From Sinanaerobacter sp. ZZT-01 (GTDB lineage: Bacteria > Bacillota > Clostridia > Peptostreptococcales > Anaerovoracaceae), in contig NZ_CP141728.1 of the NCBI RefSeq assembly GCF_035621135.1, positions 62,001 to 126,000 of the forward strand: a stretch of DNA of 64,000 bases, in the 5' to 3' direction. Shown one piece after another: positions 1-64,000 of the stretch; within the stretch, counting starts at the first letter, position 1, and each line of letters starts with the position of its first letter. The position numbers were made by a program, and so were the translations under genes. The notes beneath the pieces are model-generated. The model did not search any database, had not been told where the DNA came from, and saw only the letters and a list, made by a program, of their open reading frames with translations.

Positions 1-487
1 TAGCGATACACTCAACCACTTTTAACCGTTTTCTTTTCGGAAGTTCCGCAATGACATCTGCTGCCTGATCGGCTCTTGCATAAGATAAAATCAGTGCAAT
101 CGTCTGCGGTCGCTCATGCTGAATAATCGCAATCAAGTTTTTACTATCGGTTTTACGAATAAATTCAAAAGAGCGAACTTTTAAGGTCTTTGTAACACGT
201 TCTAGCAAAAAATTTGCTGTTTGCGAGCCAAATGCTTTTTCAAGTATGGTTCTCGCATATTCCAGTCCCCCATCCGTTATTACTTTTTGTGTTAAACATA
301 ATTTATAAAAATCATCTAAGGCACTTTCCGTCTGTTCAGAGGATAAGTTACGAAGTCTTGCAACTTCAACGGTCAGCATTTCCAATTCATCCTCACTCAA
401 GTGCTTATAAATTTTTGATGCCTTTTCTGCTCCTAAAGCAATGATTACGGCAGCTGCCTTCTGCCCCGGCGTCAACTCAGTCGGCAT
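1..487 (-). CDS. fliG: Flagellar motor switch protein FliG, N-terminal part (runs off the window edge)
   Basis: FliG forms the C ring at the base of the flagellum, couples the MS ring (FliF) to the stator and carries the rotation switch. About 162 N-terminal residues are visible and the frame stays open to base 1. It starts with the FliF-binding region (LTPGQKAAAVIIALG), followed by the helical segment with IIQHERPQTIALILSY, typical of FliG. I chose the ATG at 487 because an AGGGAGG site lies 8 nt ahead; a second in-frame ATG two codons upstream is too close to that site. It overlaps the end of fliF by 11 bp, the usual coupled arrangement. Truncated only by the window. Confidence 0.95.
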   Translation of the reverse strand, partial: MPTELTPGQKAAAVIIALGAEKASKIYKHLSEDELEMLTVEVARLRNLSSEQTESALDDFYKLCLTQKVITDGGLEYARTILEKAFGSQTANFLLERVTKTLKVRSFEFIRKTDSKNLIAIIQHERPQTIALILSYARADQAADVIAELPKRKRLKVVECIA

Positions 488-2042
488 TTCCATCGCCTCC
501 CTTTAGCCAAGTTTTGATAAGCTGTGCTGATATTTCCGGGTTCTTATCCGCAAATTCCCGAATCTCACCTTTTAATTCCTGCTCTCTCGATTGTTTCAAT
601 TCATCCAGCTTAATCAATTCATCTATATCATTATTTTCATTAGTTCCTTCTTCCAAAGCAACTCCTTCTGCTTCTTTTTTCGCTTTAATCCGCCTTAGAA
701 TAAAGAATGCAATCAGTCCTGCAATCAAAAGGAATACTAGAATTCCAATTGCAATCGGCACAACCTTGCTTTTTCCCAACGTGCTGAGCAAGCCACTTGC
801 AGGCACAGTATCCTCTGTAACGCTTGCTCTAAAGACAGCGACCTTTTCATCTGCCATCTCCGTGTCGATTCCTGCAGTCGTAGCAACTAACCGTTTAATC
901 TCTGCCAATTCCGTTTTGCTTAGCTGCTTTGTATTGATAACAACTGCTACGGTTAAATCTGATACAACTCCAGAATCGCTTTGAATCTGCTCCTTTACCT
1001 TGCTTACCAAATAGTCAAAAGACTTGTTGTCCTTGTAATAAATCTCATTTCCGTCAGTTGTGATATTCGGATAAACCGGAACCTGTGCATTGCTGTCCGT
1101 TCCAACAACACCGGCAGATGCCGTACCTTCTCCGATGATTTCAACGTCGTTATCCTCTTTTGAAATAATCCCCTTTTGATCATCTGTACTTGGCAGATAA
1201 GTGATGATTTCTTTTATTTTTTTATCTACGTCCATCGTGCATTTTGCCGTTACACGAACCGAGTCCTCATCGAAAATAAGGGTTAAATTATGCAGAACTT
1301 TGTTCTGTATCGTATTTTCCATATCCCGTTCTAAAGCTAATTTCAGTTTGGAAGAACCTGTTTGCGAAAGATCGTACATAGAAGTCAGATCTCTTCCCGT
1401 GCTATCCGTAATAAGAACTTGCTCCGGCTGCATGTCCGGAATACTTCTTGCAACTAATCTTTGAATGCCTTGTACCTGTTCACTATCTAAAGTATCACCT
1501 TTTGTTATAATCACTACGCTCGCACTCGGCTCTACTTTTTCTTTTTCCAAAACATATTTTTGATCCTGACCGACCGCAATTGTTACTACTGCATCACTTA
1601 CACCGTCAAATAAACGAATTGTAGATGCCAAACGGTCTTGGAGTTCATAAATTTTATATGTATTTTTTTCAAAATCCGTTGCCATCATATCCACGTTTGA
1701 TGAAAATGTGTTATAGGTCAACCCGCTCTTCGGATACCCTTCCATAACCAGCTTCGCTCTTAATTCATCTACTTGCTTTTTAGGTACAGAAACATTACCA
1801 TTTTTATCATATTTTGCAGTGACATCTAATTCCTGTAAAGCCGTTACAATCTCCGACGCTTCCTGCTGATTCACTCCGGTAAACATCGTGTCATATGGCT
1901 TTGAATTCAACAATATCGTACAGATTATTGCGAACACAAAAATCGCAACAGCACTTCCTATGATAATATAACGGTTTCTATTGCTCAATTTACTATTAAT
2001 CTCTTTTATCTGTTCTATTATTTTATCAAATTTATCACGCAA
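477..2042 (-). CDS. fliF: Flagellar MS-ring protein FliF
   Basis: FliF multimerises in the cytoplasmic membrane to form the MS ring, the first part of the basal body, and surrounds the export gate. The 521 residues match the usual length. A first membrane segment lies near residues 25-47, followed by the periplasmic ring-building region with YTLQ-like secretin/YscJ fold (for example LVMEGYPKSGLTYNTF near 95-115), a second membrane segment near 437-459, and a charged cytosolic tail. The end (NPEISAQLIKTWLKGG) is the FliG-binding helix. It follows fliE by about 30 bp and overlaps fliG, so it belongs to the riboswitch-led flagellar operon. Confidence 0.97.
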   Translation of the reverse strand: MRDKFDKIIEQIKEINSKLSNRNRYIIIGSAVAIFVFAIICTILLNSKPYDTMFTGVNQQEASEIVTALQELDVTAKYDKNGNVSVPKKQVDELRAKLVMEGYPKSGLTYNTFSSNVDMMATDFEKNTYKIYELQDRLASTIRLFDGVSDAVVTIAVGQDQKYVLEKEKVEPSASVVIITKGDTLDSEQVQGIQRLVARSIPDMQPEQVLITDSTGRDLTSMYDLSQTGSSKLKLALERDMENTIQNKVLHNLTLIFDEDSVRVTAKCTMDVDKKIKEIITYLPSTDDQKGIISKEDNDVEIIGEGTASAGVVGTDSNAQVPVYPNITTDGNEIYYKDNKSFDYLVSKVKEQIQSDSGVVSDLTVAVVINTKQLSKTELAEIKRLVATTAGIDTEMADEKVAVFRASVTEDTVPASGLLSTLGKSKVVPIAIGILVFLLIAGLIAFFILRRIKAKKEAEGVALEEGTNENNDIDELIKLDELKQSREQELKGEIREFADKNPEISAQLIKTWLKGGDGNAD

Positions 2043-2071
2043 AAGCCATTCCTCATTCGTTCTTCTAATTT

Positions 2072-2374
2072 TTATAAGTTAATGCGCATCAACTCCGAAT
2101 AGGCATCCAGCGCTTTATTTCGCATCTCTACTAACAGCCTTCCGGAAAGGTAGGCTTTTGTAGAATTAATCCCTAAGGTATGCAGGTCATCCACATCCCC
2201 CAACGCCAAAGCTTCGGTGTCTCTAGCTACTTGATCTTCTGTTTCTCTTACATTATTAATTGCATTTTCAAAAATTGATTTAAATGGGGTGCCGCCAGAC
2301 ACCGCTTCTTTCTCTGTTTCCAGTTCTGGCATTTTCCCCATTCCATTTAGCGGTTGCATCGGTGTAATAAACAT
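2072..2374 (-). CDS. fliE: Flagellar hook-basal body protein FliE
   Basis: FliE is the small rod-base protein that joins the MS ring to the rod. It is about 100 residues here. The C-terminal end (KALDAYSELMRINL) is the family's conserved tail, preceded by a polar helix with NNVRETEDQVARDTE. The frame is open for 10 more codons upstream, but GGAGGAG lies 4 nt ahead of the ATG at 2374, so I start there. It sits between flgC and fliF in the standard order. Confidence 0.93.
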   Translation of the reverse strand: MFITPMQPLNGMGKMPELETEKEAVSGGTPFKSIFENAINNVRETEDQVARDTEALALGDVDDLHTLGINSTKAYLSGRLLVEMRNKALDAYSELMRINL

Positions 2375-2430
2375 TTTTCTCCTCCATTCGCTTTTTCGTA
2401 TCACATTTCATCTATTACTATAGCGAATGT

Positions 2431-2883
2431 TTATTTACCAACCTCTAAGGCTTTTGATGCCATTAACTTAACGGCATTGATTGCCGTGACATTCGCTTCG
2501 TAAGAACGTGAAGCGCTCATTGCGTCTATTGTTTCTTGTAAAATATTTACATTTGGTAAATTTACATAACCTCTCTCATCTGCATCCGGATGTGTTGGAT
2601 CGTAAACGGTTTTAAAAGGTGACTCATCTTCAATAATCTCGCTCACACGCACACCACCCACACCATTTCCTGATGCCGGCTGCTTTCCCAGTGCTCGGTT
2701 CATCAAAGATTTAAAATCCCCTTTTTCAATTGCTTCAAACGCTACCGTCTTTCTTCTATAAGGACCTCCTGATTCTGTTCTTGTCGTATCTCGATTCGTC
2801 AAGTTTTCTGAAATGATGCTCAACCGCAGTCGCTGAGCAGTCAAAGCAGAACCATTAATATTCAAAGTATTCAAAAATGCCAA
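2431..2883 (-). CDS. flgC: Flagellar basal-body rod protein FlgC (probable TTG start)
   Basis: FlgC is a proximal rod subunit exported by the flagellar type III system. The N-terminal rod motif (SALTAQRLRLSIISENLTN) and the C-terminal rod motif (SASRSYEANVTAINAVKLMA) are both present. Homologous starts read M-AFLxxLNxxGSALTAQ, so the TTG at 2883 fits best, with AAGGATGGTGG just ahead; an in-frame ATG at 2895 touches that site and is less likely, and the frame is open to 2925. It is the first gene after the c-di-GMP riboswitch. FlgB, which normally precedes FlgC, is not found upstream. Confidence 0.9.
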   Translation of the reverse strand: MAFLNTLNINGSALTAQRLRLSIISENLTNRDTTRTESGGPYRRKTVAFEAIEKGDFKSLMNRALGKQPASGNGVGGVRVSEIIEDESPFKTVYDPTHPDADERGYVNLPNVNILQETIDAMSASRSYEANVTAINAVKLMASKALEVGK

Positions 2884-2993
2884 ATCATCCACCATCCTTC
2901 TACAATAAATCATAAAATTTACCAATATTTCTACAAAAATGACTTTTTGTTAATTATTTATTAATATTATTTTACATTTTTCGCTACTTTATT

Positions 2994-3022
2994 ACAATAG
3001 GCATTCCTACATTTCCTATTGT
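2994..3022. repeat. Inverted repeat in the flgC leader
   Basis: An 8-bp perfect inverted repeat (ACAATAGG / CCTATTGT, 13-nt spacer) lies between the riboswitch terminator and flgC. It could fold as an additional hairpin in the long untranslated leader or be a protein site. No function can be assigned from sequence alone. Confidence 0.45.
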
Positions 3023-3052
3023 CAATATTTAATAAATAATTTTTAATGAAAC

Positions 3053-3085
3053 AAAAAAAAGCTCCAATCCTTACCAAATTGCAAC
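3053..3085 (-). terminator. Rho-independent terminator downstream of the c-di-GMP riboswitch
   Basis: On the minus strand a stem of about 9-11 pairs with one mismatch (arms GGTTGCAAT and ATTGGAGCT) is followed directly by eight T residues. It lies just downstream of the aptamer and upstream of flgC, which is the geometry of a transcription-terminating expression platform. This is similar in layout to the C. difficile riboswitch ahead of its flagellar operon. Confidence 0.7.
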
Positions 3086-3104
3086 CCATACTTTGATAAA
3101 AATT

Positions 3105-3200
3105 TTCTTTCGGAAACTGGCTGTCATAAGCGTATGCTCTTAGACCCTATAGCTTTGCGTCACTGCTTTTCAACAGTTTTGCCTTTGTCGAGAAATTCTT
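3105..3200 (-). ncRNA. c-di-GMP-I (GEMM-I) riboswitch aptamer
   Basis: The minus strand shows the hallmarks of the class I c-di-GMP aptamer: GGCAAA, a hairpin with a GAAA tetraloop (CTGTT-GAAA-AGCAG), the invariant GACGCAAAGC, then GGGTCTAAG (tetraloop-receptor side), a variable hairpin and GACAGCC closing the second helix. Outer arms AATTTCT and AGAAAATT can form the basal stem. It lies between a GGDEF gene and flgC. The following terminator suggests c-di-GMP controls read-through into the flagellar genes, most likely switching them off, although direction is inferred. Confidence 0.92.
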
Positions 3201-3223
3201 GACAAATATTTTATTTGTAAAAT

Positions 3224-3252
3224 AATATATCATATTCGATCTATTTTGTCAA
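3224..3252 (-). promoter_or_regulatory. Sigma-A type promoter for the riboswitch/flagellar transcript
   Basis: The minus strand carries TTGACA (3247-3252), a 17-bp spacer and TATATT (3224-3229), close to consensus, ending about 25 nt ahead of the aptamer. The flagellar operon therefore has its own promoter independent of the upstream cyclase gene. Confidence 0.8.
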
Positions 3253-3326
3253 TATATTCTAAATTATTACAAATTAAATGGGATTTTTCCAAAATTAATT
3301 TCTATTCTATGTAAAATTTGTTAATT

Positions 3327-4442
3327 CTATGTAAAAACAATCGTTCTGTCTTTTCCCAGTGCTTTTGCTTGATATAATGCATTATCTGCACGGTCGAACA
3401 AATCATCAGGACTGTCCCTTAAAAAATTCGATTGGGCAACACCGACGCTAAAAGTAACATTCTCATTATTCATCGAAGAAAAAGATAATCTTGAAAACTC
3501 TTTGCGAAAATAATCAATTTTTTCTGCTGCCGTTTCTTTCGTTGTCTCTCGAAATAAAATTGCAAACTCCTCACCTCCATAACGTGATGTAAATTCATTC
3601 TCCTCTGAAAAAAAGATACGAAGCATTTTAGATAGGCTTGTTAAGACCTCATTTCCGGTAGAGTGTCCATACGTATCGTTAATCTTTTTAAAATCATCCA
3701 AATCCATAATAGCAAGTGTTGTCGCTTTTCCCTTAGGTGTATCCTCATTTAATACTGTTTCAATATATGAAAAAAATGTATTTTGATTATAAAGACCGGT
3801 AAGAGGATCCTGCTTAACCTGTTCTCGCAGGCTCTCTTGCAGCCGATGACCGGATTTTAAATAAATCAAATTTTCTTTATTGTAGGAAATCAAAACTTGG
3901 CAGATCAGATAGGCTGCAAGCAAAACAGCATAAAATGCAGTTAAATTAATAAAAAAAAGTTCCAATGCCCCTCCTATATGAATAAAGGAACGCAGCCAGT
4001 TAACAGAAGAAAAAAACATACTGCTGAAAAAGACGATTCTCGTCTTTTTCGATTCACCAAATAATATTGTCACCATAATCGGTATGACATAGATTGCATA
4101 CACAATAAATACGGTATCGTGAAAATAGGTGATGACAAAACACATTACGATTCCAGTAAATAAAACCGCATCATTCTTTTGATCCGTAGTCCTATTTTTC
4201 GAATGTTGAAAGACAGATGAGAAAAAAACAGATACAAGATTAATGAATGAGGGAGTAAAAACATACTGCCTTAAATATTGGAATTCATTAACACTTTCGC
4301 TAAAAGCATATCGCATTTTTAAAACAGAAAAAACAGATAACTCGGTAAGAAACTCAATCAACACAATACCCCAAAAAAGGTTTGAGATCTGCATCCTTCT
4401 TCTCTCCAGAGTGTAATTCCACCTGTTATTCCGCTCCATCAT
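3327..4442 (-). CDS. Membrane-bound diguanylate cyclase (GGDEF)
   Basis: Predicted to condense two GTP into c-di-GMP. Residues 18-190 contain about six hydrophobic segments without a recognisable sensor fold. The GGDEF domain follows from about 212 (DPLTGLYNQ start motif, then MDLDDFKKINDTYGH with metal/GTP residues) and the active site is RYGGEEF with GGEEF at 289-293. No RxxD inhibitory site is seen five residues ahead of it, so product inhibition is probably weak. It overlaps the transglycosylase gene upstream by 17 bp, so the two are cotranscribed, and lies directly upstream of the c-di-GMP riboswitch on the same strand. Confidence 0.92.
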   Translation of the reverse strand: MMERNNRWNYTLERRRMQISNLFWGIVLIEFLTELSVFSVLKMRYAFSESVNEFQYLRQYVFTPSFINLVSVFFSSVFQHSKNRTTDQKNDAVLFTGIVMCFVITYFHDTVFIVYAIYVIPIMVTILFGESKKTRIVFFSSMFFSSVNWLRSFIHIGGALELFFINLTAFYAVLLAAYLICQVLISYNKENLIYLKSGHRLQESLREQVKQDPLTGLYNQNTFFSYIETVLNEDTPKGKATTLAIMDLDDFKKINDTYGHSTGNEVLTSLSKMLRIFFSEENEFTSRYGGEEFAILFRETTKETAAEKIDYFRKEFSRLSFSSMNNENVTFSVGVAQSNFLRDSPDDLFDRADNALYQAKALGKDRTIVFT

Positions 4443-5112
4443 TCATGTCTCCTATTTCGGTCAAACTTCCAAGCTTTTGACTAAGAATGTCGATTTGCAG
4501 CATTGCCTGTAGTAACTCGCTGTACGAAATCTGCTCTAACGAATCCATTTCTATTGCATCACCTGTTTTAAATGATATTCTGCTTGATGTCCTGCTTGCC
4601 GCCACGTTTTCTCCCATATAGCCGATTACTTTATTTATATAATTTTGTGTTTCCTTAAATGGGGGAACGCCGCCATATTTTTTAACATTTCCACTTCCGG
4701 CATTGTATGAAGCTAAAGTCAAATTGATATCTCCACTATACTGTTTTAACTTCTGCGCCAAGTAATTTGCCCCGCCGAAAATATTTTGTTCCGGGTCGAA
4801 AGCATCCTTTACTCCAAGTGCCGCAGCAGTCTCCGGCATTAACTGCATTACGCCTTGTGCACCGCATCTTGAAATTGCTTGTGTATTAAAATTGGATTCC
4901 GCCTTTGCTACCGCTTTTAAAAGATTCAGCGGAACTTGATATTCTTCAGCCGCACGTTCAAAGATAGAGTCTAAATCAATTTCTTTACCATCTGATGCTC
5001 CCATTTCTTTCTCTAAGAAATTTTGAAAATTGGAAGGCACTTTTTTATCCCGCTCTTTTGCTCTGACTGCTGCTGTATCATTTATACTTGCAAAATTAAT
5101 TACCTTACTCAT
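4426..5112 (-). CDS. SLT-family lytic transglycosylase, probably flagellum-associated
   Basis: Predicted to cleave peptidoglycan between MurNAc and GlcNAc. The Slt core begins near residue 50 with catalytic Glu72 in AVAKAESNFN, then GAQGVMQLMPETAAALGV, NIFGGANYLAQKLKQY and SYNAGSGNVKKYGG. The 45 residues ahead of the core are polar and there is no signal peptide, which fits clostridial flagellar-locus homologues and raises the possibility of export through the flagellar apparatus, as for FlgJ-type muramidases (inference). The last ~40 residues are an unassigned tail. Overlaps the cyclase gene by 17 bp. Confidence 0.9.
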   Translation of the reverse strand: MSKVINFASINDTAAVRAKERDKKVPSNFQNFLEKEMGASDGKEIDLDSIFERAAEEYQVPLNLLKAVAKAESNFNTQAISRCGAQGVMQLMPETAAALGVKDAFDPEQNIFGGANYLAQKLKQYSGDINLTLASYNAGSGNVKKYGGVPPFKETQNYINKVIGYMGENVAASRTSSRISFKTGDAIEMDSLEQISYSELLQAMLQIDILSQKLGSLTEIGDMNDGAE

Positions 5113-5281
5113 ACACTTCTCCTGATTCTTACTTTAACTTTTTCTATCTTACCGTTTTTGAGATATAAGAGCAACTAATTTTATTCATTTTATAACACAA
5201 TTCTACAATATAAAGCAAAATACTACATGAACAAATAAGCTTATTATTATTTCTTTTACAAGAATTCCTTAATCTAATTAT

Positions 5282-5316
5282 AGAAAAAGCCCATATTTTT
5301 TTATTCTGAGCTTTCT
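5282..5316 (-). terminator. Probable terminator of the polyamine operon
   Basis: On the minus strand just after the last polyamine gene, AGAAAGCTC and GGGCTTTTTCT can pair (about 9 pairs with a 2-nt bulge), and the 3' arm itself is T-rich. It is imperfect but placed as expected. Confidence 0.5.
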
Positions 5317-5324
5317 CTAATGAT

Positions 5325-6452
5325 TTAACTGAGACGACTTTTAAAATCTTCATATCCAAACGTCTTAATGACTTTTATATCTTCTGCTTCTCTTAATGCA
5401 ATAGATGGAAGATTCATGCCATTGAATGTATTATTCTTAACCATGGAATAAATCGCCATATCACAAAAACAGAGTTGATCGCCAATTTGCAATGGTTGAT
5501 CAAAGGAATAGTCCCCGATGAAATCTCCAGCTAAGCAGGTAGGTGCTCCTAAGCGGTACGTATATTTTTTCTCTCCCGGTTTACCCGCTCCAATTACTTC
5601 CGGACGATATGGCATCTCTAAAACATCCGGCATGTGACAAGCTGCCGATGTATCAACGATGGCAATCTCCATACCATTGTCAATTACATCCAATACCGTT
5701 GTTACTAAATACCCTGCATTCAGTGCGACTGCTTCACCGGGCTCCAAATAAACAGTCACACCATACCGTTCTTTCATACGATGAATCAATTGAACCAGCG
5801 TCTCAATATCATAATCCGAACGAGTAATATGATGTCCCCCACCGAAATTCAACCATTTCATTTTAGGGAGTATCTCTCCAAATTGTTTTTCAACTGCATC
5901 AATTGTTACTTTTAATGCATCTGAATTTTGTTCACATAATGTATGAAAATGAAGGCCACTTATACCCTCTGATTGATCTGAATGAAAATTCTTTTTTGTG
6001 ATCCCCATTCTGGAATAAGGAGAACAGGGATCATAAATTGCATGTCCTTCCTGCGTCGAGCATTCCGGGTTTATTCGAAGGCCGCACTCTTTTTTTAATT
6101 CCATCGCTTTCCGCTTATATTTCTCCCATTGAGAAAAAGAATTGAATATAATATGATCACAGATATTAAAAATCTCATCGATCTCTTCTTCTCTATAAGC
6201 TACTGAAAAAATATGATTTTCCAAACCCATATAGTCTGCTCCAAGCTTTGCTTCAAAAAGTCCGCTTGCTGTTGTTCCGCTAAGATACTTTCCGATCAGC
6301 GGATACACGGAAAACATGGAAAAGCATTTTTGTGCAAGTAAAATGCGGCAATCCGTTTCATCCATAACTTGTTTTAATATCTTTAAATTTTTCACCAGTC
6401 GTTCTTCATCAATTAAATAAAAAGGAGTAGCTATATTAAAATGTTTCATCAT
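5325..6452 (-). CDS. nspC: Carboxynorspermidine/carboxyspermidine decarboxylase
   Basis: PLP enzyme of the alanine-racemase fold that removes the carboxyl group from carboxy(nor)spermidine, giving (nor)spermidine. 375 residues, family length. The PLP lysine lies in LLAQKCFSMF near residue 42, followed by TTASGLFEAKLG; later motifs are LNFGGGHHITR (phosphate-binding glycines), EPGEAV, and CFCDMAIYSM near the C-terminus with the acidic and cysteine residues typical of this fold. It starts 14 bp after the carboxynorspermidine dehydrogenase gene, its usual partner. Last gene of the polyamine operon; RBS GGGAAGAG precedes a double ATG. Confidence 0.93.
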   Translation of the reverse strand: MMKHFNIATPFYLIDEERLVKNLKILKQVMDETDCRILLAQKCFSMFSVYPLIGKYLSGTTASGLFEAKLGADYMGLENHIFSVAYREEEIDEIFNICDHIIFNSFSQWEKYKRKAMELKKECGLRINPECSTQEGHAIYDPCSPYSRMGITKKNFHSDQSEGISGLHFHTLCEQNSDALKVTIDAVEKQFGEILPKMKWLNFGGGHHITRSDYDIETLVQLIHRMKERYGVTVYLEPGEAVALNAGYLVTTVLDVIDNGMEIAIVDTSAACHMPDVLEMPYRPEVIGAGKPGEKKYTYRLGAPTCLAGDFIGDYSFDQPLQIGDQLCFCDMAIYSMVKNNTFNGMNLPSIALREAEDIKVIKTFGYEDFKSRLS

Positions 6453-6465
6453 GATTCGCTCTTCC

Positions 6466-7668
6466 CTAATCCACTAATACCGGATTAAACTCTTCTTCCC
6501 ATGGAAGTCCCCATTGATTTAGCGCATCCATAAATGGATCGGGATCGAATTGCTCAATGTTAAAGACACCGTTTCCTTTCCATGTGCCGTTCATAATAAG
6601 CATCGCACCAATCATAGCCGGAACACCGGTGGTATAGCTGACTGCTTGTGAACCAACCTCTTTATAGCATTCCTGGTGGTCACAGATATTGTATAGATAG
6701 TAGGTTTTATCCTTTCCATCTTTCTTCCCTTTAAAAATACAGCCGATATTCGTTTTACCTACCGTTCTTGGTCCAAGACTGGATGGGTCCGGAAGCACAG
6801 CTTTTAAGAACTGAAGCGGCACAATCTGCTTTCCTTCAAACTCAATTGGTTCGATCGAAGTCATTCCAACATTTTCAAGGCACTTCAAGTGAGTAAGATA
6901 ACTTTGTCCAAAGGTCATAAAGAAACGAATTCTATGAATACCCTTAATATTGAGAGCTAATGATTCCAATTCTTCATGATGCAACAAATACATGTCTTTT
7001 TTCCCTACGCCTTTAAAGTTATATTCTCTTTTGATCTCCATCGGCTCTGTTTCAATCCATTTGCCATCTTCCCAATAGCTTCCATTGGCGGATACTTCAC
7101 GAATATTAATCTCAGGATTAAAGTTTGTTGCAAACGGATACCCATGATCGCCGCCATTGCAATCTAAAATATCGATTTCATTGATTTCATCAAAATGATG
7201 TTTCATTGCATATGCAGAAAATACACTGGTTACTCCCGGATCAAATCCACTACCGAGAAGAGCTGTAATCCCCGCTTCTTTGAATCGTTCCTGGTATGCC
7301 CATTGCCACTTATATTCAAATTTCGCCGTATCCAAAGGCTCATAATTTGCTGTATCAATGTAATGCGTCTTCGTTTCTAAGCATGCATCCATGATGGTTA
7401 AGTCTTGATATGGAAGTGCTAAATTCAATACAACCTTTGGTTTAAATTCATTGATTAATGCAACCAATTCCGCTACATTATCCGCATCTACCTGTGCCGT
7501 ATAAATCTTTGTTTTTGTCTTTCCTTCTAATTCACGCTTTAATTGGTCGCACTTACTTTTTGTACGGCTCGCGATCATAATTTCTTCAAAAACCGTACTG
7601 TTTTGACAGCATTTATGAATTGCGACACTCGCAACACCCCCACAGCCAATAATTAACGCCTTACCCAT
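6466..7668 (-). CDS. Carboxynorspermidine/carboxyspermidine dehydrogenase (saccharopine dehydrogenase family)
   Basis: Predicted to reductively join aspartate semialdehyde and a diamine (putrescine or diaminopropane) to give carboxyspermidine or carboxynorspermidine with NAD(P)H. 400 residues. Rossmann start ALIIGCGGVASVAIHKC at 4-20; central GSGFDPGVTSVFSAYAM and the conserved NGGDHGYPFATNF; late TTGVPAMIGAMLIMNG. Adjacent to the decarboxylase nspC, which fixes the assignment against lysine biosynthesis. Spacing to neighbours is 13-50 bp in one operon. Which diamine it uses cannot be read from the sequence. Confidence 0.92.
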   Translation of the reverse strand: MGKALIIGCGGVASVAIHKCCQNSTVFEEIMIASRTKSKCDQLKRELEGKTKTKIYTAQVDADNVAELVALINEFKPKVVLNLALPYQDLTIMDACLETKTHYIDTANYEPLDTAKFEYKWQWAYQERFKEAGITALLGSGFDPGVTSVFSAYAMKHHFDEINEIDILDCNGGDHGYPFATNFNPEINIREVSANGSYWEDGKWIETEPMEIKREYNFKGVGKKDMYLLHHEELESLALNIKGIHRIRFFMTFGQSYLTHLKCLENVGMTSIEPIEFEGKQIVPLQFLKAVLPDPSSLGPRTVGKTNIGCIFKGKKDGKDKTYYLYNICDHQECYKEVGSQAVSYTTGVPAMIGAMLIMNGTWKGNGVFNIEQFDPDPFMDALNQWGLPWEEEFNPVLVD

Positions 7669-7718
7669 TCTCTTTTCCTCCTTGTTCTTTCCTTTATTTT
7701 CTATATTTATAAAGTGAT

Positions 7719-8573
7719 TTATTTGCTCCCAACTGCCAGTAATAATTCTCGAAGTATTTTACAAGCAACCGCTGTAGACGCTCCACTAGGGTCATAAATC
7801 GGAGCTAATTCATTCACATCCATGCCGATAATGTCCAATGCAGCCACTTTTTTTATCGCCTCAAGCAATTCCATAAATGTAACACCACCCGCCTCTGGCG
7901 TTCCTGTTCCCGGGAAGACGGAAGGGTCCAGTACATCTAAATCAATGGTAAAATATACAGGATATCCCTGGCAGGCTGTTATTGCATCTTCTAAGCCTTC
8001 AAAAGAAAATTTGTTAAGGTTCGTGTGCTCTTTTGCCCATTGAAATTCCTCACGTTCTCCGCTTCGAATTCCAAATTGATGAATGCAGCCGTCACCTACC
8101 AAGTCCCATATCCTTCGAATTACAGAAGCATGTGACAAACGTTCACCCAAGTACGCTTCTCTCAAATCAGAATGCGCATCAAAATGAATGACACGAAGCT
8201 CTTTATAAGATTCAAACACCGCTTGTACTGCACCAAATGTCACTAGATGTTCTCCTCCAATCATGCAGGGAATTTTACTATCATGAATGATTTTATTCGT
8301 CGTTTCTTTAATTTGATCTAAAGCATTCAATGGATTTCCAAAGCTAAGTTCCAAGTCTCCACCGTCAAAAACATTGATTTCCTGTAAATCTTTATCCTGA
8401 TACGGACTATATGTTTCCAAACCAAAGGATTCACTTCGCATGGTTCTGCTTGCAAATCTCGTCCCGGGTCGAAACGAAGTTGTCGAATCAAACGGTGCTC
8501 CAAAGAGAACAATGCCCGCATCCTCGTACTCTGCATCGCATCCAATAAAGGTTTCTACGTTTTTATTCCACAT
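7719..8573 (-). CDS. speB: Agmatinase (ureohydrolase family)
   Basis: Mn-dependent hydrolysis of agmatine to putrescine and urea. 284 residues. The metal ligands are present in order: GGEHLVTFG (His), HFDAHSDLREAYLGERLSHAS (DAHSD) and FTIDLDVLDPSVFPGTGTPE (DxD). It overlaps speE by 11 bp. Being beside a biosynthetic arginine decarboxylase it is agmatinase rather than arginase. Because speE lies directly upstream, hydrolysis of N1-aminopropylagmatine, as in some thermophiles, is an alternative. Confidence 0.92.
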   Translation of the reverse strand: MWNKNVETFIGCDAEYEDAGIVLFGAPFDSTTSFRPGTRFASRTMRSESFGLETYSPYQDKDLQEINVFDGGDLELSFGNPLNALDQIKETTNKIIHDSKIPCMIGGEHLVTFGAVQAVFESYKELRVIHFDAHSDLREAYLGERLSHASVIRRIWDLVGDGCIHQFGIRSGEREEFQWAKEHTNLNKFSFEGLEDAITACQGYPVYFTIDLDVLDPSVFPGTGTPEAGGVTFMELLEAIKKVAALDIIGMDVNELAPIYDPSGASTAVACKILRELLLAVGSK

Positions 8574-9414
8574 CTTTTAAAAGCTCCTCTACATAGGTTG
8601 GCAATGCAAATGCCCCTAAATGAATCTGTGTATTATAATACTTTGTCTTTAATTCTTTTTTCTGCCATCTTTCTGGTAAGAAGTCTCGTGTCGGGTGATA
8701 TTTTTTCGAAGCAAATCCAAACAGCCAATGCCCGGAAGGATAAGTAGGAATATGTGCCTGATACACCTTGCTTATTTCAAAGCTTTCTACAATTCTCTTA
8801 TGTGCTCTTTGCATCGCAATCGCATCATCCGGATAAAACGGACTTTCATGTTGATTTACCATGATACCATCTTCCTTTAATGCTTTATAACAATTCCCAT
8901 AGAACTCTTTTGTGAAAAGTCCTTCCCCCGGACCAAAAGGATCGGTTGAATCTACGATAATCAAATCGTACTCTTGATTTTTTGTGCGAATGAATCGCAA
9001 TCCATCCTGATAATAGATTTTCACTCTTGGATCTTCCAAACAACAGGCAGTAACCGGTAAATATTTTTTACAAACCGCTACGACCTTTTCATCAATTTCA
9101 ACCATATCAATCTGCTTGATTGTCTCATACTTTGATAGCTCGCGAATGACACCGCCGTCACCTGCACCGATCACCAAGACAGTTTTCACATCCGGATGTA
9201 CTGCCATTGGAACATGTACAATCATTTCATGATAAATAAATTCATCCTTTTCCGTCAGCATCATGTATCCGTCTAAAGTTAAAAATCGTCCAAATTGCTT
9301 TGACTCAAACACATCAATTCTTTGAAATTCACTTTGCTCTGAATATAACTGCCGATTTACTTTTATAGAAAATTTCACATCATCGGTATGCCGTTCTGTA
9401 TACCACAAATCCAT
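8563..9414 (-). CDS. speE: Spermidine synthase (polyamine aminopropyltransferase)
   Basis: Transfers the aminopropyl group from decarboxylated SAM to putrescine, giving spermidine and methylthioadenosine. 283 residues, family length. Substrate-side motifs are LDGYMMLTEKDEFIYHEM (gate and diamine site), the SAM-binding VLVIGAGDGGVIREL, and the putrescine-binding DSTDPFGPGEGLFT. Starts 7 bp after speA with overlap into speB. The SAM loop reads GAGDGG rather than the common GGGDGG, a mild change. Works with the upstream speD. Confidence 0.94.
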   Translation of the reverse strand: MDLWYTERHTDDVKFSIKVNRQLYSEQSEFQRIDVFESKQFGRFLTLDGYMMLTEKDEFIYHEMIVHVPMAVHPDVKTVLVIGAGDGGVIRELSKYETIKQIDMVEIDEKVVAVCKKYLPVTACCLEDPRVKIYYQDGLRFIRTKNQEYDLIIVDSTDPFGPGEGLFTKEFYGNCYKALKEDGIMVNQHESPFYPDDAIAMQRAHKRIVESFEISKVYQAHIPTYPSGHWLFGFASKKYHPTRDFLPERWQKKELKTKYYNTQIHLGAFALPTYVEELLKDVE

Positions 9415-9420
9415 GTTTCC

Positions 9421-10875
9421 TTACTCCTTTCCAGCTATAACATTGATATGTTCTATCTTCATATCCTCAGGTCCGGTCATGAAACAACCTTTTCCTTTTG
9501 CATATTGAATATAATTCAATATATCATTTGTAATTTTCTCCCCCGGTGCCAAAATCGGAATACCGGGAGGGTAGCACATGACGAATTCTCCGCACACATA
9601 TCCAGCCGTTTCCATGATCGGCAGCGATTTTTTTTCTCCGTAAAAAGCGTTCTGCGGAGTTTCTGCCACAAGTGGACTCATATATTCGTGATCCAGCATC
9701 CCTGCTCTTTCTTTTTTATACCTGCGGCGTATTTCTGCAAGTGCGCTGACTAGACGTTCAATATCACGTTCCCGGTCTCCCACAGAGATATAAGCCAGTA
9801 TATTTCCAATATCTCCAAATTCTATCTGAATGCCGTACTCATCTCTTAGCAGATCGTAAACTTCAATCCCCGCCAACCCAACATTCAGTGTGTTTACTGA
9901 TAATTTAGTCACATCAAAATCATAAATAGAATCCTTATTGATTCTTTCACTGGAATAAGCATAATAATCGCCGATTTGATTGATTTCATTCCTTGCATAA
10001 TCAGCTAAATCTCTTACCTTTTTAAAGATTTCCTTTCCGTTTAAAGCTAAATTCTTTCTGGATACATCTAAACTGGACAACAATAAGTAAGAAGCGCTCG
10101 TTGTTTGTGTCAGATTAATGATTTGCCTTACATAGTCTGCATTCATTTCTTCCCCTAACAGTAAAAATGAACTTTGCGTTAAACTTCCACCGGATTTATG
10201 CATACTGACAGCCGCCATATCTGCTCCTGCCTCCATAGCGGAAATCGGAAGCTCCTCATCAAAATAAAAGTGTGTGCCATGCGCCTCGTCCGCCAATACC
10301 AACATCCCGTATCGATGCGCAAGCTCTACAATTCCTTTTATATTCGAGCAAATTCCATAATAAGTTGGATTGTTTACTAAAACAGCTTTTGCATCCGGAT
10401 TCTCTAAGATGGTTTTTTCCAGTTCACTCAAACGCATTCCTAAAGATATGCCAAGCTCTTCATCAATATCCGGATTGACATAGATCGGAGTTGCACCACT
10501 TAAAATTAATGCATTGATTGCACTTCGATGCACATTTCTCGGCATGATAATCTTCTCGCCTGACTTACAGGCAGCAAAAACCATAGTCTGGACAGAGGAA
10601 GTGGTTCCTCCTACCATAAAAAAGGCATGTGCTGCACCAAACGCATCTGCTGCAAGTCTTTCCGCTTCGGAAATAACGGAAACCGGATGGCATAAATTAT
10701 CAAGCGGCTTCATGGAATTTACATCAACCGACATACATTTTTCGCCTAGAAAATCAGTCAGTTCCAAGTTTCCCTTTCCTCTTTTATGCCCAGGTACATC
10801 AAATGGTACAATCCGATCTTTTTTAAATTTCTGTAAAGCCTCAAAAATTGGCATATGCCTTTGATCCAAATGCAT
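9421..10875 (-). CDS. speA: Arginine decarboxylase, Orn/Lys/Arg decarboxylase family (short form)
   Basis: PLP-dependent decarboxylase of the aminotransferase fold, 484 residues, like the Bacillus SpeA type. Motifs: FDVPGHKRGKGN near the N-terminus, GGTTSSVQTMVFAA, LADEAHGTHFYF and the PLP lysine in VSMHKSGGSLTQSS; then the small C-terminal domain with PPGIPILAPGE. Homologues act on arginine, ornithine or lysine; arginine is favoured because agmatinase is in the same operon. GGGAGGTG precedes the ATG. Arginine to agmatine starts the putrescine branch of the operon. Confidence 0.9.
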   Translation of the reverse strand: MHLDQRHMPIFEALQKFKKDRIVPFDVPGHKRGKGNLELTDFLGEKCMSVDVNSMKPLDNLCHPVSVISEAERLAADAFGAAHAFFMVGGTTSSVQTMVFAACKSGEKIIMPRNVHRSAINALILSGATPIYVNPDIDEELGISLGMRLSELEKTILENPDAKAVLVNNPTYYGICSNIKGIVELAHRYGMLVLADEAHGTHFYFDEELPISAMEAGADMAAVSMHKSGGSLTQSSFLLLGEEMNADYVRQIINLTQTTSASYLLLSSLDVSRKNLALNGKEIFKKVRDLADYARNEINQIGDYYAYSSERINKDSIYDFDVTKLSVNTLNVGLAGIEVYDLLRDEYGIQIEFGDIGNILAYISVGDRERDIERLVSALAEIRRRYKKERAGMLDHEYMSPLVAETPQNAFYGEKKSLPIMETAGYVCGEFVMCYPPGIPILAPGEKITNDILNYIQYAKGKGCFMTGPEDMKIEHINVIAGKE

Positions 10876-10895
10876 ATCTTACACCTCCCTACTTT

Positions 10896-11705
10896 CTAAT
10901 CATAAATATTACTTCCAGTAAAAATCTCTATCATTTCCCGCCTTAGACTATTGGTAATATCCAATCTTGTTTTTGGGGGTATTTCGTATACGTCTGTTTT
11001 AAATAGATAATTCTTTAAATCAATCTCCTTAATCAGCATCTTTGTATGAAAAAGATTGGATTGATACACATTAATGTCAATGGCATCATATTTTTTCAGC
11101 GTTTTATCATCAATATAATCTTGAATTGAAGTCATGCTTTGATCCATAAAAAGTTTTTTACCTTCAATATCTCTTGTAAATCCACGAACACGATAATCCA
11201 TGGTTATGATATCCGAATCAAAGCTTTGAATTAAATAATCTAATGTAGACAAAGGTGTGATTTCACCGCAGGTAGCTACATCGATATCCACACGAAATGT
11301 CGCGATGCATGTTCCTGGGTGATATTCCGGATAAGTGTGTACCGTTACATGGCTCTTATCCAAGTGTGCAAGAACAGTTTCACCCTTTGTTATGATTTCT
11401 TCTTCAACGCACTTACATGAACCCGAGCGAACCATTTGTTCTTCAGCAAGCAAAATAGTAACGCTCGCTCCTTGCGGCTCATAATCCTGTTTTGAAACAT
11501 TTAATACATGCGCACCTATCATTTCGGATACGTGGTAAAGTATCTTTGTTAAACGATCGGAATTATACTGCTCATCAATATAGGCAATATAGTCTTTTTG
11601 TTCTCGTTCGCTCTTTGCATAGCAGACATCATAAATATTAAAACTCAATGATTTGGTTAAATTATTAAATCCATATAATCGCAATTTGTCATTCATTTTT
11701 TTCAT
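10896..11705 (-). CDS. speD: S-adenosylmethionine decarboxylase proenzyme (long bacterial form)
   Basis: Makes decarboxylated SAM, the aminopropyl donor for SpeE. 269 residues, the size of the E. coli-like class. The chain self-cleaves to create a pyruvoyl group at the serine of LDKSHVTVHTYPE, followed by PGTCIATFRVDIDVATCGEITP, which includes catalytic Cys. First gene of the operon, 21 bp ahead of speA. AAGGATGAGGA lies before the ATG at 11705; an ATG three codons in (11696) is possible. The start is only about 50 nt after the leader terminator, so expression should depend on read-through. Confidence 0.94.
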   Translation of the reverse strand: MKKMNDKLRLYGFNNLTKSLSFNIYDVCYAKSEREQKDYIAYIDEQYNSDRLTKILYHVSEMIGAHVLNVSKQDYEPQGASVTILLAEEQMVRSGSCKCVEEEIITKGETVLAHLDKSHVTVHTYPEYHPGTCIATFRVDIDVATCGEITPLSTLDYLIQSFDSDIITMDYRVRGFTRDIEGKKLFMDQSMTSIQDYIDDKTLKKYDAIDINVYQSNLFHTKMLIKEIDLKNYLFKTDVYEIPPKTRLDITNSLRREMIEIFTGSNIYD

Positions 11706-11755
11706 TCCTCATCCTTATCGTTCCCAAGATATCCGCAAACATTTTGATAAATATT

Positions 11756-11805
11756 AAAAAAACTCAAGCTGAATGATCATTTTTAACATCATTACACTTG
11801 AGTTT
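11756..11805 (-). terminator. Intrinsic terminator just before speD (likely attenuator)
   Basis: A 9-bp perfect stem (AAACTCAAG at 11760-11768 with CTTGAGTTT at 11797-11805), with a second internal stem AATGAT/ATCATT, is followed on the minus strand by seven T. Only about 50 nt then remain before the speD start and I see no full promoter in them. The element is therefore positioned as a conditional terminator for the polyamine operon. Confidence 0.85.
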
Positions 11806-12136
11806 CAATACTAAAATTGTTTTATTTCAATGCAAAGCTCTATTTGCATTTTATTTATTCAATATCAGATTAGAGTCTATATAGCAAGAATTACTTTTAC
11901 TACTCTTATTGATCGTTTCACAAGTGTGATGTGCCTTCGGGCACACGGTTGTTTAGTAACCAACTCAATGTTAAATCATTGTATTCAACATCAACTTATA
12001 AAATTTGAGCAATGTACTCAATCAATAAGGCAACGAAGTTGCCAATTCGGCATTTGACCTGGCTGTCCGCATGGCCATGATTCCCAAAAATGGAAATAGT
12101 CAAAAATTCTCGCAAAAACCTCTAACTGTTTTTGCT
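11757..12136 (-). ncRNA. Structured leader RNA of the polyamine operon (no family recognised)
   Basis: The minus-strand transcript from the promoter at 12143-12171 to the terminator folds into many perfect hairpins. A 9-bp outer helix (12021-12029 with 11905-11913) encloses four arms: 12005-12009/12017-12021, an 8-bp stem 11984-11991/11968-11975, 11961-11964/11948-11951, and a 7-bp stem with a CGAA loop (11929-11946). Upstream are a 6-bp hairpin (12029-12043) and a perfect 8-bp stem right at the 5' end (12112-12119/12128-12135). An 18-codon ORF (12022-12078) overlaps these. Position before speD and the terminator suggest a cis-regulator responding to SAM, a polyamine or arginine, but a free-standing RNA is possible. 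It does not match riboswitch consensus sequences I know. Confidence 0.6.
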
Positions 12137-12142
12137 TTTCCA

Positions 12143-12171
12143 ATTATATATCAGCTTATTTTAAAATGCAA
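12143..12171 (-). promoter_or_regulatory. Sigma-A type promoter of the speD leader
   Basis: Minus strand TTGCAT (12166-12171), 17-bp spacer, TATAAT (12143-12148). The predicted start near 12136 falls at the foot of the first perfect 8-bp hairpin of the leader. Confidence 0.75.
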
Positions 12172-12225
12172 CTATTATTTAATATGTAATCTTATTTTCA
12201 TTTTCCTGACACACATTTTCTATCA

Positions 12226-13035
12226 TCACACCAATTCGTCTCCGTTTTGCTGCATCAGATATGCAACCGCAGCCTCTGTGATGCGCTCTGCAGCCCTTTC
12301 CTGATATTCGTCGGAAACAATCAACTTCCAATCTTCTGGATTTGTAACATAACCGATTTCGATCAAGACAGCTGCGACTTCCGTTTGACGTAAGACCTGC
12401 AAGTCTGTATCCGCTACAATCCCTCGACTTATGATCTGCGTGTCCGCTGCAATTTTCTCTTCTATTTTTTTTGCTAAAATATAGCTTTCTTCTCCTCCGA
12501 TTGTTTTCTTTTCGTTATACCATATACCCATTCCTCTGACACTGCTGTCAGTAAAGGAATTTTGATGAATGCTTATAAATAGATCCGGATTTTCTTTTTT
12601 TGCCATAGCCACCCGCGCATCTCGTGATAAATACGTATCATCATTTCGAGTCATAAAGACCCTTACTCCTTTTTTTTCTAATTTTTTTTGTATCTTAAGC
12701 GTAATTTGTAAATTCAATTCTTTTTCTAAAATAGCTCCTGCATCCGTTCCACAGTCATTTCCGCCATGTCCAGCATCGAGCATCACTGTCCCCAGCAAAT
12801 CATCATTTAAATCCCATAAGTCTTCAAAAACATGGCTTGTCCCACTCTCTTTTCCAATGAAACCAGAATGAATCATTACACTTCGAAAAAAGAAAAGCGT
12901 TAAAACACTGACTGCAAAAAAAATCAATTTTTTCTGTAGCCTTTTTCTTTTTATCCTTTTTCTTTTTAACCGTTCTCTGCGAAGCTGCCTGCGTTGACTC
13001 GGTTCTAAATTTTCTATCGATGGCTGCATAGACAT
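12226..13035 (-). CDS. N-acetylmuramoyl-L-alanine amidase (Amidase_3, CwlD-like)
   Basis: Zn-dependent amidase that cuts the amide between muramic acid and the stem peptide. 269 residues. A very basic N-terminus (residues 15-37, RRQLRRERLKRKR and similar) precedes a single membrane anchor near 38-56. The catalytic domain starts at VMLDAGHGGNDCG (Zn His), then EKELNLQITLKI (Glu ligand), FISIHQNSF (His) and AAVLIEIGYVTN (catalytic Glu). Resembles the spore-cortex amidase CwlD in size and anchor, but the sporulation role is inference. Single gene; nothing else recognised between it and 13284. Confidence 0.9.
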   Translation of the reverse strand: MSMQPSIENLEPSQRRQLRRERLKRKRIKRKRLQKKLIFFAVSVLTLFFFRSVMIHSGFIGKESGTSHVFEDLWDLNDDLLGTVMLDAGHGGNDCGTDAGAILEKELNLQITLKIQKKLEKKGVRVFMTRNDDTYLSRDARVAMAKKENPDLFISIHQNSFTDSSVRGMGIWYNEKKTIGGEESYILAKKIEEKIAADTQIISRGIVADTDLQVLRQTEVAAVLIEIGYVTNPEDWKLIVSDEYQERAAERITEAAVAYLMQQNGDELV

Positions 13036-13283
13036 TCCTTTCTCTTAATCATACATATCAGGGGTTCTTGTTTCCATATATATCCTCAATGACCGTATGT
13101 GTAAGATACTCTTTTATAATATAAGGAACAATATTCTCATTCATATAAAAAATAATATTTATATTTAATTTTTTTGCTTTACTATATTATTATAGATTTT
13201 TATTATATCAGATATCAAGCAGTCAATTCTTAAGTTACTCTTAAATATAAAGCTTTCCCTTTAAATAAAAGTATTCCTAAACT

Positions 13284-13320
13284 AAAATAACTCGGCAGGA
13301 ATGCCCACCGAGTTATTTTT
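13284..13320. terminator. Bidirectional terminator after the DUF2680 gene
   Basis: AATAACTCGG and CCGAGTTATT form a 10-bp or longer stem flanked by A and T runs on the two sides. It lies right after the stop of the secreted DUF2680-type gene. The rest of 13036-13283 is A/T-rich with no gene seen. Confidence 0.8.
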
Positions 13321-13329
13321 ATATCCTTA

Positions 13330-13848
13330 TTAATTTTCAGTCACTTGACAGCTTCCGTTTCTAAAAGCACGCCCTTCACCTTTTCCTTGCACATTTTTCA
13401 TTTTGTTTCCTTGCACATTTTTCATTTTGTTTCCTTGCCCTTGACCGTTACCATTCATCATTCCAAATCCAGCTCCCATTTTTTCACCAATTTTTGCAGT
13501 TCTGCCCCCATCGCAATTGCTCTGATTTTCTTCAATTTCTGCAATGATCTCTTCTGCTCTTTCCTGTGCCATGCTTCCCTCAGAAACCCTTTCTTCTAAA
13601 CGATCCTTTTTTATTTGGAGCTGTTCTCCTTTAAACGCTTCCAGCTTTCCAGCATCCTTTGCAATGCTTCCATAAGTAACATTGTCTGCTGTTTTTTCTG
13701 CAACAACACCTTCTACTGTTCTCCCTGTCAGTGCTGCAACTGCTTCTGCCGGGTTCTCATAGCTTGAAGCTGCAAAGGCAGTCAATGAAGTTGCCCCAAA
13801 TGCAAATACCATCATACCAACTGTTAAAGCTATTTTTGTCCTTTTCAT
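13330..13848 (-). CDS. Secreted DUF2680-type small protein
   Basis: No biochemical function known. The ATG at 13848 has AAAGGAGG 8 nt ahead, so the seven codons upstream in the frame are left out, giving 172 residues. A signal peptide covers about residues 1-25 (MKRTKIALTVGMMVFAFGAT, then A-rich to AFAA). The next 90 residues are a charged helical region with LTGRTVEGVVAEK, the DUF2680 pattern. The C-terminus is rich in Gly, Asn, Met and Lys, with a repeated octapeptide GNKMKNVQ. Such proteins are exported; a metal-binding or envelope role would be a guess. Confidence 0.8.
   Translation of the reverse strand: MKRTKIALTVGMMVFAFGATSLTAFAASSYENPAEAVAALTGRTVEGVVAEKTADNVTYGSIAKDAGKLEAFKGEQLQIKKDRLEERVSEGSMAQERAEEIIAEIEENQSNCDGGRTAKIGEKMGAGFGMMNGNGQGQGNKMKNVQGNKMKNVQGKGEGRAFRNGSCQVTEN
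13382..13429. repeat. Two tandem 24-bp units within the DUF2680 gene
   Basis: An exact 24-bp unit occurs twice in direct succession (13382-13405 and 13406-13429), with a partial third copy after it. The unit is a multiple of three and encodes one octapeptide per copy, so copy number can change without a frameshift. Confidence 0.9.
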
Positions 13849-14002
13849 ATAAAAGACCTCCTTTTTCATATTTGCTTCTTGTCTTTAACAAGTTTTATGA
13901 TTTCATGATACCCCGCACATATGGCAAAAGTATGGCATAAATTTTTCATTTTCGTGGTATTTTATAATTTCTTGCATTTTGTTTCTCTTATTCGATTTTC
14001 AA

Positions 14003-15136
14003 TTAACCTTCCTTATAAACTTGTTTCATATACTCGCTTAACTTTTTTAAACCTTCTGCCAAAGTTTTGGAATCGTATGCGTAACCGATTCTTACGCAAT
14101 ACTCCAATTCAAAGCATTCTCCAGGAGTAAAAAAAACACCTGTATCCTTTAATAAATTTTTACAGAATTCTCTGGAAGGTACTTTAAAATCATAATACAG
14201 CAATGCAGTGGTTCCCGCCTCCGGTTTTGTATACGTAATATGCGGTTCCGCATTCACCCAGTCATCCAGAATTTTTCGATTTTTTTTAATGATTTCTCTG
14301 TTTCGCTTAAAAATGGCCTCTTTACTTTCCAGCGCAACAGAAGCAAAGATATCATCCATTACGCCACAGCTGATCGTATCATAATCTCTTCGTTCTTTGC
14401 ACAAATCAAGGACTTCTTGACAACGGGCTGCGATCCAGCCCATACGAAGACCTGCCAATGAAAACACCTTTGACATGCTCCCCACGCTGATCCCTTTTTC
14501 GTACAGGTCTGTTATAGACGGCATATAGCTTTCATCGATGCTTAATCCTCTATATACTTCGTCGCTGAGAATATAAGCTCCTGCTTTAGAGGCAATGTAT
14601 ACGATTTCTTCCAGCATTTCCTGCGGGATCAAAGAGCCGGACGGATTATTTGGATTATTGATTGTAATCAGCTTTGTATTGCCTTTGACCATACGTTTCA
14701 GCTCTTTTAAGTCAGGAAGAAATCCCTTTTCTGGTGTCAGCTGCAGTATGTTTACCTCTGCACCGATCGATTCCGGAATGGAGTAATGCTGCTGATAAGT
14801 AGGCATCACCGAAACCATAGAATCTCCTCGTTCCAAAATTGAAAGCAATGCCAGATGATTTCCGCCAATTGCTCCGTGGGTAGGGATAACCTGATGTGGT
14901 TCAATCTTTTCATATAATCCACTTATTCCATTGCGATAAGCGTCTGATCCATAGATATGACTATATGTCATTCTTGTATCAGCTAACCCTTTCATAAATT
15001 CCTCCGGATTCTTCTCCGCCAATATTAAAAGCTCTCTCAGCGTAAGCGAATCTACGCAGGTTTCCGCCAAATTATACACCGCATCATTCTCATATTCGTT
15101 CATCCATTGCTCCACCTTAAACGTTTTTATCTTCAT
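14003..15136 (-). CDS. PLP-dependent aminotransferase, class I/II
   Basis: Fold-type I aminotransferase of unknown substrate, about 377 residues. The cofactor is held by INNPNNPSGSLIP (Asn), YILSDEVYRGL (Asp and Tyr) and the Schiff-base lysine in SVGSMSKVFSLAGLRMGW. The substrate-carboxylate arginine is in FELEYCVRIGYAYD near the C-terminus. The ATG at 15136 follows GGAGGTG; four more codons upstream are unlikely. No operon partner. It resembles aminotransferases often labelled as acting on aspartate or as capreomycidine-synthase-like, so I keep the general name. Confidence 0.88.
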   Translation of the reverse strand: MKIKTFKVEQWMNEYENDAVYNLAETCVDSLTLRELLILAEKNPEEFMKGLADTRMTYSHIYGSDAYRNGISGLYEKIEPHQVIPTHGAIGGNHLALLSILERGDSMVSVMPTYQQHYSIPESIGAEVNILQLTPEKGFLPDLKELKRMVKGNTKLITINNPNNPSGSLIPQEMLEEIVYIASKAGAYILSDEVYRGLSIDESYMPSITDLYEKGISVGSMSKVFSLAGLRMGWIAARCQEVLDLCKERRDYDTISCGVMDDIFASVALESKEAIFKRNREIIKKNRKILDDWVNAEPHITYTKPEAGTTALLYYDFKVPSREFCKNLLKDTGVFFTPGECFELEYCVRIGYAYDSKTLAEGLKKLSEYMKQVYKEG

Positions 15137-15373
15137 AAACACCTCCATCTTTCACTTTATTTATTGCCTATTATTATAGATTTTTTGTATTACTCTTGCA
15201 TAGTTTTAATCATGAAAAACTATACTATTTATCTTATCTGCAAAAATTAAAATTATTTAAAAAAATGTTGCAACATCAGAGAAACTTTAAGCTGCAACAT
15301 CCATAATTATTTTTCATTCAATTTTAGTTCGATAAATCTTTATCGCAAGAGATAGGTCCAAAAAATCTATCTT

Positions 15374-15841
15374 TTACTTTCCCTCTTTTCCTGTCATATG
15401 CTCAATTTCAATCTCCATTACGCTTACAGCTGCAAGTGCCTTTTCAATATATGCCTGTCCGCTTTGCATATATTCAGAGGAGTATTTTTCAATCAATGCT
15501 AAAAGACCTTCCCTTTTCTCCTGCGGCTCTGAAAGCACACGTGCTTTCCCGAATACAATCGCACTTCGATACAAGGTATCGAACTTTTCCGGTAAAACTT
15601 CATTCTTTTCAACCACACTCAGGGATACCTTCGGCTCTTTTTTAATTGCATCAATTTTATGTCCCTGCATTGCACCGTGAAAATATATTTTATTATCCTT
15701 GTAAGCAAAACTGATCGGCAGTGAATAAGGATAACCACCATCCCCTAAAAGAGCCAGCGTGCCGTAAAGCGTTCTTTCAAGCATCTGAATTGTTTCTTCT
15801 GTCGCCAATTGTTTTTCTTTTCTTCTCATTTCTCGAAACAT
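15374..15841 (-). CDS. Pyridoxamine 5'-phosphate oxidase-related flavin-binding protein (NimA-like)
   Basis: Split-barrel flavin-binding family, about 155 residues. Motifs are TLYGTLALLGDGGYPYSLPISF (strand pair), KIYFHGAMQGHKIDAI, which corresponds to the FMN phosphate contacts, and RSAIVFGKARVL. Members include nitroimidazole-resistance proteins, but most are uncharacterised. Start at 15841 chosen from AAAGGAGG 6 nt ahead; six codons upstream excluded. Alone between two unrelated genes. Confidence 0.85.
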   Translation of the reverse strand: MFREMRRKEKQLATEETIQMLERTLYGTLALLGDGGYPYSLPISFAYKDNKIYFHGAMQGHKIDAIKKEPKVSLSVVEKNEVLPEKFDTLYRSAIVFGKARVLSEPQEKREGLLALIEKYSSEYMQSGQAYIEKALAAVSVMEIEIEHMTGKEGK

Positions 15842-15893
15842 AATATCCTCCTTTTTCACATCACCGTATTCTAATTGCTTTTATTTTAACTCA

Positions 15894-17363
15894 TTACCTT
15901 GCTTTTTTCAAATAATTATCCACTACATGGCTTTCTAAATTTTTCACTTTAAGGCTCTGGTATTTTTGATTGCTGAATATATTGACTTTGAAGCTGGCAA
16001 GACCTGCCCTCTTTTGAAAATAAGAATGTGATTTCTCAAATGACTGCACTGCTGTTCTCTTTACTACTGTTTTGACCTTATACATTCCATTGTATGACAT
16101 AGTAAGAAGCTCTTGATCCATACCAACTGCGGCATTTCGAAATTGCATATAGCCTAACCAACATGCAAAAGGCAAGAGGATCACACCAGCAATTCCAAAC
16201 GAAACATAGTGCATTAGAATTGCTACTAAAATACCTAAAAAAAGAACCTTTTTCCAAATAAAACGCAACAGTGCACGTTTCGGAAGCACCTGTATTTTCC
16301 CTTTATAAACAAATTCGGGCAGCAATTCATCCATGATCTCTTCCTCTAATTTTGCATTACAGATTGGAAATAAAATAGCAGACTCTCCTTTTTCATCCCC
16401 ATATCCAATGCTTTCGATTTCTAATGTTTTTAGATGAAACAGCTGCATAAGTGCATTCTGCCGCCCATGCACTCCTTTTATTTTATCCCGTGAAAACGAA
16501 TAATGTTTTTGATTCAATAATCCGTAACAGATATTCAGCTTATCTCCCTCCACATCGATTCTAAAATTATAGTATTGAATCAGACTTTTCATGATTGATA
16601 AAAGAGTGCTGATTAAAATAACACCCGCCACAACCCATATTACTTTTTCCCATAGATATTTTGCCGTTATTTCGTAATCTAAGAGTTTAATATCAAAAAT
16701 ATTGAAAATATAATCATCTAAAAATGTATAGGCGACAAAAATAATACCAATTCCTTTTGTGACCGCATTGGAAGTACACGCATAAAGCATCAATTGAGTA
16801 AAACTGACATTGTAGCCTTTACCAAAAGTCTTAGAATCTGTTTTGATATGGTCCGGGCGATTTAAAATCAAACTGCGGACTTCGAGTGCTCTCCTTTTAT
16901 CTAACAGCAAAGACAGCTCGCTTTCATTTTTTGAAAGGCTCCCCGTATCTACTTTTACTTTAACCGTCCCAAATATTTTGTCCAGAATACCCTCTGTCAG
17001 ATCCACTGTTGTCACTCGTTGAAATGGGATTTCTCTGATTTTTACATTCAGCAGTCCGCTTTTAAAATAGATCGCCTCTTTGTAAAAATAAAATACCTGC
17101 CTGCGCCAGTCCAATACACTGAATAGCAGCATGCTCAGTAGGATTAGAAACAATACATAAAAGAAAAGGTTGCCGCCAAAACCATCATGGTTTTTTATAA
17201 TGATGATAAATAGTACAAGACCTTCCATCATTTTTTTTAAAAACATATATAATATTTTACAACTATGATTTCTCTCCGTCTGAAAGGGCATACTTCTCTT
17301 ACTTTCAGACACTAAAGTATCGTCAATCTTTTTTTGTTCTTCTTTCTCAATCAACATCATCAC
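15894..17363 (-). CDS. YdbT-like membrane protein with bacterial PH domains
   Basis: 489 residues with two or three pairs of membrane helices (near 50-90, 200-260, 360-400) and repeated bPH2 domains after each, for example AIYFKSGLLNVKIREIPFQRVTTVD near 110-135 and LNICYGLLNQKHYSFSRDKIKGV near 285-310. It overlaps the YdbS-like gene by 17 bp, the pairing seen in Bacillus ydbS-ydbT. In B. subtilis these proteins relate to resistance to an amyloliquecidin-type or other envelope-active agent; that role here is inference. Confidence 0.85.
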   Translation of the reverse strand: MMMLIEKEEQKKIDDTLVSESKRSMPFQTERNHSCKILYMFLKKMMEGLVLFIIIIKNHDGFGGNLFFYVLFLILLSMLLFSVLDWRRQVFYFYKEAIYFKSGLLNVKIREIPFQRVTTVDLTEGILDKIFGTVKVKVDTGSLSKNESELSLLLDKRRALEVRSLILNRPDHIKTDSKTFGKGYNVSFTQLMLYACTSNAVTKGIGIIFVAYTFLDDYIFNIFDIKLLDYEITAKYLWEKVIWVVAGVILISTLLSIMKSLIQYYNFRIDVEGDKLNICYGLLNQKHYSFSRDKIKGVHGRQNALMQLFHLKTLEIESIGYGDEKGESAILFPICNAKLEEEIMDELLPEFVYKGKIQVLPKRALLRFIWKKVLFLGILVAILMHYVSFGIAGVILLPFACWLGYMQFRNAAVGMDQELLTMSYNGMYKVKTVVKRTAVQSFEKSHSYFQKRAGLASFKVNIFSNQKYQSLKVKNLESHVVDNYLKKAR

Positions 17364-17832
17364 TCATTTCTATCATAGTTTTTAATTTCTGAGATATTTC
17401 ATTTGCTTCTTCAAGAGTCAACGCTGGTATTTCATGCGAATCACTTGCTGTATTAATATCGAGTGATGCCAAATGAAAAATCTGATAAATCGGTCCACGT
17501 TCAATCTCAATATACTGTATTCTGGAAATAGGAATTACCACCTTGCTGCGGATCAATACTCCATTCAGCAATTCAATGCGGTCTTGTTGAATGCTGTATC
17601 TCCACTCTTTATATTGAATCATCGGCATTATGAAGGTATTGACTAAAAAGAAAAGGATAAATAAAAAGGTCAATCCATTGAATCCAATTTTTACTGTCAG
17701 CATGTCACCAAATCTAGGCATGAGCAGTTTATATACAACCGGATAATAGATTGCAAAAAATATTGTCAAAAAAATGATTCTTCCTATCATCCAGGCTTTT
17801 ACTGCATTTTTATGTATACGACTATATTCCAT
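17347..17832 (-). CDS. YdbS-like PH-domain membrane protein
   Basis: 161 residues: two membrane helices near 15-38 and 50-70, then one bPH2 domain with the family pattern RIELLNGVLIRSKVVIPISRIQYIEIERGPIYQIF, shown here by its segments VVIPISRIQYIE and GPIYQIFHLASL. It begins within the last codons of the WG-repeat gene upstream (11-bp overlap) and overlaps the YdbT-like gene downstream, so the three genes form one transcription unit. Biochemical role unknown. Confidence 0.85.
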   Translation of the reverse strand: MEYSRIHKNAVKAWMIGRIIFLTIFFAIYYPVVYKLLMPRFGDMLTVKIGFNGLTFLFILFFLVNTFIMPMIQYKEWRYSIQQDRIELLNGVLIRSKVVIPISRIQYIEIERGPIYQIFHLASLDINTASDSHEIPALTLEEANEISQKLKTMIEMSDDVD

Positions 17833-19048
17833 CTCGTGTAATTACTCCTCCTTGACCATTTACTTCAACAAATGTTTTTCCATCTTCAAACGGGTCTGCA
17901 TCATCAAATACAGGGGGAATTACTACATCTCCATTCCTGTCAATATAACCGTATTTTCCATTCTTCCCTCGAAATAAAAGTAAACCATCCTGAAATCCCC
18001 TTCTTAATCCAGTGATACTGTTGCTTTCTTCATAAGGTACCTCAAATACGGCATCCCCGTTCTTATCGATTCCGCATAAACGCTTTCCTCTTCCAACAAT
18101 TGACAATTCTTCAGAATAAGAATAAAAATCGCTGCAGCTGATTCTTTGAACGATCTCACCATTCGTATTCATCAGGCCCCAAGTATCATTCTCACGTTTT
18201 GCAGGTGCCAATCCATCCGAAAACGGTTCAGCATGCTCAAAGCTTTCCTCAAACAGTGGTTTGAAATCATAATCCAGATATTTGCTTTCCTGAAATACAC
18301 TTTCCGTCTTATAGATAACCAGAAGCTTGTCTTCATCTGCTTTTTCAATCACATCGTACTTAGGATCTAACAATATTGTCCCATTTATATCCACGAGACC
18401 CCATCGTCCACCGATACTGTTCTTATTTGACTGCGCTTGAAACTGATACAATCCCCTTTCGCTATCAAATATGCTCAAAAAGTCACAATCAAATTTTAAT
18501 TTTATCTCTCCGGAAGGCTCTATAATATAATATCCGGCTTCATCTTCTACAACAGCATAACCATTTTCAAACGGAGATGCACTTTTAAAAGTCTTAGCGA
18601 TGTAATTACCTCCATCTAAACTATAATAATGCGCCTGATCTGTACTCCAATTTTTTCCCAGTATATATTTCATATCCCAATCCGGAGTAAGCGTCTCGTA
18701 TATAGCCGGAATGATAATTTCTCCGTCTTTGCGCATGACACCAAACAGCTTATCAAAAATCCCGTATTCCTCTTTGTCCTCTACAACCACAGAAAAAACT
18801 TTTAATCCATACTTCTCAAATTCTTTATTCAGTTTCATCTGGCGCCAATCTATAAATTCAAAATCTTTTTCAAGGGGAATTTCCCAATTAAGATTAGAAA
18901 TCGTCTTCTCAAGTAATTGTTTTTGCTGGTAAAACTCGTATGCTTTTATCCCGATTAAAAGTATTGCAATTGCTACAATTGCAATCATAATTCCCTTTTT
19001 ACTCTTTGTAAGTGCTGATTCGCTTTCTGAAAGTTCTGCTATCCCCAT
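17822..19048 (-). CDS. Membrane-anchored WG-repeat protein
   Basis: About 408 residues. One membrane helix near 20-40 and then an extracytoplasmic region made of WG-type beta repeats such as RWGLVDINGTILLDPKYD, TWGLMNTNGEIVQ, LCGIDKNGDAVFEVPY and KYGYIDRNGDVVIPPVFDDA. WG repeats form propeller-like scaffolds with no defined activity. The frame opens at a TTG (19060) that touches the AAAGGAA site; I prefer the ATG at 19048. First gene of a unit with the PH-domain pair, which suggests a shared envelope function. Confidence 0.8.
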   Translation of the reverse strand: MGIAELSESESALTKSKKGIMIAIVAIAILLIGIKAYEFYQQKQLLEKTISNLNWEIPLEKDFEFIDWRQMKLNKEFEKYGLKVFSVVVEDKEEYGIFDKLFGVMRKDGEIIIPAIYETLTPDWDMKYILGKNWSTDQAHYYSLDGGNYIAKTFKSASPFENGYAVVEDEAGYYIIEPSGEIKLKFDCDFLSIFDSERGLYQFQAQSNKNSIGGRWGLVDINGTILLDPKYDVIEKADEDKLLVIYKTESVFQESKYLDYDFKPLFEESFEHAEPFSDGLAPAKRENDTWGLMNTNGEIVQRISCSDFYSYSEELSIVGRGKRLCGIDKNGDAVFEVPYEESNSITGLRRGFQDGLLLFRGKNGKYGYIDRNGDVVIPPVFDDADPFEDGKTFVEVNGQGGVITRDGI

Positions 19049-19241
19049 ATCCGTTCTCAATTCCTTTCTTTCTCAATTATTACAATTCATTATAACATAG
19101 TACTTGCATTAATATATTGCGAACATCTTAACTTTTTAGCAAAGCTCCATCCTATCAGCCGCAGTATAAATCCAATATTTTTGCTCTTCTGATAGAGAAG
19201 TAAGTAAAAGACTTAAAATTTGAGTCATTTTGTGGTATTAT

Positions 19242-19292
19242 AAAGAAAGAAAAAACCTCTAAAAATTATTTTTAGAGGTTTTTTCTTTCTTT
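19242..19292. terminator. Very strong bidirectional terminator (24-bp arms)
   Basis: Perfect 24-bp inverted repeat (19242-19265 with about 19269-19292) centred on CCTCT/AGAGG and flanked by A- and T-rich stretches. It ends transcription of the endonuclease IV unit on the minus strand and could also block transcription from the other side. Confidence 0.9.
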
Positions 19293-19297
19293 CATTT

Positions 19298-20155
19298 TTA
19301 ATTTCTTCCTGAATTCAATGCAGCTCGGATCAGTTCAATTTCTGCCTTATGTCCGGCTAAATCATTCGGCGTTTCCAAGTAAAATGGTAAATCCGACAAT
19401 TTCGGATGGGTCAAAATATTAAGAATCGCTTCCATCCCGATCTTTCCGTTCCCGATTGTTTCATGGCGGTCCTTATGACTGCTGATTTCATTTTTACTGT
19501 CATTCAGATGTATCGCATAAAGCTTGTCCAGTCCAATAATTCTATCAAATTCCTGGAGAACCCCATTCAGATCATTTACAATGTCGTAACCGGCATCAAA
19601 AACATGGCAGGTATCCAAGCAGATCCCCAATTTATCGCTTTGTTCAACGCCTTCCATAATTTGATACAGTTCTTCAAACTTACTGCCGACTTCTGTTCCT
19701 TTGCCTGACATCGTTTCAAGAAGAACCATCGTTGACTGCTTCGTTGTTAAAACCAAATTTAACAACGAAATTACCTGTTTTATTCCAGCTTCTACACCTT
19801 GCCCCACATGATTTCCCGGGTGAAAATTATAAAAATTTCCCGGCAGATATTCCATTCTTTCTAAGTCATCTTTCATAGTCTCTAGCGCAAAACTCCACTT
19901 TTTCGGTTCAGAAGAACAAGGGTTTAGAGTATATGGGGAATGTGCTAAAATTCTTTCCATACCATTTTCAGTCATTAAGTTTAAAAGTTGTTGGACATCT
20001 TCTAAGTCCAGCTCCTTTGCTCGGCTCCCTCTTGGGTTTCTTGTAAAAAACTGAAATGTGTTAGCATTTATTTTAATTGCATCCTGCCCCATTGCATAAA
20101 ACCCTTTAGCCGACGACAGATGACAACCGATTTTGAGCTGATTTTCAGACCGCAT
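19298..20155 (-). CDS. nfo: Deoxyribonuclease IV (AP endonuclease)
   Basis: Zn-dependent AP endonuclease of the Nfo/xylose isomerase-like fold that incises DNA 5' to abasic sites. About 285 residues. Motifs with metal ligands are [73 protein letters not shown] and PFYLETPND. The start at 20155 has GGATGGGGTG ahead and overlaps the end of ybaK by 11 bp, so the two are translationally linked. The open frame extends 16 codons further upstream without a better start. Confidence 0.95.
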
Positions 20156-20627
20156 TCTCACCCCATCCTTTGCATACATCCACCCACTCCATACAATCTG
20201 CATATTTCTCCAATTCCGGTATTGTCAGTTCTATCACACTATTACTGCTTCCACAGGCTGGAAATACCGTAGTAAATCGTTTTAAGGATTGATCGAGATA
20301 AATAGAATTATCTTGCTTTACAGCAAACGGGCAAACCCCTCCAATAGCATGTCCTACCAATTCGAGCACTTCATCCGGTTTCAACATTTTTGCCTTTATT
20401 CCAAATTTTTCTTTATATTTTCGATTATCTATTTTGGCATCACCAGCAACAACAACCAAAATACACCCCGAATCTCCTTTAAACGATAGTGTCTTTGCAA
20501 TGCGCTCAGGTTCACACCCAAGTGCTGAAGCTGCTAATTCAACGGTCGCACTCGATACACCAAACTCTAATATTTTATCTTCTAAATTCCATTGTTTGAA
20601 ATATTCTCTTACTTTTTCAATCGACAT
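20145..20627 (-). CDS. YbaK/EbsC-type aminoacyl-tRNA deacylase
   Basis: Editing-domain protein of the ProX/YbaK superfamily that hydrolyses mischarged tRNA, typically Cys-tRNA(Pro). About 160 residues. Conserved pieces are [11 protein letters not shown] (catalytic Lys), [16 protein letters not shown], and [12 protein letters not shown] (substrate loop). The ATG at 20627 has AAGGGAAG ahead; 20 more codons in the frame look basic and non-conserved. Overlaps nfo. No proline-tRNA synthetase nearby. Confidence 0.9.
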
Positions 20628-20836
20628 ATCATCACTTCCCTTCTTAATTCTCAGAACTATTTTAATTCTTTTTATTCTCTTCGTCAAACCATCTGGCTCC
20701 TATAAAGAAGATGGTGATATTATGTTTTAAAAAACTCTCATAATAAGAATAAGTTTAATTTTTATCAATATCATATCATTTATTATAATGAAGCATATAC
20801 TAACAATATAGCAAATGAATCTACGGAGGGACTCTC

Positions 20837-21445
20837 ATGCAATTTAAAAATCAGGAAGATACAAGTAATAAACCGTACCTTACATACGACCAGATGAATA
20901 CTCTTGTCGCAGTACAAAAACTATGGATTAGAATGGGAGTGTGGAATCGCTCCTATATCAGAGCCTTAATTTACGATACTCCTAATATAAAATCATCAAA
21001 AAAAGGTATGCTTTCCCTTCCAGCAGAAGTCGGCTCCATGTCTAGTATCTTCTTTGGGACAGAAAACGGAAAAACTCTCGAAAATTTATCTTTACAATTT
21101 AACGAAACAATGATGGAAGTGATTGAGGCCATGAAATACGGAGACCTCATCCTAACAAATACAAAGGTAATTGAGTGGTATCACATAGCAGATGAAATCG
21201 CTACTTTTTTAGCAAAAATTAATATATATTGGGACAAAAATCAATGGCAGTATTTGCTTTATCAATATATCAAATACAAAATCGAAGAAGTCAATGCTAT
21301 TGTGACCGATAATACAGATGCAGAAATTAATTTATATAATTTAACAGAGAACATTAATTTTTTAATGTCAAACTATTTTGCTCGCGGTGTACTTTTTGCA
21401 AACACCGGTCTTGAAATTCTAGGTAAAGGCAAAGGTAAATGTTAA
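20837..21445 (+). CDS. Hypothetical helical protein
   Basis: 202 residues, not recognised. CGGAGGG stands 8 nt before the ATG, so translation is likely. No signal peptide or membrane segment. The first half has YDQMNTLVAVQKLWIRMGVWNRSYI, suggesting a four-helix fold with conserved aromatic residues, and the centre is amphipathic helix; the end is KGKGKC. Transcribed alone, away from ybaK, and followed by a terminator. The overall appearance resembles ferritin-like or acetylglutamate-kinase-annotated small clostridial proteins, but no metal-ligand pattern is clear. Confidence 0.75.
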   Translation: MQFKNQEDTSNKPYLTYDQMNTLVAVQKLWIRMGVWNRSYIRALIYDTPNIKSSKKGMLSLPAEVGSMSSIFFGTENGKTLENLSLQFNETMMEVIEAMKYGDLILTNTKVIEWYHIADEIATFLAKINIYWDKNQWQYLLYQYIKYKIEEVNAIVTDNTDAEINLYNLTENINFLMSNYFARGVLFANTGLEILGKGKGKC

Positions 21446-21471
21446 TTTTAAAAGATCCTTCCGATCATCTC

Positions 21472-21522
21472 TTCTATAAAAAATAGAGAAAGCTTCGCAA
21501 GCACTCTCTGTTTTTATAGAAA
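21472..21522. terminator. Terminator between convergent genes
   Basis: TTCTATAAAAA (21472-21482) pairs with TTTTTATAGAA (21511-21521), with a further GAGA/TCTC and GCTTCGC core. It sits between the convergent hypothetical gene and the peroxiredoxin gene. Confidence 0.8.
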
Positions 21523-21587
21523 AGAGGTATCCCTCAAACTTATTTGCTTTTAGAAAACCCCTTTTTTATAATATGTCAAAAAATAAA

Positions 21588-22235
21588 TCAGTCATTTTCA
21601 TTCACATTTTTATATTCAAACCAATCTGCCAAGCTGTAAATGCCGCATTCTTTATCCGATGTTTTATCTTCTCCTTTTTCTCTATGAAATAAAACCTTGT
21701 CTCCTATGATTTCGTTATGCGGCCAGTTGGCTGGAGCAAATACTTTTTTAATGGAAGCCATCTTTAAAGCTTTCGCTGTTCTAAGTATTTCATCAATGTT
21801 TCTTCCAATCTCTTTTGGATATTCCAATATCGTTCTCACTTTACCATTATGATCCACTATAATAACAGCTCTGACTGCTACTGTTTCATCTTCATTCGGA
21901 TGGATTAATCCAAGTGTCTCGGCAACAACTCTCTTTTCATCATCGATAACCGGAAATTCAATTTGTACATGAATATTATCTTTGATCCATTGAATCCATT
22001 GATGATGTGATTCCAAACTATCTACGCTTAGACCGATCAACTCCACGCCTAAATCGTTAAATTGTTTCATTTTCTTCTGAAAAGATACGAATTCAGTAGT
22101 GCATACCGGTGTAAAGTCTGCCGGATGGCTGAATAAAATAAACCACTTTCCTGCGTAATCCCCCGGCAATTGAATGCTTCCTTTTGTTGTTTCTACCTTA
22201 AGTTCAGGAAATCTATCTCTTAATGCGATTTTCAT
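21588..22235 (-). CDS. Peroxiredoxin (AhpC/TSA, Prx6-like)
   Basis: Thiol peroxidase reducing H2O2 and alkyl hydroperoxides. 215 residues. The catalytic motif is [17 protein letters not shown] with peroxidatic Cys near residue 46; the arginine and later strand elements are in [16 protein letters not shown]. The C-terminal part (FAPANWPHN) belongs to the longer Prx6 group. A second cysteine occurs near 200 in KECGIY, so a 2-Cys mechanism is conceivable. Single gene; important for an anaerobe's oxygen stress. Confidence 0.92.
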
Positions 22236-22340
22236 ATAATCATTTGTATGAAGTCTCCATTAGATTCCTCATACACTCCTTTCTTAAAACTTATGTTCAA
22301 ATACTCTAACTTTATAATAGTAATACCCAATTTTTCCTTA

Positions 22341-22526
22341 TTAGAAACATGATTCTACTATTTTTATCTCATTTCCTAGAATATATCTCATGCAGATATT
22401 CCGGTCATCTCCAGCATAGCAAAAACGTTCGAGGCGTTCCAGTGGCGCAAACTCTTGATTTACATACAGATTGTAAAAATCTTCCTCCGAAACGTGCTGC
22501 CCTATAAAAAAACCCGCAAAATTCAA
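22341..22526 (-). pseudogene. Possible gene remnant (short ORF with protein-like end)
   Basis: The frame from a TTG at 22526 runs 61 codons, but its first codons lie within the terminator of the upstream gene and no ribosome site is seen. The part from about 22493, with SEEDFYNLYVNQEF and GDDRNICMRYILG, looks like real protein rather than chance. I cannot name a family. It may be the 3' end of a lost gene or a tiny gene with another start. Confidence 0.35.
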
Positions 22527-22544
22527 CTCAAATTATTGCAGGTT
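22505..22544 (-). terminator. Terminator of the permease-DUF2892 unit
   Basis: Minus strand AACCTGCAA and TTGCGGGTT pair around an 18-nt loop and are followed by six or seven T. Confidence 0.75.
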
Positions 22545-22569
22545 TTCTCTCTTCTCATTTTGTAAAAGC

Positions 22570-22773
22570 TTATTGTTCTCTCGTCTTATAAGTTGAGATT
22601 CCTAAAAGATCACTAATTGGGCAATAACGTGTCAGTCCAGTGATTAAAGGTACCAATCCAATAATTCCCCACCAGCTTTGGAAGTAAATACCCAAAAGCA
22701 CAATCGCTAATCCAATCGTAAGGCGGACTATTTGCTCTGTCTTTCCAACATTACATTTCATCTTCCGATCCAT
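22570..22773 (-). CDS. DUF2892 small membrane protein
   Basis: 67 residues. The N-terminus KCNVGKTEQIVRLTIGLAI and two hydrophobic stretches (about 15-32 and 34-50) with PLITGLTRYCPISDLLGI form the DUF2892 pattern, found alone or fused to rhodanese domains (YgaP). The conserved Cys residues near 8 and 51 are notable. GGAGGAG lies 7 nt before the ATG; it overlaps the upstream permease gene by 23 bp and is cotranscribed. Function unknown. Confidence 0.85.
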   Translation of the reverse strand: MDRKMKCNVGKTEQIVRLTIGLAIVLLGIYFQSWWGIIGLVPLITGLTRYCPISDLLGISTYKTREQ

Positions 22774-24208
22774 TATTTTTCTCCTCCTTTCTTGGTTTTA
22801 TCAATTCTTCAGAAAATTCTCGTGACAGCATTGATGTGTATTCCTGCTCTGAAAGGTCTTTCGTAAAAGGTTTCTTTTCTTTTGAATGTCCAGCTAAGCG
22901 AATTGCTATATAAATCAAAGAATAGACTGCAATGATTGTAAAACCCGCAATCAAACCCGAGACTTGTCCTGGTATAAAAGGCATGCTGAGGATAATTACA
23001 ATCATGCTAATCAAAGAAAACCATGAAGTATACGGGAAACCAGGCATCTGGCATTTCCCTTCCGGCGGACATCCGTTTCTCTTACGCAGCCGGATATGTG
23101 CCGCCATAATCATCACGTACGTAAATAGCAGTGCGAATCCTCCGGAACTAATTAAAAACAAATATATTTGCGGCAGAAAGATACCGATCCCCAGCCCCAG
23201 TAACATCGCCGATCCAGAAAACAAAATTCCTCGATAAGGAACGTCCGTTTTATCTTTCAGCCAATTTGGTGCATGTCCTTCCGATACGAGAGAACGCATC
23301 ATCCTGCCAAGTCCAAACATGGCTGCTAGCATCGTCGATATAATTGCAGTTATCATAACAATATTCAGCGCTGTACTTCCCCATCCAATTCCCTGATAAT
23401 TCAAAGCTGCCACCATTGGACTGACATCTTCTTTGATATTTTTTGCAGGAATCAGCGGAAATAAAAAAGCCATGGAAAGGATATAAAAACCGACAAGGGA
23501 TAAAATCGTATACAAAATTGCCTGTGGGACTGTCTTTCTGGGATTCTCACTTTCAGAAGCAGCAAGTCCGATAATTTCGAATCCGGCATAGCTGAACATG
23601 ACAATCAACATACTTCCGGCAATTCCTTTAATACCGCCTGTCATAAAGGGCTCTCTGCTTAATTCGCCTGCTCCGATCGCCGGAGTTTGAAAGGCAATTC
23701 CTAAAACCAATAACGCTGCGATTACGATAAAAGAGGCAATGGCAAATAGTTTTACCGCTGCAAGGCCGCTTTCCAATTTACTTAATTTATCGGCTCCAAG
23801 TAAATTAATAAGTGTCACACCAATGATGACAGCACCTCCAAGTAAAGGTATGGAAATATTCGGAATCCACTTGCTTACCAATATCGACACTGCCGTTGCT
23901 TCACTTGACATTGCCAAAACCATCCCCGTCCAATAGACCCATCCGACAATAAAACCGATTCCCCGCCCAAAAGCCTGCTCTGCAAAGGTTCGAAAGGAAC
24001 CTGAATCCGGATTTGCAACCGTCATTTCAGACAATGCGATCAATATAAAGTAGACCAAAATTCCACCGAGTACATAAGCAATCATAATGGATGGTCCCGC
24101 AGCACGAATTGCAACTGACGATCCAACGAAAAAGGAACCTCCGATTACCGTTCCTAATGCCATCATCGTAAGCTGCCAGGCAGATAATCCTTTTTTATTT
24201 TTTTCCAT
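22751..24208 (-). CDS. Amino acid permease of the APC family
   Basis: 485 residues with about 12 membrane helices. The N-terminal signature is QLTMMALGTVIGGSFFVGSS, the helix-1 substrate loop of the AAP/YAT branch, with SYAGFEIIGLAASESENPRK at helix 6 and a cytosolic motif GLGRMMRSLVSEGHAPNWL. Substrate cannot be told from sequence; amino-acid uptake by proton symport is the family role. The long cytosolic C-terminus (LIKPRKEEKNNGSEDEM) overlaps the DUF2892 gene. Confidence 0.9.
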   Translation of the reverse strand: MEKNKKGLSAWQLTMMALGTVIGGSFFVGSSVAIRAAGPSIMIAYVLGGILVYFILIALSEMTVANPDSGSFRTFAEQAFGRGIGFIVGWVYWTGMVLAMSSEATAVSILVSKWIPNISIPLLGGAVIIGVTLINLLGADKLSKLESGLAAVKLFAIASFIVIAALLVLGIAFQTPAIGAGELSREPFMTGGIKGIAGSMLIVMFSYAGFEIIGLAASESENPRKTVPQAILYTILSLVGFYILSMAFLFPLIPAKNIKEDVSPMVAALNYQGIGWGSTALNIVMITAIISTMLAAMFGLGRMMRSLVSEGHAPNWLKDKTDVPYRGILFSGSAMLLGLGIGIFLPQIYLFLISSGGFALLFTYVMIMAAHIRLRKRNGCPPEGKCQMPGFPYTSWFSLISMIVIILSMPFIPGQVSGLIAGFTIIAVYSLIYIAIRLAGHSKEKKPFTKDLSEQEYTSMLSREFSEELIKPRKEEKNNGSEDEM

Positions 24209-24378
24209 AAGTTACCTCTTAATTTTTTATTTATTTGTCTTTTTTCAAACATTTATCGTAACATTAAGTTATTATTCCTCAAATTCAAAAATATATAAGA
24301 GTAAGAAGTAAATTTGACTGATTTTCTCTGCTTACGTCATAGAATATCCAGAAGGCAAAGGCGATTTTCCCTTAAACT

Positions 24379-26160
24379 TTATTTTATTAGAATTAAAATA
24401 TCTAAATTTATAAAATAATTACTTTCGTTCTTTAAAAAGTTAATATTTGCTTCTCGTATTACAAATGTCAGCTTCGCTTCATTATTTTCAACAGTAAAAG
24501 AGGCTTCCTCATTGGACAGTTCATATTTTTCTTCCGTATAACCACGATACCTTGAGAAAATTTCCTGCACATTCCATCGAATTACTTCTTGGTTTGCCTG
24601 TACCAATATAAAATCAAATGTATCCCCTTCTTTTACCTTATTCAAAGTATAATTTCTCCCTGACTGCTCGATTTCGCAGATTTTAGTCTCCCGATTGTCA
24701 TCTGTATTTAAAAAGACATGTACCAATGCATCATATCCTTGAATATCAATGAGCGCATCCGACTTTAAAGAAACATAAATAAATCGGCTTTGGCTCGATT
24801 CTTGCTCGTATCGGTCAAAACCAAACGTGTTATAAAAATCTTCATAAAACGAAAAGTCTTTTGGAAACCAGGCGATTTTGTCTGTATAATGCATGCGTTC
24901 TAAATATTCAACCGACAGGATGATTTTTTCTTTATCTTCATCCGGTATAGCCTCTTGCTTCAAAATTTGATTGTTTCGAAGCATAGCATTTTTAATCAAA
25001 ACATGTTTCAATCGGTTTTCCTGGCTGATTCGGCTGACAGAAAAAGCATCCACCGGAGGCACAATGCAAATAAGGGAAAAAAGGATGAGCATCACTGCAA
25101 GGATGCCATTTTTCTTAATAGGTATGAAACACATCACTATCCCGGCCAAAATTGCATAAATACCAAACACGATGATAAAATATCGTGTATGAGTGATTCC
25201 CGTTTCTTTTAAACTCAAAAGAGAGGAAGCAATTTGAAATGCCATCATCGGAACAAAAACCCTTGGAAGTACTCTTCGAAACCAAATAGAAAATTTATTT
25301 TCCATCCGACTCGTCAGAAGATATACAAGGATCACCGCAGTTGCATAAGATATGAGCATTGGCTCTAGTAACCTGCTTGTCCAAAAATCTCCTTGAATAT
25401 TTATTACGATGTAAAGCAGTAAGATGATCGTAAACGCCGATAGCAGAGGGACAACCACATTAGACAGTAAAACCTCTAAAAATTTCGGACATCCCGCTGC
25501 ATTTTTTATTAATTCATTTTTTTCCGCAATCCGGTCAAATTCTTCTTTATGATCTTTTTCCCCAGGGAATACCGGTATCAAGGATAGAAAAAAAACGGGT
25601 GCAAAGAAGAGAAAGGAAAGATTTGCTACATGCAAATATGCAGTTGAACGAAGCGGTATAATCAATAGATCCAATGCCGCTATGATAAAACTACTTCCCC
25701 CGAAAATGACGAGGGAAAAAAGCAAGGATTGAAAAAAAGCCTTAAATGCAATGAAAAAACTTTCATTAAAAGTCACTTGGCTGCGAATCGTTGGAATCCA
25801 AAGGTAAGCAGAAAACAACGCTGCTGCCCCCAGTAAAGTTCGTATCCCAATCTCTTCGCTGAATTCAGAAACAGATTTAATGATTAAATAGTATCCTAAG
25901 GTAAAAGCAGAACTGCAGCCTATAAAAGCAAGGCGAATGGATATTTTATAAAAGAAGCGCTCAAATACCGCCTGCAAAGATAAACTAAAAAAAACTCCAA
26001 AAATGCAGCTTAAAATCTCTATTATATAATCTTTTCCGCTTTGTATGGAATAAGAAACCAATACTGCTGCTGTAAAAAGAAACACAACGGCCAAAGGATA
26101 ACGTGCAACTGCATTATGGATTTTATTTAAGCTTCCTCGCATGATTCTCAGTCGACTCAT
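24379..26160 (-). CDS. DUF4153 multi-pass membrane protein
   Basis: 593 residues. Roughly eleven hydrophobic segments occupy 20-390, arranged as in DUF4153 proteins (GGSSFIIAALDLLI and SLLSLKETGITHTRYF are recognisable segments). A soluble C-terminal portion of about 200 residues follows, with several mixed beta-type stretches, probably outside the cytosol. No enzyme motif. Transcribed alone toward 24379. Physiological role unknown. Confidence 0.8.
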   Translation of the reverse strand: MSRLRIMRGSLNKIHNAVARYPLAVVFLFTAAVLVSYSIQSGKDYIIEILSCIFGVFFSLSLQAVFERFFYKISIRLAFIGCSSAFTLGYYLIIKSVSEFSEEIGIRTLLGAAALFSAYLWIPTIRSQVTFNESFFIAFKAFFQSLLFSLVIFGGSSFIIAALDLLIIPLRSTAYLHVANLSFLFFAPVFFLSLIPVFPGEKDHKEEFDRIAEKNELIKNAAGCPKFLEVLLSNVVVPLLSAFTIILLLYIVINIQGDFWTSRLLEPMLISYATAVILVYLLTSRMENKFSIWFRRVLPRVFVPMMAFQIASSLLSLKETGITHTRYFIIVFGIYAILAGIVMCFIPIKKNGILAVMLILFSLICIVPPVDAFSVSRISQENRLKHVLIKNAMLRNNQILKQEAIPDEDKEKIILSVEYLERMHYTDKIAWFPKDFSFYEDFYNTFGFDRYEQESSQSRFIYVSLKSDALIDIQGYDALVHVFLNTDDNRETKICEIEQSGRNYTLNKVKEGDTFDFILVQANQEVIRWNVQEIFSRYRGYTEEKYELSNEEASFTVENNEAKLTFVIREANINFLKNESNYFINLDILILIK

Positions 26161-26372
26161 TTTAATAGCTCCTTAATTTCTCCTAATATATAAAAATTAT
26201 TTTAACATTTTATTGAACAATTATGTAGAAATTCAAAAAATGCTTCTTATGCTATCGATTGAAATCCCATCATCTTCCTAACATACTTATCAAACCATCG
26301 AGCAAACTATATCTTGTAAGGAGTTACATTTTGATTTTCAAAACATGCAATTGCATGAGTAACTTACTTGCC

Positions 26373-26402
26373 AAGACGGGATATCAGCCCGTCTTTCTTT
26401 TA
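26373..26402 (+). terminator. Plus-strand terminator-like hairpin upstream of a small gene
   Basis: AAGACGGG and CCCGTCTT (7-nt loop) followed by T-rich sequence. It lies between the divergent DUF4153 start and the 44-codon gene, so a short plus-strand transcript may begin within 26161-26372. Nothing else is recognised in 26161-26372. Confidence 0.65.
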
Positions 26403-26426
26403 TATTAGAAAATTGAGGTGATTTAT

Positions 26427-26561
26427 ATGGCAAAGGACAGTCAGCCCGATAACAAACAAGCAAGAATGAAGAAGTGTAATTATCAGACTCCTATTACGAA
26501 AGAAAACCAAAATCAAAATAGAAATGCAAAGAAACAATCCATTGAAAACAATGACGTTTAA
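26427..26561 (+). CDS. Small basic, Asn/Lys/Gln-rich protein (44 aa)
   Basis: A 44-codon gene with TTGAGGTGAT 6 nt ahead of its ATG and a strong terminator behind it, which argues that it is real. The product is hydrophilic, with many Lys, Asn and Gln, one Cys (KKCNYQTP), and no membrane segment or signal peptide. No family recognised. Its composition recalls small DNA- or RNA-binding or spore proteins, but I have no evidence for either. Confidence 0.65.
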   Translation: MAKDSQPDNKQARMKKCNYQTPITKENQNQNRNAKKQSIENNDV

Positions 26562-26574
26562 TCGTTATGGTGTT

Positions 26575-26606
26575 AAAAAAGCTGCAAGCCAATTTGCAGC
26601 TTTTTT
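26575..26606. terminator. Bidirectional terminator between convergent genes
   Basis: AAAAAAGCTGCAA and TTGCAGCTTTTTT form a perfect 13-bp stem around a 6-nt loop, between the 44-codon gene and the MATE gene. Confidence 0.9.
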
Positions 26607-26608
26607 CT

Positions 26609-27967
26609 TTACATATATTCATATTTGTTTCGATACAGAAAAAGAAAAGTAATAGAGAAGAAAAAAGTTAAAAGCTCAGCTAAAGGTATCGCCAGCCAAA
26701 TACCCCTTACAGAAAAAAGGTTCGGTAGTATTAATAGCCCTGTTGTTATAAATCCAAATGTCCGCAAAAAAGAGATGAGCGCAGATACTTTTCCGTTCGA
26801 AAGTGCCGTAAAAAAAGCTGAAGAAAAAATATTACATCCACAAAACAAGAAATTAAAAGAAAATATAAAAAATCCTTCAAGCGCAATGCAGTAGACATTT
26901 GAGCCTTCCGCAGAAAAAAAGCGGACGATATGCGGTGCAAATAAAATCGATACAATAAATATAAATATTGATGTCAATAAAATCAAAAAGATACACATGC
27001 GAAAAATTTTTTTTAATTGTGCATGATTTTGACTCCCATAATGATAGCTGATGATAGGCGCAACACCGATTGAAAATCCAATATATAATGTGCTCAATAA
27101 AAATTGTGAGTAGATGATAATCGTAATACCTGCTACCCCTTCTTCGCCTAAGTATCTCATCATTAAACCGTTAAAAAAAATCGTTGTAATTGCAGTAGAA
27201 AGCTGCCCAACCATCTCAGAAGAACCATTGTAAGCACTTTCAATGATTAGCTTTAAATCAAATTTCGGCAGACTAAAATGCAATACTTCTTTTTTTCTCA
27301 TAAAAAAAAGAATCCCCGAGACAGCAATTATAAGAAAACCGATCCCATCTGAAATTGCAGCTCCGGCAATTCCAATTCGCCATTTAGCAATAAAAATATA
27401 ATCAAATGTGATGTTAATCAGCCCTGCTACAAGTGCCAATAAAAATCCGAGTCCGGGCCTTCCTGCGGTTACAAACAGTGTTTGGAAAATAAGCTGCAAT
27501 AGATTGACCGGAAGAAACAGTAATAAAACCATAAGATAGATGTGGCAGTATGGAAGCAGTATCTCACTTGCACCAAGAAAATGAAGAACCGGTTTGATAA
27601 AAAGTATTCCCAAGACAGATAAAAAAAGACCAAGTAGAATCCCAAAAATTGTAATAAAGCTGAGATTTTCACAAGCACCCTCAGGATTACCTTCACCCAT
27701 TTTTCTTGCGATCACAGCACTGCTTCCTACTGCAAGCATCGCACCTACCCCAGTGATTAAGTTAATCGCTGGACAAACAATATTTATGGATGACAATGCA
27801 TTTGTATGAATAAAGCGTGCAACAAAAATAGTATCGACAATCGTATACATGCCGACAAAAACCATCATAAAAATAGTGGGAAAGGCAAACCTCAAAAGGG
27901 AAAACAAATCAAAAGGCCGAGAGAGAGGATTCTGAAAATCTTGCTGCAAAACAACATCATCGTTCAT
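26609..27967 (-). CDS. MATE-family multidrug/Na+ antiporter
   Basis: 452 residues with 12 predicted helices in two related halves. The N-terminal half begins FAFPTIFMMVFVGMYTIVDT, followed by VGSSAVIARKMGEGNPEGA, the family's loop signature; the second half contains IGFSIGVAPIISYHYGSQNH. Exports cationic compounds using Na+ or H+. Its ATG overlaps the last 4 bp of the AraC-GNAT gene with GAGGAGGGG ahead, so both are made together, which hints that the regulator controls the pump. Confidence 0.93.
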   Translation of the reverse strand: MNDDVVLQQDFQNPLSRPFDLFSLLRFAFPTIFMMVFVGMYTIVDTIFVARFIHTNALSSINIVCPAINLITGVGAMLAVGSSAVIARKMGEGNPEGACENLSFITIFGILLGLFLSVLGILFIKPVLHFLGASEILLPYCHIYLMVLLLFLPVNLLQLIFQTLFVTAGRPGLGFLLALVAGLINITFDYIFIAKWRIGIAGAAISDGIGFLIIAVSGILFFMRKKEVLHFSLPKFDLKLIIESAYNGSSEMVGQLSTAITTIFFNGLMMRYLGEEGVAGITIIIYSQFLLSTLYIGFSIGVAPIISYHYGSQNHAQLKKIFRMCIFLILLTSIFIFIVSILFAPHIVRFFSAEGSNVYCIALEGFFIFSFNFLFCGCNIFSSAFFTALSNGKVSALISFLRTFGFITTGLLILPNLFSVRGIWLAIPLAELLTFFFSITFLFLYRNKYEYM

Positions 27968-28815
27968 CTGTTTCCCCTCCTCACCTGTGATTGAAAAATA
28001 AATTTCTGTGTTGGATATCCATACTCTTCTAAGAATTCTGCTTCTGTAAATCCAAGACGTTTATAGATTTCACGGTATCCGGTATCTGCTTTATCCCCCT
28101 CCCGAAACGTCGTTATACTGATTTCTTTTCCTCTGCAAATATCCCGCGTCACTTTATTCAAAAATGCTTTTGCAATTCCCAGCTTCTGATATTGAGGATG
28201 AATCCCTAAAAAGTCGATACTTGCCGTATCATAAGAAAAAATCATGATACCAATTGCAATTGCTTCTTTTTTTAGAATTAATGCCCGTTTCTCTTGAATG
28301 CATTCATTCAAGATTCTCATGTAATCCTCTTCGATAAGACATGGAAATCCGTCTACCACAAGGCGTACCAAATCCATCCATATTTCCATATCCTCAGGCT
28401 CTGCAAATTTGATATAATCTTCAAGTTCCGGCTCCGCAGTTGAAACTAAATGTTCATGCAACATAAACTTTAGCTGCAATGGATAATATACTTCGTTTTC
28501 TCGAAATTGGTTTGGTGATTTTTTATACATCTCTTTAAAAATAGTCGTAAATGCCTGCTGACTCTCGTATCCTGCTATCCATGCAATTTCTAAGATAGAC
28601 TGATCCGAAAAGACAAGCAGCTTTGCTGCTTCCGTTAATTTTCGCCGCTGTATATAGTCATGCATTGTCATACCGACTACACTTGTAAACAGGCGATGCA
28701 GGTGGTACTTCGAATAATGAACCGCATTTGCTACGATGCTTAAATTCAACGGTTCCGCTAAATGTTCTTCAATGTAGTCAATTGCTAATTTAATGTTTTT
28801 AATATTTTTAGACAA
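27964..28815 (-). CDS. AraC-type regulator fused to a GNAT acetyltransferase domain
   Basis: About 283 residues from a TTG at 28815 that has AAGGAGG 8 nt ahead; the ATG further upstream has no site. Residues 5-105 are an AraC helix-turn-helix pair (LSIVANAVHYSKYHLHRLF and IAWIAGYESQQAFTTIFKE). The C-terminal portion contains a GNAT acetyl-CoA fold with ASIDFLGIHPQYQKLGIAKAFLNK, which holds the Q/RxxGxG/A loop variant, and YKRLGF. Such fusions link ligand acetylation or sensing to transcription. It overlaps the MATE gene by 4 bp. Confidence 0.87.
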   Translation of the reverse strand: MSKNIKNIKLAIDYIEEHLAEPLNLSIVANAVHYSKYHLHRLFTSVVGMTMHDYIQRRKLTEAAKLLVFSDQSILEIAWIAGYESQQAFTTIFKEMYKKSPNQFRENEVYYPLQLKFMLHEHLVSTAEPELEDYIKFAEPEDMEIWMDLVRLVVDGFPCLIEEDYMRILNECIQEKRALILKKEAIAIGIMIFSYDTASIDFLGIHPQYQKLGIAKAFLNKVTRDICRGKEISITTFREGDKADTGYREIYKRLGFTEAEFLEEYGYPTQKFIFQSQVRRGNR

Positions 28816-28996
28816 AATAATGACCTCCTTGTACAAGTATTTTACCAAAAATAAAAAACACTCTTTTCATGATTCTTGCTCTCTTTAATCCACTCTCTCA
28901 ATCCTCTGTCAACTTATTTGTTCCGATGACGTGTACGCTGTATCCGCTTCTCCATCTAATCACTCCTAAAAATATTTATTAAAAAAATACTATTTT

Positions 28997-30175
28997 TTAT
29001 ATATGAGATTGTACAATAAGCTCAAACGCTTTTTTTGATATTCTTTTAACCGGTGCCTTCGTAATATTTGAATTAACCAAGATACTCACGTCAAGCTGCG
29101 GGCAAATCCAAAAGCTGGCTCGAAAGCCATCATCCGTTCCCTCGTGCCCATAAAGGAAGTATCCATTTTGCTCTCTGATAAACCAGCTAAGTCCAATGTG
29201 TTCTCTGTTGTTTGGTACAAGCGCACATTTTTTCCAGATCATTTCATAGGTTTCCGGTTCCAAAAGCGATGCAGTCTCATGACGTCCTGTAATATGATTT
29301 AAATGCGATTCCGCAAATCGCTGCATGTCTGATATGCTGGAAGTTAAAGTTGAGCTTGGCCCATGCACTCTGTTGTACGGATAATTCGCTTCCAACACCA
29401 TTTTATCCTTCTCATCCCGCTTATGCGGTATCGCCAATCCGACACGGCTCAGATTTTCCAAAGATAAAAGTTGCTTTACGATTTCAGTTTTATTACAAAC
29501 AGCCTCGCCTTCGTTTCGTAACTTCTTTATTTCCGGCAAGCCATAGGTTCTTTCAAACGTCAATAATGTAGACTGCTTCATTCCAAGTAATTCAAAAATA
29601 TTTTTTCGGATGTATTCTTCAAATGTTGTTCCCGTCTTTTTTTCAATCACCGCACCCAGTATTTCATATCCCACATCGGAATAGTGGAATATAGCATCAT
29701 CCGGTCTACTTAAAAACTCAATTTCTTTTACTTCGTTCGAGACCACATAGCTTTGTAATGCTCCTTCCTCAATTTCTGGCTTATCCCAGCCAAAATCCTT
29801 TACATTGCTCAAACCCGATGTATGTGTTAATAAATGTCTCACAGTAACCTCTTCAAATTCAGGCTGTACACCTTTTAATAGAGGAAATAGGTCTGTCAGG
29901 CGTTCTTCCAAAGAAAGAATTCCCTTTTCCCACAGCTGCATGACAGCAGTTCCCACAAAAAGCTTCGTGACGGAAGCCATGTGAAAAATATGATCCGCAT
30001 ACATCGCTTCTTTTGTTTCAACATTTCGGTAACCAGCTGCGCCTTTGTAGTGAAAGCCTTTCGGTGCAATTTTACTGTTTTTCCCTATATTGATACCCAA
30101 AACCAGCCCAGGCAAAGAATACTCTTCTACAGAAGCCTGTGCCAGATGATTTAATTTGTCTCTTAGTTGCTCCAC
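28997..30175 (-). CDS. Serine hydrolase of the beta-lactamase/class C PBP family
   Basis: 392 residues, GTG start with AAAGGAGA ahead. The active site SxxK is in MASVTKLFVGTAVMQ near residue 68, the second motif is HYSDVGYEILG (YSD in place of YxN), and the third is GHEGTDDGF (HxG type). No signal peptide is obvious, so it is likely cytoplasmic or an esterase/peptidase rather than a resistance beta-lactamase. Transcribed alone. Substrate unknown. Confidence 0.87.
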   Translation of the reverse strand: MEQLRDKLNHLAQASVEEYSLPGLVLGINIGKNSKIAPKGFHYKGAAGYRNVETKEAMYADHIFHMASVTKLFVGTAVMQLWEKGILSLEERLTDLFPLLKGVQPEFEEVTVRHLLTHTSGLSNVKDFGWDKPEIEEGALQSYVVSNEVKEIEFLSRPDDAIFHYSDVGYEILGAVIEKKTGTTFEEYIRKNIFELLGMKQSTLLTFERTYGLPEIKKLRNEGEAVCNKTEIVKQLLSLENLSRVGLAIPHKRDEKDKMVLEANYPYNRVHGPSSTLTSSISDMQRFAESHLNHITGRHETASLLEPETYEMIWKKCALVPNNREHIGLSWFIREQNGYFLYGHEGTDDGFRASFWICPQLDVSILVNSNITKAPVKRISKKAFELIVQSHI

Positions 30176-30326
30176 TTTCTTTCTCCTTTCTGAATCAATT
30201 TCATCAATTGTATCCTATTTTACAATATTTTTAAAGTCAGCAAAGGGCGATGTGATATTTTGTATGGATTATCGTATAAAAAACTGGTGAATTGACAAAA
30301 TTATCTTTGAAAGGAAGTGAATAACA

Positions 30327-31259
30327 ATGGTAATCGGTTTACCTAAAGCAATGCTTTATTATAGATATCAAATTTTATGGGAAACATTTTTCCACGAGCT
30401 GGGTTTTGAAACAGTGACAAGTGGCGATACCAATCAAAAAGTATTGGAAGACGGTGTAAGATACTCAATTGATGAAAGCTGCCTGCCTTCTAAAATTTTC
30501 ATGGGGCATGTTCATTCTTTAATTGGAAAATGTGACTATATACTAATCCCTCGAGTTGTCAACTACGGTTACTGCAAAGAGGTCTGCGTCAAGTTTAACG
30601 CATTATATGACATTGTAAACAACACATTTGAGAATGTAAACATCCTAGATTACAACCTCAGTGTCACACAAGGTGAGAAAGAACAAAAAGGTTTTATAAA
30701 AATGGGAATGATTTTGGGAAAAAGTCCTTTACGTTCTCTTCATGCTTACAAAAAAGCAAAAAAAGCGCAAGCACTTCATGATACCTTAAAAGTAAAGGAA
30801 CAAGAGCGCATCTTAGAGAGCGAAAAATTAAAATTGTTAATTGTCTCTCATCCTTATATTACTTATGATCGTTTTATTGGATTTCCAATTACAGAATACA
30901 TCCAGAGGTTAGGAGCCATTCCAATTTATGCGGATCTCATCAATAAAAAAGAAAGCTTGAAACGCTCTGAGGAAATTTCAGATTCCTTGTATTGGCTTTA
31001 TAACAAAGAGCTGATCGGTGCCATTCAATTATTGGAAGACAAAATTGACGGTATTATTTTGCTTACAGCCTTTCCATGTGGACCTGATTCACTGGTAAAT
31101 GAGCTCATTCTTCGTAAATCAAAAAAGCTGCCTACGATTAACATCATTGTAGATGAGCTGCAAGGTGAGGCAGGTCTACAGACACGAATTGAAAGCTTTT
31201 TAGATATCATTCAACAAAGACTCGACCAAAAAGAAAAAATACAAAAAAGGATTGTTTAA
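30327..31259 (+). CDS. Acyl-CoA dehydratase activase-related protein (DUF2229-like)
   Basis: 310 residues. MVIGLPKAMLYYRYQILWETFF at the N-terminus, with a glycine and aromatic pattern of DUF2229, is the sign of the family, represented here by GLPKAMLYYRYQ. Further conserved pieces are SCLPSKIFMGHV, LIPRVVNYGYCKEVC and ITYDRFIGFPI. Cysteines near 52, 86 and 90 could bind a metal or cluster. Same-direction gene pair follows with a 1-bp gap. In many clostridia this domain is part of one very long activase-like protein; here it is a separate gene. RBS GAAAGGAAGTG. Confidence 0.8.
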   Translation: MVIGLPKAMLYYRYQILWETFFHELGFETVTSGDTNQKVLEDGVRYSIDESCLPSKIFMGHVHSLIGKCDYILIPRVVNYGYCKEVCVKFNALYDIVNNTFENVNILDYNLSVTQGEKEQKGFIKMGMILGKSPLRSLHAYKKAKKAQALHDTLKVKEQERILESEKLKLLIVSHPYITYDRFIGFPITEYIQRLGAIPIYADLINKKESLKRSEEISDSLYWLYNKELIGAIQLLEDKIDGIILLTAFPCGPDSLVNELILRKSKKLPTINIIVDELQGEAGLQTRIESFLDIIQQRLDQKEKIQKRIV

Positions 31260-31260
31260 T

Positions 31261-32343
31261 ATGCAAAAGATAATTAGTTTTCCGCACATCGGAAATTATT
31301 ACGTGCCGATAGAAATATTCTTGAAACTGATATTCCCTGAACACATCATCCTTCCATCTCCTAAAATAACAAAGCGCACCCTTGAGTTAGGCAGCAAATA
31401 CAGTCCGGATTTTGTATGCGTGCCATTCAAATATAATCTCGGAAATTATATTGAAGCATTGGAAAACGGCGCAACTGTTTTAATTCAAGTATGTGGAGGA
31501 TGCCGCTACGGCTACTATGCTGAAATTCAAGAAAAAATATTAAAAGACTTAGGTTATCAATTTGAATTTATAAAGATTGGCTGGGGTAAATTTAATCCGA
31601 TAAAAATATATCAGCTTTTTAGAAAAACAGGAGCTTCTGCTTCTTTTCCTACGTTCATCCGTTATGCTTTACTCACCATTAAAATGATTGAGGTATTAGA
31701 CTCTTTTGAAAGCTATATACGAGAAAATATCGGGTTTGAAAAGAAGAAAAACAGTCTTGAAACCCTTCATCAACAGTTCTTGTCCGATCTGAGAACCGTA
31801 CGCGGCTTTCGTCAATTAAGCAGGCTGCAAAGTGAGTATAAATCTAAATTAAAGACAATTAAGATAGAGAAACCCTCTGATTGCTTAAAAATAGGCATTG
31901 TTGGAGAACTCTATTCATTAATGGAGCCCTTCAGCAGCTTTTTTATCGAAAAGGAGCTGTCTAAGCAGCAGATTCAGGTTCGCCGCTTTATTACCGTCAC
32001 TTTTTTGTTAAATAAATTGAAGCTGGATAAAAAAATATTAAAATCCGCCGGTTCCTACTTAAAATACGCAATTGGCGCAGATGGAACTGACAGTGTGGAG
32101 AAATCGCAGCTATTAGCCAAACAGGGGTACGACGGGATCATTCACATGAAGCCATTTGGATGCACACCAGAAGTAAATGCAATGCCAATTCTTCAAAAAA
32201 TAAGTAACGATTATAAAATACCGATTCTTTATTTCAGCTTTGATTCGCAGACTTCTGAAACTGGAGTGAAAACCAGATTAGAAGCCTTTTACGACATGCT
32301 CTTAATGAGAAAGGAACACGAAAAATGCAAACAGCTTATTTAG
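31261..32343 (+). CDS. 2-hydroxyacyl-CoA dehydratase subunit-like protein
   Basis: About 360 residues, related to HgdB/HgdA-type D-component folds. A cysteine-rich loop VQVCGGCRYGYYAE (printed in the protein as IQVCGGCRYGYY) near residue 80 and HMKPFGCTPEVNAM near 300 supply candidate iron-sulphur ligands; the end FSFDSQTSETGVKTRLEAF is characteristic. The ATG at 31261 follows AAAAGG; a TTG three codons earlier is less likely. It overlaps the activase gene by 19 bp. Substrate unknown; no CoA-transferase is nearby. Confidence 0.8.
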   Translation: MQKIISFPHIGNYYVPIEIFLKLIFPEHIILPSPKITKRTLELGSKYSPDFVCVPFKYNLGNYIEALENGATVLIQVCGGCRYGYYAEIQEKILKDLGYQFEFIKIGWGKFNPIKIYQLFRKTGASASFPTFIRYALLTIKMIEVLDSFESYIRENIGFEKKKNSLETLHQQFLSDLRTVRGFRQLSRLQSEYKSKLKTIKIEKPSDCLKIGIVGELYSLMEPFSSFFIEKELSKQQIQVRRFITVTFLLNKLKLDKKILKSAGSYLKYAIGADGTDSVEKSQLLAKQGYDGIIHMKPFGCTPEVNAMPILQKISNDYKIPILYFSFDSQTSETGVKTRLEAFYDMLLMRKEHEKCKQLI

Positions 32344-33293
32344 GTATTGACACCGGTTCAATTTCTACAAAAGGTGTTATTATTGATGAAAATAATAAAA
32401 TTCTTGCTGCCGATTACATTTGGACGGAAGGTGATCCAATCGGCGCCGTAAAAAAAATTGTCAATCTGCTCAGGCAGCAGATCAATGAGAGGAACATTTC
32501 CATTTTCTCGATCGGCACTACGGGCTCTGCCAGAAAATTAATCGGAGTCATGCTTGGTGCAAAAGTAGTGAAAAATGAAATAACTGCTCACGCAATTGGC
32601 ACCCTCTCTGTCTTTCCTGATGTGCAAACCATATTTGAAATCGGAGGGCAAGATTCAAAAATCATCTTAATCGACGATGGGGTTGTCGTCGACTATGCCA
32701 TGAACACAATTTGTGCCGCCGGAACCGGCTCCTTTTTGTCTTCACAGGCAAAAAGACTGGGGATGGAGGTAACCGAATTCGGCGAAATCGCTCTGGCCTC
32801 AAAAAACCCGTCAAAGCTTGCTGCAAGATGCACTGTCTTTGCTGAATCCGACATGGTACACAAGGCTCAAATCGGACATAAGAAAGAAGACATTATCGCG
32901 GGGCTCTGCACTGCTGTAGTCGCAAATTATCTGAATAACGTCGGGAAGGGCAAGCGGATAAAAGCTCCAATTGTCTTTCAAGGAGGCGTAAGTAAAAATG
33001 CTGGTGTAATCCGAGCCTTTGAAGAAGCGACTCATGAGAAAATTCATGTAGACCCAAACTCTCATTTAATGGGTGCCTTGGGAGTTGCAATACTATCAAA
33101 AAAAGCTAAGAGAGAAACTCCTTTTCCTCTTAATATTTCCGATATTACCTATGAGACTATGGGGTACGACTGCAAAGGCTGCCCAAATCATTGTGAGATT
33201 ATCTGCTTTTATAAAGATGGCATCTTAATCGATTCATGGGGGAACCGATGTGCGAATGGAAACCCGATGCAGCAGTCATTAAAAAACGCCTGA
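32325..33293 (+). CDS. BadF/BadG/BcrA/BcrD-family ATPase, dehydratase activase
   Basis: 322 residues. ASKHA-fold ATPase that in characterised systems passes one electron to a dehydratase at the cost of ATP. Phosphate loop 1 is YLGIDTGSISTKGVII; later IFEIGGQDSKIILID, TICAAGTGSFLSSQA and ARCTVFAESDMVH carry the conserved cysteines that hold a 4Fe-4S cluster between two subunits; VFQGGVSKNAGV is the adenosine motif. The C-terminus has an extra Cys cluster DCKGCPNHCEIIC not found in classic HgdC. Third gene of the unit. Confidence 0.88.
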   Translation: MQTAYLGIDTGSISTKGVIIDENNKILAADYIWTEGDPIGAVKKIVNLLRQQINERNISIFSIGTTGSARKLIGVMLGAKVVKNEITAHAIGTLSVFPDVQTIFEIGGQDSKIILIDDGVVVDYAMNTICAAGTGSFLSSQAKRLGMEVTEFGEIALASKNPSKLAARCTVFAESDMVHKAQIGHKKEDIIAGLCTAVVANYLNNVGKGKRIKAPIVFQGGVSKNAGVIRAFEEATHEKIHVDPNSHLMGALGVAILSKKAKRETPFPLNISDITYETMGYDCKGCPNHCEIICFYKDGILIDSWGNRCANGNPMQQSLKNA

Positions 33294-33316
33294 CGAAAGG
33301 TTCTATTCATTATAAA

Positions 33317-33369
33317 AAGACCGACCTCCCAATCGTTAGATTTTTAGGTCTAACTTTTGGGGGCCGGTT
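33317..33369 (+). terminator. Terminator-like fold after the activase set
   Basis: CTCCC-rich and GGGGG-rich arms (about 33319-33330 with 33358-33369) enclose a 6-bp hairpin GTTAGA/TCTAAC. A T-rich region follows. Convergent with the chemoreceptor gene. Confidence 0.6.
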
Positions 33370-33424
33370 CATTTATCATTTTTGCATCATCCTTTTTTCA
33401 TCTAAGCTCTACATTTCTAATGTT

Positions 33425-35221
33425 TTATTCGTACTTTCCATCTGATACTCTACTCTCTCTATTTTGCACCGCTTCATAAGGCTCACAAGGTTCTGTCCTC
33501 TCATTCAATTCCACTCTTTCTTCCTTATAATTCACACTGCTCACTTCCCGTAATTGAAATTGTGATACTAAGTTCTTTAAAAAATTGGATTGGCTTGACA
33601 ATTCTTCACTTGCCGCTGCACTTTCTTCCGCAGTTGCAGAATTTGTCTGCACCACCTGAGAAATCTGGTCAATTGCCTGCGTCACTTGTGTAATGGAAGA
33701 AGCCTGCTCTTCAGAAGAACGTGCAATCTTATCTATAACCACATTTACGTCTTCTGTCTTATGAACAACCTGATCTAAAGAATCTGCTGTCTTCTTTACA
33801 ATCTGCACACCATTTTCAACGGCACTAATGCTGCTTTCAATCAATTCTGCTGTATTTTTAGCACTTTCAGCTGATTTTCCTGCAAGATTTCTCACTTCAT
33901 CTGCAACAACAGCAAATCCCTTTCCTGCTTCACCAGCGCGAGCCGCTTCAACCGCTGCATTTAATGCAAGTATATTCGTCTGGAATGCAATGTCATCGAT
34001 GCTTTTTATAATTTTACCAATTTCACTGGAGGTATTGCTGATTTCAGACATCGCATCAATCATTTGTTTCATCAAATCATTGCTCTGCACAACAAGATGC
34101 TCTACCTCGTCGGCATTCAATTTTCCATTGTGCGCATCTTCTGCATTCTTTTTAATATGTTCAGATATTTTATTCATCATGCTGAGCATTTCTTCTATAG
34201 ACGCAGCCTGTTCACTTGCCCCTTGGGATAGTTCTTGCGCTCCGCTGGATACCTGTTCTGAACCAATTGCAACTTGCTCAGAAGCCTCGTTGATGTTTGA
34301 AAGCGCATTGGAAAGCTGCAAAATAATCCGTTCCATAGATTTCCGTAAATTTAAAAATTCACCGATGAACAGATCTTCGGCATTACTTTCTACTGTGAAG
34401 TTTCCGTTTCCAATTTCACTGAGTCCATAATCCAAATCCTTGATAATTCCAACCACTGTATTCATCAGAACCCGCATAGCATCTGCCAGCTGTCCGAGTT
34501 CATCTCTACTCTCATAAGAAATTTCAGCATGCAGATTTCCTTGTGCAAGTATCTGCGCCGCAGAATTAATTTCCTGTATTGGTGTCAAAATTACTACTTT
34601 AATCGCTCTTATCACAAACAGGGTAACTATGACTGAAATCACCATTGTAAGAATTAGGATAATAAGGCTGGCATACAGTATTCTATTTGCTGTTTCACTA
34701 TGTTCCTCTCCAAATTGTATTTCACTATCCGAAATATTTATAAAAATTTCGGCACTTTTTTCAAAGATAGGACGATATTCATTTAAGTATAGATCATATG
34801 CCTGTTCATCTTGCCCACTTCTTAATTTTTCTGTAATTTGTGTCCTTACATCAGAGAGATCATCTAAATTCGAATCTAATTCTTTAAAAACACCTTCCTC
34901 TATATCAGAGTTTTTGCTTAGGCTTTCAACAATGCGATACACATTTTCTGCATCTTCTTCAGCATCTTGAAGATACTGATTTACATTACTCTCCTTTTCT
35001 TCAATCAATGCTGCCAATAAATTTCTCTCTATCGATACCATATCTCTTCGCATCTGCCATACATATCCCGTATTCGGTACCGTCTGATTCGAAAAGTCTT
35101 TGATTTGCTGCCCCATAATTGTCATACTAACAATCGCAACTCCGGAACTGAAAATCAGCATCAATAAAATAATGCCAAAACTTACTGTTAATTTTGCATT
35201 CACTTTTAAATTTTTCATCAT
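33425..35221 (-). CDS. Methyl-accepting chemotaxis protein
   Basis: 598 residues. First membrane helix near 10-32, a four-helix-bundle periplasmic sensor (33-185), second helix near 186-208, HAMP (about 209-262), and the cytoplasmic signalling domain with the hairpin tip ([28 protein letters not shown], seen as [20 protein letters not shown]) and [20 protein letters not shown]. No CheR-binding pentapeptide at the end. Ligand not predictable. Fits with the flagellar genes in the window. Confidence 0.95.
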
Positions 35222-35342
35222 TTGAGCAAACCCCCCTTAGATTAACGCTTTCTTCGATTTTTGAGTGATACTTATTTAATTTGACTGCAATGTGGTTATA
35301 GTAATGTGGTAAGAATAAAAAAATAGATTTTTTAGACAAAAA

Positions 35343-35409
35343 TTGACAAACTGTTTTGTTAAATTATGAATTATCCAATACTTTACGTATTATCTAATAC
35401 TTAAAGTAT
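35343..35409 (+). promoter_or_regulatory. Promoter and paired operator-like repeats for the XRE gene
   Basis: TTGACA at 35343-35348 with a -10-like TATGAA 16 bp on, then two dyads: AATAC-N5-GTATT at 35377-35391 and ATACTT-A-AAGTAT at 35397-35409. They share the ATAC/GTAT half-sites and are 20 bp apart. Their place just downstream of the promoter suggests autorepression by the XRE protein. The remaining DNA to 35496 and 35222-35342 shows nothing else. Confidence 0.55.
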
Positions 35410-35496
35410 AACCTATATGATTATAACTTTAACTTCTAAAAAGAACAAGTTAAACCAATACAATTATAAATATAAATTTTATTTGGAGGGATGTAA

Positions 35497-35826
35497 ATGC
35501 AAAATTTAAAAAAAATAAGGACAGAAAAGAAAATGAATCAACTCAATTTAGGAATGAAAGTAGGTGTCGACCAAGTATCGATTAGTGCTTACGAACTTGG
35601 AAAATCATACCCAAGTATTCAAACTCTATTAAAAATATGTACTCTTTTTCATGTTTCATGTGATTTTCTTTTGGATTTAACCGATATACGAACTCCAGTC
35701 AATGAATTGATCATTAATCAGTTTACAGCGGATGAACTGGAGTTACTAGAGGTTTTCCGACGAATCCCCCAAAACAAAAAAGAACGCGCTATTGGAATAT
35801 TGATCGGTTTATCAGAAGATTTTTAA
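35497..35826 (+). CDS. XRE-family transcriptional regulator
   Basis: 109 residues. HTH_3 domain at residues 1-60 (NLKKIRTEKKMNQLNLGMKV, then VSISAYELGKSYPSIQTLL), and a second, unassigned helical region with ADELELLEVFRRIPQNKKE. TTGGAGGGATG precedes the ATG. It is divergent from the chemoreceptor gene and convergent with kdd; two operator-like dyads lie upstream. Target genes unknown. Confidence 0.88.
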   Translation: MQNLKKIRTEKKMNQLNLGMKVGVDQVSISAYELGKSYPSIQTLLKICTLFHVSCDFLLDLTDIRTPVNELIINQFTADELELLEVFRRIPQNKKERAIGILIGLSEDF

Positions 35827-35851
35827 ATTACAAAATATCAAGCACCTAAAG

Positions 35852-35887
35852 AAACGTAGGCAGGAAAAACTTTTCCCGCCTACGTTT
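35852..35887. terminator. Bidirectional terminator between XRE gene and kdd
   Basis: AAACGTAGGC.GGAAAA and TTTTCCCGCCTACGTTT pair over 16 positions with a small bulge, lying between two convergent genes. Confidence 0.85.
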
Positions 35888-35958
35888 AAACAGCATAACT
35901 ATTTTATTATTTAATAATTAACATCCTATTATCATACTGATTGTTATGTTACATTGGA

Positions 35959-36990
35959 TTAAGCGTAAAGCTCTTGAAACATCTTTCGAATCGGTTCGCT
36001 TTCTCTTAATACCTGTAATGTAATTTCTGCATGTCCTTCACAATAACCGTTTCCTACAATCATCTCGATATCTTTGCCAACACCTTCTGCACCTAAAGCT
36101 GCTTTTGTAAAGCTTGTTGCCATGGAGAAGAAGTAAACGATTCCATGTGATCTGCAAGCAAGGATGCAAGACATTTCTGTATTTTCAATGTTTACACAGT
36201 TAATAACAAGGTCTGCAAGCTTTCCGTCAGTAAGTTCGGAGACGATTTTGTAAATTTCTAAAGAATCTGTTGCATCTGCAAGAACGTATTCATCTGCGTA
36301 TCCTAATTTTTTTGCTCGATCAATTGCTCGATCCAAACCATCAATTACGATTACCTTTCCAGTTACGCCAACTCTCTTTTTCGCTTCATACGTAACCAAC
36401 ATTCCTGCTTTGCCGCCACCGCCAACAACGACTACCGTATCGCCTACTTTAGCAAATTTTGCTGTCTGTGCAGGTGCTCCGGCAACGTCCAACGCAGATA
36501 GTGCTAAGCTTTCAGGAATATCGTCAGGAAGCTTTGCATATAAACCACTCTGGAATAAAATAGCCTGTCCTTTAATATCAACCTGATCAATATCCGGTCT
36601 GATTTCTATAATTTCATCAATTTTTAAAGGTGTAAGGGAAAGAGATACTAATGTTGCAATTTTATCTCCAACTTTTAAATCTCCTTCAAAGTTAGGTCCG
36701 ATTTCTTTTACAACACCAATCAGCATACCGCCAGAACCAGTCCACGGATTTTTCATCTTTCCAGCTTTTTCAACAATCTGTAAAATTGTTTTCTTAATTT
36801 CTTCGATATCTTCACCTGCTCTTTTTTCAATTTCAGTAAAAGATGCAGAATCAATATTCAATGTCATTACATCAATCAATACTTCATTATCGTAAATCTC
36901 CATTGTATTATCAATCACATCAGCAGGCTGTGGAAGCGCTCCCTTTGGTGAAATAACTCTTTGTGTTCCGTATGGGCAACCTTTTTTCAT
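35959..36990 (-). CDS. kdd: L-erythro-3,5-diaminohexanoate dehydrogenase
   Basis: Step of anaerobic lysine fermentation: oxidative deamination of 3,5-diaminohexanoate to 5-amino-3-oxohexanoate with NAD+. About 343 residues. The N-terminus MKKGCPYGTQRVISPKGALPQ is family specific (first 12 residues are enough: KKGCPYGTQRVI). Rossmann motif VGDTVVVVGGGGKAGMLV near 185 and GEDIEEIKKTILQI region are conserved. ATG at 36990 is preceded by GAAGGAGG. No kamA, kamDE, kce or kal lies in the window, so the rest of the pathway must be elsewhere. A sigma-54-type promoter stands upstream. Confidence 0.92.
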   Translation of the reverse strand: MKKGCPYGTQRVISPKGALPQPADVIDNTMEIYDNEVLIDVMTLNIDSASFTEIEKRAGEDIEEIKKTILQIVEKAGKMKNPWTGSGGMLIGVVKEIGPNFEGDLKVGDKIATLVSLSLTPLKIDEIIEIRPDIDQVDIKGQAILFQSGLYAKLPDDIPESLALSALDVAGAPAQTAKFAKVGDTVVVVGGGGKAGMLVTYEAKKRVGVTGKVIVIDGLDRAIDRAKKLGYADEYVLADATDSLEIYKIVSELTDGKLADLVINCVNIENTEMSCILACRSHGIVYFFSMATSFTKAALGAEGVGKDIEMIVGNGYCEGHAEITLQVLRESEPIRKMFQELYA

Positions 36991-37123
36991 AATAATTTCC
37001 TCCTTCATTACTTTCTACATTTGTTCTACATTTGTTTGAATTAGCTTTTGTCAGAATAATTTATATTACTGTAACTCGTAACTGTTTAACTGCAAAAACT
37101 TTCTTTGTTCGCTGTTTTATATT

Positions 37124-37140
37124 AAGCAAATATCATGCCA
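37124..37140 (-). promoter_or_regulatory. Sigma-54 (-24/-12) promoter of kdd
   Basis: Minus strand TGGCATGATATTTGCTT matches TGGCAYR-N4-TTGCW with GG and GC at correct spacing, about 135 bp ahead of kdd. This implies control by sigma-54 and an enhancer-binding protein, as in several clostridial amino-acid fermentation genes. Confidence 0.8.
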
Positions 37141-37288
37141 TTATTTCCAAACCGATTATTTTTCTATTTTTTTATTAAAAAACAATAACTTTTATTTATA
37201 AAATATTAGTATTCCAAAAAAAATGTATTTTAACAAAGAACAACTATATAATTAAAAATTTATTGCTCCCTTGATTTGATTCAAAAGT

Positions 37289-37314
37289 GGTTCAATTTTG
37301 TCGAAATTAGAACC
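37289..37314. promoter_or_regulatory. Dyad upstream of the sigma-54 promoter (possible activator site)
   Basis: GGTTC-N16-GAACC, extended to roughly 11-bp arms with two mismatches, lies about 150-190 bp upstream of the -24/-12 element, the usual distance for an enhancer. Rest of 37009-37447: A/T-rich, no gene seen. Confidence 0.45.
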
Positions 37315-37401
37315 CAAAATAGTTCATAAATTTTTAGTTTTTTTAGAAAATTAAATTAATTTCCGTTTCACTTTTTGTGCCCCAGAAGGTAATATTTCAA
37401 T

Positions 37402-37436
37402 AAAAAAAAGATTGCATATTTCTATGCAATCCTTTT
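37402..37436 (-). terminator. Terminator of the permease/deaminase operon
   Basis: GATTGCATA/TATGCAATC (9-bp, 4-nt loop) followed on the minus strand by eight T, directly after the permease stop codon. Confidence 0.9.
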
Positions 37437-37447
37437 ACAGTCTTTAC

Positions 37448-39013
37448 TTATACGTAATCAAAATCATCCGGCGCATCAAACCACTTATTACGTCCTGAAT
37501 GAAGGACAAAGCATAAGACAGCCATAATGACATAACCTATCATGAACGGAGATTTTGGGAAGATTCCCAGCGATGCACTGTGTATGAATCCGAAAAATGA
37601 TAATGCAGCTCCTGCCAATGCGGTAACTCCCGCTTTATCTAAACGCCTGTCAATAATAAACACTGTCAAAGTTCCTAAGATGATGCCAATGATGATCGCT
37701 CCCGATTTCACTGCTGATACTCCGTTCCACATAACACCTGATTCCGTTAAGCTCTTGGTTACTTCACTTCCGTATCCGACTAACCCAGACGGTAATGTCT
37801 CTGTCCATATATCTGCAAGCCCTACTGCTCCGGTTACCTGTGTAAACAGAAAATCCGCGATCGGTGGCACCATCGCAATTCCGATTCCCGCATAATGTTT
37901 CGCATCACACGCTCTAAACGCTTGAGAGAGCATGATTATGGAACACCACAAATATGTAATTGCAGCAATTGCAGGCGGAACCAGTGCGCTAAAGGTTGTA
38001 AAGAGACCGAAGATTCCTGCACACGCAAGCAAGATCCCTCCAAGCCACGAAAAACCAATGCTTGCTCCTGATTTTTTAAGTCCGGCATGACCCAGCCAAA
38101 CGGTATTTGGTACAACCCCGCCGAATAGTGCCGAAATCATAGTACAAACTCCATCCGTAAATTGTGCTTCTCTGATACTATAGTTGTCGCCGGCAGCATT
38201 TGCCGCTTCTACGTTATCCATTGTCTCAATAAAATTATAAATTTCAATCGGTATGATAATTGTGAGGTAAGGAAGAACAATCGCAAATCCATTTACAAGC
38301 GCCTCGATGGAATTAGCCGGATTTGGTATAAAAAATCCGATACCTGAAAAATCGACATGTGTACGTCCAATCAGCAAGGCATAAATAATTCCACCTACAA
38401 TTGCCACAACAAACGGAGGGATTTTCTTAGGAAACAAATAGCCTCCGAATACACCAATCATCCCTACAAGTAAGATTGGAAGTCCAACGACAGGATCACC
38501 AAATAAATCAAAAACTCCCTGCGTTGCCATCCAGATAAATCCGATCCCGGCTACTGTACCTAAAAGTGCTGCACGTGGAATCCTCTTTTTTAACCACGGC
38601 CCGATCAACCCACCGAGAAATTCAACCATACCTCCAATAAAGCAAGCTGCGACCGCCGCAGACCACGCAAGCTCCGGATCATTTAAGGAATAATGTAACG
38701 GCATGATAACTCCATATAAAATGACAAACATAGCTGGTGTCGACACACCAGACGGCAAGGCAGTCACATCACTTCGACCTTCTTTTTTCCCCAATTTATA
38801 CGCCATGTACGCATAGTATAATCCGCCTGCCAAAAGTCCCACGGACATACCCGGTATGACTCTCCCGTAAACCAGTTCATCCGGCCATCCAAGTACGCCG
38901 GACAGAGTTGCGATTATTATAATATAATTTACAATATTGTTTGTAAGTACATACGTTAACCCACCGATATCTCCTCGGTTAAACAACGGCAGATGTATTT
39001 CCGATTTCAACAT
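37448..39013 (-). CDS. NCS2/AzgA-like nucleobase permease
   Basis: 521 residues with about 13-14 hydrophobic segments. It begins LFNRGDIGGLTYVLTNNIVN, as in putative xanthine/uracil or AzgA-type permeases, and has a conserved GRSDVTALPSGVSTP loop and a PIEIYNFIETMDNVEAA segment (family motif 3 region) near 270. It follows an adenine deaminase by 40 bp, so adenine or hypoxanthine uptake is the best guess. The TM count and motifs differ from classic UraA, and the group includes poorly studied members. Confidence 0.85.
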   Translation of the reverse strand: MLKSEIHLPLFNRGDIGGLTYVLTNNIVNYIIIIATLSGVLGWPDELVYGRVIPGMSVGLLAGGLYYAYMAYKLGKKEGRSDVTALPSGVSTPAMFVILYGVIMPLHYSLNDPELAWSAAVAACFIGGMVEFLGGLIGPWLKKRIPRAALLGTVAGIGFIWMATQGVFDLFGDPVVGLPILLVGMIGVFGGYLFPKKIPPFVVAIVGGIIYALLIGRTHVDFSGIGFFIPNPANSIEALVNGFAIVLPYLTIIIPIEIYNFIETMDNVEAANAAGDNYSIREAQFTDGVCTMISALFGGVVPNTVWLGHAGLKKSGASIGFSWLGGILLACAGIFGLFTTFSALVPPAIAAITYLWCSIIMLSQAFRACDAKHYAGIGIAMVPPIADFLFTQVTGAVGLADIWTETLPSGLVGYGSEVTKSLTESGVMWNGVSAVKSGAIIIGIILGTLTVFIIDRRLDKAGVTALAGAALSFFGFIHSASLGIFPKSPFMIGYVIMAVLCFVLHSGRNKWFDAPDDFDYV

Positions 39014-39052
39014 AAGTCACTCTCCTTGATGTATTTTAAAATATCCTAATAC

Positions 39053-40783
39053 CTAAGCTTCTATTTTTATAAAATCAAATTTTGTCACGTCAAACAGACC
39101 CATATCCGTTAATTTTAATTCCGGAATCACTGCCAAAGACATAAAACACAGAGTCATTATTGGTTCGACATCATCGTTAACTTTAAGAATTTCATGTGCT
39201 GCCGCATGAATATGAGTTAATTTCGCATCGACCCATTCACCGCTCTGATCGCTCATCAAACCTGCAATCGGCATAGGCATTTGTTCCAGCACTTCTTGAT
39301 TTTTTGTCAGCACAATACCGCCGTCCTGCTTGATTAATTGCTCTACGGCATATGCCATTTCTTCATCATCTACTCCGACAACGATAATGTTATGGGAATC
39401 ATGAGCCACAGAAAGCGCAACGGCTCCTTCTTTGATGCCGTATCCTTTTAAGAGAGCAACCGCCACATTCCCTGTATTTTGATGACGTTCCACTACAGCG
39501 ACCTTAACGACATCTTCCGATGCGTCGTATAAAAACTCGCCTTTCGCATCCCGTTTAATTTCCACTATATCTTTTTCGGTTACGACACCGCCCGGCAAAA
39601 TTTTAATCGCATGAGCTTTGTCAGAATGAATTTTTAAACCAAACTTGTCCTTAGAAAATCCCTTGACATGGAAGCTTCCTTTTGTTGCAGATATATCATA
39701 GCGCTCAATCGGCTGACAATACGTTCCGTCAGCTGCCACTTCTTTTCCTGCAATCAAAACTTTACGAACTTTAAAATCTTGAAGGTCATCCATAAGTACG
39801 ATGTCCGCACGCAGTCCCGGTGCAATCGCACCTCTATCATCCAGTCCGAAGCATTCAGCTGCATTCAAACTTGCCATTCGGATTGCCGAAACTGCATCAA
39901 TTCCTTCCTGCACACAGATACGTAAATGGTTATCTAAATGACCCAAACTTAAAATCGTTTTTGGCTGGCAATCATCCGCACACAACAAACAACGTCTGCT
40001 ATTCAATGGCGTAACGCCTTTCAGCAGTGCTTTCAGGTTATGGCATGCCGACCCTTGACGGAGTAAAACATACATGCCTCTGGAAATTCGATCGCGCAGT
40101 TCATCCGCTGTGGCACACTCGTGATCGGTATGAATACGGGCTGCCGCATATGCGTTTAATTCCAGCCCACTTACTCCCGGGCTATGTCCATCAATTGGCT
40201 TTCTTTGTTTTTTTGCAACTAGAAGCTTATCTAAAACGGCCTCATTTGCATGAATCACTCCAGGAAAATCCATGAATTCTCCTAATCCAAGGATCGTATC
40301 ATTCTGCATAGGCGCTTCCATATCCGCAGCATTAATAACAGCTCCCGAATGCTCCCAAGGAGTAGCCGGTACACAAGATGGAAGCATCCATTTGATGTCT
40401 AGTGCAACGCCTTCCGATGCATGAATCATATAATTTAAGCCATCCAGACCCCGTACATTCACGATTTCATGGGGATCAGCTATGATTGTAGTCGTCCCGT
40501 GAGGTACTACAAGTCTGCCTAATTCCTCCGGACTAACGTAAGAAGATTCCACATGAATATGGCTGTCGATAAATCCCGGCGCGGCAAACTGCCCTTTTGC
40601 ATCGATTTCCTGAATGCCGTCATATGTCCCAATTCCTGCGATCCACTCTTCGCATAATGCAATATCACCTTCAATCAACTCACCGTTATATACATCAACA
40701 ACCTTGCAGTTTTTGATTACCATATCCGCAGGAACACGCCCTGCCGCAACATCAATTAATTTTTTTAATTGTTCTTTTTCCAT
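39053..40783 (-). CDS. ade: Adenine deaminase
   Basis: Converts adenine to hypoxanthine and ammonia. 576 residues, family size. Amidohydrolase fold with metal ligands in FIDSHIHVESSYVSPEELG (HxH and E), IADPHEIVNV, LGEFMDFPGV (bridging Glu), DGHSPGVSG (His), IHTDHECAT (His) and LCADDCQP (Asp). The C-terminal adenine-deaminase domain includes VAHDSHNIIVVGVDD. All expected residues are present. Lies 15 bp after the divergent paralogue and 40 bp before the permease gene. Confidence 0.95.
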   Translation of the reverse strand: MEKEQLKKLIDVAAGRVPADMVIKNCKVVDVYNGELIEGDIALCEEWIAGIGTYDGIQEIDAKGQFAAPGFIDSHIHVESSYVSPEELGRLVVPHGTTTIIADPHEIVNVRGLDGLNYMIHASEGVALDIKWMLPSCVPATPWEHSGAVINAADMEAPMQNDTILGLGEFMDFPGVIHANEAVLDKLLVAKKQRKPIDGHSPGVSGLELNAYAAARIHTDHECATADELRDRISRGMYVLLRQGSACHNLKALLKGVTPLNSRRCLLCADDCQPKTILSLGHLDNHLRICVQEGIDAVSAIRMASLNAAECFGLDDRGAIAPGLRADIVLMDDLQDFKVRKVLIAGKEVAADGTYCQPIERYDISATKGSFHVKGFSKDKFGLKIHSDKAHAIKILPGGVVTEKDIVEIKRDAKGEFLYDASEDVVKVAVVERHQNTGNVAVALLKGYGIKEGAVALSVAHDSHNIIVVGVDDEEMAYAVEQLIKQDGGIVLTKNQEVLEQMPMPIAGLMSDQSGEWVDAKLTHIHAAAHEILKVNDDVEPIMTLCFMSLAVIPELKLTDMGLFDVTKFDFIKIEA

Positions 40784-40798
40784 TTTGCAATCCCCTTT

Positions 40799-42583
40799 TT
40801 ATCTCGACGCTCTCAGTTCTAAAATTGGATCAAAGGTTGTAAGTGCAATGCAATCTACAGGTCCTACATCTGTAATCGCATAGTCCGGTATTGCCGTAAT
40901 CGGTAAAAAGAACATGTACATCAGTGGCTCCGGTAGATTACAGCCTAATTGATTTGCCGCTTTAGTAAGGAGAGTCTCCCGATATGCTATTTCTTTTGGT
41001 TCTAAATCGCTGGCAATCCCACCTACAGGTAAAGGAAGGAATTCCATGACTTCTCCATCTGCAACAACCACCTGTCCGCCTCCGTTTTCGATTAAATGAT
41101 TGACTGCAATTGACATATCAGAAGCATTTGCTCCCATAACAATAATATTATTATCATCCGGTGCGGCTGAGGAAGCCATTGCACCCTTTTTCAAACTCCA
41201 TCCGGAACAAAATGCCAAAGATTTATTTCCATTCCTCCCAAATCGTTCTAAAACAGAAACCATAAGGACGTCCTGTTCTACATCAGGCATCACAACAGAA
41301 TCTTTTACTGCTAAGGTTACATCTCTCCGCTTACGTACGAAAGGTCCTTTTACATCCATTGATAATACCTTTGCCTGTCCTTCTTGAATTGACACCTTAT
41401 ATTCAAAATCTGCCTTTGAAGTGCGTGTACACTTTAATGCACTACTTAATATACTGCTTCTTTCTGGTGCCTTTAAATCATAGTTCAATGAACCATTTTG
41501 GGCTACCAGTCTTCCATTTGTAATGACCGCATCCACATGGAATGTCTCAGGGCTGTCAACCAGCAGAATATCCGCAATTTTTCCCGGAGAGATGGAACCA
41601 ATCAGGTGATCGATGCGATATGCCTCTGCACTATTGATTGTCGCCATTTGAATCGCCGTCATTGGTTCAATTCCCTCAGCAATTGCCAAACGAACCACAT
41701 GATCCAAATGCCCTTTTTCTAAAACATCCGAAGCGGTCACATCGTCCGTGCAAAAGCTTACACGACGTGCAAACGCAGGATTTACTTCCGTAATTGCTCT
41801 AACATTTTCCTTTAAAAAATGAGTCACAGAAGATTCACGAATCAACATGTGCATACCATTTCTCATTTTTTCAACAACTTCTTCATGATCGTAGCTTTCA
41901 TGATCTAAACGCACACCTGCACAAAGATAGCCATTTAACTCCTTACCTCTTGCCATTGGTGCACAGCCAAAGACAGGGAGGCGGTTTTTAAATGCTTCTT
42001 CAATTGCACCAAGTGTATCTTCATCTTCTTCCTGAACATATTCCCTTACAGTTTCCCAAACACCGAAACATTCCGGCCATTTTTGCACTATGGAATGCAC
42101 TTCTTGATTAAAGTTAAAGGCAACGGTTGACTGTGGAAACGTATAAGGTGTTTTATATGGCGCTCCCCAAAATACCTTAAGAGGACTTGCCTTTATCTCT
42201 TCAAAAATTTCCTTTAACCCTTCCAAACCGGACACCGAAATGTATTCGTCCAAGCCGGAAATCATGCTGGTCGTTCCCCTCGGTACCACAGCTTTAGCAA
42301 AGCTCGTTATACTGAGTTTACTGCATTCACTGTGAATGTGCCCATCAATCAAACCAGGTGCCAAATATTTACCCTCTGCGTCGATTGTTTTCGTATTCGG
42401 CCCGATGTAATCGCTCACATCACCAATTGCAACGATCGTATCTCCATAAATTGCAATATCAGCCGGATAAATTTCGGATGACATTACATTGATCAAATTT
42501 CCATGAAGTACGACTGTGTCTGCCGGAATAATTCCTCTTCCCGCACGAATAAGCTGTTTTAAGTTGTTTTTGTTTTTTTGCAT
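40799..42583 (-). CDS. Divergent adenine deaminase paralogue with altered active site
   Basis: 594 residues, same domain order as the true adenine deaminase next door. The HxH motif is kept (IDGHIHSECS), as are Glu (FGVWETVREY), DHES and CTDD. Two positions differ: DPHE is LDEY, and GHSPG is GCAPM, which puts Cys where a metal-binding His is usual. The C-terminal domain still has PDDNNIIVMGANASDM. A different heterocyclic substrate or metal use is likely. GGAGG lies 7 nt ahead of the ATG; first gene of a three-gene unit, behind a structured leader. Confidence 0.85.
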   Translation of the reverse strand: MQKNKNNLKQLIRAGRGIIPADTVVLHGNLINVMSSEIYPADIAIYGDTIVAIGDVSDYIGPNTKTIDAEGKYLAPGLIDGHIHSECSKLSITSFAKAVVPRGTTSMISGLDEYISVSGLEGLKEIFEEIKASPLKVFWGAPYKTPYTFPQSTVAFNFNQEVHSIVQKWPECFGVWETVREYVQEEDEDTLGAIEEAFKNRLPVFGCAPMARGKELNGYLCAGVRLDHESYDHEEVVEKMRNGMHMLIRESSVTHFLKENVRAITEVNPAFARRVSFCTDDVTASDVLEKGHLDHVVRLAIAEGIEPMTAIQMATINSAEAYRIDHLIGSISPGKIADILLVDSPETFHVDAVITNGRLVAQNGSLNYDLKAPERSSILSSALKCTRTSKADFEYKVSIQEGQAKVLSMDVKGPFVRKRRDVTLAVKDSVVMPDVEQDVLMVSVLERFGRNGNKSLAFCSGWSLKKGAMASSAAPDDNNIIVMGANASDMSIAVNHLIENGGGQVVVADGEVMEFLPLPVGGIASDLEPKEIAYRETLLTKAANQLGCNLPEPLMYMFFLPITAIPDYAITDVGPVDCIALTTFDPILELRASR

Positions 42584-42608
42584 GAAAAAACCTCCAATAA
42601 ATAATTTT

Positions 42609-42662
42609 AGATACCCCGACCATTGCTGGCGAACCAGGTTTCCCGTCCTGCAGCTTGTATCT
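42609..42662 (-). ncRNA. Small structured leader before the deaminase operon
   Basis: On the minus strand, GATAC (42657-42661) and GTATC (42610-42614), extended to 6 bp, enclose a 42-nt GC-rich core in an otherwise very A/T-rich leader. The core holds a CTGG-TTCG-CCAG hairpin (42626-42637) and GGACGGGAAACC and GGTCGGGG stretches that could pair across. CCAAT upstream can also pair with the ATTGG of the ribosome site. Not a purine riboswitch consensus. Rest of 42584-42976 has only the ABC terminator; no gene. Confidence 0.45.
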
Positions 42663-42880
42663 TGTCGAATTTTATATTGGATTGGAAAATATTAAATATA
42701 ATATTTATGGAAATAGAGTACCACATATCCTATGAAAAATATATAATTTTAGCTAATCCTTTCTCATTTATTTTTAATTAAATGGACATTTTGCACTTAA
42801 ACACGTATCATTCTCTTATTTTAATCAAATAACGTTCGTTTTTTTATCAAGGGTGCTTTGCATGAATCGAGCGTGAATTA

Positions 42881-42927
42881 AAAAAGAATGCCTCCATTTT
42901 CTTTTCTTGAAAACCTCGGCATTCTTA
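42881..42927 (-). terminator. Terminator of the ABC importer operon
   Basis: AAGAATGCC and GGCATTCTT (9 bp) around a partly paired loop, followed by six T on the minus strand. It separates the importer genes from the deaminase unit. Confidence 0.85.
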
Positions 42928-42976
42928 TTTCCTTATTTTTATATAGGTAATTTTTTCTTGCAGCTATATGCTACGG

Positions 42977-43981
42977 TCAATTGGCCGTGACCTGTTCAGC
43001 AAATACATTGTTAACCACCTTATCATATGGGGCTTTTTTCTTTAATTCGCCTGCCTGTGTCATTACTTCCTGTAGCAATTCAAATGATTCTTCTTTTAAA
43101 ACCGGATCGCTGTTCCAAACGTCAATATCCTTATATCTTTGTATTACCGTAGTTAGCAAATCTGTTTCTGTGTCTGGAAAAGAGGAAGCGACTACTTCTG
43201 CGATCTCTTCTGCATCATGTGTTGCCACCCATTGCTGCCCTTTGTAAACCGCTCTGGTAAAGCGTTCAATTAACTCACTATTTTCTTTTATAAAGCTCTG
43301 CTTTGCAAAGTAAGAGGTGTATGGAATTTCACCGCTTTCTTCTCCAATCGAGGATACTATGTATCCTTTCTCCTCTTTCTCTAGCATGGATGCTGTCGGT
43401 TCAAACAAAGTAACATAATCACCGGTTCCGCTTGTAAATGCCCCTGCCATTAACGCAAACTGTATGCTGTTGTCAAGGGTCGTATCCTTATACGGGTCTA
43501 AACCATTTTGACGAATCACATATTCTAATGTCATGTAAGGAACTCCACCTTTTCGTCCCGGCAGTACTTTTTTCCCACGAATCTTATCCCATGAAAAATC
43601 CGTATCCTCTTCACGACCTACAAGAAAAGAGCCATCCCGTTTCGTCAACTGTGCAAAAACCTCTGCATAATCTGCCTTACCTTCGTTATAAACGTAAATA
43701 GCGGCTTCCGGACCGGAAAATCCGATGTCTACATTATCCGAAAGGACTGCTGCCATAACCTTATCTGCCCCCTGCCCATTTGTAAGCTCGATTTCAATTC
43801 CTTCTTCGTCAAAAAATCCTAAATTCATCGCAGCGTATTGCGGTGCATAGAAAATAGAGTGCGTTACTTCACATACACTCACTTTTTCTTTGCCCTGCGA
43901 TTTTGTACCGCAGCCTGTCATTAAAGAGACAATCAAAAGAAAACAGAGCATAATACTGAATCCTTTAACATATTTTTTCAT
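42977..43981 (-). CDS. ABC transporter substrate-binding lipoprotein, NMT1/THI5-like
   Basis: 334 residues. Lipoprotein signal with lipobox LMTGC (Cys about residue 24). NMT1/THI5 fold features: FYAPQYAAMNLGFFDEEGIEIELT and VDIGFSGPEAAIYVYNEGKADY near 60-110. This family carries pyrimidine or thiamine precursors, and also sulfonates, nitrate or purine-like compounds. The operon and neighbourhood of a deaminase suggest a nitrogenous heterocycle. Third gene after ATPase and permease, with 75 bp between it and the permease. Confidence 0.9.
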   Translation of the reverse strand: MKKYVKGFSIMLCFLLIVSLMTGCGTKSQGKEKVSVCEVTHSIFYAPQYAAMNLGFFDEEGIEIELTNGQGADKVMAAVLSDNVDIGFSGPEAAIYVYNEGKADYAEVFAQLTKRDGSFLVGREEDTDFSWDKIRGKKVLPGRKGGVPYMTLEYVIRQNGLDPYKDTTLDNSIQFALMAGAFTSGTGDYVTLFEPTASMLEKEEKGYIVSSIGEESGEIPYTSYFAKQSFIKENSELIERFTRAVYKGQQWVATHDAEEIAEVVASSFPDTETDLLTTVIQRYKDIDVWNSDPVLKEESFELLQEVMTQAGELKKKAPYDKVVNNVFAEQVTAN

Positions 43982-44056
43982 TTTACCAACTCCTTATATT
44001 ATATTTAATTAAACAAATGAAAAACGATATTCTTTCATCGAACTACACCATTAGAT

Positions 44057-44863
44057 TCAATGGCTGCACCATCGCATCACCAACCTTTGCATCAATACAA
44101 CTGCTTCATACATAAGTGCTGCAACAGCTGCTAGAATAATTACACTTGCCATAACTAAATCTAATTGAAATACTTGACCGCCATAGACAATTAAGTACCC
44201 TAATCCTGCTTTTGAAACCAAAAATTCACCGGCAATCACACCGACCAAAGATAACCCAATATTAATTTTTAATGAATTAAACAGGGTTTTAATGTTATAC
44301 GGAAAAACAATTTTTTTAAAAATTTGAAACCTGGTTGCTCCAAATGTTGCAGCCATCTTTACATACTCTTTATCCGTATTTTGAAATCCATTTAACATCT
44401 CCAGTACAGTAACAATCAAAGATATAGCAAGTGCCATAAAAATAATTGCTTCCGTTCCGGCTCCTACTATGATAATAATAACCGGGCCTAAAGCAATTTT
44501 TGGCAAACTATTCAGAACAACTAGATATGGTTCACTTACTTTTGAAATAAAGCTACTCCACCACAAAATAATTGCTAAAACAGTTCCCGTAATAACTCCC
44601 AGTGTAAATCCGATCAGCGTTTCATAAACGGTCACTCCAATATGCATCATCAAACCGTTCTGCGCCATATTAATGCAGGTATTCCAAATACGTGAGGGCT
44701 GGCTCAATATAAAGCTGTCGATCCATCCCAGTGCCGCCGAAATCTCCCACATTGCTGTAAAACAAAGCAAAATTCCTATTTGCCAAAAAAAAATCAATTG
44801 TTTCCTACGTTTCGCTTTTATTAAATAAATGACTCTTTCTTCTGATACTTCTTGTTCATTCAT
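44057..44863 (-). CDS. ABC transporter permease (TauC/SsuC/ThiX type)
   Basis: 268 residues, six hydrophobic segments. Cytosolic coupling motif MAATFGATRFQIFKKIVFPYNI (EAA-like loop) near 170. Overlaps the ATPase gene by 8 bp. The first 25 residues are charged. Forms the importer with the preceding ATPase and the lipoprotein that follows. Confidence 0.92.
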   Translation of the reverse strand: MNEQEVSEERVIYLIKAKRRKQLIFFWQIGILLCFTAMWEISAALGWIDSFILSQPSRIWNTCINMAQNGLMMHIGVTVYETLIGFTLGVITGTVLAIILWWSSFISKVSEPYLVVLNSLPKIALGPVIIIIVGAGTEAIIFMALAISLIVTVLEMLNGFQNTDKEYVKMAATFGATRFQIFKKIVFPYNIKTLFNSLKINIGLSLVGVIAGEFLVSKAGLGYLIVYGGQVFQLDLVMASVIILAAVAALMYEAVVLMQRLVMRWCSH

Positions 44864-45620
44864 CGGAGGCTAACTCCTTCCATATATAATCAAAATATCC
44901 GCTAAATTTCGGACTCTTCCTGCAACTTAACGGGGTTCTATTCTCAGTCTCAAATTGAATCGGTATGATTTCCTTCACAACAGCCGGTCTAGAACTGAGA
45001 ATGACCACTTTATCTCCCATGCTGATTCCTTCAGGAATATCATGTGTGACCATTAAAGTTGTTACCTGCTCTTGTTTTAATATCTGATACACATCATTTG
45101 TTACGGTTAATCTTGTTTGATAATCTAACGCAGAAAAAGCTTCATCCAATAATAAAATATCTGGATTAATTGCTAATGTCCGAATCAATGCAACTCTCTG
45201 ACGCATCCCGCCGGATAACTGCGATGGATACTTATCCTTAAATTCGTACAGCTCATACGTTTTCAATAATTGAACGACTCGTTCCAAATTTTCCGGTGTC
45301 AGATTCTTTCTTATTTCTAATCCAAGAATTACATTCTTGTAGATAGTTCTCCACTCTAACAAATTATCTTTTTGCAGCATGTAACCGATGTGATCGGATA
45401 TTCCTTCGATTCTTTCACCATTTACGTGAATTTCTCCCGATGTCGGTTTAATCAATCCCGCAATAATAGAAAGCAGCGTGGATTTTCCACAGCCGCTGGG
45501 TCCAACAATACTGATGAACTCTCCCTTTTCAACACTAAAATTTATTTCTTTTAAAGCAGTAATTTCTCCATTTACTGCCTGATATTTCTGCTCTATTTTA
45601 TGCACGTTTAGAACTGCCAA
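44856..45620 (-). CDS. ABC transporter ATP-binding protein (TauB/SsuB/ThiZ type)
   Basis: 254 residues, TTG start with GAGGTGAAA ahead. Walker A GPSGCGKSTLL, Q-loop MLQKDNLLEW, signature LSGGMRQRVAL, Walker B ILLLDEAFSALD, and switch His in TLMVTHDIPEG are all present. First gene of the importer operon. ABC_NitT type in motif spacing. Confidence 0.94.
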   Translation of the reverse strand: MAVLNVHKIEQKYQAVNGEITALKEINFSVEKGEFISIVGPSGCGKSTLLSIIAGLIKPTSGEIHVNGERIEGISDHIGYMLQKDNLLEWRTIYKNVILGLEIRKNLTPENLERVVQLLKTYELYEFKDKYPSQLSGGMRQRVALIRTLAINPDILLLDEAFSALDYQTRLTVTNDVYQILKQEQVTTLMVTHDIPEGISMGDKVVILSSRPAVVKEIIPIQFETENRTPLSCRKSPKFSGYFDYIWKELASDE

Positions 45621-45696
45621 AATATTTCACCTCATTGTTTATTTTTTAAGCTTATCACCCTCTATTTTATGCGTTTTCTACTGAAACTGTGAAAGC

Positions 45697-45725
45697 AAAA
45701 AGATACACTATCAAAGGTGTATCTT
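45697..45725 (-). terminator. Terminator of the MFS gene
   Basis: AAGATACAC and GTGTATCTT (9-bp arms) with T5 after them on the minus strand, lying about 105 bp past the MFS stop. Confidence 0.8.
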
Positions 45726-45830
45726 CCCATTTATTTCCATTATTTTATTACAATTGAATTGTCTTAAATTCAGTATCATCTCAGATTTTAATTAAATTTT
45801 TCTTTATGCCTACTCATGCAGCTAATAAGC

Positions 45831-47255
45831 TTATCGCTTTGTACGCTCTGGTATCCGCAGTATAAAGACGATCGCCATTAGAACAAGGGCGAATCCAATC
45901 AGAAAAGTATCTCTTTGTGCTAATAAGTAGCTCTCACTGTCTCCAAATCGAATGGCATAGTAAGTTTGTCTGCTTACCAGCATGACACTTCCAATCGCTG
46001 TACCAAAAGTATTACCAATCGTCCGCATCGTTGCAAGTGTTCCTGAAGCAACTCCTAAATATTTTTTCGGCGCTGAACCGAGAATTGCAGAATTAACAGC
46101 TGATACGCTCAACCCGTTCCCCATTCCTACCAGAAGCAAAGTAAACGTTACAAAATATAAATTTGAATCCAAATTAAAAAATCCAACCAATATACAATTT
46201 AATGCAATCAGCAAGAGTCCAAAGACTGCGGGTCTTTTCGTACCGAACCGATCCGAAAGCGTCCCTCCCAGCGGCGAAGAAAGCATCATGGATAAAGGAA
46301 ATGCTAGCATGATGAATCCCGCTTTGTCTGCACGAAGCATTAAAATATGAATCAGAAAAAAAGGAAACAGATAGGTTGTGAGCTGCTGGGTCATGTAAGA
46401 CAATCCGCAGACAGCATTCGCAAAAGCAAAGGTCTTATTTTTAAATAAATCTAGCGGAAGCATTGGCTCATGCACTGCCTTCTCTCTATATACAAAGAAA
46501 AAAAGTGAAGAGACTGATACAAAAATACACAGCAAAAACAATGTAGAGTTCATCCCCCAATCATCACTAAAATTGAGTGCGACTGCTAATGTTCCAATAA
46601 AGATCGCAAAGAAAAACCCCCCCAAAAGGTCCAGTTTTGTCTCACCTTCCTTCTTGCTGTCTTTCGGCATAACAACATTCGTTGCAATCAATCCAAATAA
46701 ACAGAATGGAATTGGAAAATAAAAAATAGAATGCCAAGAAAAATGTGTCAATAAAAATCCGCCGATGGAAGGACCGGATGCCAATCCCACCGATACAAAT
46801 ACAGAATTAATACCCAGAGCTTTTCCACGTTCTGCTTCATCAAAATTTCTCGTGACTGTCGCCTGCGTAATTGAGATAAGGAGACAATACCCAAATCCTT
46901 GCAATGCTCGAAAGAGAATGAGTATAAGAAGATTTCTTGATAAAAGAGGAGCCAGTGCTGACGCTGCTGCGAAAAAGCAAAAACCAAACTGGTATTGTCT
47001 CTTATATCCGTAAAGGTCTGCTGCTTTTCCGCAGATTAATAATAAGCAGCATGGGACAAACGTATATATAAGAGCAAGCCAGCTGATTTCCCCTTGCGTA
47101 ACTCCAAATTCTTTCATCAATATTGGAAGGGCTAGATTTAAGCTGTTAATCGCAAAGCAAACGCTAAAATTAGCCATGCCTGTAATTGCATAAATCCACC
47201 ATTTATTTAATTTTTTTTTCTCCGCTCGATTCTGTTCTTGCAACGTATTCATCAC
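45831..47255 (-). CDS. MFS drug efflux transporter (DHA2/EmrB-QacA type)
   Basis: 474 residues, about 14 membrane helices. Family motifs: LALPILMKEFGVTQGEISWL (helix 1/2), GKAADLYGYKRQYQFG (motif A), LFRALQGFGYCLLI (motif B) and LGINSVFVSVGLASGPSIGG (motif C, antiporter). Likely proton-driven export of drugs or metabolites. Transcribed alone with no regulator beside it. Confidence 0.9.
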   Translation of the reverse strand: MMNTLQEQNRAEKKKLNKWWIYAITGMANFSVCFAINSLNLALPILMKEFGVTQGEISWLALIYTFVPCCLLLICGKAADLYGYKRQYQFGFCFFAAASALAPLLSRNLLILILFRALQGFGYCLLISITQATVTRNFDEAERGKALGINSVFVSVGLASGPSIGGFLLTHFSWHSIFYFPIPFCLFGLIATNVVMPKDSKKEGETKLDLLGGFFFAIFIGTLAVALNFSDDWGMNSTLFLLCIFVSVSSLFFFVYREKAVHEPMLPLDLFKNKTFAFANAVCGLSYMTQQLTTYLFPFFLIHILMLRADKAGFIMLAFPLSMMLSSPLGGTLSDRFGTKRPAVFGLLLIALNCILVGFFNLDSNLYFVTFTLLLVGMGNGLSVSAVNSAILGSAPKKYLGVASGTLATMRTIGNTFGTAIGSVMLVSRQTYYAIRFGDSESYLLAQRDTFLIGFALVLMAIVFILRIPERTKR

Positions 47256-47319
47256 TCCCCTATTTATATAGTATGATTTATAGTACTTATCTTATCCTTT
47301 TGGAAAGCAAAGAATGATT

Positions 47320-47889
47320 TTATCTATTCTTTTCAATACAGATCAATTCCGGCGGATTGTTTATTTGATTTAAAAAAGAATGCTTCGTTACCGTATATCT
47401 TTTTTGGTTCAAATTTGAAGTAAAGTACTCCAATGCTTCTTTCTCTTCTCTTCCACTCAAATGTCCTGGATAGAGAACCAATAAAAGGACACCGCTCTCT
47501 TCCAGTGCATCCAAACTCTTTTCCACGGCTTTAAGTGTCGTTTCTTTCTTTGTTGTAATTGCATGGTTTCCTTTCGGCAGGTAGCCCAAATTAAACAATA
47601 TCAACTTCACTTTTGCTGTCACATATCGATCCATATTCTCATGTCCGTCTAAAATCAGCTGGGCTCTTTGCTGATACTGTGCCTCCAATAGACATTTTCT
47701 TGTATTATTTAATGCTGTTTCTTGTACATCAAATGCATATACTTTTCCGGTTTCTCCGACCAAACTGCATAAAAAAGCTGTGTCGTTTCCATTTCCCATA
47801 GTTGCATCGACAATGATATCCCCTTCCTCTACTTTCATCAAACAAATTTTTTTTGCAATTTCAACTGCATTTTTAAATAAAAACTCCAT
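47320..47889 (-). CDS. tRNA 5-aminomethyl-2-thiouridine-type methyltransferase, MnmM (YtqB)-like
   Basis: 189 residues of the class I methyltransferase fold, Pfam rRNA_methylase branch. SAM motif VDATMGNGNDTAFLCSLVG with catalytic-site FNLGYLPKGNHAITT and later VLYPGHLSGREEKEAL, the pattern of MnmM which completes mnm5 modification at the tRNA wobble position. ATG at 47889 after AGAAGGA chosen over one six codons upstream. Downstream of it nothing but a short spacer to the MFS gene. Confidence 0.88.
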   Translation of the reverse strand: MEFLFKNAVEIAKKICLMKVEEGDIIVDATMGNGNDTAFLCSLVGETGKVYAFDVQETALNNTRKCLLEAQYQQRAQLILDGHENMDRYVTAKVKLILFNLGYLPKGNHAITTKKETTLKAVEKSLDALEESGVLLLVLYPGHLSGREEKEALEYFTSNLNQKRYTVTKHSFLNQINNPPELICIEKNR

Positions 47890-49541
<1,652 letters not shown>

Positions 49542-49562
49542 TCATGCATAAAATAAAAAGGA

Positions 49563-49596
49563 GGGCAGATAAGATGTATTCGTCTTATTTTTGCCC
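49563..49596 (+). terminator. Terminator of gdhA
   Basis: GGGCA-ATAAGA and TCTTAT-TGCCC arms pair with a small internal loop. T content within the 3' arm; a strong T tail is missing. Confidence 0.6.
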
Positions 49597-49605
49597 GACG
49601 ATATT

Positions 49606-49972
49606 TTATGAAATCATACCATTAAACAAATGGCACAATAAAGCAGCAAAGCAGATAGAATCCGATTCAAAACCTTCCCATACTGTTAAATAAATGGTTG
49701 AAATAAGTATCCAAACAAAGACCAGCAAGTCGTTCCTAGAAAAGCAAAGCAGTACGAGTACGGAAAATGATTTATAGAAAGGCACTATAAATGTTGAAAA
49801 AACAGTTATCTCATACAATATTGTGTTTGGGTTAAGAAATTGCAGAAACAATCCATGTAAAAACAAGTTTTTTCTCACTTCCATCTCTTCTATCACCACT
49901 TCATATTTTAACATCTGCCAAGCCAGCCATATGAGATATCCCGAGCCAATCCAAATCATGACAGCGTGCATC
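49606..49972 (-). pseudogene. Truncated and frameshifted LysE-family exporter
   Basis: The readable part from AVMIWIGSGYLIWLAWQML through FLQFLNPNTILYEITVFSTF is a LysE/RhtB-type exporter from about residue 70 of the normal protein. The N-terminal ~65 residues are missing; the frame now continues past base 49972 into DNA from the neighbouring regulator. The 3' end is also damaged: the ancestral reading (WSLFGYLFQPFI, a stop, then QYGKVLNRILSALLLY) lies in another frame. It cannot make a working exporter. The gene probably once exported an amino acid. Confidence 0.75.
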
Positions 49973-50443
49973 TCAGGAGTCAGCAAAAGTATGCTGGGGC
50001 AGATAGAACGCTGCGAAGTAAATCCAACGGCATCCACTATGTGGAAAATTGCCAACGGAATGAAAGTCTCCTTTACACAGTTCATCAATCCGACAAACAA
50101 CGATGTACAGCTTATTGCATTCAATCAAGTTCCTGTGCTTACGGAAGCTGAAGGACGTGTCCGAATCTTTACGATATTTCCATTTGATGATTTAAGGCGT
50201 TTTGAAATCTACTCTCTTTCATTTGATGCAGATGCAGATTTGACAACCGAACCTCATTTAAAAGGTACGCAAGAATTCATAACTGTTTACAGCGGTGAAT
50301 TGACTATTGAACGAAAAGAAAAACAATATATACTCAAAGAGGGGAATTCCATACGCTTTAAAGCAGACACTCCTCACAGTTATAGAAACTCCGGAACAAG
50401 TACCTGCCAAGTCCATATGGTCATCTATTATCCAAATTCATGA
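49973..50443 (+). pseudogene. XRE-cupin regulator lacking the start of its HTH domain
   Basis: From SGVSKSMLGQIERCEVNPT the frame is an XRE regulator with a C-terminal cupin (FDADADLTTEPHLKGTQEF, VYSGELTIERKEKQY and FKADTPHSYRNSG). The first 25-30 residues of the HTH are absent; sequence upstream in the frame is antisense to the lysE remnant. An intact copy would lie divergent from lysE and presumably control it. Translation from internal Met could yield the cupin half only. One deletion explains both losses. Confidence 0.75.
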
Positions 50444-50540
50444 TTTCGCATCAAATATAAAATAAATTATGAATTAGACATCCGAAATTGATTATCAATT
50501 AAAAGGAATGAGGCAATGAGACTATGTTAAACATTTCAAT

Positions 50541-50585
50541 AAAAAAAGGTTCCATCGAATATAAATTCTATATTCGATGGAACTT
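50541..50585 (-). terminator. Terminator of the DUF5714/lipoyl-like unit
   Basis: A 16-bp stem (TTCCATCGAATATA arm and its complement) around a 7-nt loop, with seven T on the minus strand. Placed just past the lipoyl-like gene. Confidence 0.9.
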
Positions 50586-50597
50586 CTAAACAATTTC

Positions 50598-50882
50598 TCA
50601 TGTTTCCAATATCCCCAATACGCTGCCCAAAGTACATTCACCGCCGTCTTCAATATACTGTTCCGCTAAGCGGCCTGCGCATGCAGACTTAACTTCTCCT
50701 ATATTTTTTTCTAATTCTATTTCACAAAGGAGATCCCCGATTTCTACTATATCACCTGATTTCTTTCTCCAAAAAACAATTCCGGTTTTTTCTTCCATAC
50801 TTATTTTCGTACGCTGACATTCGCAGGCATATGGACTCACTTTTTTCATAATATGCTCGGAAACAATGATCTCGATTTTCAT
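50598..50882 (-). CDS. Lipoyl/biotinyl-attachment-like domain protein
   Basis: 94 residues. The half ISMEEKTGIVFWRKKSGDIVEIGD, followed by LCEIELEKNIGEVKSACAGRL and LGSVLGILE, is a single lipoyl/biotinyl beta-barrel; Lys in ELEKN is where lipoyl-lysine sits. The N-terminal 28 residues (SPYACECQRTKIS with two Cys) are not in the usual domain. No dehydrogenase complex is nearby. ATG at 50882 after GAAGGTG; 10-15 bp behind the DUF5714 gene, so cotranscribed. Confidence 0.75.
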   Translation of the reverse strand: MKIEIIVSEHIMKKVSPYACECQRTKISMEEKTGIVFWRKKSGDIVEIGDLLCEIELEKNIGEVKSACAGRLAEQYIEDGGECTLGSVLGILET

Positions 50883-50897
50883 AATCACACCTTCTTC

Positions 50898-51485
50898 TCA
50901 ATGGATGGGAAAAAACGGGCATTCCGTTTTCTTACAGTCTTGATTTTGCGAATAAAATTCACAGCAAATTGGTTCACTCACTCCTAAATCAAGCCCCAAT
51001 TGCTCTCTTAAAAATTCCTCTGCATGCAGCAATGCAATAAATGAATTTCTCTTGCAGCATCGAGGCCCATTAATTTCTGAAATTTTTAACAGACTCTCTG
51101 CAACAATCCGATTGGTAATTGCCCAAGTTTCTACAGAATGAGGCGTTGCATCCAACAGGATGCTTGAAAAAATGCCAAGTCCTACAGCTGCACCACAGCT
51201 TCCGTAGAGACCGCAGAATCCCGCCAATACATTTTTTGCCCGAAGCATTGCTTCCATCAATCCATCCTGCAGCATTTCGACAGGTCTTCCCTGCAATTTA
51301 TAAGAAGCTGTCAGCAGAACCGCAGGAATTAGATAATGATGCTGGGGACAATGCATTTTCATTTGAGGGCATTTCATCAAGTGTATCGCTAAGTCCATCG
51401 GATGAATCACGTCTTTTTCTCGATAATTTGTAAGACATTCTTCAGTAATGCATTTTATGACACTGTCATATGATGTAAATTCCAT
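50898..51485 (-). CDS. DUF5714 protein
   Basis: 195 residues. Helical, with conserved MKCPQMKMHCPQHHYLIPAVL (segment CPQMKMHCPQHHYL), GLYGSCGAAVGLGIF, GPRCCKRNSFIAL and a C-terminal Cys group CCEFYSQNQDCKKTECPF. Eight or more conserved Cys and His residues suggest a metal or cluster site. The domain also occurs at the end of some methyltransferases in anaerobes. Biochemical role not known. First gene of a pair with the lipoyl-like protein. Confidence 0.8.
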   Translation of the reverse strand: MEFTSYDSVIKCITEECLTNYREKDVIHPMDLAIHLMKCPQMKMHCPQHHYLIPAVLLTASYKLQGRPVEMLQDGLMEAMLRAKNVLAGFCGLYGSCGAAVGLGIFSSILLDATPHSVETWAITNRIVAESLLKISEINGPRCCKRNSFIALLHAEEFLREQLGLDLGVSEPICCEFYSQNQDCKKTECPFFPIH

Positions 51486-51594
51486 AACTGCTCTCCTCTC
51501 ATGACTTCCCTGATTTTCTTATATTTAGACCGTATCAACTATTAGATTATATCTAATATGTATTCTAACAGTTTTGAAAAGAAATGTAAACGAT

Positions 51595-51624
51595 AAAAAA
51601 GCATCACAATGTCTAGTGATGCTT
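51595..51624 (-). terminator. Terminator of the TfoX-like gene
   Basis: AAGCATCAC and GTGATGCTT (9-bp, 8-nt loop), followed on the minus strand by six T. Confidence 0.9.
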
Positions 51625-51675
51625 CCCGAGTCCCTTTTAAATATTTCTTTATTTTCTGCCTTTATGGAATGCTTT

Positions 51676-52017
51676 TTACTTCTCAGCCTTTTTAGGTTCT
51701 TTTCTTTTTCTCGGCTTCGGAACGGAAACAAAAGGCAGCATCGTTTCCACGATTTCTCTGCTAAACGCAGAATTATCAATATCCAAGATATAATACTCCT
51801 TTGCTCCTTGATAAGGAAACCCGCTTTGAGACTGCTTCATCTTTTCTGCAATGCAGTCCAGCTTTTTTACAAAAACCATATTATCACATACGAGCAAAAC
51901 TGGCTTATCATCCACATAAACCATATACTCTCCAAACATCTTTCTATAACGCAGCAAACCGCTTCCTTCAACTTGGCCGACAACATACTCAATAAACTCC
52001 AAACTGCTAGCCATCAT
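51676..52017 (-). CDS. TfoX N-terminal-domain protein
   Basis: 113 residues. The domain pattern is RYRKMFGEYMVYVDDKPVLLVCDNMVFVK followed by GFPYQGAKEYYILD; shown here by MFGEYMVYVDDKPVLLVCD. It lacks the C-terminal domain of the competence activator TfoX/Sxy and ends in a basic tail (KPRKRKEPKK). Role unknown in Firmicutes. AAAGGGGTG precedes a double ATG. Just downstream of the glycosylase gene on the same strand. Confidence 0.88.
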   Translation of the reverse strand: MMASSLEFIEYVVGQVEGSGLLRYRKMFGEYMVYVDDKPVLLVCDNMVFVKKLDCIAEKMKQSQSGFPYQGAKEYYILDIDNSAFSREIVETMLPFVSVPKPRKRKEPKKAEK

Positions 52018-52106
52018 TTTTCACCCCTTTTTCTTCGTATCTTCTTCCATGTATCCATCTATTTTGTTCTAAATGATCCATTTCACAGCCTGTTCTAAAT
52101 TACCTC

Positions 52107-52922
52107 TTATCGATCTCCGCCTTTCAAATCATAATAGAATATGTATTGCTGTATGATACCATTATATCCCATATATGTATCATATGGGAATCCCTTTGGA
52201 TAGTACTGCTCTAATACTTTGCGAATATGCGTATCAACCGGAAAGGTATCTAAATGATGCAGTGAAAACAGGCAGATACAATCCGCTACCTTCTCTCCTA
52301 TTCCAGATAACCGCATCAGCGTCTCCCTCGCCGCTCTATAACTCATGCATTTCAGCGATTCCAAATCAACTTCGTTCCTTTTTATGCTATTCGCCGTGTT
52401 TACAATATATTTGCTTCGATATCCCAAATTGCAGGCACGTAATTCTTCTTCCGTTGCATTTGCCAAAGCCGAAACCGTCGGAAAATCATAATACAGTTTA
52501 CCTTCAGCTGTATACTTTTTTTCTCCGTACGTTTCACACAAGGTTTCGATGCACTTTCGAATCCTCTTAATATTGTTCTGCTGTGAAATAATAAAAGAAA
52601 TAATAATCTCCCAAATGTCCTGTTCTAAAATTCGAATTCCTTTTCCAAATTGGACCGCGCGATATAAATATTCATCTTTATTTGTAACGGATTCAATAAA
52701 TTGTTTATAATCCGTATTGAAGTCAAAATACCGCTCCCAAACGTGCGTGTATTCGTCTTCACTGCAATGGAAAATAATCTCTTCTTCCTTTTGCTCCAAT
52801 TCTAAATATTTTCCCTGTGCAACAACCGCATATTTATTCTCTTCTATTCTTGTCATTCGAAAGCATTGACCTGACTCACAGATCTGTTCAATCGAAAAAT
52901 TACAACTTGTTCTCTTTATCAT
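52107..52922 (-). CDS. 8-oxoguanine DNA glycosylase (OGG1-type)
   Basis: Base-excision enzyme with AP lyase activity, HhH-GPD superfamily. About 271 residues. N-terminal OGG domain with ESGQCFRMTRIEENKY, then ISFIISQQNNIKRIRKCIE, the hairpin LSGIGEKVADCICLFSL (catalytic Lys in GEKVAD) and the aspartate in DTFPVDTHIRKVL. The ATG at 52922 has GGAG 6 nt ahead; the one four codons earlier does not. 90 bp ahead of the TfoX-like gene. Confidence 0.9.
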   Translation of the reverse strand: MIKRTSCNFSIEQICESGQCFRMTRIEENKYAVVAQGKYLELEQKEEEIIFHCSEDEYTHVWERYFDFNTDYKQFIESVTNKDEYLYRAVQFGKGIRILEQDIWEIIISFIISQQNNIKRIRKCIETLCETYGEKKYTAEGKLYYDFPTVSALANATEEELRACNLGYRSKYIVNTANSIKRNEVDLESLKCMSYRAARETLMRLSGIGEKVADCICLFSLHHLDTFPVDTHIRKVLEQYYPKGFPYDTYMGYNGIIQQYIFYYDLKGGDR

Positions 52923-53056
52923 CTTTTTCTCCATTTAATTGTCTTTCTGTTTCAGCTCACAATGGTAAAAACACATTTTCTCTATTATACCTTACTTTTT
53001 TATGAATTGAAATTATCCTGCTTATCTTCCTCTTTTTTCTAATTTTCAATAAATAA

Positions 53057-53251
53057 ATTAGAAATACGGACAAAGTCGAAAAAGAAATCAAACAAATGAA
53101 GGAAGAAAAAAAGCAAATTGAACAGGCCTTAAAAAGTGTTCAAGACATCGGAGAGAAGAAGAACTTAGAAGCTCAATTGTCGCAAATAGAAGCTGAATTA
53201 CGTATGAAAGATAATGATACTTATAAAAAACAGCATGCAACTTATTCTTAA
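53057..53251 (+). pseudogene. FlxA-like coiled-coil gene remnant
   Basis: An open stretch of about 64 codons with no start or ribosome site: VEKEIKQMKEEKKQIEQAL, then EKKNLEAQLSQIEAELRMKD and a stop at 53249. The heptad-rich sequence is typical of the C-terminal end of FlxA-like proteins. A stop codon in frame just upstream and no promoter indicate a 3' fragment of a lost gene. Nothing else in 52935-53287. Confidence 0.6.
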
Positions 53252-53287
53252 CTGTAGAACAAAAGGAAGGAAGGCAGCCCGGATTTT

Positions 53288-53752
53288 CTACTTTCTATAT
53301 TCTACACACCATTTGATCCCATAGGCAAGCATTGCAAAAACCAAAGTGACGGTAATTAAAGCAATACTTACAGAATAGAGATCAATCTCCATATTTTTCA
53401 GGATCGTCAATGAGAAGAATCTGATACCTGCTAAAACAGCCATAATCACCAGTAAGCTTGTAATGATAACCTGATATGCCAGCTTTGTTGATTCTGCTAC
53501 AATTATTTTTTCTCTCTCGTCCGAAAATGATAGCTCAGAATCTTTAAAGGACTTCTTGCTTTTTTTATAAACAACCAAGCGTACCAATCCAAACGCAATC
53601 AAATACAAGACAAAAATAACCGGAAAAATTCCCGTTGCAAAATAAAATTTTTCATCCGTATTCTGGAATTCTGAAAACGGATGTATCAGCATCATCCCTG
53701 CCAAGACAAATAAAATACTATTTCCAATGCACTCAAATATAACTCTCTTCAT
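53288..53752 (-). CDS. Four-helix membrane protein paired with an XRE regulator
   Basis: 154 residues with four hydrophobic segments (about 9-24, 39-58, 93-110, 124-143) and a charged cytosolic loop (KKSKKSFKDSELSFSDEREK). This matches the small membrane proteins that follow small XRE regulators in many Firmicutes (DUF2178/DUF3796-like). Overlaps the regulator gene by 4 bp. Function unknown; it may send a signal to or be the target of the regulator. Confidence 0.8.
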   Translation of the reverse strand: MKRVIFECIGNSILFVLAGMMLIHPFSEFQNTDEKFYFATGIFPVIFVLYLIAFGLVRLVVYKKSKKSFKDSELSFSDEREKIIVAESTKLAYQVIITSLLVIMAVLAGIRFFSLTILKNMEIDLYSVSIALITVTLVFAMLAYGIKWCVEYRK

Positions 53753-53958
53753 TCTACATTCTCCTTAAAAAAAATATTTTCAATCGGGGTATTCAGTTCT
53801 TCAGATAAGCGCATAGCAAGAAGTAACGACGGAACATAACTCCCTTTTTCCAATGAAATAATGGTTTGTCTGGTTACTCCCACAAGCTGTGCCAGCGCTC
53901 CCTGTGTAAGACCTGTTTCACCGCGCAGTTCTTTTACTCGGTTTTTTAAAGTTTCCAA
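53749..53958 (-). CDS. Small XRE-family regulator (YgzD-like)
   Basis: 69 residues from a TTG at 53958 with GAGAGGTGAT ahead; the ATG at 54009 lies inside the promoter palindrome. The HTH covers residues 5-58 (LKNRVKELRGETGLTQGALA, VGVTRQTIISLEKGSYVPS) and ends with TPIENIFF, the signature of this minimal regulator group. Likely binds the 42-bp palindrome and represses itself and the partner membrane protein. Confidence 0.88.
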   Translation of the reverse strand: METLKNRVKELRGETGLTQGALAQLVGVTRQTIISLEKGSYVPSLLLAMRLSEELNTPIENIFFKENVE

Positions 53959-53977
53959 AATATCACCTCTCCCACAA

Positions 53978-54019
53978 AAAAGTATAGTTGACTTTACATG
54001 TAAAGTCAACTATACTTTT
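53978..54019. promoter_or_regulatory. Perfect 42-bp palindrome carrying promoters on both strands
   Basis: Each 21-bp arm is the exact complement of the other, centred at 53998/53999 (TTTACATGTAAA). Each strand reads TTGACT, 17 bp, TATACT: on the minus strand -35 at 54004-54009 and -10 at 53981-53986, which suits the XRE gene. As RNA from the upstream GTPase gene it makes a long hairpin followed by T6, so it can also end that transcript. A regulator dimer site is the simplest reading. Confidence 0.8.
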
Positions 54020-54045
54020 GTTTTTTTATTTAATTTTAAACTTCC

Positions 54046-56691
54046 CTATTCTTCATCTAAAACTCCTTTTATCTGTTCTTTCATTTCTGAAGATAAGGAA
54101 TCCAGCAGACGATTTCCGGAAGTCTCATTTAATTTTTTATATTCCTGTCTCATTCTCTCATTTACTGCTTCAATCTCCAGTTTTAGCTCTCTTGCAGATA
54201 AAAGAAGGCTGCCTGCTCCCCTTACGATCATTTGCTGCAAACCATCTGATGTTGCCACTGTAATTTTATATTTCCCTTTGTTATCAAAAGCAAATTTTTC
54301 AATATACTGATCGGCTGGCTGTGCTTCTCTTGTATATACCATACGGATATTATGGTAATCTATCATCTCTTCCCTATGCCCCTGGACACGGTATGCATCA
54401 AACACAACTATAATTTTACATTGCTGCATTGCCTGATAATTGCTCAACACATCTAAAAGTTCTATTCTTGCGCCGTCCATATTTTTCTCTGCAATTTCTT
54501 TCAGTTCAGGCCATGCATAAATGATATTATATCCATCTACCAAGAGGTATTCTTCGTCTGTTTCCTTCCTGCCGATCAATCCAATCGTTTCTTCAAACTC
54601 AGCACGAGTGATCTTTTCCCGTTCTCGTTTCCATGCCGATTTTTTCCCTTGATTGGCATAAAAAGTTTTTTGCATGATATGCTTAATCTCTTCTAAGCTA
54701 ATTCCCTTCTTCTGCTCAAACTGCATTTGTGAACGCTCTTGTTTCAATACATCTGCTTTCTCTGAAAGGAATCTTTCTACGTGCATATATTTTTTTACTT
54801 CATCCCATTGAACCAAAAATCCCGTACCATTTGCACAAAATACAGAACCGGTTGGATTTTCAAGATCACGCTCAGAATCATAATCCATCCTCTCCTTTAC
54901 CTCCGCTTCATTCTGACATAGATCATAGCTCTTTAGTCTGCAAAACAGTCTTCCGAGACCCCTTGTATAAGCCGTGACCTCTTTTTGATAATTTTGCATA
55001 AGAGAAACAGGTGCACTGCCGGTAAGAACGGTTACTCCGTTTTCTGTACGCAGAATTTCACTCGTTCCTTTCATCTTCTCAATGTCTGACATTGCTCTTC
55101 CTATCATTCTTTCAGGCAACTCCAGCTGAAAACTGTAAAAAGGCTCCAGTAAAAGGGATTTTGCTTCTTTTAACCCTTGGCGGACCGCACGGTAAGTAGC
55201 TTCTCTAAAATCGCCTCCCTCTGTGTGTTTACTATGCGCTTTTCCCGATACTAAGGTTATCTTCATATCTGTAATCGGTGAGCCTGTCAATACCCCTTTA
55301 TGCACTTTTTCTTTTAAATGAGTTAAAATAAGTCTCTGCCAATTCCCTGCAAGAATTTCTTCACTGCATTTTGTAAAAAACTGTAAACCACTGCCTCGTG
55401 CTGCCGGCTCTAATAATAGGTGAACCTCTGCATAATGCCTTAGCGGCTCAAAATGGCCAACACCTTCTATAACATCCGCAATGGTTTCCTTATATACAAT
55501 TTTCCCTTCTCCAAAATCCACTTTAACATCAAAGCGGTCTTGAATGATATTCCGCAAAATTTCAATCTGTACCTCTCCCATTATCTGCACCTGAATTTCT
55601 TGTAACGCCTCATTCCAAGCAATATGCAGTGTCGGTTCCTCCTCTTCCAGTTGACGCAGTTTCGGAAGAATAACCTGTGGATTACACTCCTTTGGAAGTA
55701 TCATCTGATAAGAAAGCACGGCCTCCAGCAACGGTGCGTTTGCTGCTGCTTCAAATCCTAGACCATCTCCCGCTTGTGCCTGATTCAGTCCTGCTACTGC
55801 ACAGATCGAACCCGCTTCAATCTCACTGACGGTCTCAAATCTTTCTCCCGAATAAATGCGGATTTGATTCACCTTTTCTTCCCACATAGGATTGACCAAT
55901 CGGTCTTTTACTTGAAGGTTTCCACCTGTAATTTTCATATGTGTGAGGCGTACTCCCTGTTCATCTCTAGATATTTTAAAAACCTTAGCTCCAAACTCAT
56001 TTGAGTACTTTGGCGCAATCGCATAATCGGAGATGCCTTTCATAAAGGTTTCCACACCTTTTAATTTTAAGGCAGAGCCAAAATAACAAGGAAATACTTT
56101 TCTGTTCTTCACTGCTTGTCTTATCTGCATCATTTCAATTGTTCCGAACCTCAAATAGCTTTCCATCAGTCCTTCCTCACACAGAGCCAATTCTTCATAA
56201 AAGTGATTTGATGATGGGATTCCAAACTCTAGGCATCTTTCATCTAACTGTTTTCTAATTTCTTCTATGAGTTCCTCTTTATCGATGCCTTCCCTGTCCA
56301 TTTTATTGACAAACAAAAATATAGGGATTTGATACCGTTTCAACAGATGCCATAAAGTCTTAGTGTGTCCTTGAATGCCATCGGCTCCGTTTATCAGTAA
56401 TACAGCATAATCCAGCACTTGAAGCGTTCTTTCCATTTCAGCTGAAAAATCTATATGGCCTGGAGTATCCAGCAGCGTAACTTTTAGATCATTCATTTGA
56501 AACAAGGCTTGTTTAGAAAATATAGTAATCCCTCTTGCTTTTTCTATATCATATGTGTCTAAATACGCACTGCCGTTATCGACTCGTCCCGGTTTTCTTA
56601 TTTTCCCGCTGAGATAAAGCATACTCTCTGACAATGTCGTCTTTCCTGCATCTACATGCGCTAATATTCCGATTACTAATTTTTTATCCAT
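54046..56691 (-). CDS. TetM-like ribosomal GTPase fused to a YacP/Rae1-type NYN nuclease domain
   Basis: 881 residues. Residues 1-640 are a translational GTPase of the ribosome-protection type: GILAHVDAGKTTLSESM (P-loop), DTPGHIDFSAEMER, FVNKMDREG, then domains II-V with EFG IV-like region and LLEPFYSFQLELPE. About residues 700-870 are an NYN/PIN domain very like YacP: YLLVDGYNIIYAWPEL, IVVFDAYRVQG, and TVATSDGLQQMIVRGAG and SARELKLEIEAV, including the acidic residues. YacP (Rae1) cuts mRNA in the ribosomal A site. The fusion is read as a ribosome-bound nuclease; antibiotic resistance is not established. Confidence 0.9.
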   Translation of the reverse strand: MDKKLVIGILAHVDAGKTTLSESMLYLSGKIRKPGRVDNGSAYLDTYDIEKARGITIFSKQALFQMNDLKVTLLDTPGHIDFSAEMERTLQVLDYAVLLINGADGIQGHTKTLWHLLKRYQIPIFLFVNKMDREGIDKEELIEEIRKQLDERCLEFGIPSSNHFYEELALCEEGLMESYLRFGTIEMMQIRQAVKNRKVFPCYFGSALKLKGVETFMKGISDYAIAPKYSNEFGAKVFKISRDEQGVRLTHMKITGGNLQVKDRLVNPMWEEKVNQIRIYSGERFETVSEIEAGSICAVAGLNQAQAGDGLGFEAAANAPLLEAVLSYQMILPKECNPQVILPKLRQLEEEEPTLHIAWNEALQEIQVQIMGEVQIEILRNIIQDRFDVKVDFGEGKIVYKETIADVIEGVGHFEPLRHYAEVHLLLEPAARGSGLQFFTKCSEEILAGNWQRLILTHLKEKVHKGVLTGSPITDMKITLVSGKAHSKHTEGGDFREATYRAVRQGLKEAKSLLLEPFYSFQLELPERMIGRAMSDIEKMKGTSEILRTENGVTVLTGSAPVSLMQNYQKEVTAYTRGLGRLFCRLKSYDLCQNEAEVKERMDYDSERDLENPTGSVFCANGTGFLVQWDEVKKYMHVERFLSEKADVLKQERSQMQFEQKKGISLEEIKHIMQKTFYANQGKKSAWKREREKITRAEFEETIGLIGRKETDEEYLLVDGYNIIYAWPELKEIAEKNMDGARIELLDVLSNYQAMQQCKIIVVFDAYRVQGHREEMIDYHNIRMVYTREAQPADQYIEKFAFDNKGKYKITVATSDGLQQMIVRGAGSLLLSARELKLEIEAVNERMRQEYKKLNETSGNRLLDSLSSEMKEQIKGVLDEE

Positions 56692-56736
56692 TTACTCTAA
56701 TCCTTTATTCTTCTTAATACCAACTGAAAAGTCCAC

Positions 56737-58476
56737 TTACTTTACCACACTAATCTGATTGCGCCCGTTCGTTTTTGACATATAAAGCGCCTTATCTGCA
56801 CGCTCCAGTGCTTCAATGAAGTCCAAATCATCTTCTCTGAAAAAAGAGATGCCCATAGATAACGTAACTACGACCTGTTTATTTTGAATTTGTATTTTTA
56901 AATCAGCAATTGATAACAGTATCCGTTCACATAGAGCAATCAGCTGCGCCTCTTTCAAATCCTTTAAAATTAAAATAAATTCATCTCCACCCCATCGTAT
57001 AATATGGTCCGACTCCCCGATCATGCATTTTATGTTTTTAACTATTTCAATCAAAACAAAATCACCTGCGTCATGTCCATAATTATCGTTTATATTTTTA
57101 AATAAATCTATATCCAGCATAACAATACCAAAATAAGCACCATCTTGACGATACTGCATTAAAGCATTTGTTAATTCCGCTTTACCGCCTCTTCTATTTT
57201 CGGCTTTTGTAAGAGTATCTTGGTTCATTTCATATTCCATCATTTTTTTTGAATGACGATAGTAGAGTTTTTCAACCAAAACAATCAATGCGTAGCTAAG
57301 AATCAGGATAATCATAAACAATAAAAGCAGTATCCTCGTAATCTTTGAAGCAAGTGCCTTGCTCTCTTCATTGGTATGATCAATAACAGCTTGTAAATCA
57401 TCTAAATAGACGCCCATAGCAATAATCCAATTATAATCTTTATATAATTTTGCATACGCCAATTTTTCAGAAATTATCGCACTGTCCATTTCTTTAAAGT
57501 AATAAGTAATAAACAGCTCCCCATCTTTTTTAACTCCTTCAAGCTCTTCCAAATATGGTAAATTGCCTTTTATATCCCGTATATTTGTAGAGAGATACAT
57601 CCCCTCTGTCTTCAGTAGATTCGGATGCACCCTTCGAATTGCATAATTGGTTCCGCCTTCATAATTAATAATCTCATTTACCCATATATACGAACCGCCA
57701 TCAAACTTTGCATTTCGAATGATATCGGCAATTTCTTCTTTAACAAGACTATCCATATACTCCTTGCTGACTCCCAAAAGGATCGTTTCATGTTCACTTG
57801 AGAGCGTTCGATAGGCACACAGATCATCAGAAACGCTCCGCAAGGTATCTTCCCATGAATTTTTGGCAGAATTTTTCGAATCATATACTGCATAATTTCC
57901 AGTATGGTTCCATACAAGGATCGTCATAAAACCATAATCTGGATGGTTCTGAAAAAAATTGGTCACGAATTCATTAAACTCGCTGTCAGTTAGATATATT
58001 TTAAGTTGCATCATCTCATATGTTTGATTCACAACTTTTTCAAACAGTTCGGTTTTTCTTTTTCTTTTTAGATCAATTTCAGAGATTAAATTGTCAACGG
58101 TGTTTTTTAAAAAATCTTTTTTAGTAGAATAAATCATTTCATTTGTCGTACTGATGTATATATCACCGATTCTGTTTATAGAAAACAAGTAAAAAATAAT
58201 ACATATAAAACATAAGACACTGACAATTGCGATTGATAGCAACGTATATCTGCGCTTTATAACACATCCCTCCGTTCTCTTCCAGTCTTGTGCGGTTTGT
58301 ATTTCTATAATTTTTAATAAGGTAAAAACGATGGCTAACAGTTTATTATTCTTTATATTATACATGCTCCAAGACAACTTTTCTATAAATACCGATATCC
58401 AACAACAATTTGCCTCTATCTGTTTATTAAAAAACTCAAGCCGGAAAAATAAAAAAAGAATGGGTGCTTTATCCAT
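56737..58476 (-). CDS. Diguanylate cyclase with an extracytoplasmic Cache-like sensor
   Basis: Makes c-di-GMP. Within the 579-codon frame, a first membrane helix lies near 77-98, a large extracellular sensor near 100-365 (ADIIRNAKFDGGSYIWVN and NWIIAMGVYLDDLQ fit dCache-like), a second helix near 382-402, and GGDEF from about 418 (LDIDLFKNINDNYGHDAGD, IIRWGGDEF). WGGDEF has an acidic metal pair; no RxxD is clear. The first ~72 codons look unlike protein and have no ribosome site. A strong GGAGG stands 8 nt before an ATA codon at 58258-58260, so the true start may be there. Confidence 0.85.
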   Translation of the reverse strand: MDKAPILFLFFRLEFFNKQIEANCCWISVFIEKLSWSMYNIKNNKLLAIVFTLLKIIEIQTAQDWKRTEGCVIKRRYTLLSIAIVSVLCFICIIFYLFSINRIGDIYISTTNEMIYSTKKDFLKNTVDNLISEIDLKRKRKTELFEKVVNQTYEMMQLKIYLTDSEFNEFVTNFFQNHPDYGFMTILVWNHTGNYAVYDSKNSAKNSWEDTLRSVSDDLCAYRTLSSEHETILLGVSKEYMDSLVKEEIADIIRNAKFDGGSYIWVNEIINYEGGTNYAIRRVHPNLLKTEGMYLSTNIRDIKGNLPYLEELEGVKKDGELFITYYFKEMDSAIISEKLAYAKLYKDYNWIIAMGVYLDDLQAVIDHTNEESKALASKITRILLLLFMIILILSYALIVLVEKLYYRHSKKMMEYEMNQDTLTKAENRRGGKAELTNALMQYRQDGAYFGIVMLDIDLFKNINDNYGHDAGDFVLIEIVKNIKCMIGESDHIIRWGGDEFILILKDLKEAQLIALCERILLSIADLKIQIQNKQVVVTLSMGISFFREDDLDFIEALERADKALYMSKTNGRNQISVVK

Positions 58477-58579
58477 CGAAACAATTTATTTTTGTCTATA
58501 AAAAATGTTAAAATAAAATGAGAAAAATAAACGTATCTTAATTCAAAATTCAAATCGTTTTCAAATTGGCGACCTCTTA

Positions 58580-58637
58580 TTGACAGAGTTGAAAAAGCGT
58601 GGTATATTCATAACATCGTTTTATAACAACGTTATAA
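58580..58637 (+). promoter_or_regulatory. Promoter and operator of the TetR-MATE unit
   Basis: TTGACA (58580-58585), 17 bp, TATATT (58603-58608), followed by the dyad TATAAC-AAC-GTTATA (58622-58636; extended by one pair each side) just before the TetR start. The position across the transcript start fits autorepression by the TetR protein. Confidence 0.8.
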
Positions 58638-58644
58638 ATATATC

Positions 58645-59289
58645 ATGAGAAAGAGTGAAAAAATGGCAAAACAAATAAAAGGTGTTACGGATAAATTATT
58701 ATTTTGTGCAAAGGAAGAGTTTTTGGAAAAAGGGTTTAAAGATGCTTCTCTCCGTGTCATTGCAGAAAATGCAAATACAAGTACGAGCTCCATCTACACC
58801 CGATTTAAGGATAAAGAAGGCTTATTTCATGCCATTGTAAAATTAGCAGCAGACAACTTTAAACAAAAATTTCAAGAAGCTCTTGATACATTTGATCAAA
58901 TGTCCCCTGTAGACTGGGATAAAATGATGGAATTTACAGATAAGCATCTAGAATCTCTTCTAAATATAATCTACGAGGATTTCATTGCTTTCAAGTTACT
59001 CGTCTGTCATTCAGAAGGGACTGTATTCTCGGACTTCATACATGAGATTGTTGAACTTGAAGTAACATACACAATCAAGTATATTGAATCCATTGGAAAT
59101 GATGCTATTATGGCAAAACGCCTCACTCCAGAGCTCCTGCACATTTTATGCAGCTCCTATTGGTCAGGTATTTTTGAGGTTGTTGTTCACGACATGAGTA
59201 AAGAGAATGCATCCATATACTTCAATCAGCTGATGCGGTTTTTCCGCTGTGGATGGAAAGATATTTTCTGGGCAACTGATTCCATTTAA
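58645..59289 (+). CDS. TetR-family regulator
   Basis: 214 residues. HTH at residues 15-60: LEKGFKDASLRVIAENANTS then SSIYTRFKDKEGLFHAIVKL. The ligand domain is helical with HSEGTVFSDFIHEIVELE. An ATG at 58663 is an alternative start; the site AGAAAGAG ahead is weak for both. 75 bp upstream of the MATE gene, with a small AGGCGG/CCGCCT hairpin (59298-59316) in between that may modulate the ratio. Likely represses both genes. Confidence 0.88.
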   Translation: MRKSEKMAKQIKGVTDKLLFCAKEEFLEKGFKDASLRVIAENANTSTSSIYTRFKDKEGLFHAIVKLAADNFKQKFQEALDTFDQMSPVDWDKMMEFTDKHLESLLNIIYEDFIAFKLLVCHSEGTVFSDFIHEIVELEVTYTIKYIESIGNDAIMAKRLTPELLHILCSSYWSGIFEVVVHDMSKENASIYFNQLMRFFRCGWKDIFWATDSI

Positions 59290-59364
59290 ACTCTTACAGG
59301 CGGTTCAAAAGCCGCCTAAAAATATATCAAATAGTTAGCCTTTTCTAACAATAGGAGAAAATTT

Positions 59365-60735
59365 ATGAAACAAATAGTAGATACTAGAACAAAACTGCTC
59401 ACTGAAAAACCATTTCATCTAATGGTTTCACTCAGTCTTCCCGGCATCATCGGCATGCTTGTAATTGGTCTGTATAATTTTATGGACGCCGTTTTTGTCG
59501 GCCAAATGATTTCACCACAAGCAATGGGTGCAGTAACGGTTGCCTACCCATTCACATTGGTAAATAACGCAATTGCTACCTTGCTGGGCGTCGGGTCTGC
59601 TTCTATATTATCCAGAGCCATTGGTGAAAAAGACCAAAAAACAATTGATAAAATTATGGGTAATCTCATTATGAGTGTGCTGATTCTCTCTACTTTAGTC
59701 ACCATATTAGGAATGATATTCACTCGTCAAATTTTACTAATCTCCGGTGCTCAGGGTGAAATCCTTGAAAACGCTACCGAATATCTACGCATTATTTTTA
59801 TCGGTTCCATCTTTGTTAACTTTGCACAATCCGCAAATATGGTTATGCGAGGAGAAGGCCTTTTGAAACGTTCTATGATGATTATGGGAATCGGCGCTAT
59901 GCTAAATCTTTTATTAGACCCTATTATGATTCATCTCACACAAAATGTTTCCGGTGCTGCTTATGCAACCGTTATCGCACAAGTAATACAAGCATTTATC
60001 ACAATCTGGTATTTTCTAAAGAAAAGTAAAAATGTGCGTATCCACGCAATTCGTCTGGATAAAAGATTGATGTCAGAAGTACTTTCCGTAGGCGTCTCAG
60101 CCATGCTTATGCAGCTCATGCAGCTGATTCAGCAGACGCTTATGTACAACACTGCTGCAAGCTATGGCGGTGACGAATGGCAAATCATCTTAGGAGCCTG
60201 CCTAAGAATCCAAGCATTCGCTTTTATCCCTCTTTGGGGAATCAGTCAAGGGTTTCAACCTGCTGCTGGCACAAATTACGGAGCAAAAGAATATCTTCGT
60301 GTTAAAAAGCTTACAAAAACATTTATTTTAGGGACATTCGTTTTTTCCCTGCTCTTTTATTTGCCTGTCATGGCCTTTCCAAAAGCTATGTTGTCCATGT
60401 TTATTACAGAGACAAATACCGTTTTGCTGGGCGTCAGCAGCCTTCGTTTGTTCTTTTCCACCTATATACTGCTTGGCGTTATGATTTTATCGATTACGCT
60501 CTTCCAGTCTCTAGGCAAAGGCGGAATTGCTGCAGCACTGACTTTACTCCGTCAAATCGTATTTTTCATTCCGCTTGCCCTCGTCCTTCCTAAAATCGGA
60601 GGGCTAGGAATTTCAGGTGTATTTTTAGCTCCGGTACTTACAGATGTTGGAGTATTAGCGCTTTCCTCCATACTAATTATTAAAGAGTTTAACAAAATGA
60701 GCCATCTGGAGCATAAGCTGTCCGCATCTGCTTAA
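59365..60735 (+). CDS. MATE-family efflux transporter
   Basis: 456 residues, 12 helices. First-half motifs MVSLSLPGIIGMLVIGLYNFMD and VGSASILSRAIGEKDQKTID; second half WGISQGFQPAAGTNYGAKEYLRVKK, as in the DinF/NorM branch of clostridial pumps. Drug or metabolite export driven by Na+ or H+. TAGGAGAAAA ahead of the ATG. Probably regulated by the TetR protein whose gene lies directly upstream. Confidence 0.93.
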   Translation: MKQIVDTRTKLLTEKPFHLMVSLSLPGIIGMLVIGLYNFMDAVFVGQMISPQAMGAVTVAYPFTLVNNAIATLLGVGSASILSRAIGEKDQKTIDKIMGNLIMSVLILSTLVTILGMIFTRQILLISGAQGEILENATEYLRIIFIGSIFVNFAQSANMVMRGEGLLKRSMMIMGIGAMLNLLLDPIMIHLTQNVSGAAYATVIAQVIQAFITIWYFLKKSKNVRIHAIRLDKRLMSEVLSVGVSAMLMQLMQLIQQTLMYNTAASYGGDEWQIILGACLRIQAFAFIPLWGISQGFQPAAGTNYGAKEYLRVKKLTKTFILGTFVFSLLFYLPVMAFPKAMLSMFITETNTVLLGVSSLRLFFSTYILLGVMILSITLFQSLGKGGIAAALTLLRQIVFFIPLALVLPKIGGLGISGVFLAPVLTDVGVLALSSILIIKEFNKMSHLEHKLSASA

Positions 60736-60884
60736 ATAAAAACTTCGAAAACCTTTCTCTTTTCCTATTTTTCAGGTTATACTATAGGTATGATTGCAGG
60801 TTTTGCTGCATCATCCTTACTTACGGATTGATATAAACTGCATATTGTATAGAATCACCAATCTTTAAATACGGAGGAATAGAA

Positions 60885-61259
60885 ATGGAAAAACTTACAT
60901 TTACAATGGAAAATTATCTTGAGGCCATTTATGAACTATCCAAACAAGGTTCCGGAGCGCGCGTATCGGATATTGCAGAACGAATGTCTGTGACGAAAGC
61001 CAGTACTAACAGCGCGATGTCGACGCTCGCTGAAAAGGGACTGATTACCAATGAAAAATACAGGGAGATATTTCTCACTCCAAAGGGCTATAAAATAGCA
61101 GAATTTACAGCACAAAAGCATAAGGTCATACAAGAATTCCTAATCAATATATTGAATGTAGATCCGGGCATCGCAACAGAAGACGCCTGTGCCATAGAAC
61201 ATGTAATCAGCAGCAACTCCATTTCAGCAATGCAGGAATATATGAAGCAAAACAAATAA
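60885..61259 (+). CDS. DtxR/MntR-family metal-dependent regulator
   Basis: 124 residues: winged HTH (LEAIYELSKQGSGARVSDIAERMSVTKAS) and dimerisation/metal domain with AQKHKVIQEFL and EDACAIEHVISSNS. Comparing key positions: Cys, Glu and His in ACAIEH match DtxR (Cys102, Glu105, His106) rather than MntR, while the residue in the first helix is Asn (MENYLEA). No SH3 domain, as in MntR. Metal specificity is uncertain. TACGGAGGA precedes the ATG. Its terminator was split by the IS element. Confidence 0.87.
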   Translation: MEKLTFTMENYLEAIYELSKQGSGARVSDIAERMSVTKASTNSAMSTLAEKGLITNEKYREIFLTPKGYKIAEFTAQKHKVIQEFLINILNVDPGIATEDACAIEHVISSNSISAMQEYMKQNK

Positions 61260-61275
61260 CAACGCATAATTAACT

Positions 61276-61289
61276 AATACCACCCGTTT
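61276..61289 (+). terminator. Left half of a terminator disrupted by the IS
   Basis: AATACCACC here pairs with GGTGGTATT at 62748-62756 on the far side of the IS. Joined after removing the IS and one target copy, they make a 9-bp stem with a 7-nt loop followed by GTTTTAC, a terminator for the DtxR-type gene. Confidence 0.7.
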
Positions 61290-61319
61290 TGGACTGAACC
61301 CCAAATGTTAGACAGTTTA

Positions 61320-62132
61320 TTATGCAATCTTTAGGGACTGAATCCTGTACTGTACAGGACTTAGTCCTTTTAATTTACTTTTAATCCGTCTGTTATTGTA
61401 ATAGTATATGTAACTTTCAAGCTCTAAAATAAAATGTTCTGTGCTTTCAAATTTATGTTTGTAAAACATTTCTGTCTTTAATATGCCAAAGAAATTCTCC
61501 ATGACTGAATTATCCAGACAATTTCCTTTTCTGGACATACTTTGCTTAATGCCTTTTTCTTTTAATCTAAATTGATATTTTTTCATCTGATATTGCCAAC
61601 CTTGGTCAGAATGCAGAAGAAGGTCTATATTATTAGGTATTTTTTTAAACGCTTTATCTAGCATATCCATTGTTTGACTAAAATTAGGGCTTCTAGATAT
61701 GTTGTAACTAATGATTTCACCATTGTATAAATCTAGAATTGGTGATAAATATACTTTCTCTCCATGTAACGAAAATTCTGTTACATCTGTTACCCACTTT
61801 TGATTTGGCTTATTAGCTTTAAAGTTTCGCTGTAGAAGGTTTGGTGCTACTTCTCCAACTTCACCTTTGTAGGAGCGATATTTTACTTTTCTTATTTTAC
61901 ATTTAATACCATTTCTATTCATTAGTTTTAAAACTGTTTTATGATTAATGTTATACCCTTGATTTTTCATCTCAAGTGTAATTCGTCGGTAACCGTATCT
62001 TCCTTTATTATCATGAAAAATTCGCTTAATACATTCTTCTACCTCAGCATATTTGTTCTGTTGTTTCATACGCTTTAGATAATAGTAAAATGTACTCCTT
62101 GGCATTTTTGCGAATGTCAACAAATCCGTCAA
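61320..62132 (-). CDS. IS150-like transposase OrfB (DDE domain)
   Basis: 270 codons from a TTG at 62132. HTH_21 region (DNKGRYGYRRITLEMKNQGY) then rve integrase core with the DDE residues: WVTDVTEFSLHGEKVYL, LLLHSDQGWQYQMKKY and SRKGNCLDNSVMENFFG (Glu). The frame is open further upstream through the end of orfA (SSGKNCPREWEIATVIDELR), consistent with production as an OrfAB fusion by -1 frameshift rather than from its own start. No broken motifs. Confidence 0.92.
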   Translation of the reverse strand: MTDLLTFAKMPRSTFYYYLKRMKQQNKYAEVEECIKRIFHDNKGRYGYRRITLEMKNQGYNINHKTVLKLMNRNGIKCKIRKVKYRSYKGEVGEVAPNLLQRNFKANKPNQKWVTDVTEFSLHGEKVYLSPILDLYNGEIISYNISRSPNFSQTMDMLDKAFKKIPNNIDLLLHSDQGWQYQMKKYQFRLKEKGIKQSMSRKGNCLDNSVMENFFGILKTEMFYKHKFESTEHFILELESYIYYYNNRRIKSKLKGLSPVQYRIQSLKIA

Positions 62133-62167
62133 TTTGTGTATCCGCCTTAATTCATCAATGACGGTAG

Positions 62168-62686
62168 CTATTTCCCATTCTCTCGGGCAATTCTTTCCTG
62201 AACTAAGGCATTTAATTTTTTTAGGTAATCATTCTCCATACGTAAACGCTGAACTTCTGCAATAAGATCTTCTTTTGTCTGCTCATTCATCTGTTTTGGT
62301 TTTGCTTGTTTTTTAGTATCCATGTTTTTACAACGACCTCTACGCTCTTGGCTAAGAGCAGCAGGTCCCTCCTCGTAATATATACGTTCCCATTTGCTAA
62401 CAGTAGGATGTTGCGGGATGTTGAACTTTCTAGCTGTTTGTCTTATTGAAAGACCGTTTTCATGCATATATTCTATAACCTTAACCTTAAAATTTCCATC
62501 ATAATATTGGGCTTTTGAAACAATTCCTTCAATTCCTAAGGCTTCATAATAGCTAACCCACCTTTTAATGACAGATACATCTGTATTATATAGTAGTGCT
62601 ACTTCTTTCTTTGACAGATGTTGCTCAATAACCATGGTTACTGCTTTCATGCGATCCTCATCAGAGAACTTCCTTCTTCTAGACAT
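62168..62686 (-). CDS. IS150-like OrfA (helix-turn-helix)
   Basis: 172 residues with two HTH regions: MVIEQHLSKKEVALLYNTDVSVIKRW and NGLSIRQTARKFNIPQHPTVSKWERIYYE (given by SIRQTARKFNIPQHPTVSKW), and a leucine-zipper-like C-terminus (LIAEVQRLRMENDYLKKLNAL). Binds the IS ends. GGAGGTG precedes its ATG. The zipper end overlaps the frameshift site. Confidence 0.92.
   Translation of the reverse strand: MSRRRKFSDEDRMKAVTMVIEQHLSKKEVALLYNTDVSVIKRWVSYYEALGIEGIVSKAQYYDGNFKVKVIEYMHENGLSIRQTARKFNIPQHPTVSKWERIYYEEGPAALSQERRGRCKNMDTKKQAKPKQMNEQTKEDLIAEVQRLRMENDYLKKLNALVQERIARENGK
62216..62222 (-). other. Programmed -1 frameshift site in the IS
   Basis: On the minus strand A AAA AAA lies in orfA frame (Leu-Lys-Lys codons). 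A -1 slip here continues as IKCLSSGKNCPREWEIATV and into the OrfB frame, with no stop. This matches the IS3-family rule of OrfAB synthesis. Confidence 0.8.
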
Positions 62687-62747
62687 AAATAATGCACCTC
62701 CAAAAATTAGATTTTAATGTCTAACATTTGGAGTGCACTTCATTTCA

Positions 62748-62756
62748 GGTGGTATT
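62748..62756 (+). terminator. Right half of the split terminator
   Basis: GGTGGTATT, complement of 61276-61284, followed by a T-rich run. It was next to the left arm before the IS entered. Confidence 0.65.
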
Positions 62757-62838
62757 GTTTTACTTTACCTTCCATTTTTGTTGCTCATTTCTTACAAGCC
62801 TCTTCCCTGCCACCGTTAAAACTTAAAATTTTAACTGA

Positions 62839-63768
62839 TTATTCTTCAAATAAAGGTGTGCTAAAATACCGCTCTGCTGTATCCGGTAGTACCGTAACCA
62901 CTGTTTTCCCCTTACCCAATTTCTTAGCTAAAGTGAGTGCTGCCGCTACGTTAGTTCCACTGGAAATCCCGCACATAAGACCTTCCTTTTTAGCCAAATC
63001 TTTCGATGTCTGAATTGCTTCAAAATCTGAAACCATATATAGGTGGTCATAGATGCTCTGATTCAAGTTTTTCGGAATCACACCGTCACCAATACCCATT
63101 TGCAGATGAGTACCAACCGTTCCTCCTGCCAGAATTGCTGCATTTTCCGGCTCTACTGCCCAAATTTCAATTTCCGGATTCTGTGCTTTTAACACTTCTC
63201 CAATACCTGAAATCGTACCTCCAGTCCCTACTCCCGAACAAAATCCATGGATGGGACCTTCTACCTGCTCTAGAATCTCTATACCAGTCTGATATTTGTG
63301 AACCATAGGATTCGCCGGATTCTCGAACTGCTGAGGAACAAATACTTTTGGGTTTTCTTTTTGCATTTTCAAAGCCGTAGCCAAGCATTCTTCAATGCAA
63401 GCTCCGATGTCACCCGCATCATGAATTAAAATCACCTCTGCACCATAGTGCTTAACAAGCTTTCTACGTTCTTCGCTAACTGAATCCGGCATTATAATAA
63501 TTGTTCGATAACCTTTTACTGCACCAATCAGTGCAAGACCAATTCCTTGATTGCCACTGGTCGGTTCCACAATAATCGTGTCCTCTTTAATAAATCCTTG
63601 ACGCTCCGCTGTCAGAATCATATTATACGCTGTTCTTGTTTTAATTGAACCGCCCACATTTAGACCTTCAAATTTAACAAGCACATCTGCGCCGTCAGGA
63701 TCAGGCATATGCATCAGCCGAATCATTGGCGTATGGCCAACAGCATCAAGAATATTATCGTGTATCAT
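62839..63768 (-). CDS. cysK: Cysteine synthase (O-acetylserine sulfhydrylase A)
   Basis: PLP enzyme, fold type II: O-acetylserine plus sulfide to cysteine. 309 residues. PLP lysine in EGLNVGGSIKTRTAYNM (Lys43), then the cofactor loop PTSGNQGIGLALIGAV (usually SGNTGIG) and GFCSGVGTGGTISGIG, and the serine of GISSGTNVAAAL. The NVGGSIKTR variant in place of NPGGSVKDR is common in Clostridia. A cystathionine beta-synthase-type role is possible. Single gene. Confidence 0.92.
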   Translation of the reverse strand: MIHDNILDAVGHTPMIRLMHMPDPDGADVLVKFEGLNVGGSIKTRTAYNMILTAERQGFIKEDTIIVEPTSGNQGIGLALIGAVKGYRTIIIMPDSVSEERRKLVKHYGAEVILIHDAGDIGACIEECLATALKMQKENPKVFVPQQFENPANPMVHKYQTGIEILEQVEGPIHGFCSGVGTGGTISGIGEVLKAQNPEIEIWAVEPENAAILAGGTVGTHLQMGIGDGVIPKNLNQSIYDHLYMVSDFEAIQTSKDLAKKEGLMCGISSGTNVAAALTLAKKLGKGKTVVTVLPDTAERYFSTPLFEE

Positions 63769-63954
63769 ATTACTACCTCTTTCCGCGATTTCTATATCGT
63801 TCTATTTTATATAAAAAACCAAAATTGGTTCCTTTTCCGACTATTTCTATTTATATTTTTTCTAATCGAATCAATTCTATTATAATACAAAATCCGCTGA
63901 AACGAAGATTCTTTTTTATAAGAAAATAATTGCAAGTCAATCTTGTTGTCCGGC

Positions 63955-63988
63955 GAAAAAATACCTGCTTTTTCTAAGCAGGTATCTT
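63955..63988. terminator. Terminator near the window end
   Basis: AATACCTGC and GCAGGTATC pair over 8-9 bp around a T-rich loop with A and T runs at the flanks. It probably ends a gene that lies beyond the window. Confidence 0.75.
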
Positions 63989-64000
63989 CAAATCAAAAGT

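Follow-up and report, generated by a model that had tools for sequence, protein, structure and literature searches.

The long untranslated leader that precedes speD in the window (the whole stretch of 64,000 nucleotides of Sinanaerobacter sp. ZZT-01 that was analysed) is probably a cis-acting transcription attenuator, most likely an OFF-type polyamine riboswitch, for which we infer ligand binding, the identity of the ligand and the direction of switching. The RNA is real, conserved and already catalogued, if poorly described, and is a strong candidate polyamine riboswitch of wide distribution. The two models used detect it in 18 and 24 of 398 genomes sampled across the phylum, or about 5-6%. 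If polyamine binding is true, the element would rank as a major polyamine sensor in gut and soil bacteria, and the corresponding Rfam 'sRNA' entry would be recast as a leader.

The leader is read from the minus strand. A promoter was read from the sequence at 12143..12171, comprising TTGCAT (12171-12166), a 17-nt spacer and TATAAT (12148-12143), with transcription predicted to start near 12136. The -10 element is perfect, whereas the -35 element matches TTGACA at three of six positions; the term near-consensus, used in the earlier note, was therefore generous, and for the same reason the pair is absent from the list returned by a promoter scan of the leader. The 8-bp hairpin that had been described at the 5' end is present, GCAAAAAC/GTTTTTGC with an 8-nt loop being found by the hairpin scan at 12112..12135. 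It recurs weakly in relatives (z below -1 in 39 of 84 upstream stretches, mean z of -0.84 against mononucleotide shuffles) and was dropped as a candidate conserved part. Together with the GAGAATTTTT that follows, this hairpin scores as terminator-like in the scan and might be an early stop or merely a stabilising cap. At the other end, sequence reading and folding place an intrinsic terminator at 11757..11807, in which ACTCAAG/CTTGAGT (11803-11797/11768-11762) lies inside a longer stem followed by seven T, bearing out the proposal of a terminator with a T-run ahead of speD; the simple hairpin scan, whose loop limit is 8, omits it. Three weak Rfam matches on the terminator (SNORD69, bglG-cis-reg and L17DE; E up to 5) are far below their cut-offs and were taken as chance. 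The start of speD is at 11705 or shortly after, and the promoter scan finds no promoter-like site on the minus strand from 11756 to 11706, in agreement with the suggestion that speD has no promoter of its own. One 9-of-12 promoter-like site falls inside the terminator (11808-11779), and sites of this kind number 4 against 3.4 in shuffles.

Behind the leader, an operon-like run of six minus-strand genes (5325-11705) holds the SpeD/SpeE and the carboxynorspermidine routes to spermidine. The genes comprise speD, encoding S-adenosylmethionine decarboxylase (10896..11705; TIGR03331, 410 bits, cut-off 255.8), a short-form Orn/Lys/Arg decarboxylase (9421..10875; NCBIfam matches all below cut-offs, similar genes in relatives matching Pfam OKR_DC_1), speE, encoding spermidine synthase (8563..9414; NF002010 and TIGR00417 over cut-off), speB, encoding agmatinase (7719..8573; TIGR01230 over cut-off), a carboxynorspermidine dehydrogenase/synthase-like gene (6466..7668; NF043000, 417 bits, below the cut-off of 800) and nspC, encoding carboxynorspermidine decarboxylase (5325..6452; TIGR01047, 499 bits, cut-off 409).

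The 5' domain of the leader (12102-12047, minus strand) matches the Rfam family RF02440, 'SpF59 sRNA (ldcC RNA)', over the full model (positions 1-54 of 54) and scores 56.5 bits where the gathering threshold is 37.2. The earlier note had missed this match and regarded the leader as fitting no known consensus, which is not so; it was right that SAM, SAH, purine, TPP and THF families do not fit, as none of these gave an Rfam match. RF02440 is the only family at gathering score in the leader, T-box and other Rfam cis-regulators giving no match at that threshold, and SAM-I-like, SAH, purine, TPP and T-box identities were rejected for want of an Rfam match. The sole match is not to an unrelated RNA, since the family is found before polyamine genes: all 18 genomes of the phylum sample that carry it, the source genome included, have polyamine genes in its neighbourhood. 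Rfam types the family as 'Gene; sRNA' with a model of 54 nt. In contrast, the element conserved in relatives measures ~230 nt (12103-11872), extending ~175 nt beyond the Rfam part with further helices, and is followed by the terminator. RF02440 has one copy in the source genome and was detected in 3 of 247 genomes at family level and in 18 of 398 at phylum level, while a pattern scan of named genomes gave at least 118 loci. Among the matches listed are Paenibacillus, Bacillus, Neobacillus, Blautia, Faecalibacterium, Flavonifractor, Acidaminococcus and Phascolarctobacterium, together with one Synergistaceae bin and one spirochaete bin. An 'ldcC RNA motif' was reportedly presented as a cis-regulatory candidate by Weinberg and colleagues in a 2017 survey of 224 candidate RNAs, to which we presume the name 'ldcC RNA' can be traced.

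Structural conservation was evaluated in a set of 138 loci, reduced to 137 (the window's own included) by removal of L018, which has no anchor. Of the 137, 113 had a 3' end that could be recognised together with sufficient sequence upstream, and 85 of the 113 were non-redundant; 11 of the 85 were removed for length, the window and L002 were restored, and L059, L068, L088, L095 and L106 were removed by hand as irregular, leaving the 71 rows of alignment A1. Because loci L021-L138 were retrieved with a 20-base pattern from domain I, matched exactly, and alignment rows were chosen by near match to GCTATATAGACTCT, conservation of domain I, of GCTATATAGACTCT and hence of the 3' strands of P8 and P9 is partly by construction. 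Over the 57 proposed pairs, 91.1% of 3934 cells are standard pairs, compared with 86.4% (sd 0.2) in shuffled alignments and 33.0-45.2% when strands were slid by one to three columns. Double changes occupy 220 cells (81.6 shuffled, 22-95 slid) and affect 27 of the 57 pairs (16.8 shuffled, 9-22 slid). The latter count is the weakest measure when taken alone, and six of the 27 pairs sit in the poorly aligned P7. None of 500 shuffles, which do not keep relatedness, reached the alignment in any of five measures. Compensatory changes in homologous leaders, to which the earlier note had looked for a verdict on the fold, are thus present. In these selected rows, and against shuffles that ignore relatedness, the 5' untranslated region displays a conserved, covarying, aptamer-like fold. 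P4, P6 and P8 hardly vary, with double changes in 0, 1 and 0 pairs, respectively, and covariation consequently supports them little; P4 and P8 are conserved rather than proven by covariation.

The fold comprises three domains, all on the minus strand. Domain I (12047..12102), which is the RF02440 match, consists of P1 (12102-12098/12059-12055; 98.0% of cells paired, double changes in one pair) and P2 (12097-12092/12085-12080; 93.7%, five pairs) and carries the conserved GGCCATGCGGACAGCC and TGCCGA. It is followed by the P3 hairpin, GGCAAC/GTTGCC (12029..12043), with 90.5% of cells paired and double changes in all six pairs. Domain II is enclosed by the outer helix P4, TTATTGAT/GTCAATAA (11906..12028, pairing 12028-12021 with 11913-11906), which is 97.5% paired with double changes in no pair. 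The 9-bp outer helix originally described, CTTATTGAT/ATCAATAAG (12029-12021/11913-11905), does exist in the sequence, but relatives keep only the P4 portion, which is nearly invariant, and the end bases are also claimed by neighbouring helices. Within P4 lie the P5 hairpin, TGAG/CTCA (12006..12020; 92.2% paired, double changes in three of four pairs), and the core helix P6, TTTTATAAGT/ACTTGTGAAA (11916..12003, pairing 12003-11994 with 11925-11916), whose 3' strand is the proposed antiterminator strand; P6 has 97.8% of cells paired in nine pairs and 98.6% in the tenth, with a double change in one pair. The P6a hairpin, GGTT/AACC (11947..11961), is 85.1% paired with double changes in two of five pairs, and P7, TGTGCC/GGCACA (11930..11945), is a variable, poorly aligned arm with 43-70% of cells paired and double changes in six pairs. 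Domain III (11873..11905), defined by the alignment of relatives, comprises P8, GAGT/ACTC (11905-11902/11876-11873; 100% paired, no double changes), and P9, AGTA/TGCT (11895-11892/11886-11883; 97.8% paired, double changes in three of four pairs). Its 3' end, GCTATATAGACTCT, is intact or differs at a single position in 110 of the 137 loci, while in the other 27 it is absent or more divergent, or the available stretch ends early. Some loci are without the P5-P7 arms.

Folding of the isolated leader gives a partial picture of this arrangement. The stretch 11753-12134 folds at -107.5 kcal/mol, compared with -75.2 (sd 6) for 100 dinucleotide shuffles (z of -5.4, none as good), under an energy model that leaves out ligand, Mg2+ and pseudoknots. 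Its minimum-energy fold contains P2, P4, P5 and P7, and P6 appears in the centroid fold. P1, P3, P6, P8 and P9 are absent from the minimum-energy structure, and the conserved fold therefore rests on the comparison of relatives.

An attenuator of this kind might be real and yet be switched by an RNA-binding protein, or by a ribosome on a leader peptide, with no small molecule involved. We consider this improbable. Proteins and polyamine-sensitive leader peptides are known, in principle, to bring about attenuation, the ligand of the present leader is itself deduced, and 26 of 85 leaders contain an open reading frame of at least 8 codons preceded by a Shine-Dalgarno sequence. These frames, however, share no position, the commonest start position being seen three times, and the lengths of arms P2, P3, P5 and P7 vary freely among relatives, which together make a conserved peptide unlikely; a leader peptide was rejected since no frame occupies a shared position in the 85 leaders. 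The 42 invariant columns over 71 sequences, ~30 of them outside the search-pattern stretch, are as for an aptamer, and the matches listed extend over clostridia, bacilli, Negativicutes, a synergistete and a spirochaete bin. All of these observations would nevertheless be compatible with a bound protein.

The switch itself can be proposed from a complementarity between the core and the terminator. ACACTTG (11921..11927, minus strand), which overlaps the 3' strand of P6, is a 7-bp complement of CAAGTGT (11794..11800, minus strand), located inside the 5' arm of the terminator. P6 and the antiterminator would therefore be mutually exclusive. When polyamine is scarce, ACACTTG would pair with CAAGTGT, the resulting antiterminator would block the terminator and the six-gene spermidine operon would be transcribed. 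At high levels of the end product, for which spermidine is the first choice and a close polyamine the next, the ligand would stabilise the folded core P1-P9, in which P6 would capture ACTTGTGAAA, leaving the terminator arm free, and transcription would halt ~383 nt from the start. Calculated folds of the window are consistent with such a scheme: before the 3' arm of the terminator is made, the antiterminator fold (-90.9) and the P6 fold (-90.0) are about equal, while with the terminator complete the terminator folds reach -107.5 (-106.8 with P6) against -98.2 for the antiterminator.

A usable terminator lies between the RNA and the gene in 110 of the 137 loci. Dropping the other 27 and 36 redundant loci of the 110 left 74 non-redundant loci, in which the duplex of the P6 3' strand with its own terminator arm has a mean of -10.11 kcal/mol. 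Dinucleotide-shuffled arms give -6.07 (sd 0.23), and the arms of 101 further terminators in these loci give -5.36 (p of 4e-22). With arms swapped between loci the mean was -9.04, or -9.30 when swaps were kept within gene classes; none of 2000 permutations matched the true pairing in either case. The word NCA[AG]G is present in 63 of the 74 cognate arms and in 21 of the 101 other arms. Co-evolution of arm and P6 beyond relatedness did not reach significance: the cognate arm was better than that of the most similar locus in 41 cases, worse in 31 and equal in two of the 74 (p of 0.29; Wilcoxon 0.10). In 27 of the 74 loci the best pairing with the arm is made by a part of the core outside ACTTGTG. 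When 14 core positions were followed in 70 of the 74 loci, two paired more with cognate than with dealt-out arms (3 and 1 of 2000 shuffles as high) and the remaining ones showed no excess pairing, in a control that ignores relatedness. The earlier description of an attenuator-like structured leader before a polyamine operon is supported.

The nature of the genes behind the RNA points to the sensed molecule. An open reading frame of at least 60 residues follows the element within the available sequence in 129 of the 137 loci and was assigned to speD in 47, a decarboxylase in 39, a carboxynorspermidine-dehydrogenase-like gene in 27 and a PotA-like gene in 16 (10 by signature and 6 named by eye), taking the first frame with a polyamine signature within 900 nt or else the longest, so that an unrelated frame may be skipped. 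Pfam counts for the 129 proteins are 45 for AdoMet_dc, 38 for OKR_DC_1, 27 for Sacchrp_dh_NADP and 16 for ABC_tran, a total of 126 if no overlap among the four families is assumed, the other three proteins being assumed to be short fragments. Among the single proteins tested, two PotA-like proteins pass the NCBIfam potA cut-off (TIGR01187), and the protein of L034 scores 418 bits with the carboxynorspermidine synthase model against a cut-off of 800 and is named by likeness. In L085 a P-II-like frame, passed over by this assignment, lies between the leader and the potA-like gene; it is the sole unrelated-looking gene noticed directly behind the RNA, with a script that searched for polyamine signatures.

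Since a single RNA is found ahead of speD, of decarboxylases, of carboxynorspermidine-route genes and of PotA-like uptake genes, an end-product polyamine is the expected common signal, and the combination in the window operon of speD/speE with the carboxynorspermidine pair, together with the two targets that pass the potA cut-off, leads to the same expectation. Gene context thus suggests an end-product polyamine, spermidine first. Of the candidates originally put forward, spermidine fits every context, as would another end-product polyamine, while decarboxylated SAM and arginine fit poorly because the RNA also precedes genes of the carboxynorspermidine route and of transporters. A riboswitch for a ligand other than the end product (arginine, agmatine, SAM, decarboxylated SAM or MTA) is accordingly regarded as unlikely. 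Such a ligand would suit the two commonest targets, speD and the Orn/Lys/Arg decarboxylases, and SP0916, behind the pneumococcal member, is an arginine decarboxylase (PMC7990898). SAM-derived compounds and arginine would, however, be unnatural signals at the 27 carboxynorspermidine-dehydrogenase-like and 16 PotA-like loci. The known spermidine riboswitch is described as unresponsive to SAM or MTA (PMC10853860), which shows only that a polyamine sensor of such a layout exists.

The association of the polyamine riboswitch candidate with these genes was also observed with a model that is without the Rfam part. R1, a covariance model of P4-P9 only (126 positions), was built on 37 of the 71 rows, 8 being dropped first and 26 more by hand. 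It matches 24 of 398 phylum genomes, among them all 18 RF02440 genomes, where the element precedes speD, decarboxylase or carboxynorspermidine-dehydrogenase-like genes; in the six genomes not reported by RF02440 the element always lies before speD or a decarboxylase. In all 24 genomes it is upstream of a polyamine gene on the same strand. This comparison is only partly independent, since rows of the model came from 9 of the 18 RF02440 genomes, and 5 of the remaining 9 belong to a genus that contributed a row. Four loci matched by R1 and not by RF02440 (L149, L150, L160 and L161), located before decarboxylase or speD genes, retain mere scraps of domain I, namely ACGGACA in L150 and L160 and TGCCG in L150 and L161; L150 has an apparently different P1 stem. 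L159 and L162, which come from two genomes of one genus and lie ahead of speD, lack the 5' half, including domain I and the 5' strand of P6, but retain ACTTGTGAA, P8/P9 and an arm with CGCAAGTG.

A trans-acting small RNA, for which the position before polyamine genes would be secondary, is highly improbable despite the 'Gene; sRNA' type of RF02440 and the listing of the pneumococcal RNA as sRNA F59/srn235 (PMC3395615, PMC12323649), given the constant placement in the 24 R1 genomes, the usable terminator that separates RNA and gene at 110 of the 137 loci and the location of F59 between SP0915 and SP0916 (PMC3395615), where a terminated leader could resemble an sRNA. In PMC3395615, F59 is given as 82 nt and is equated with srn235 of another study, for which the mutant table lists a lung fitness of 0.05, while in a later list the coordinates of srn235/F59 span 327 nt (PMC12323649). 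Leader lengths predicted by a crude -10 search in 67 loci have a median of 382 nt (10-90% range of 318-432), from which we infer that the F59/srn235 'sRNA' is a terminated leader.

The closest known system is the spermidine riboswitch of Salvail et al. (2023; PMC10853860), a four-stem variant of SAM-I aligned from 13 representatives. It is similar to the present leader in its association with polyamine genes, including ldcC; it also has a terminator/antiterminator arrangement and turns OFF on spermidine, both of which are proposed for the leader. In contrast, the leader has another fold, and identity with the SAM-I four-stem aptamer was rejected, as no SAM riboswitch match was found in 11700-12250 at E up to 5. 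Its authors state that no definitive spermidine riboswitch had been shown earlier and that additional polyamine classes are sure to be discovered (PMC10853860). The potE, odc1 and speF RNA motifs are likewise structured RNAs before polyamine genes (PMC8632094, PMC11477304). Of these, potE is restricted to Veillonella and environmental samples, whereas the descriptions of odc1 and speF come from alphaproteobacteria, a report of speF in C. difficile being doubted, and odc1 contains an upstream open reading frame. The leader itself matches no Rfam family other than RF02440 at gathering score. In work on S. agalactiae, mention is made of an attenuator structure reported in the potABCD leaders of Haemophilus somnus and Pasteurella (PMC8744998). 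A literature search on ldcC RNA, SpF59, srn235 and polyamine riboswitches found no paper calling this RNA a polyamine switch; the family is thus already catalogued as RF02440, and its description as a polyamine switch was not found in the literature searched. We are inclined to believe, with somewhat less assurance than for the attenuator itself, that the RNA forms a second polyamine riboswitch class that has no relation to the SAM-I variant and is present in far more bacteria, with an aptamer of ~230 nt of which Rfam holds the first 54, controlling both spermidine routes and uptake, and with pneumococcal F59/srn235 as its terminated leader.

Elsewhere in the window, a c-di-GMP-I riboswitch (RF01051, 80.2 bits) was identified at 3109-3193 on the minus strand. 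It sits between the gene for a GGDEF protein (3327-4442) and flgC (2431-2925), all on the same strand, and the flagellar genes there are therefore probably under c-di-GMP control.
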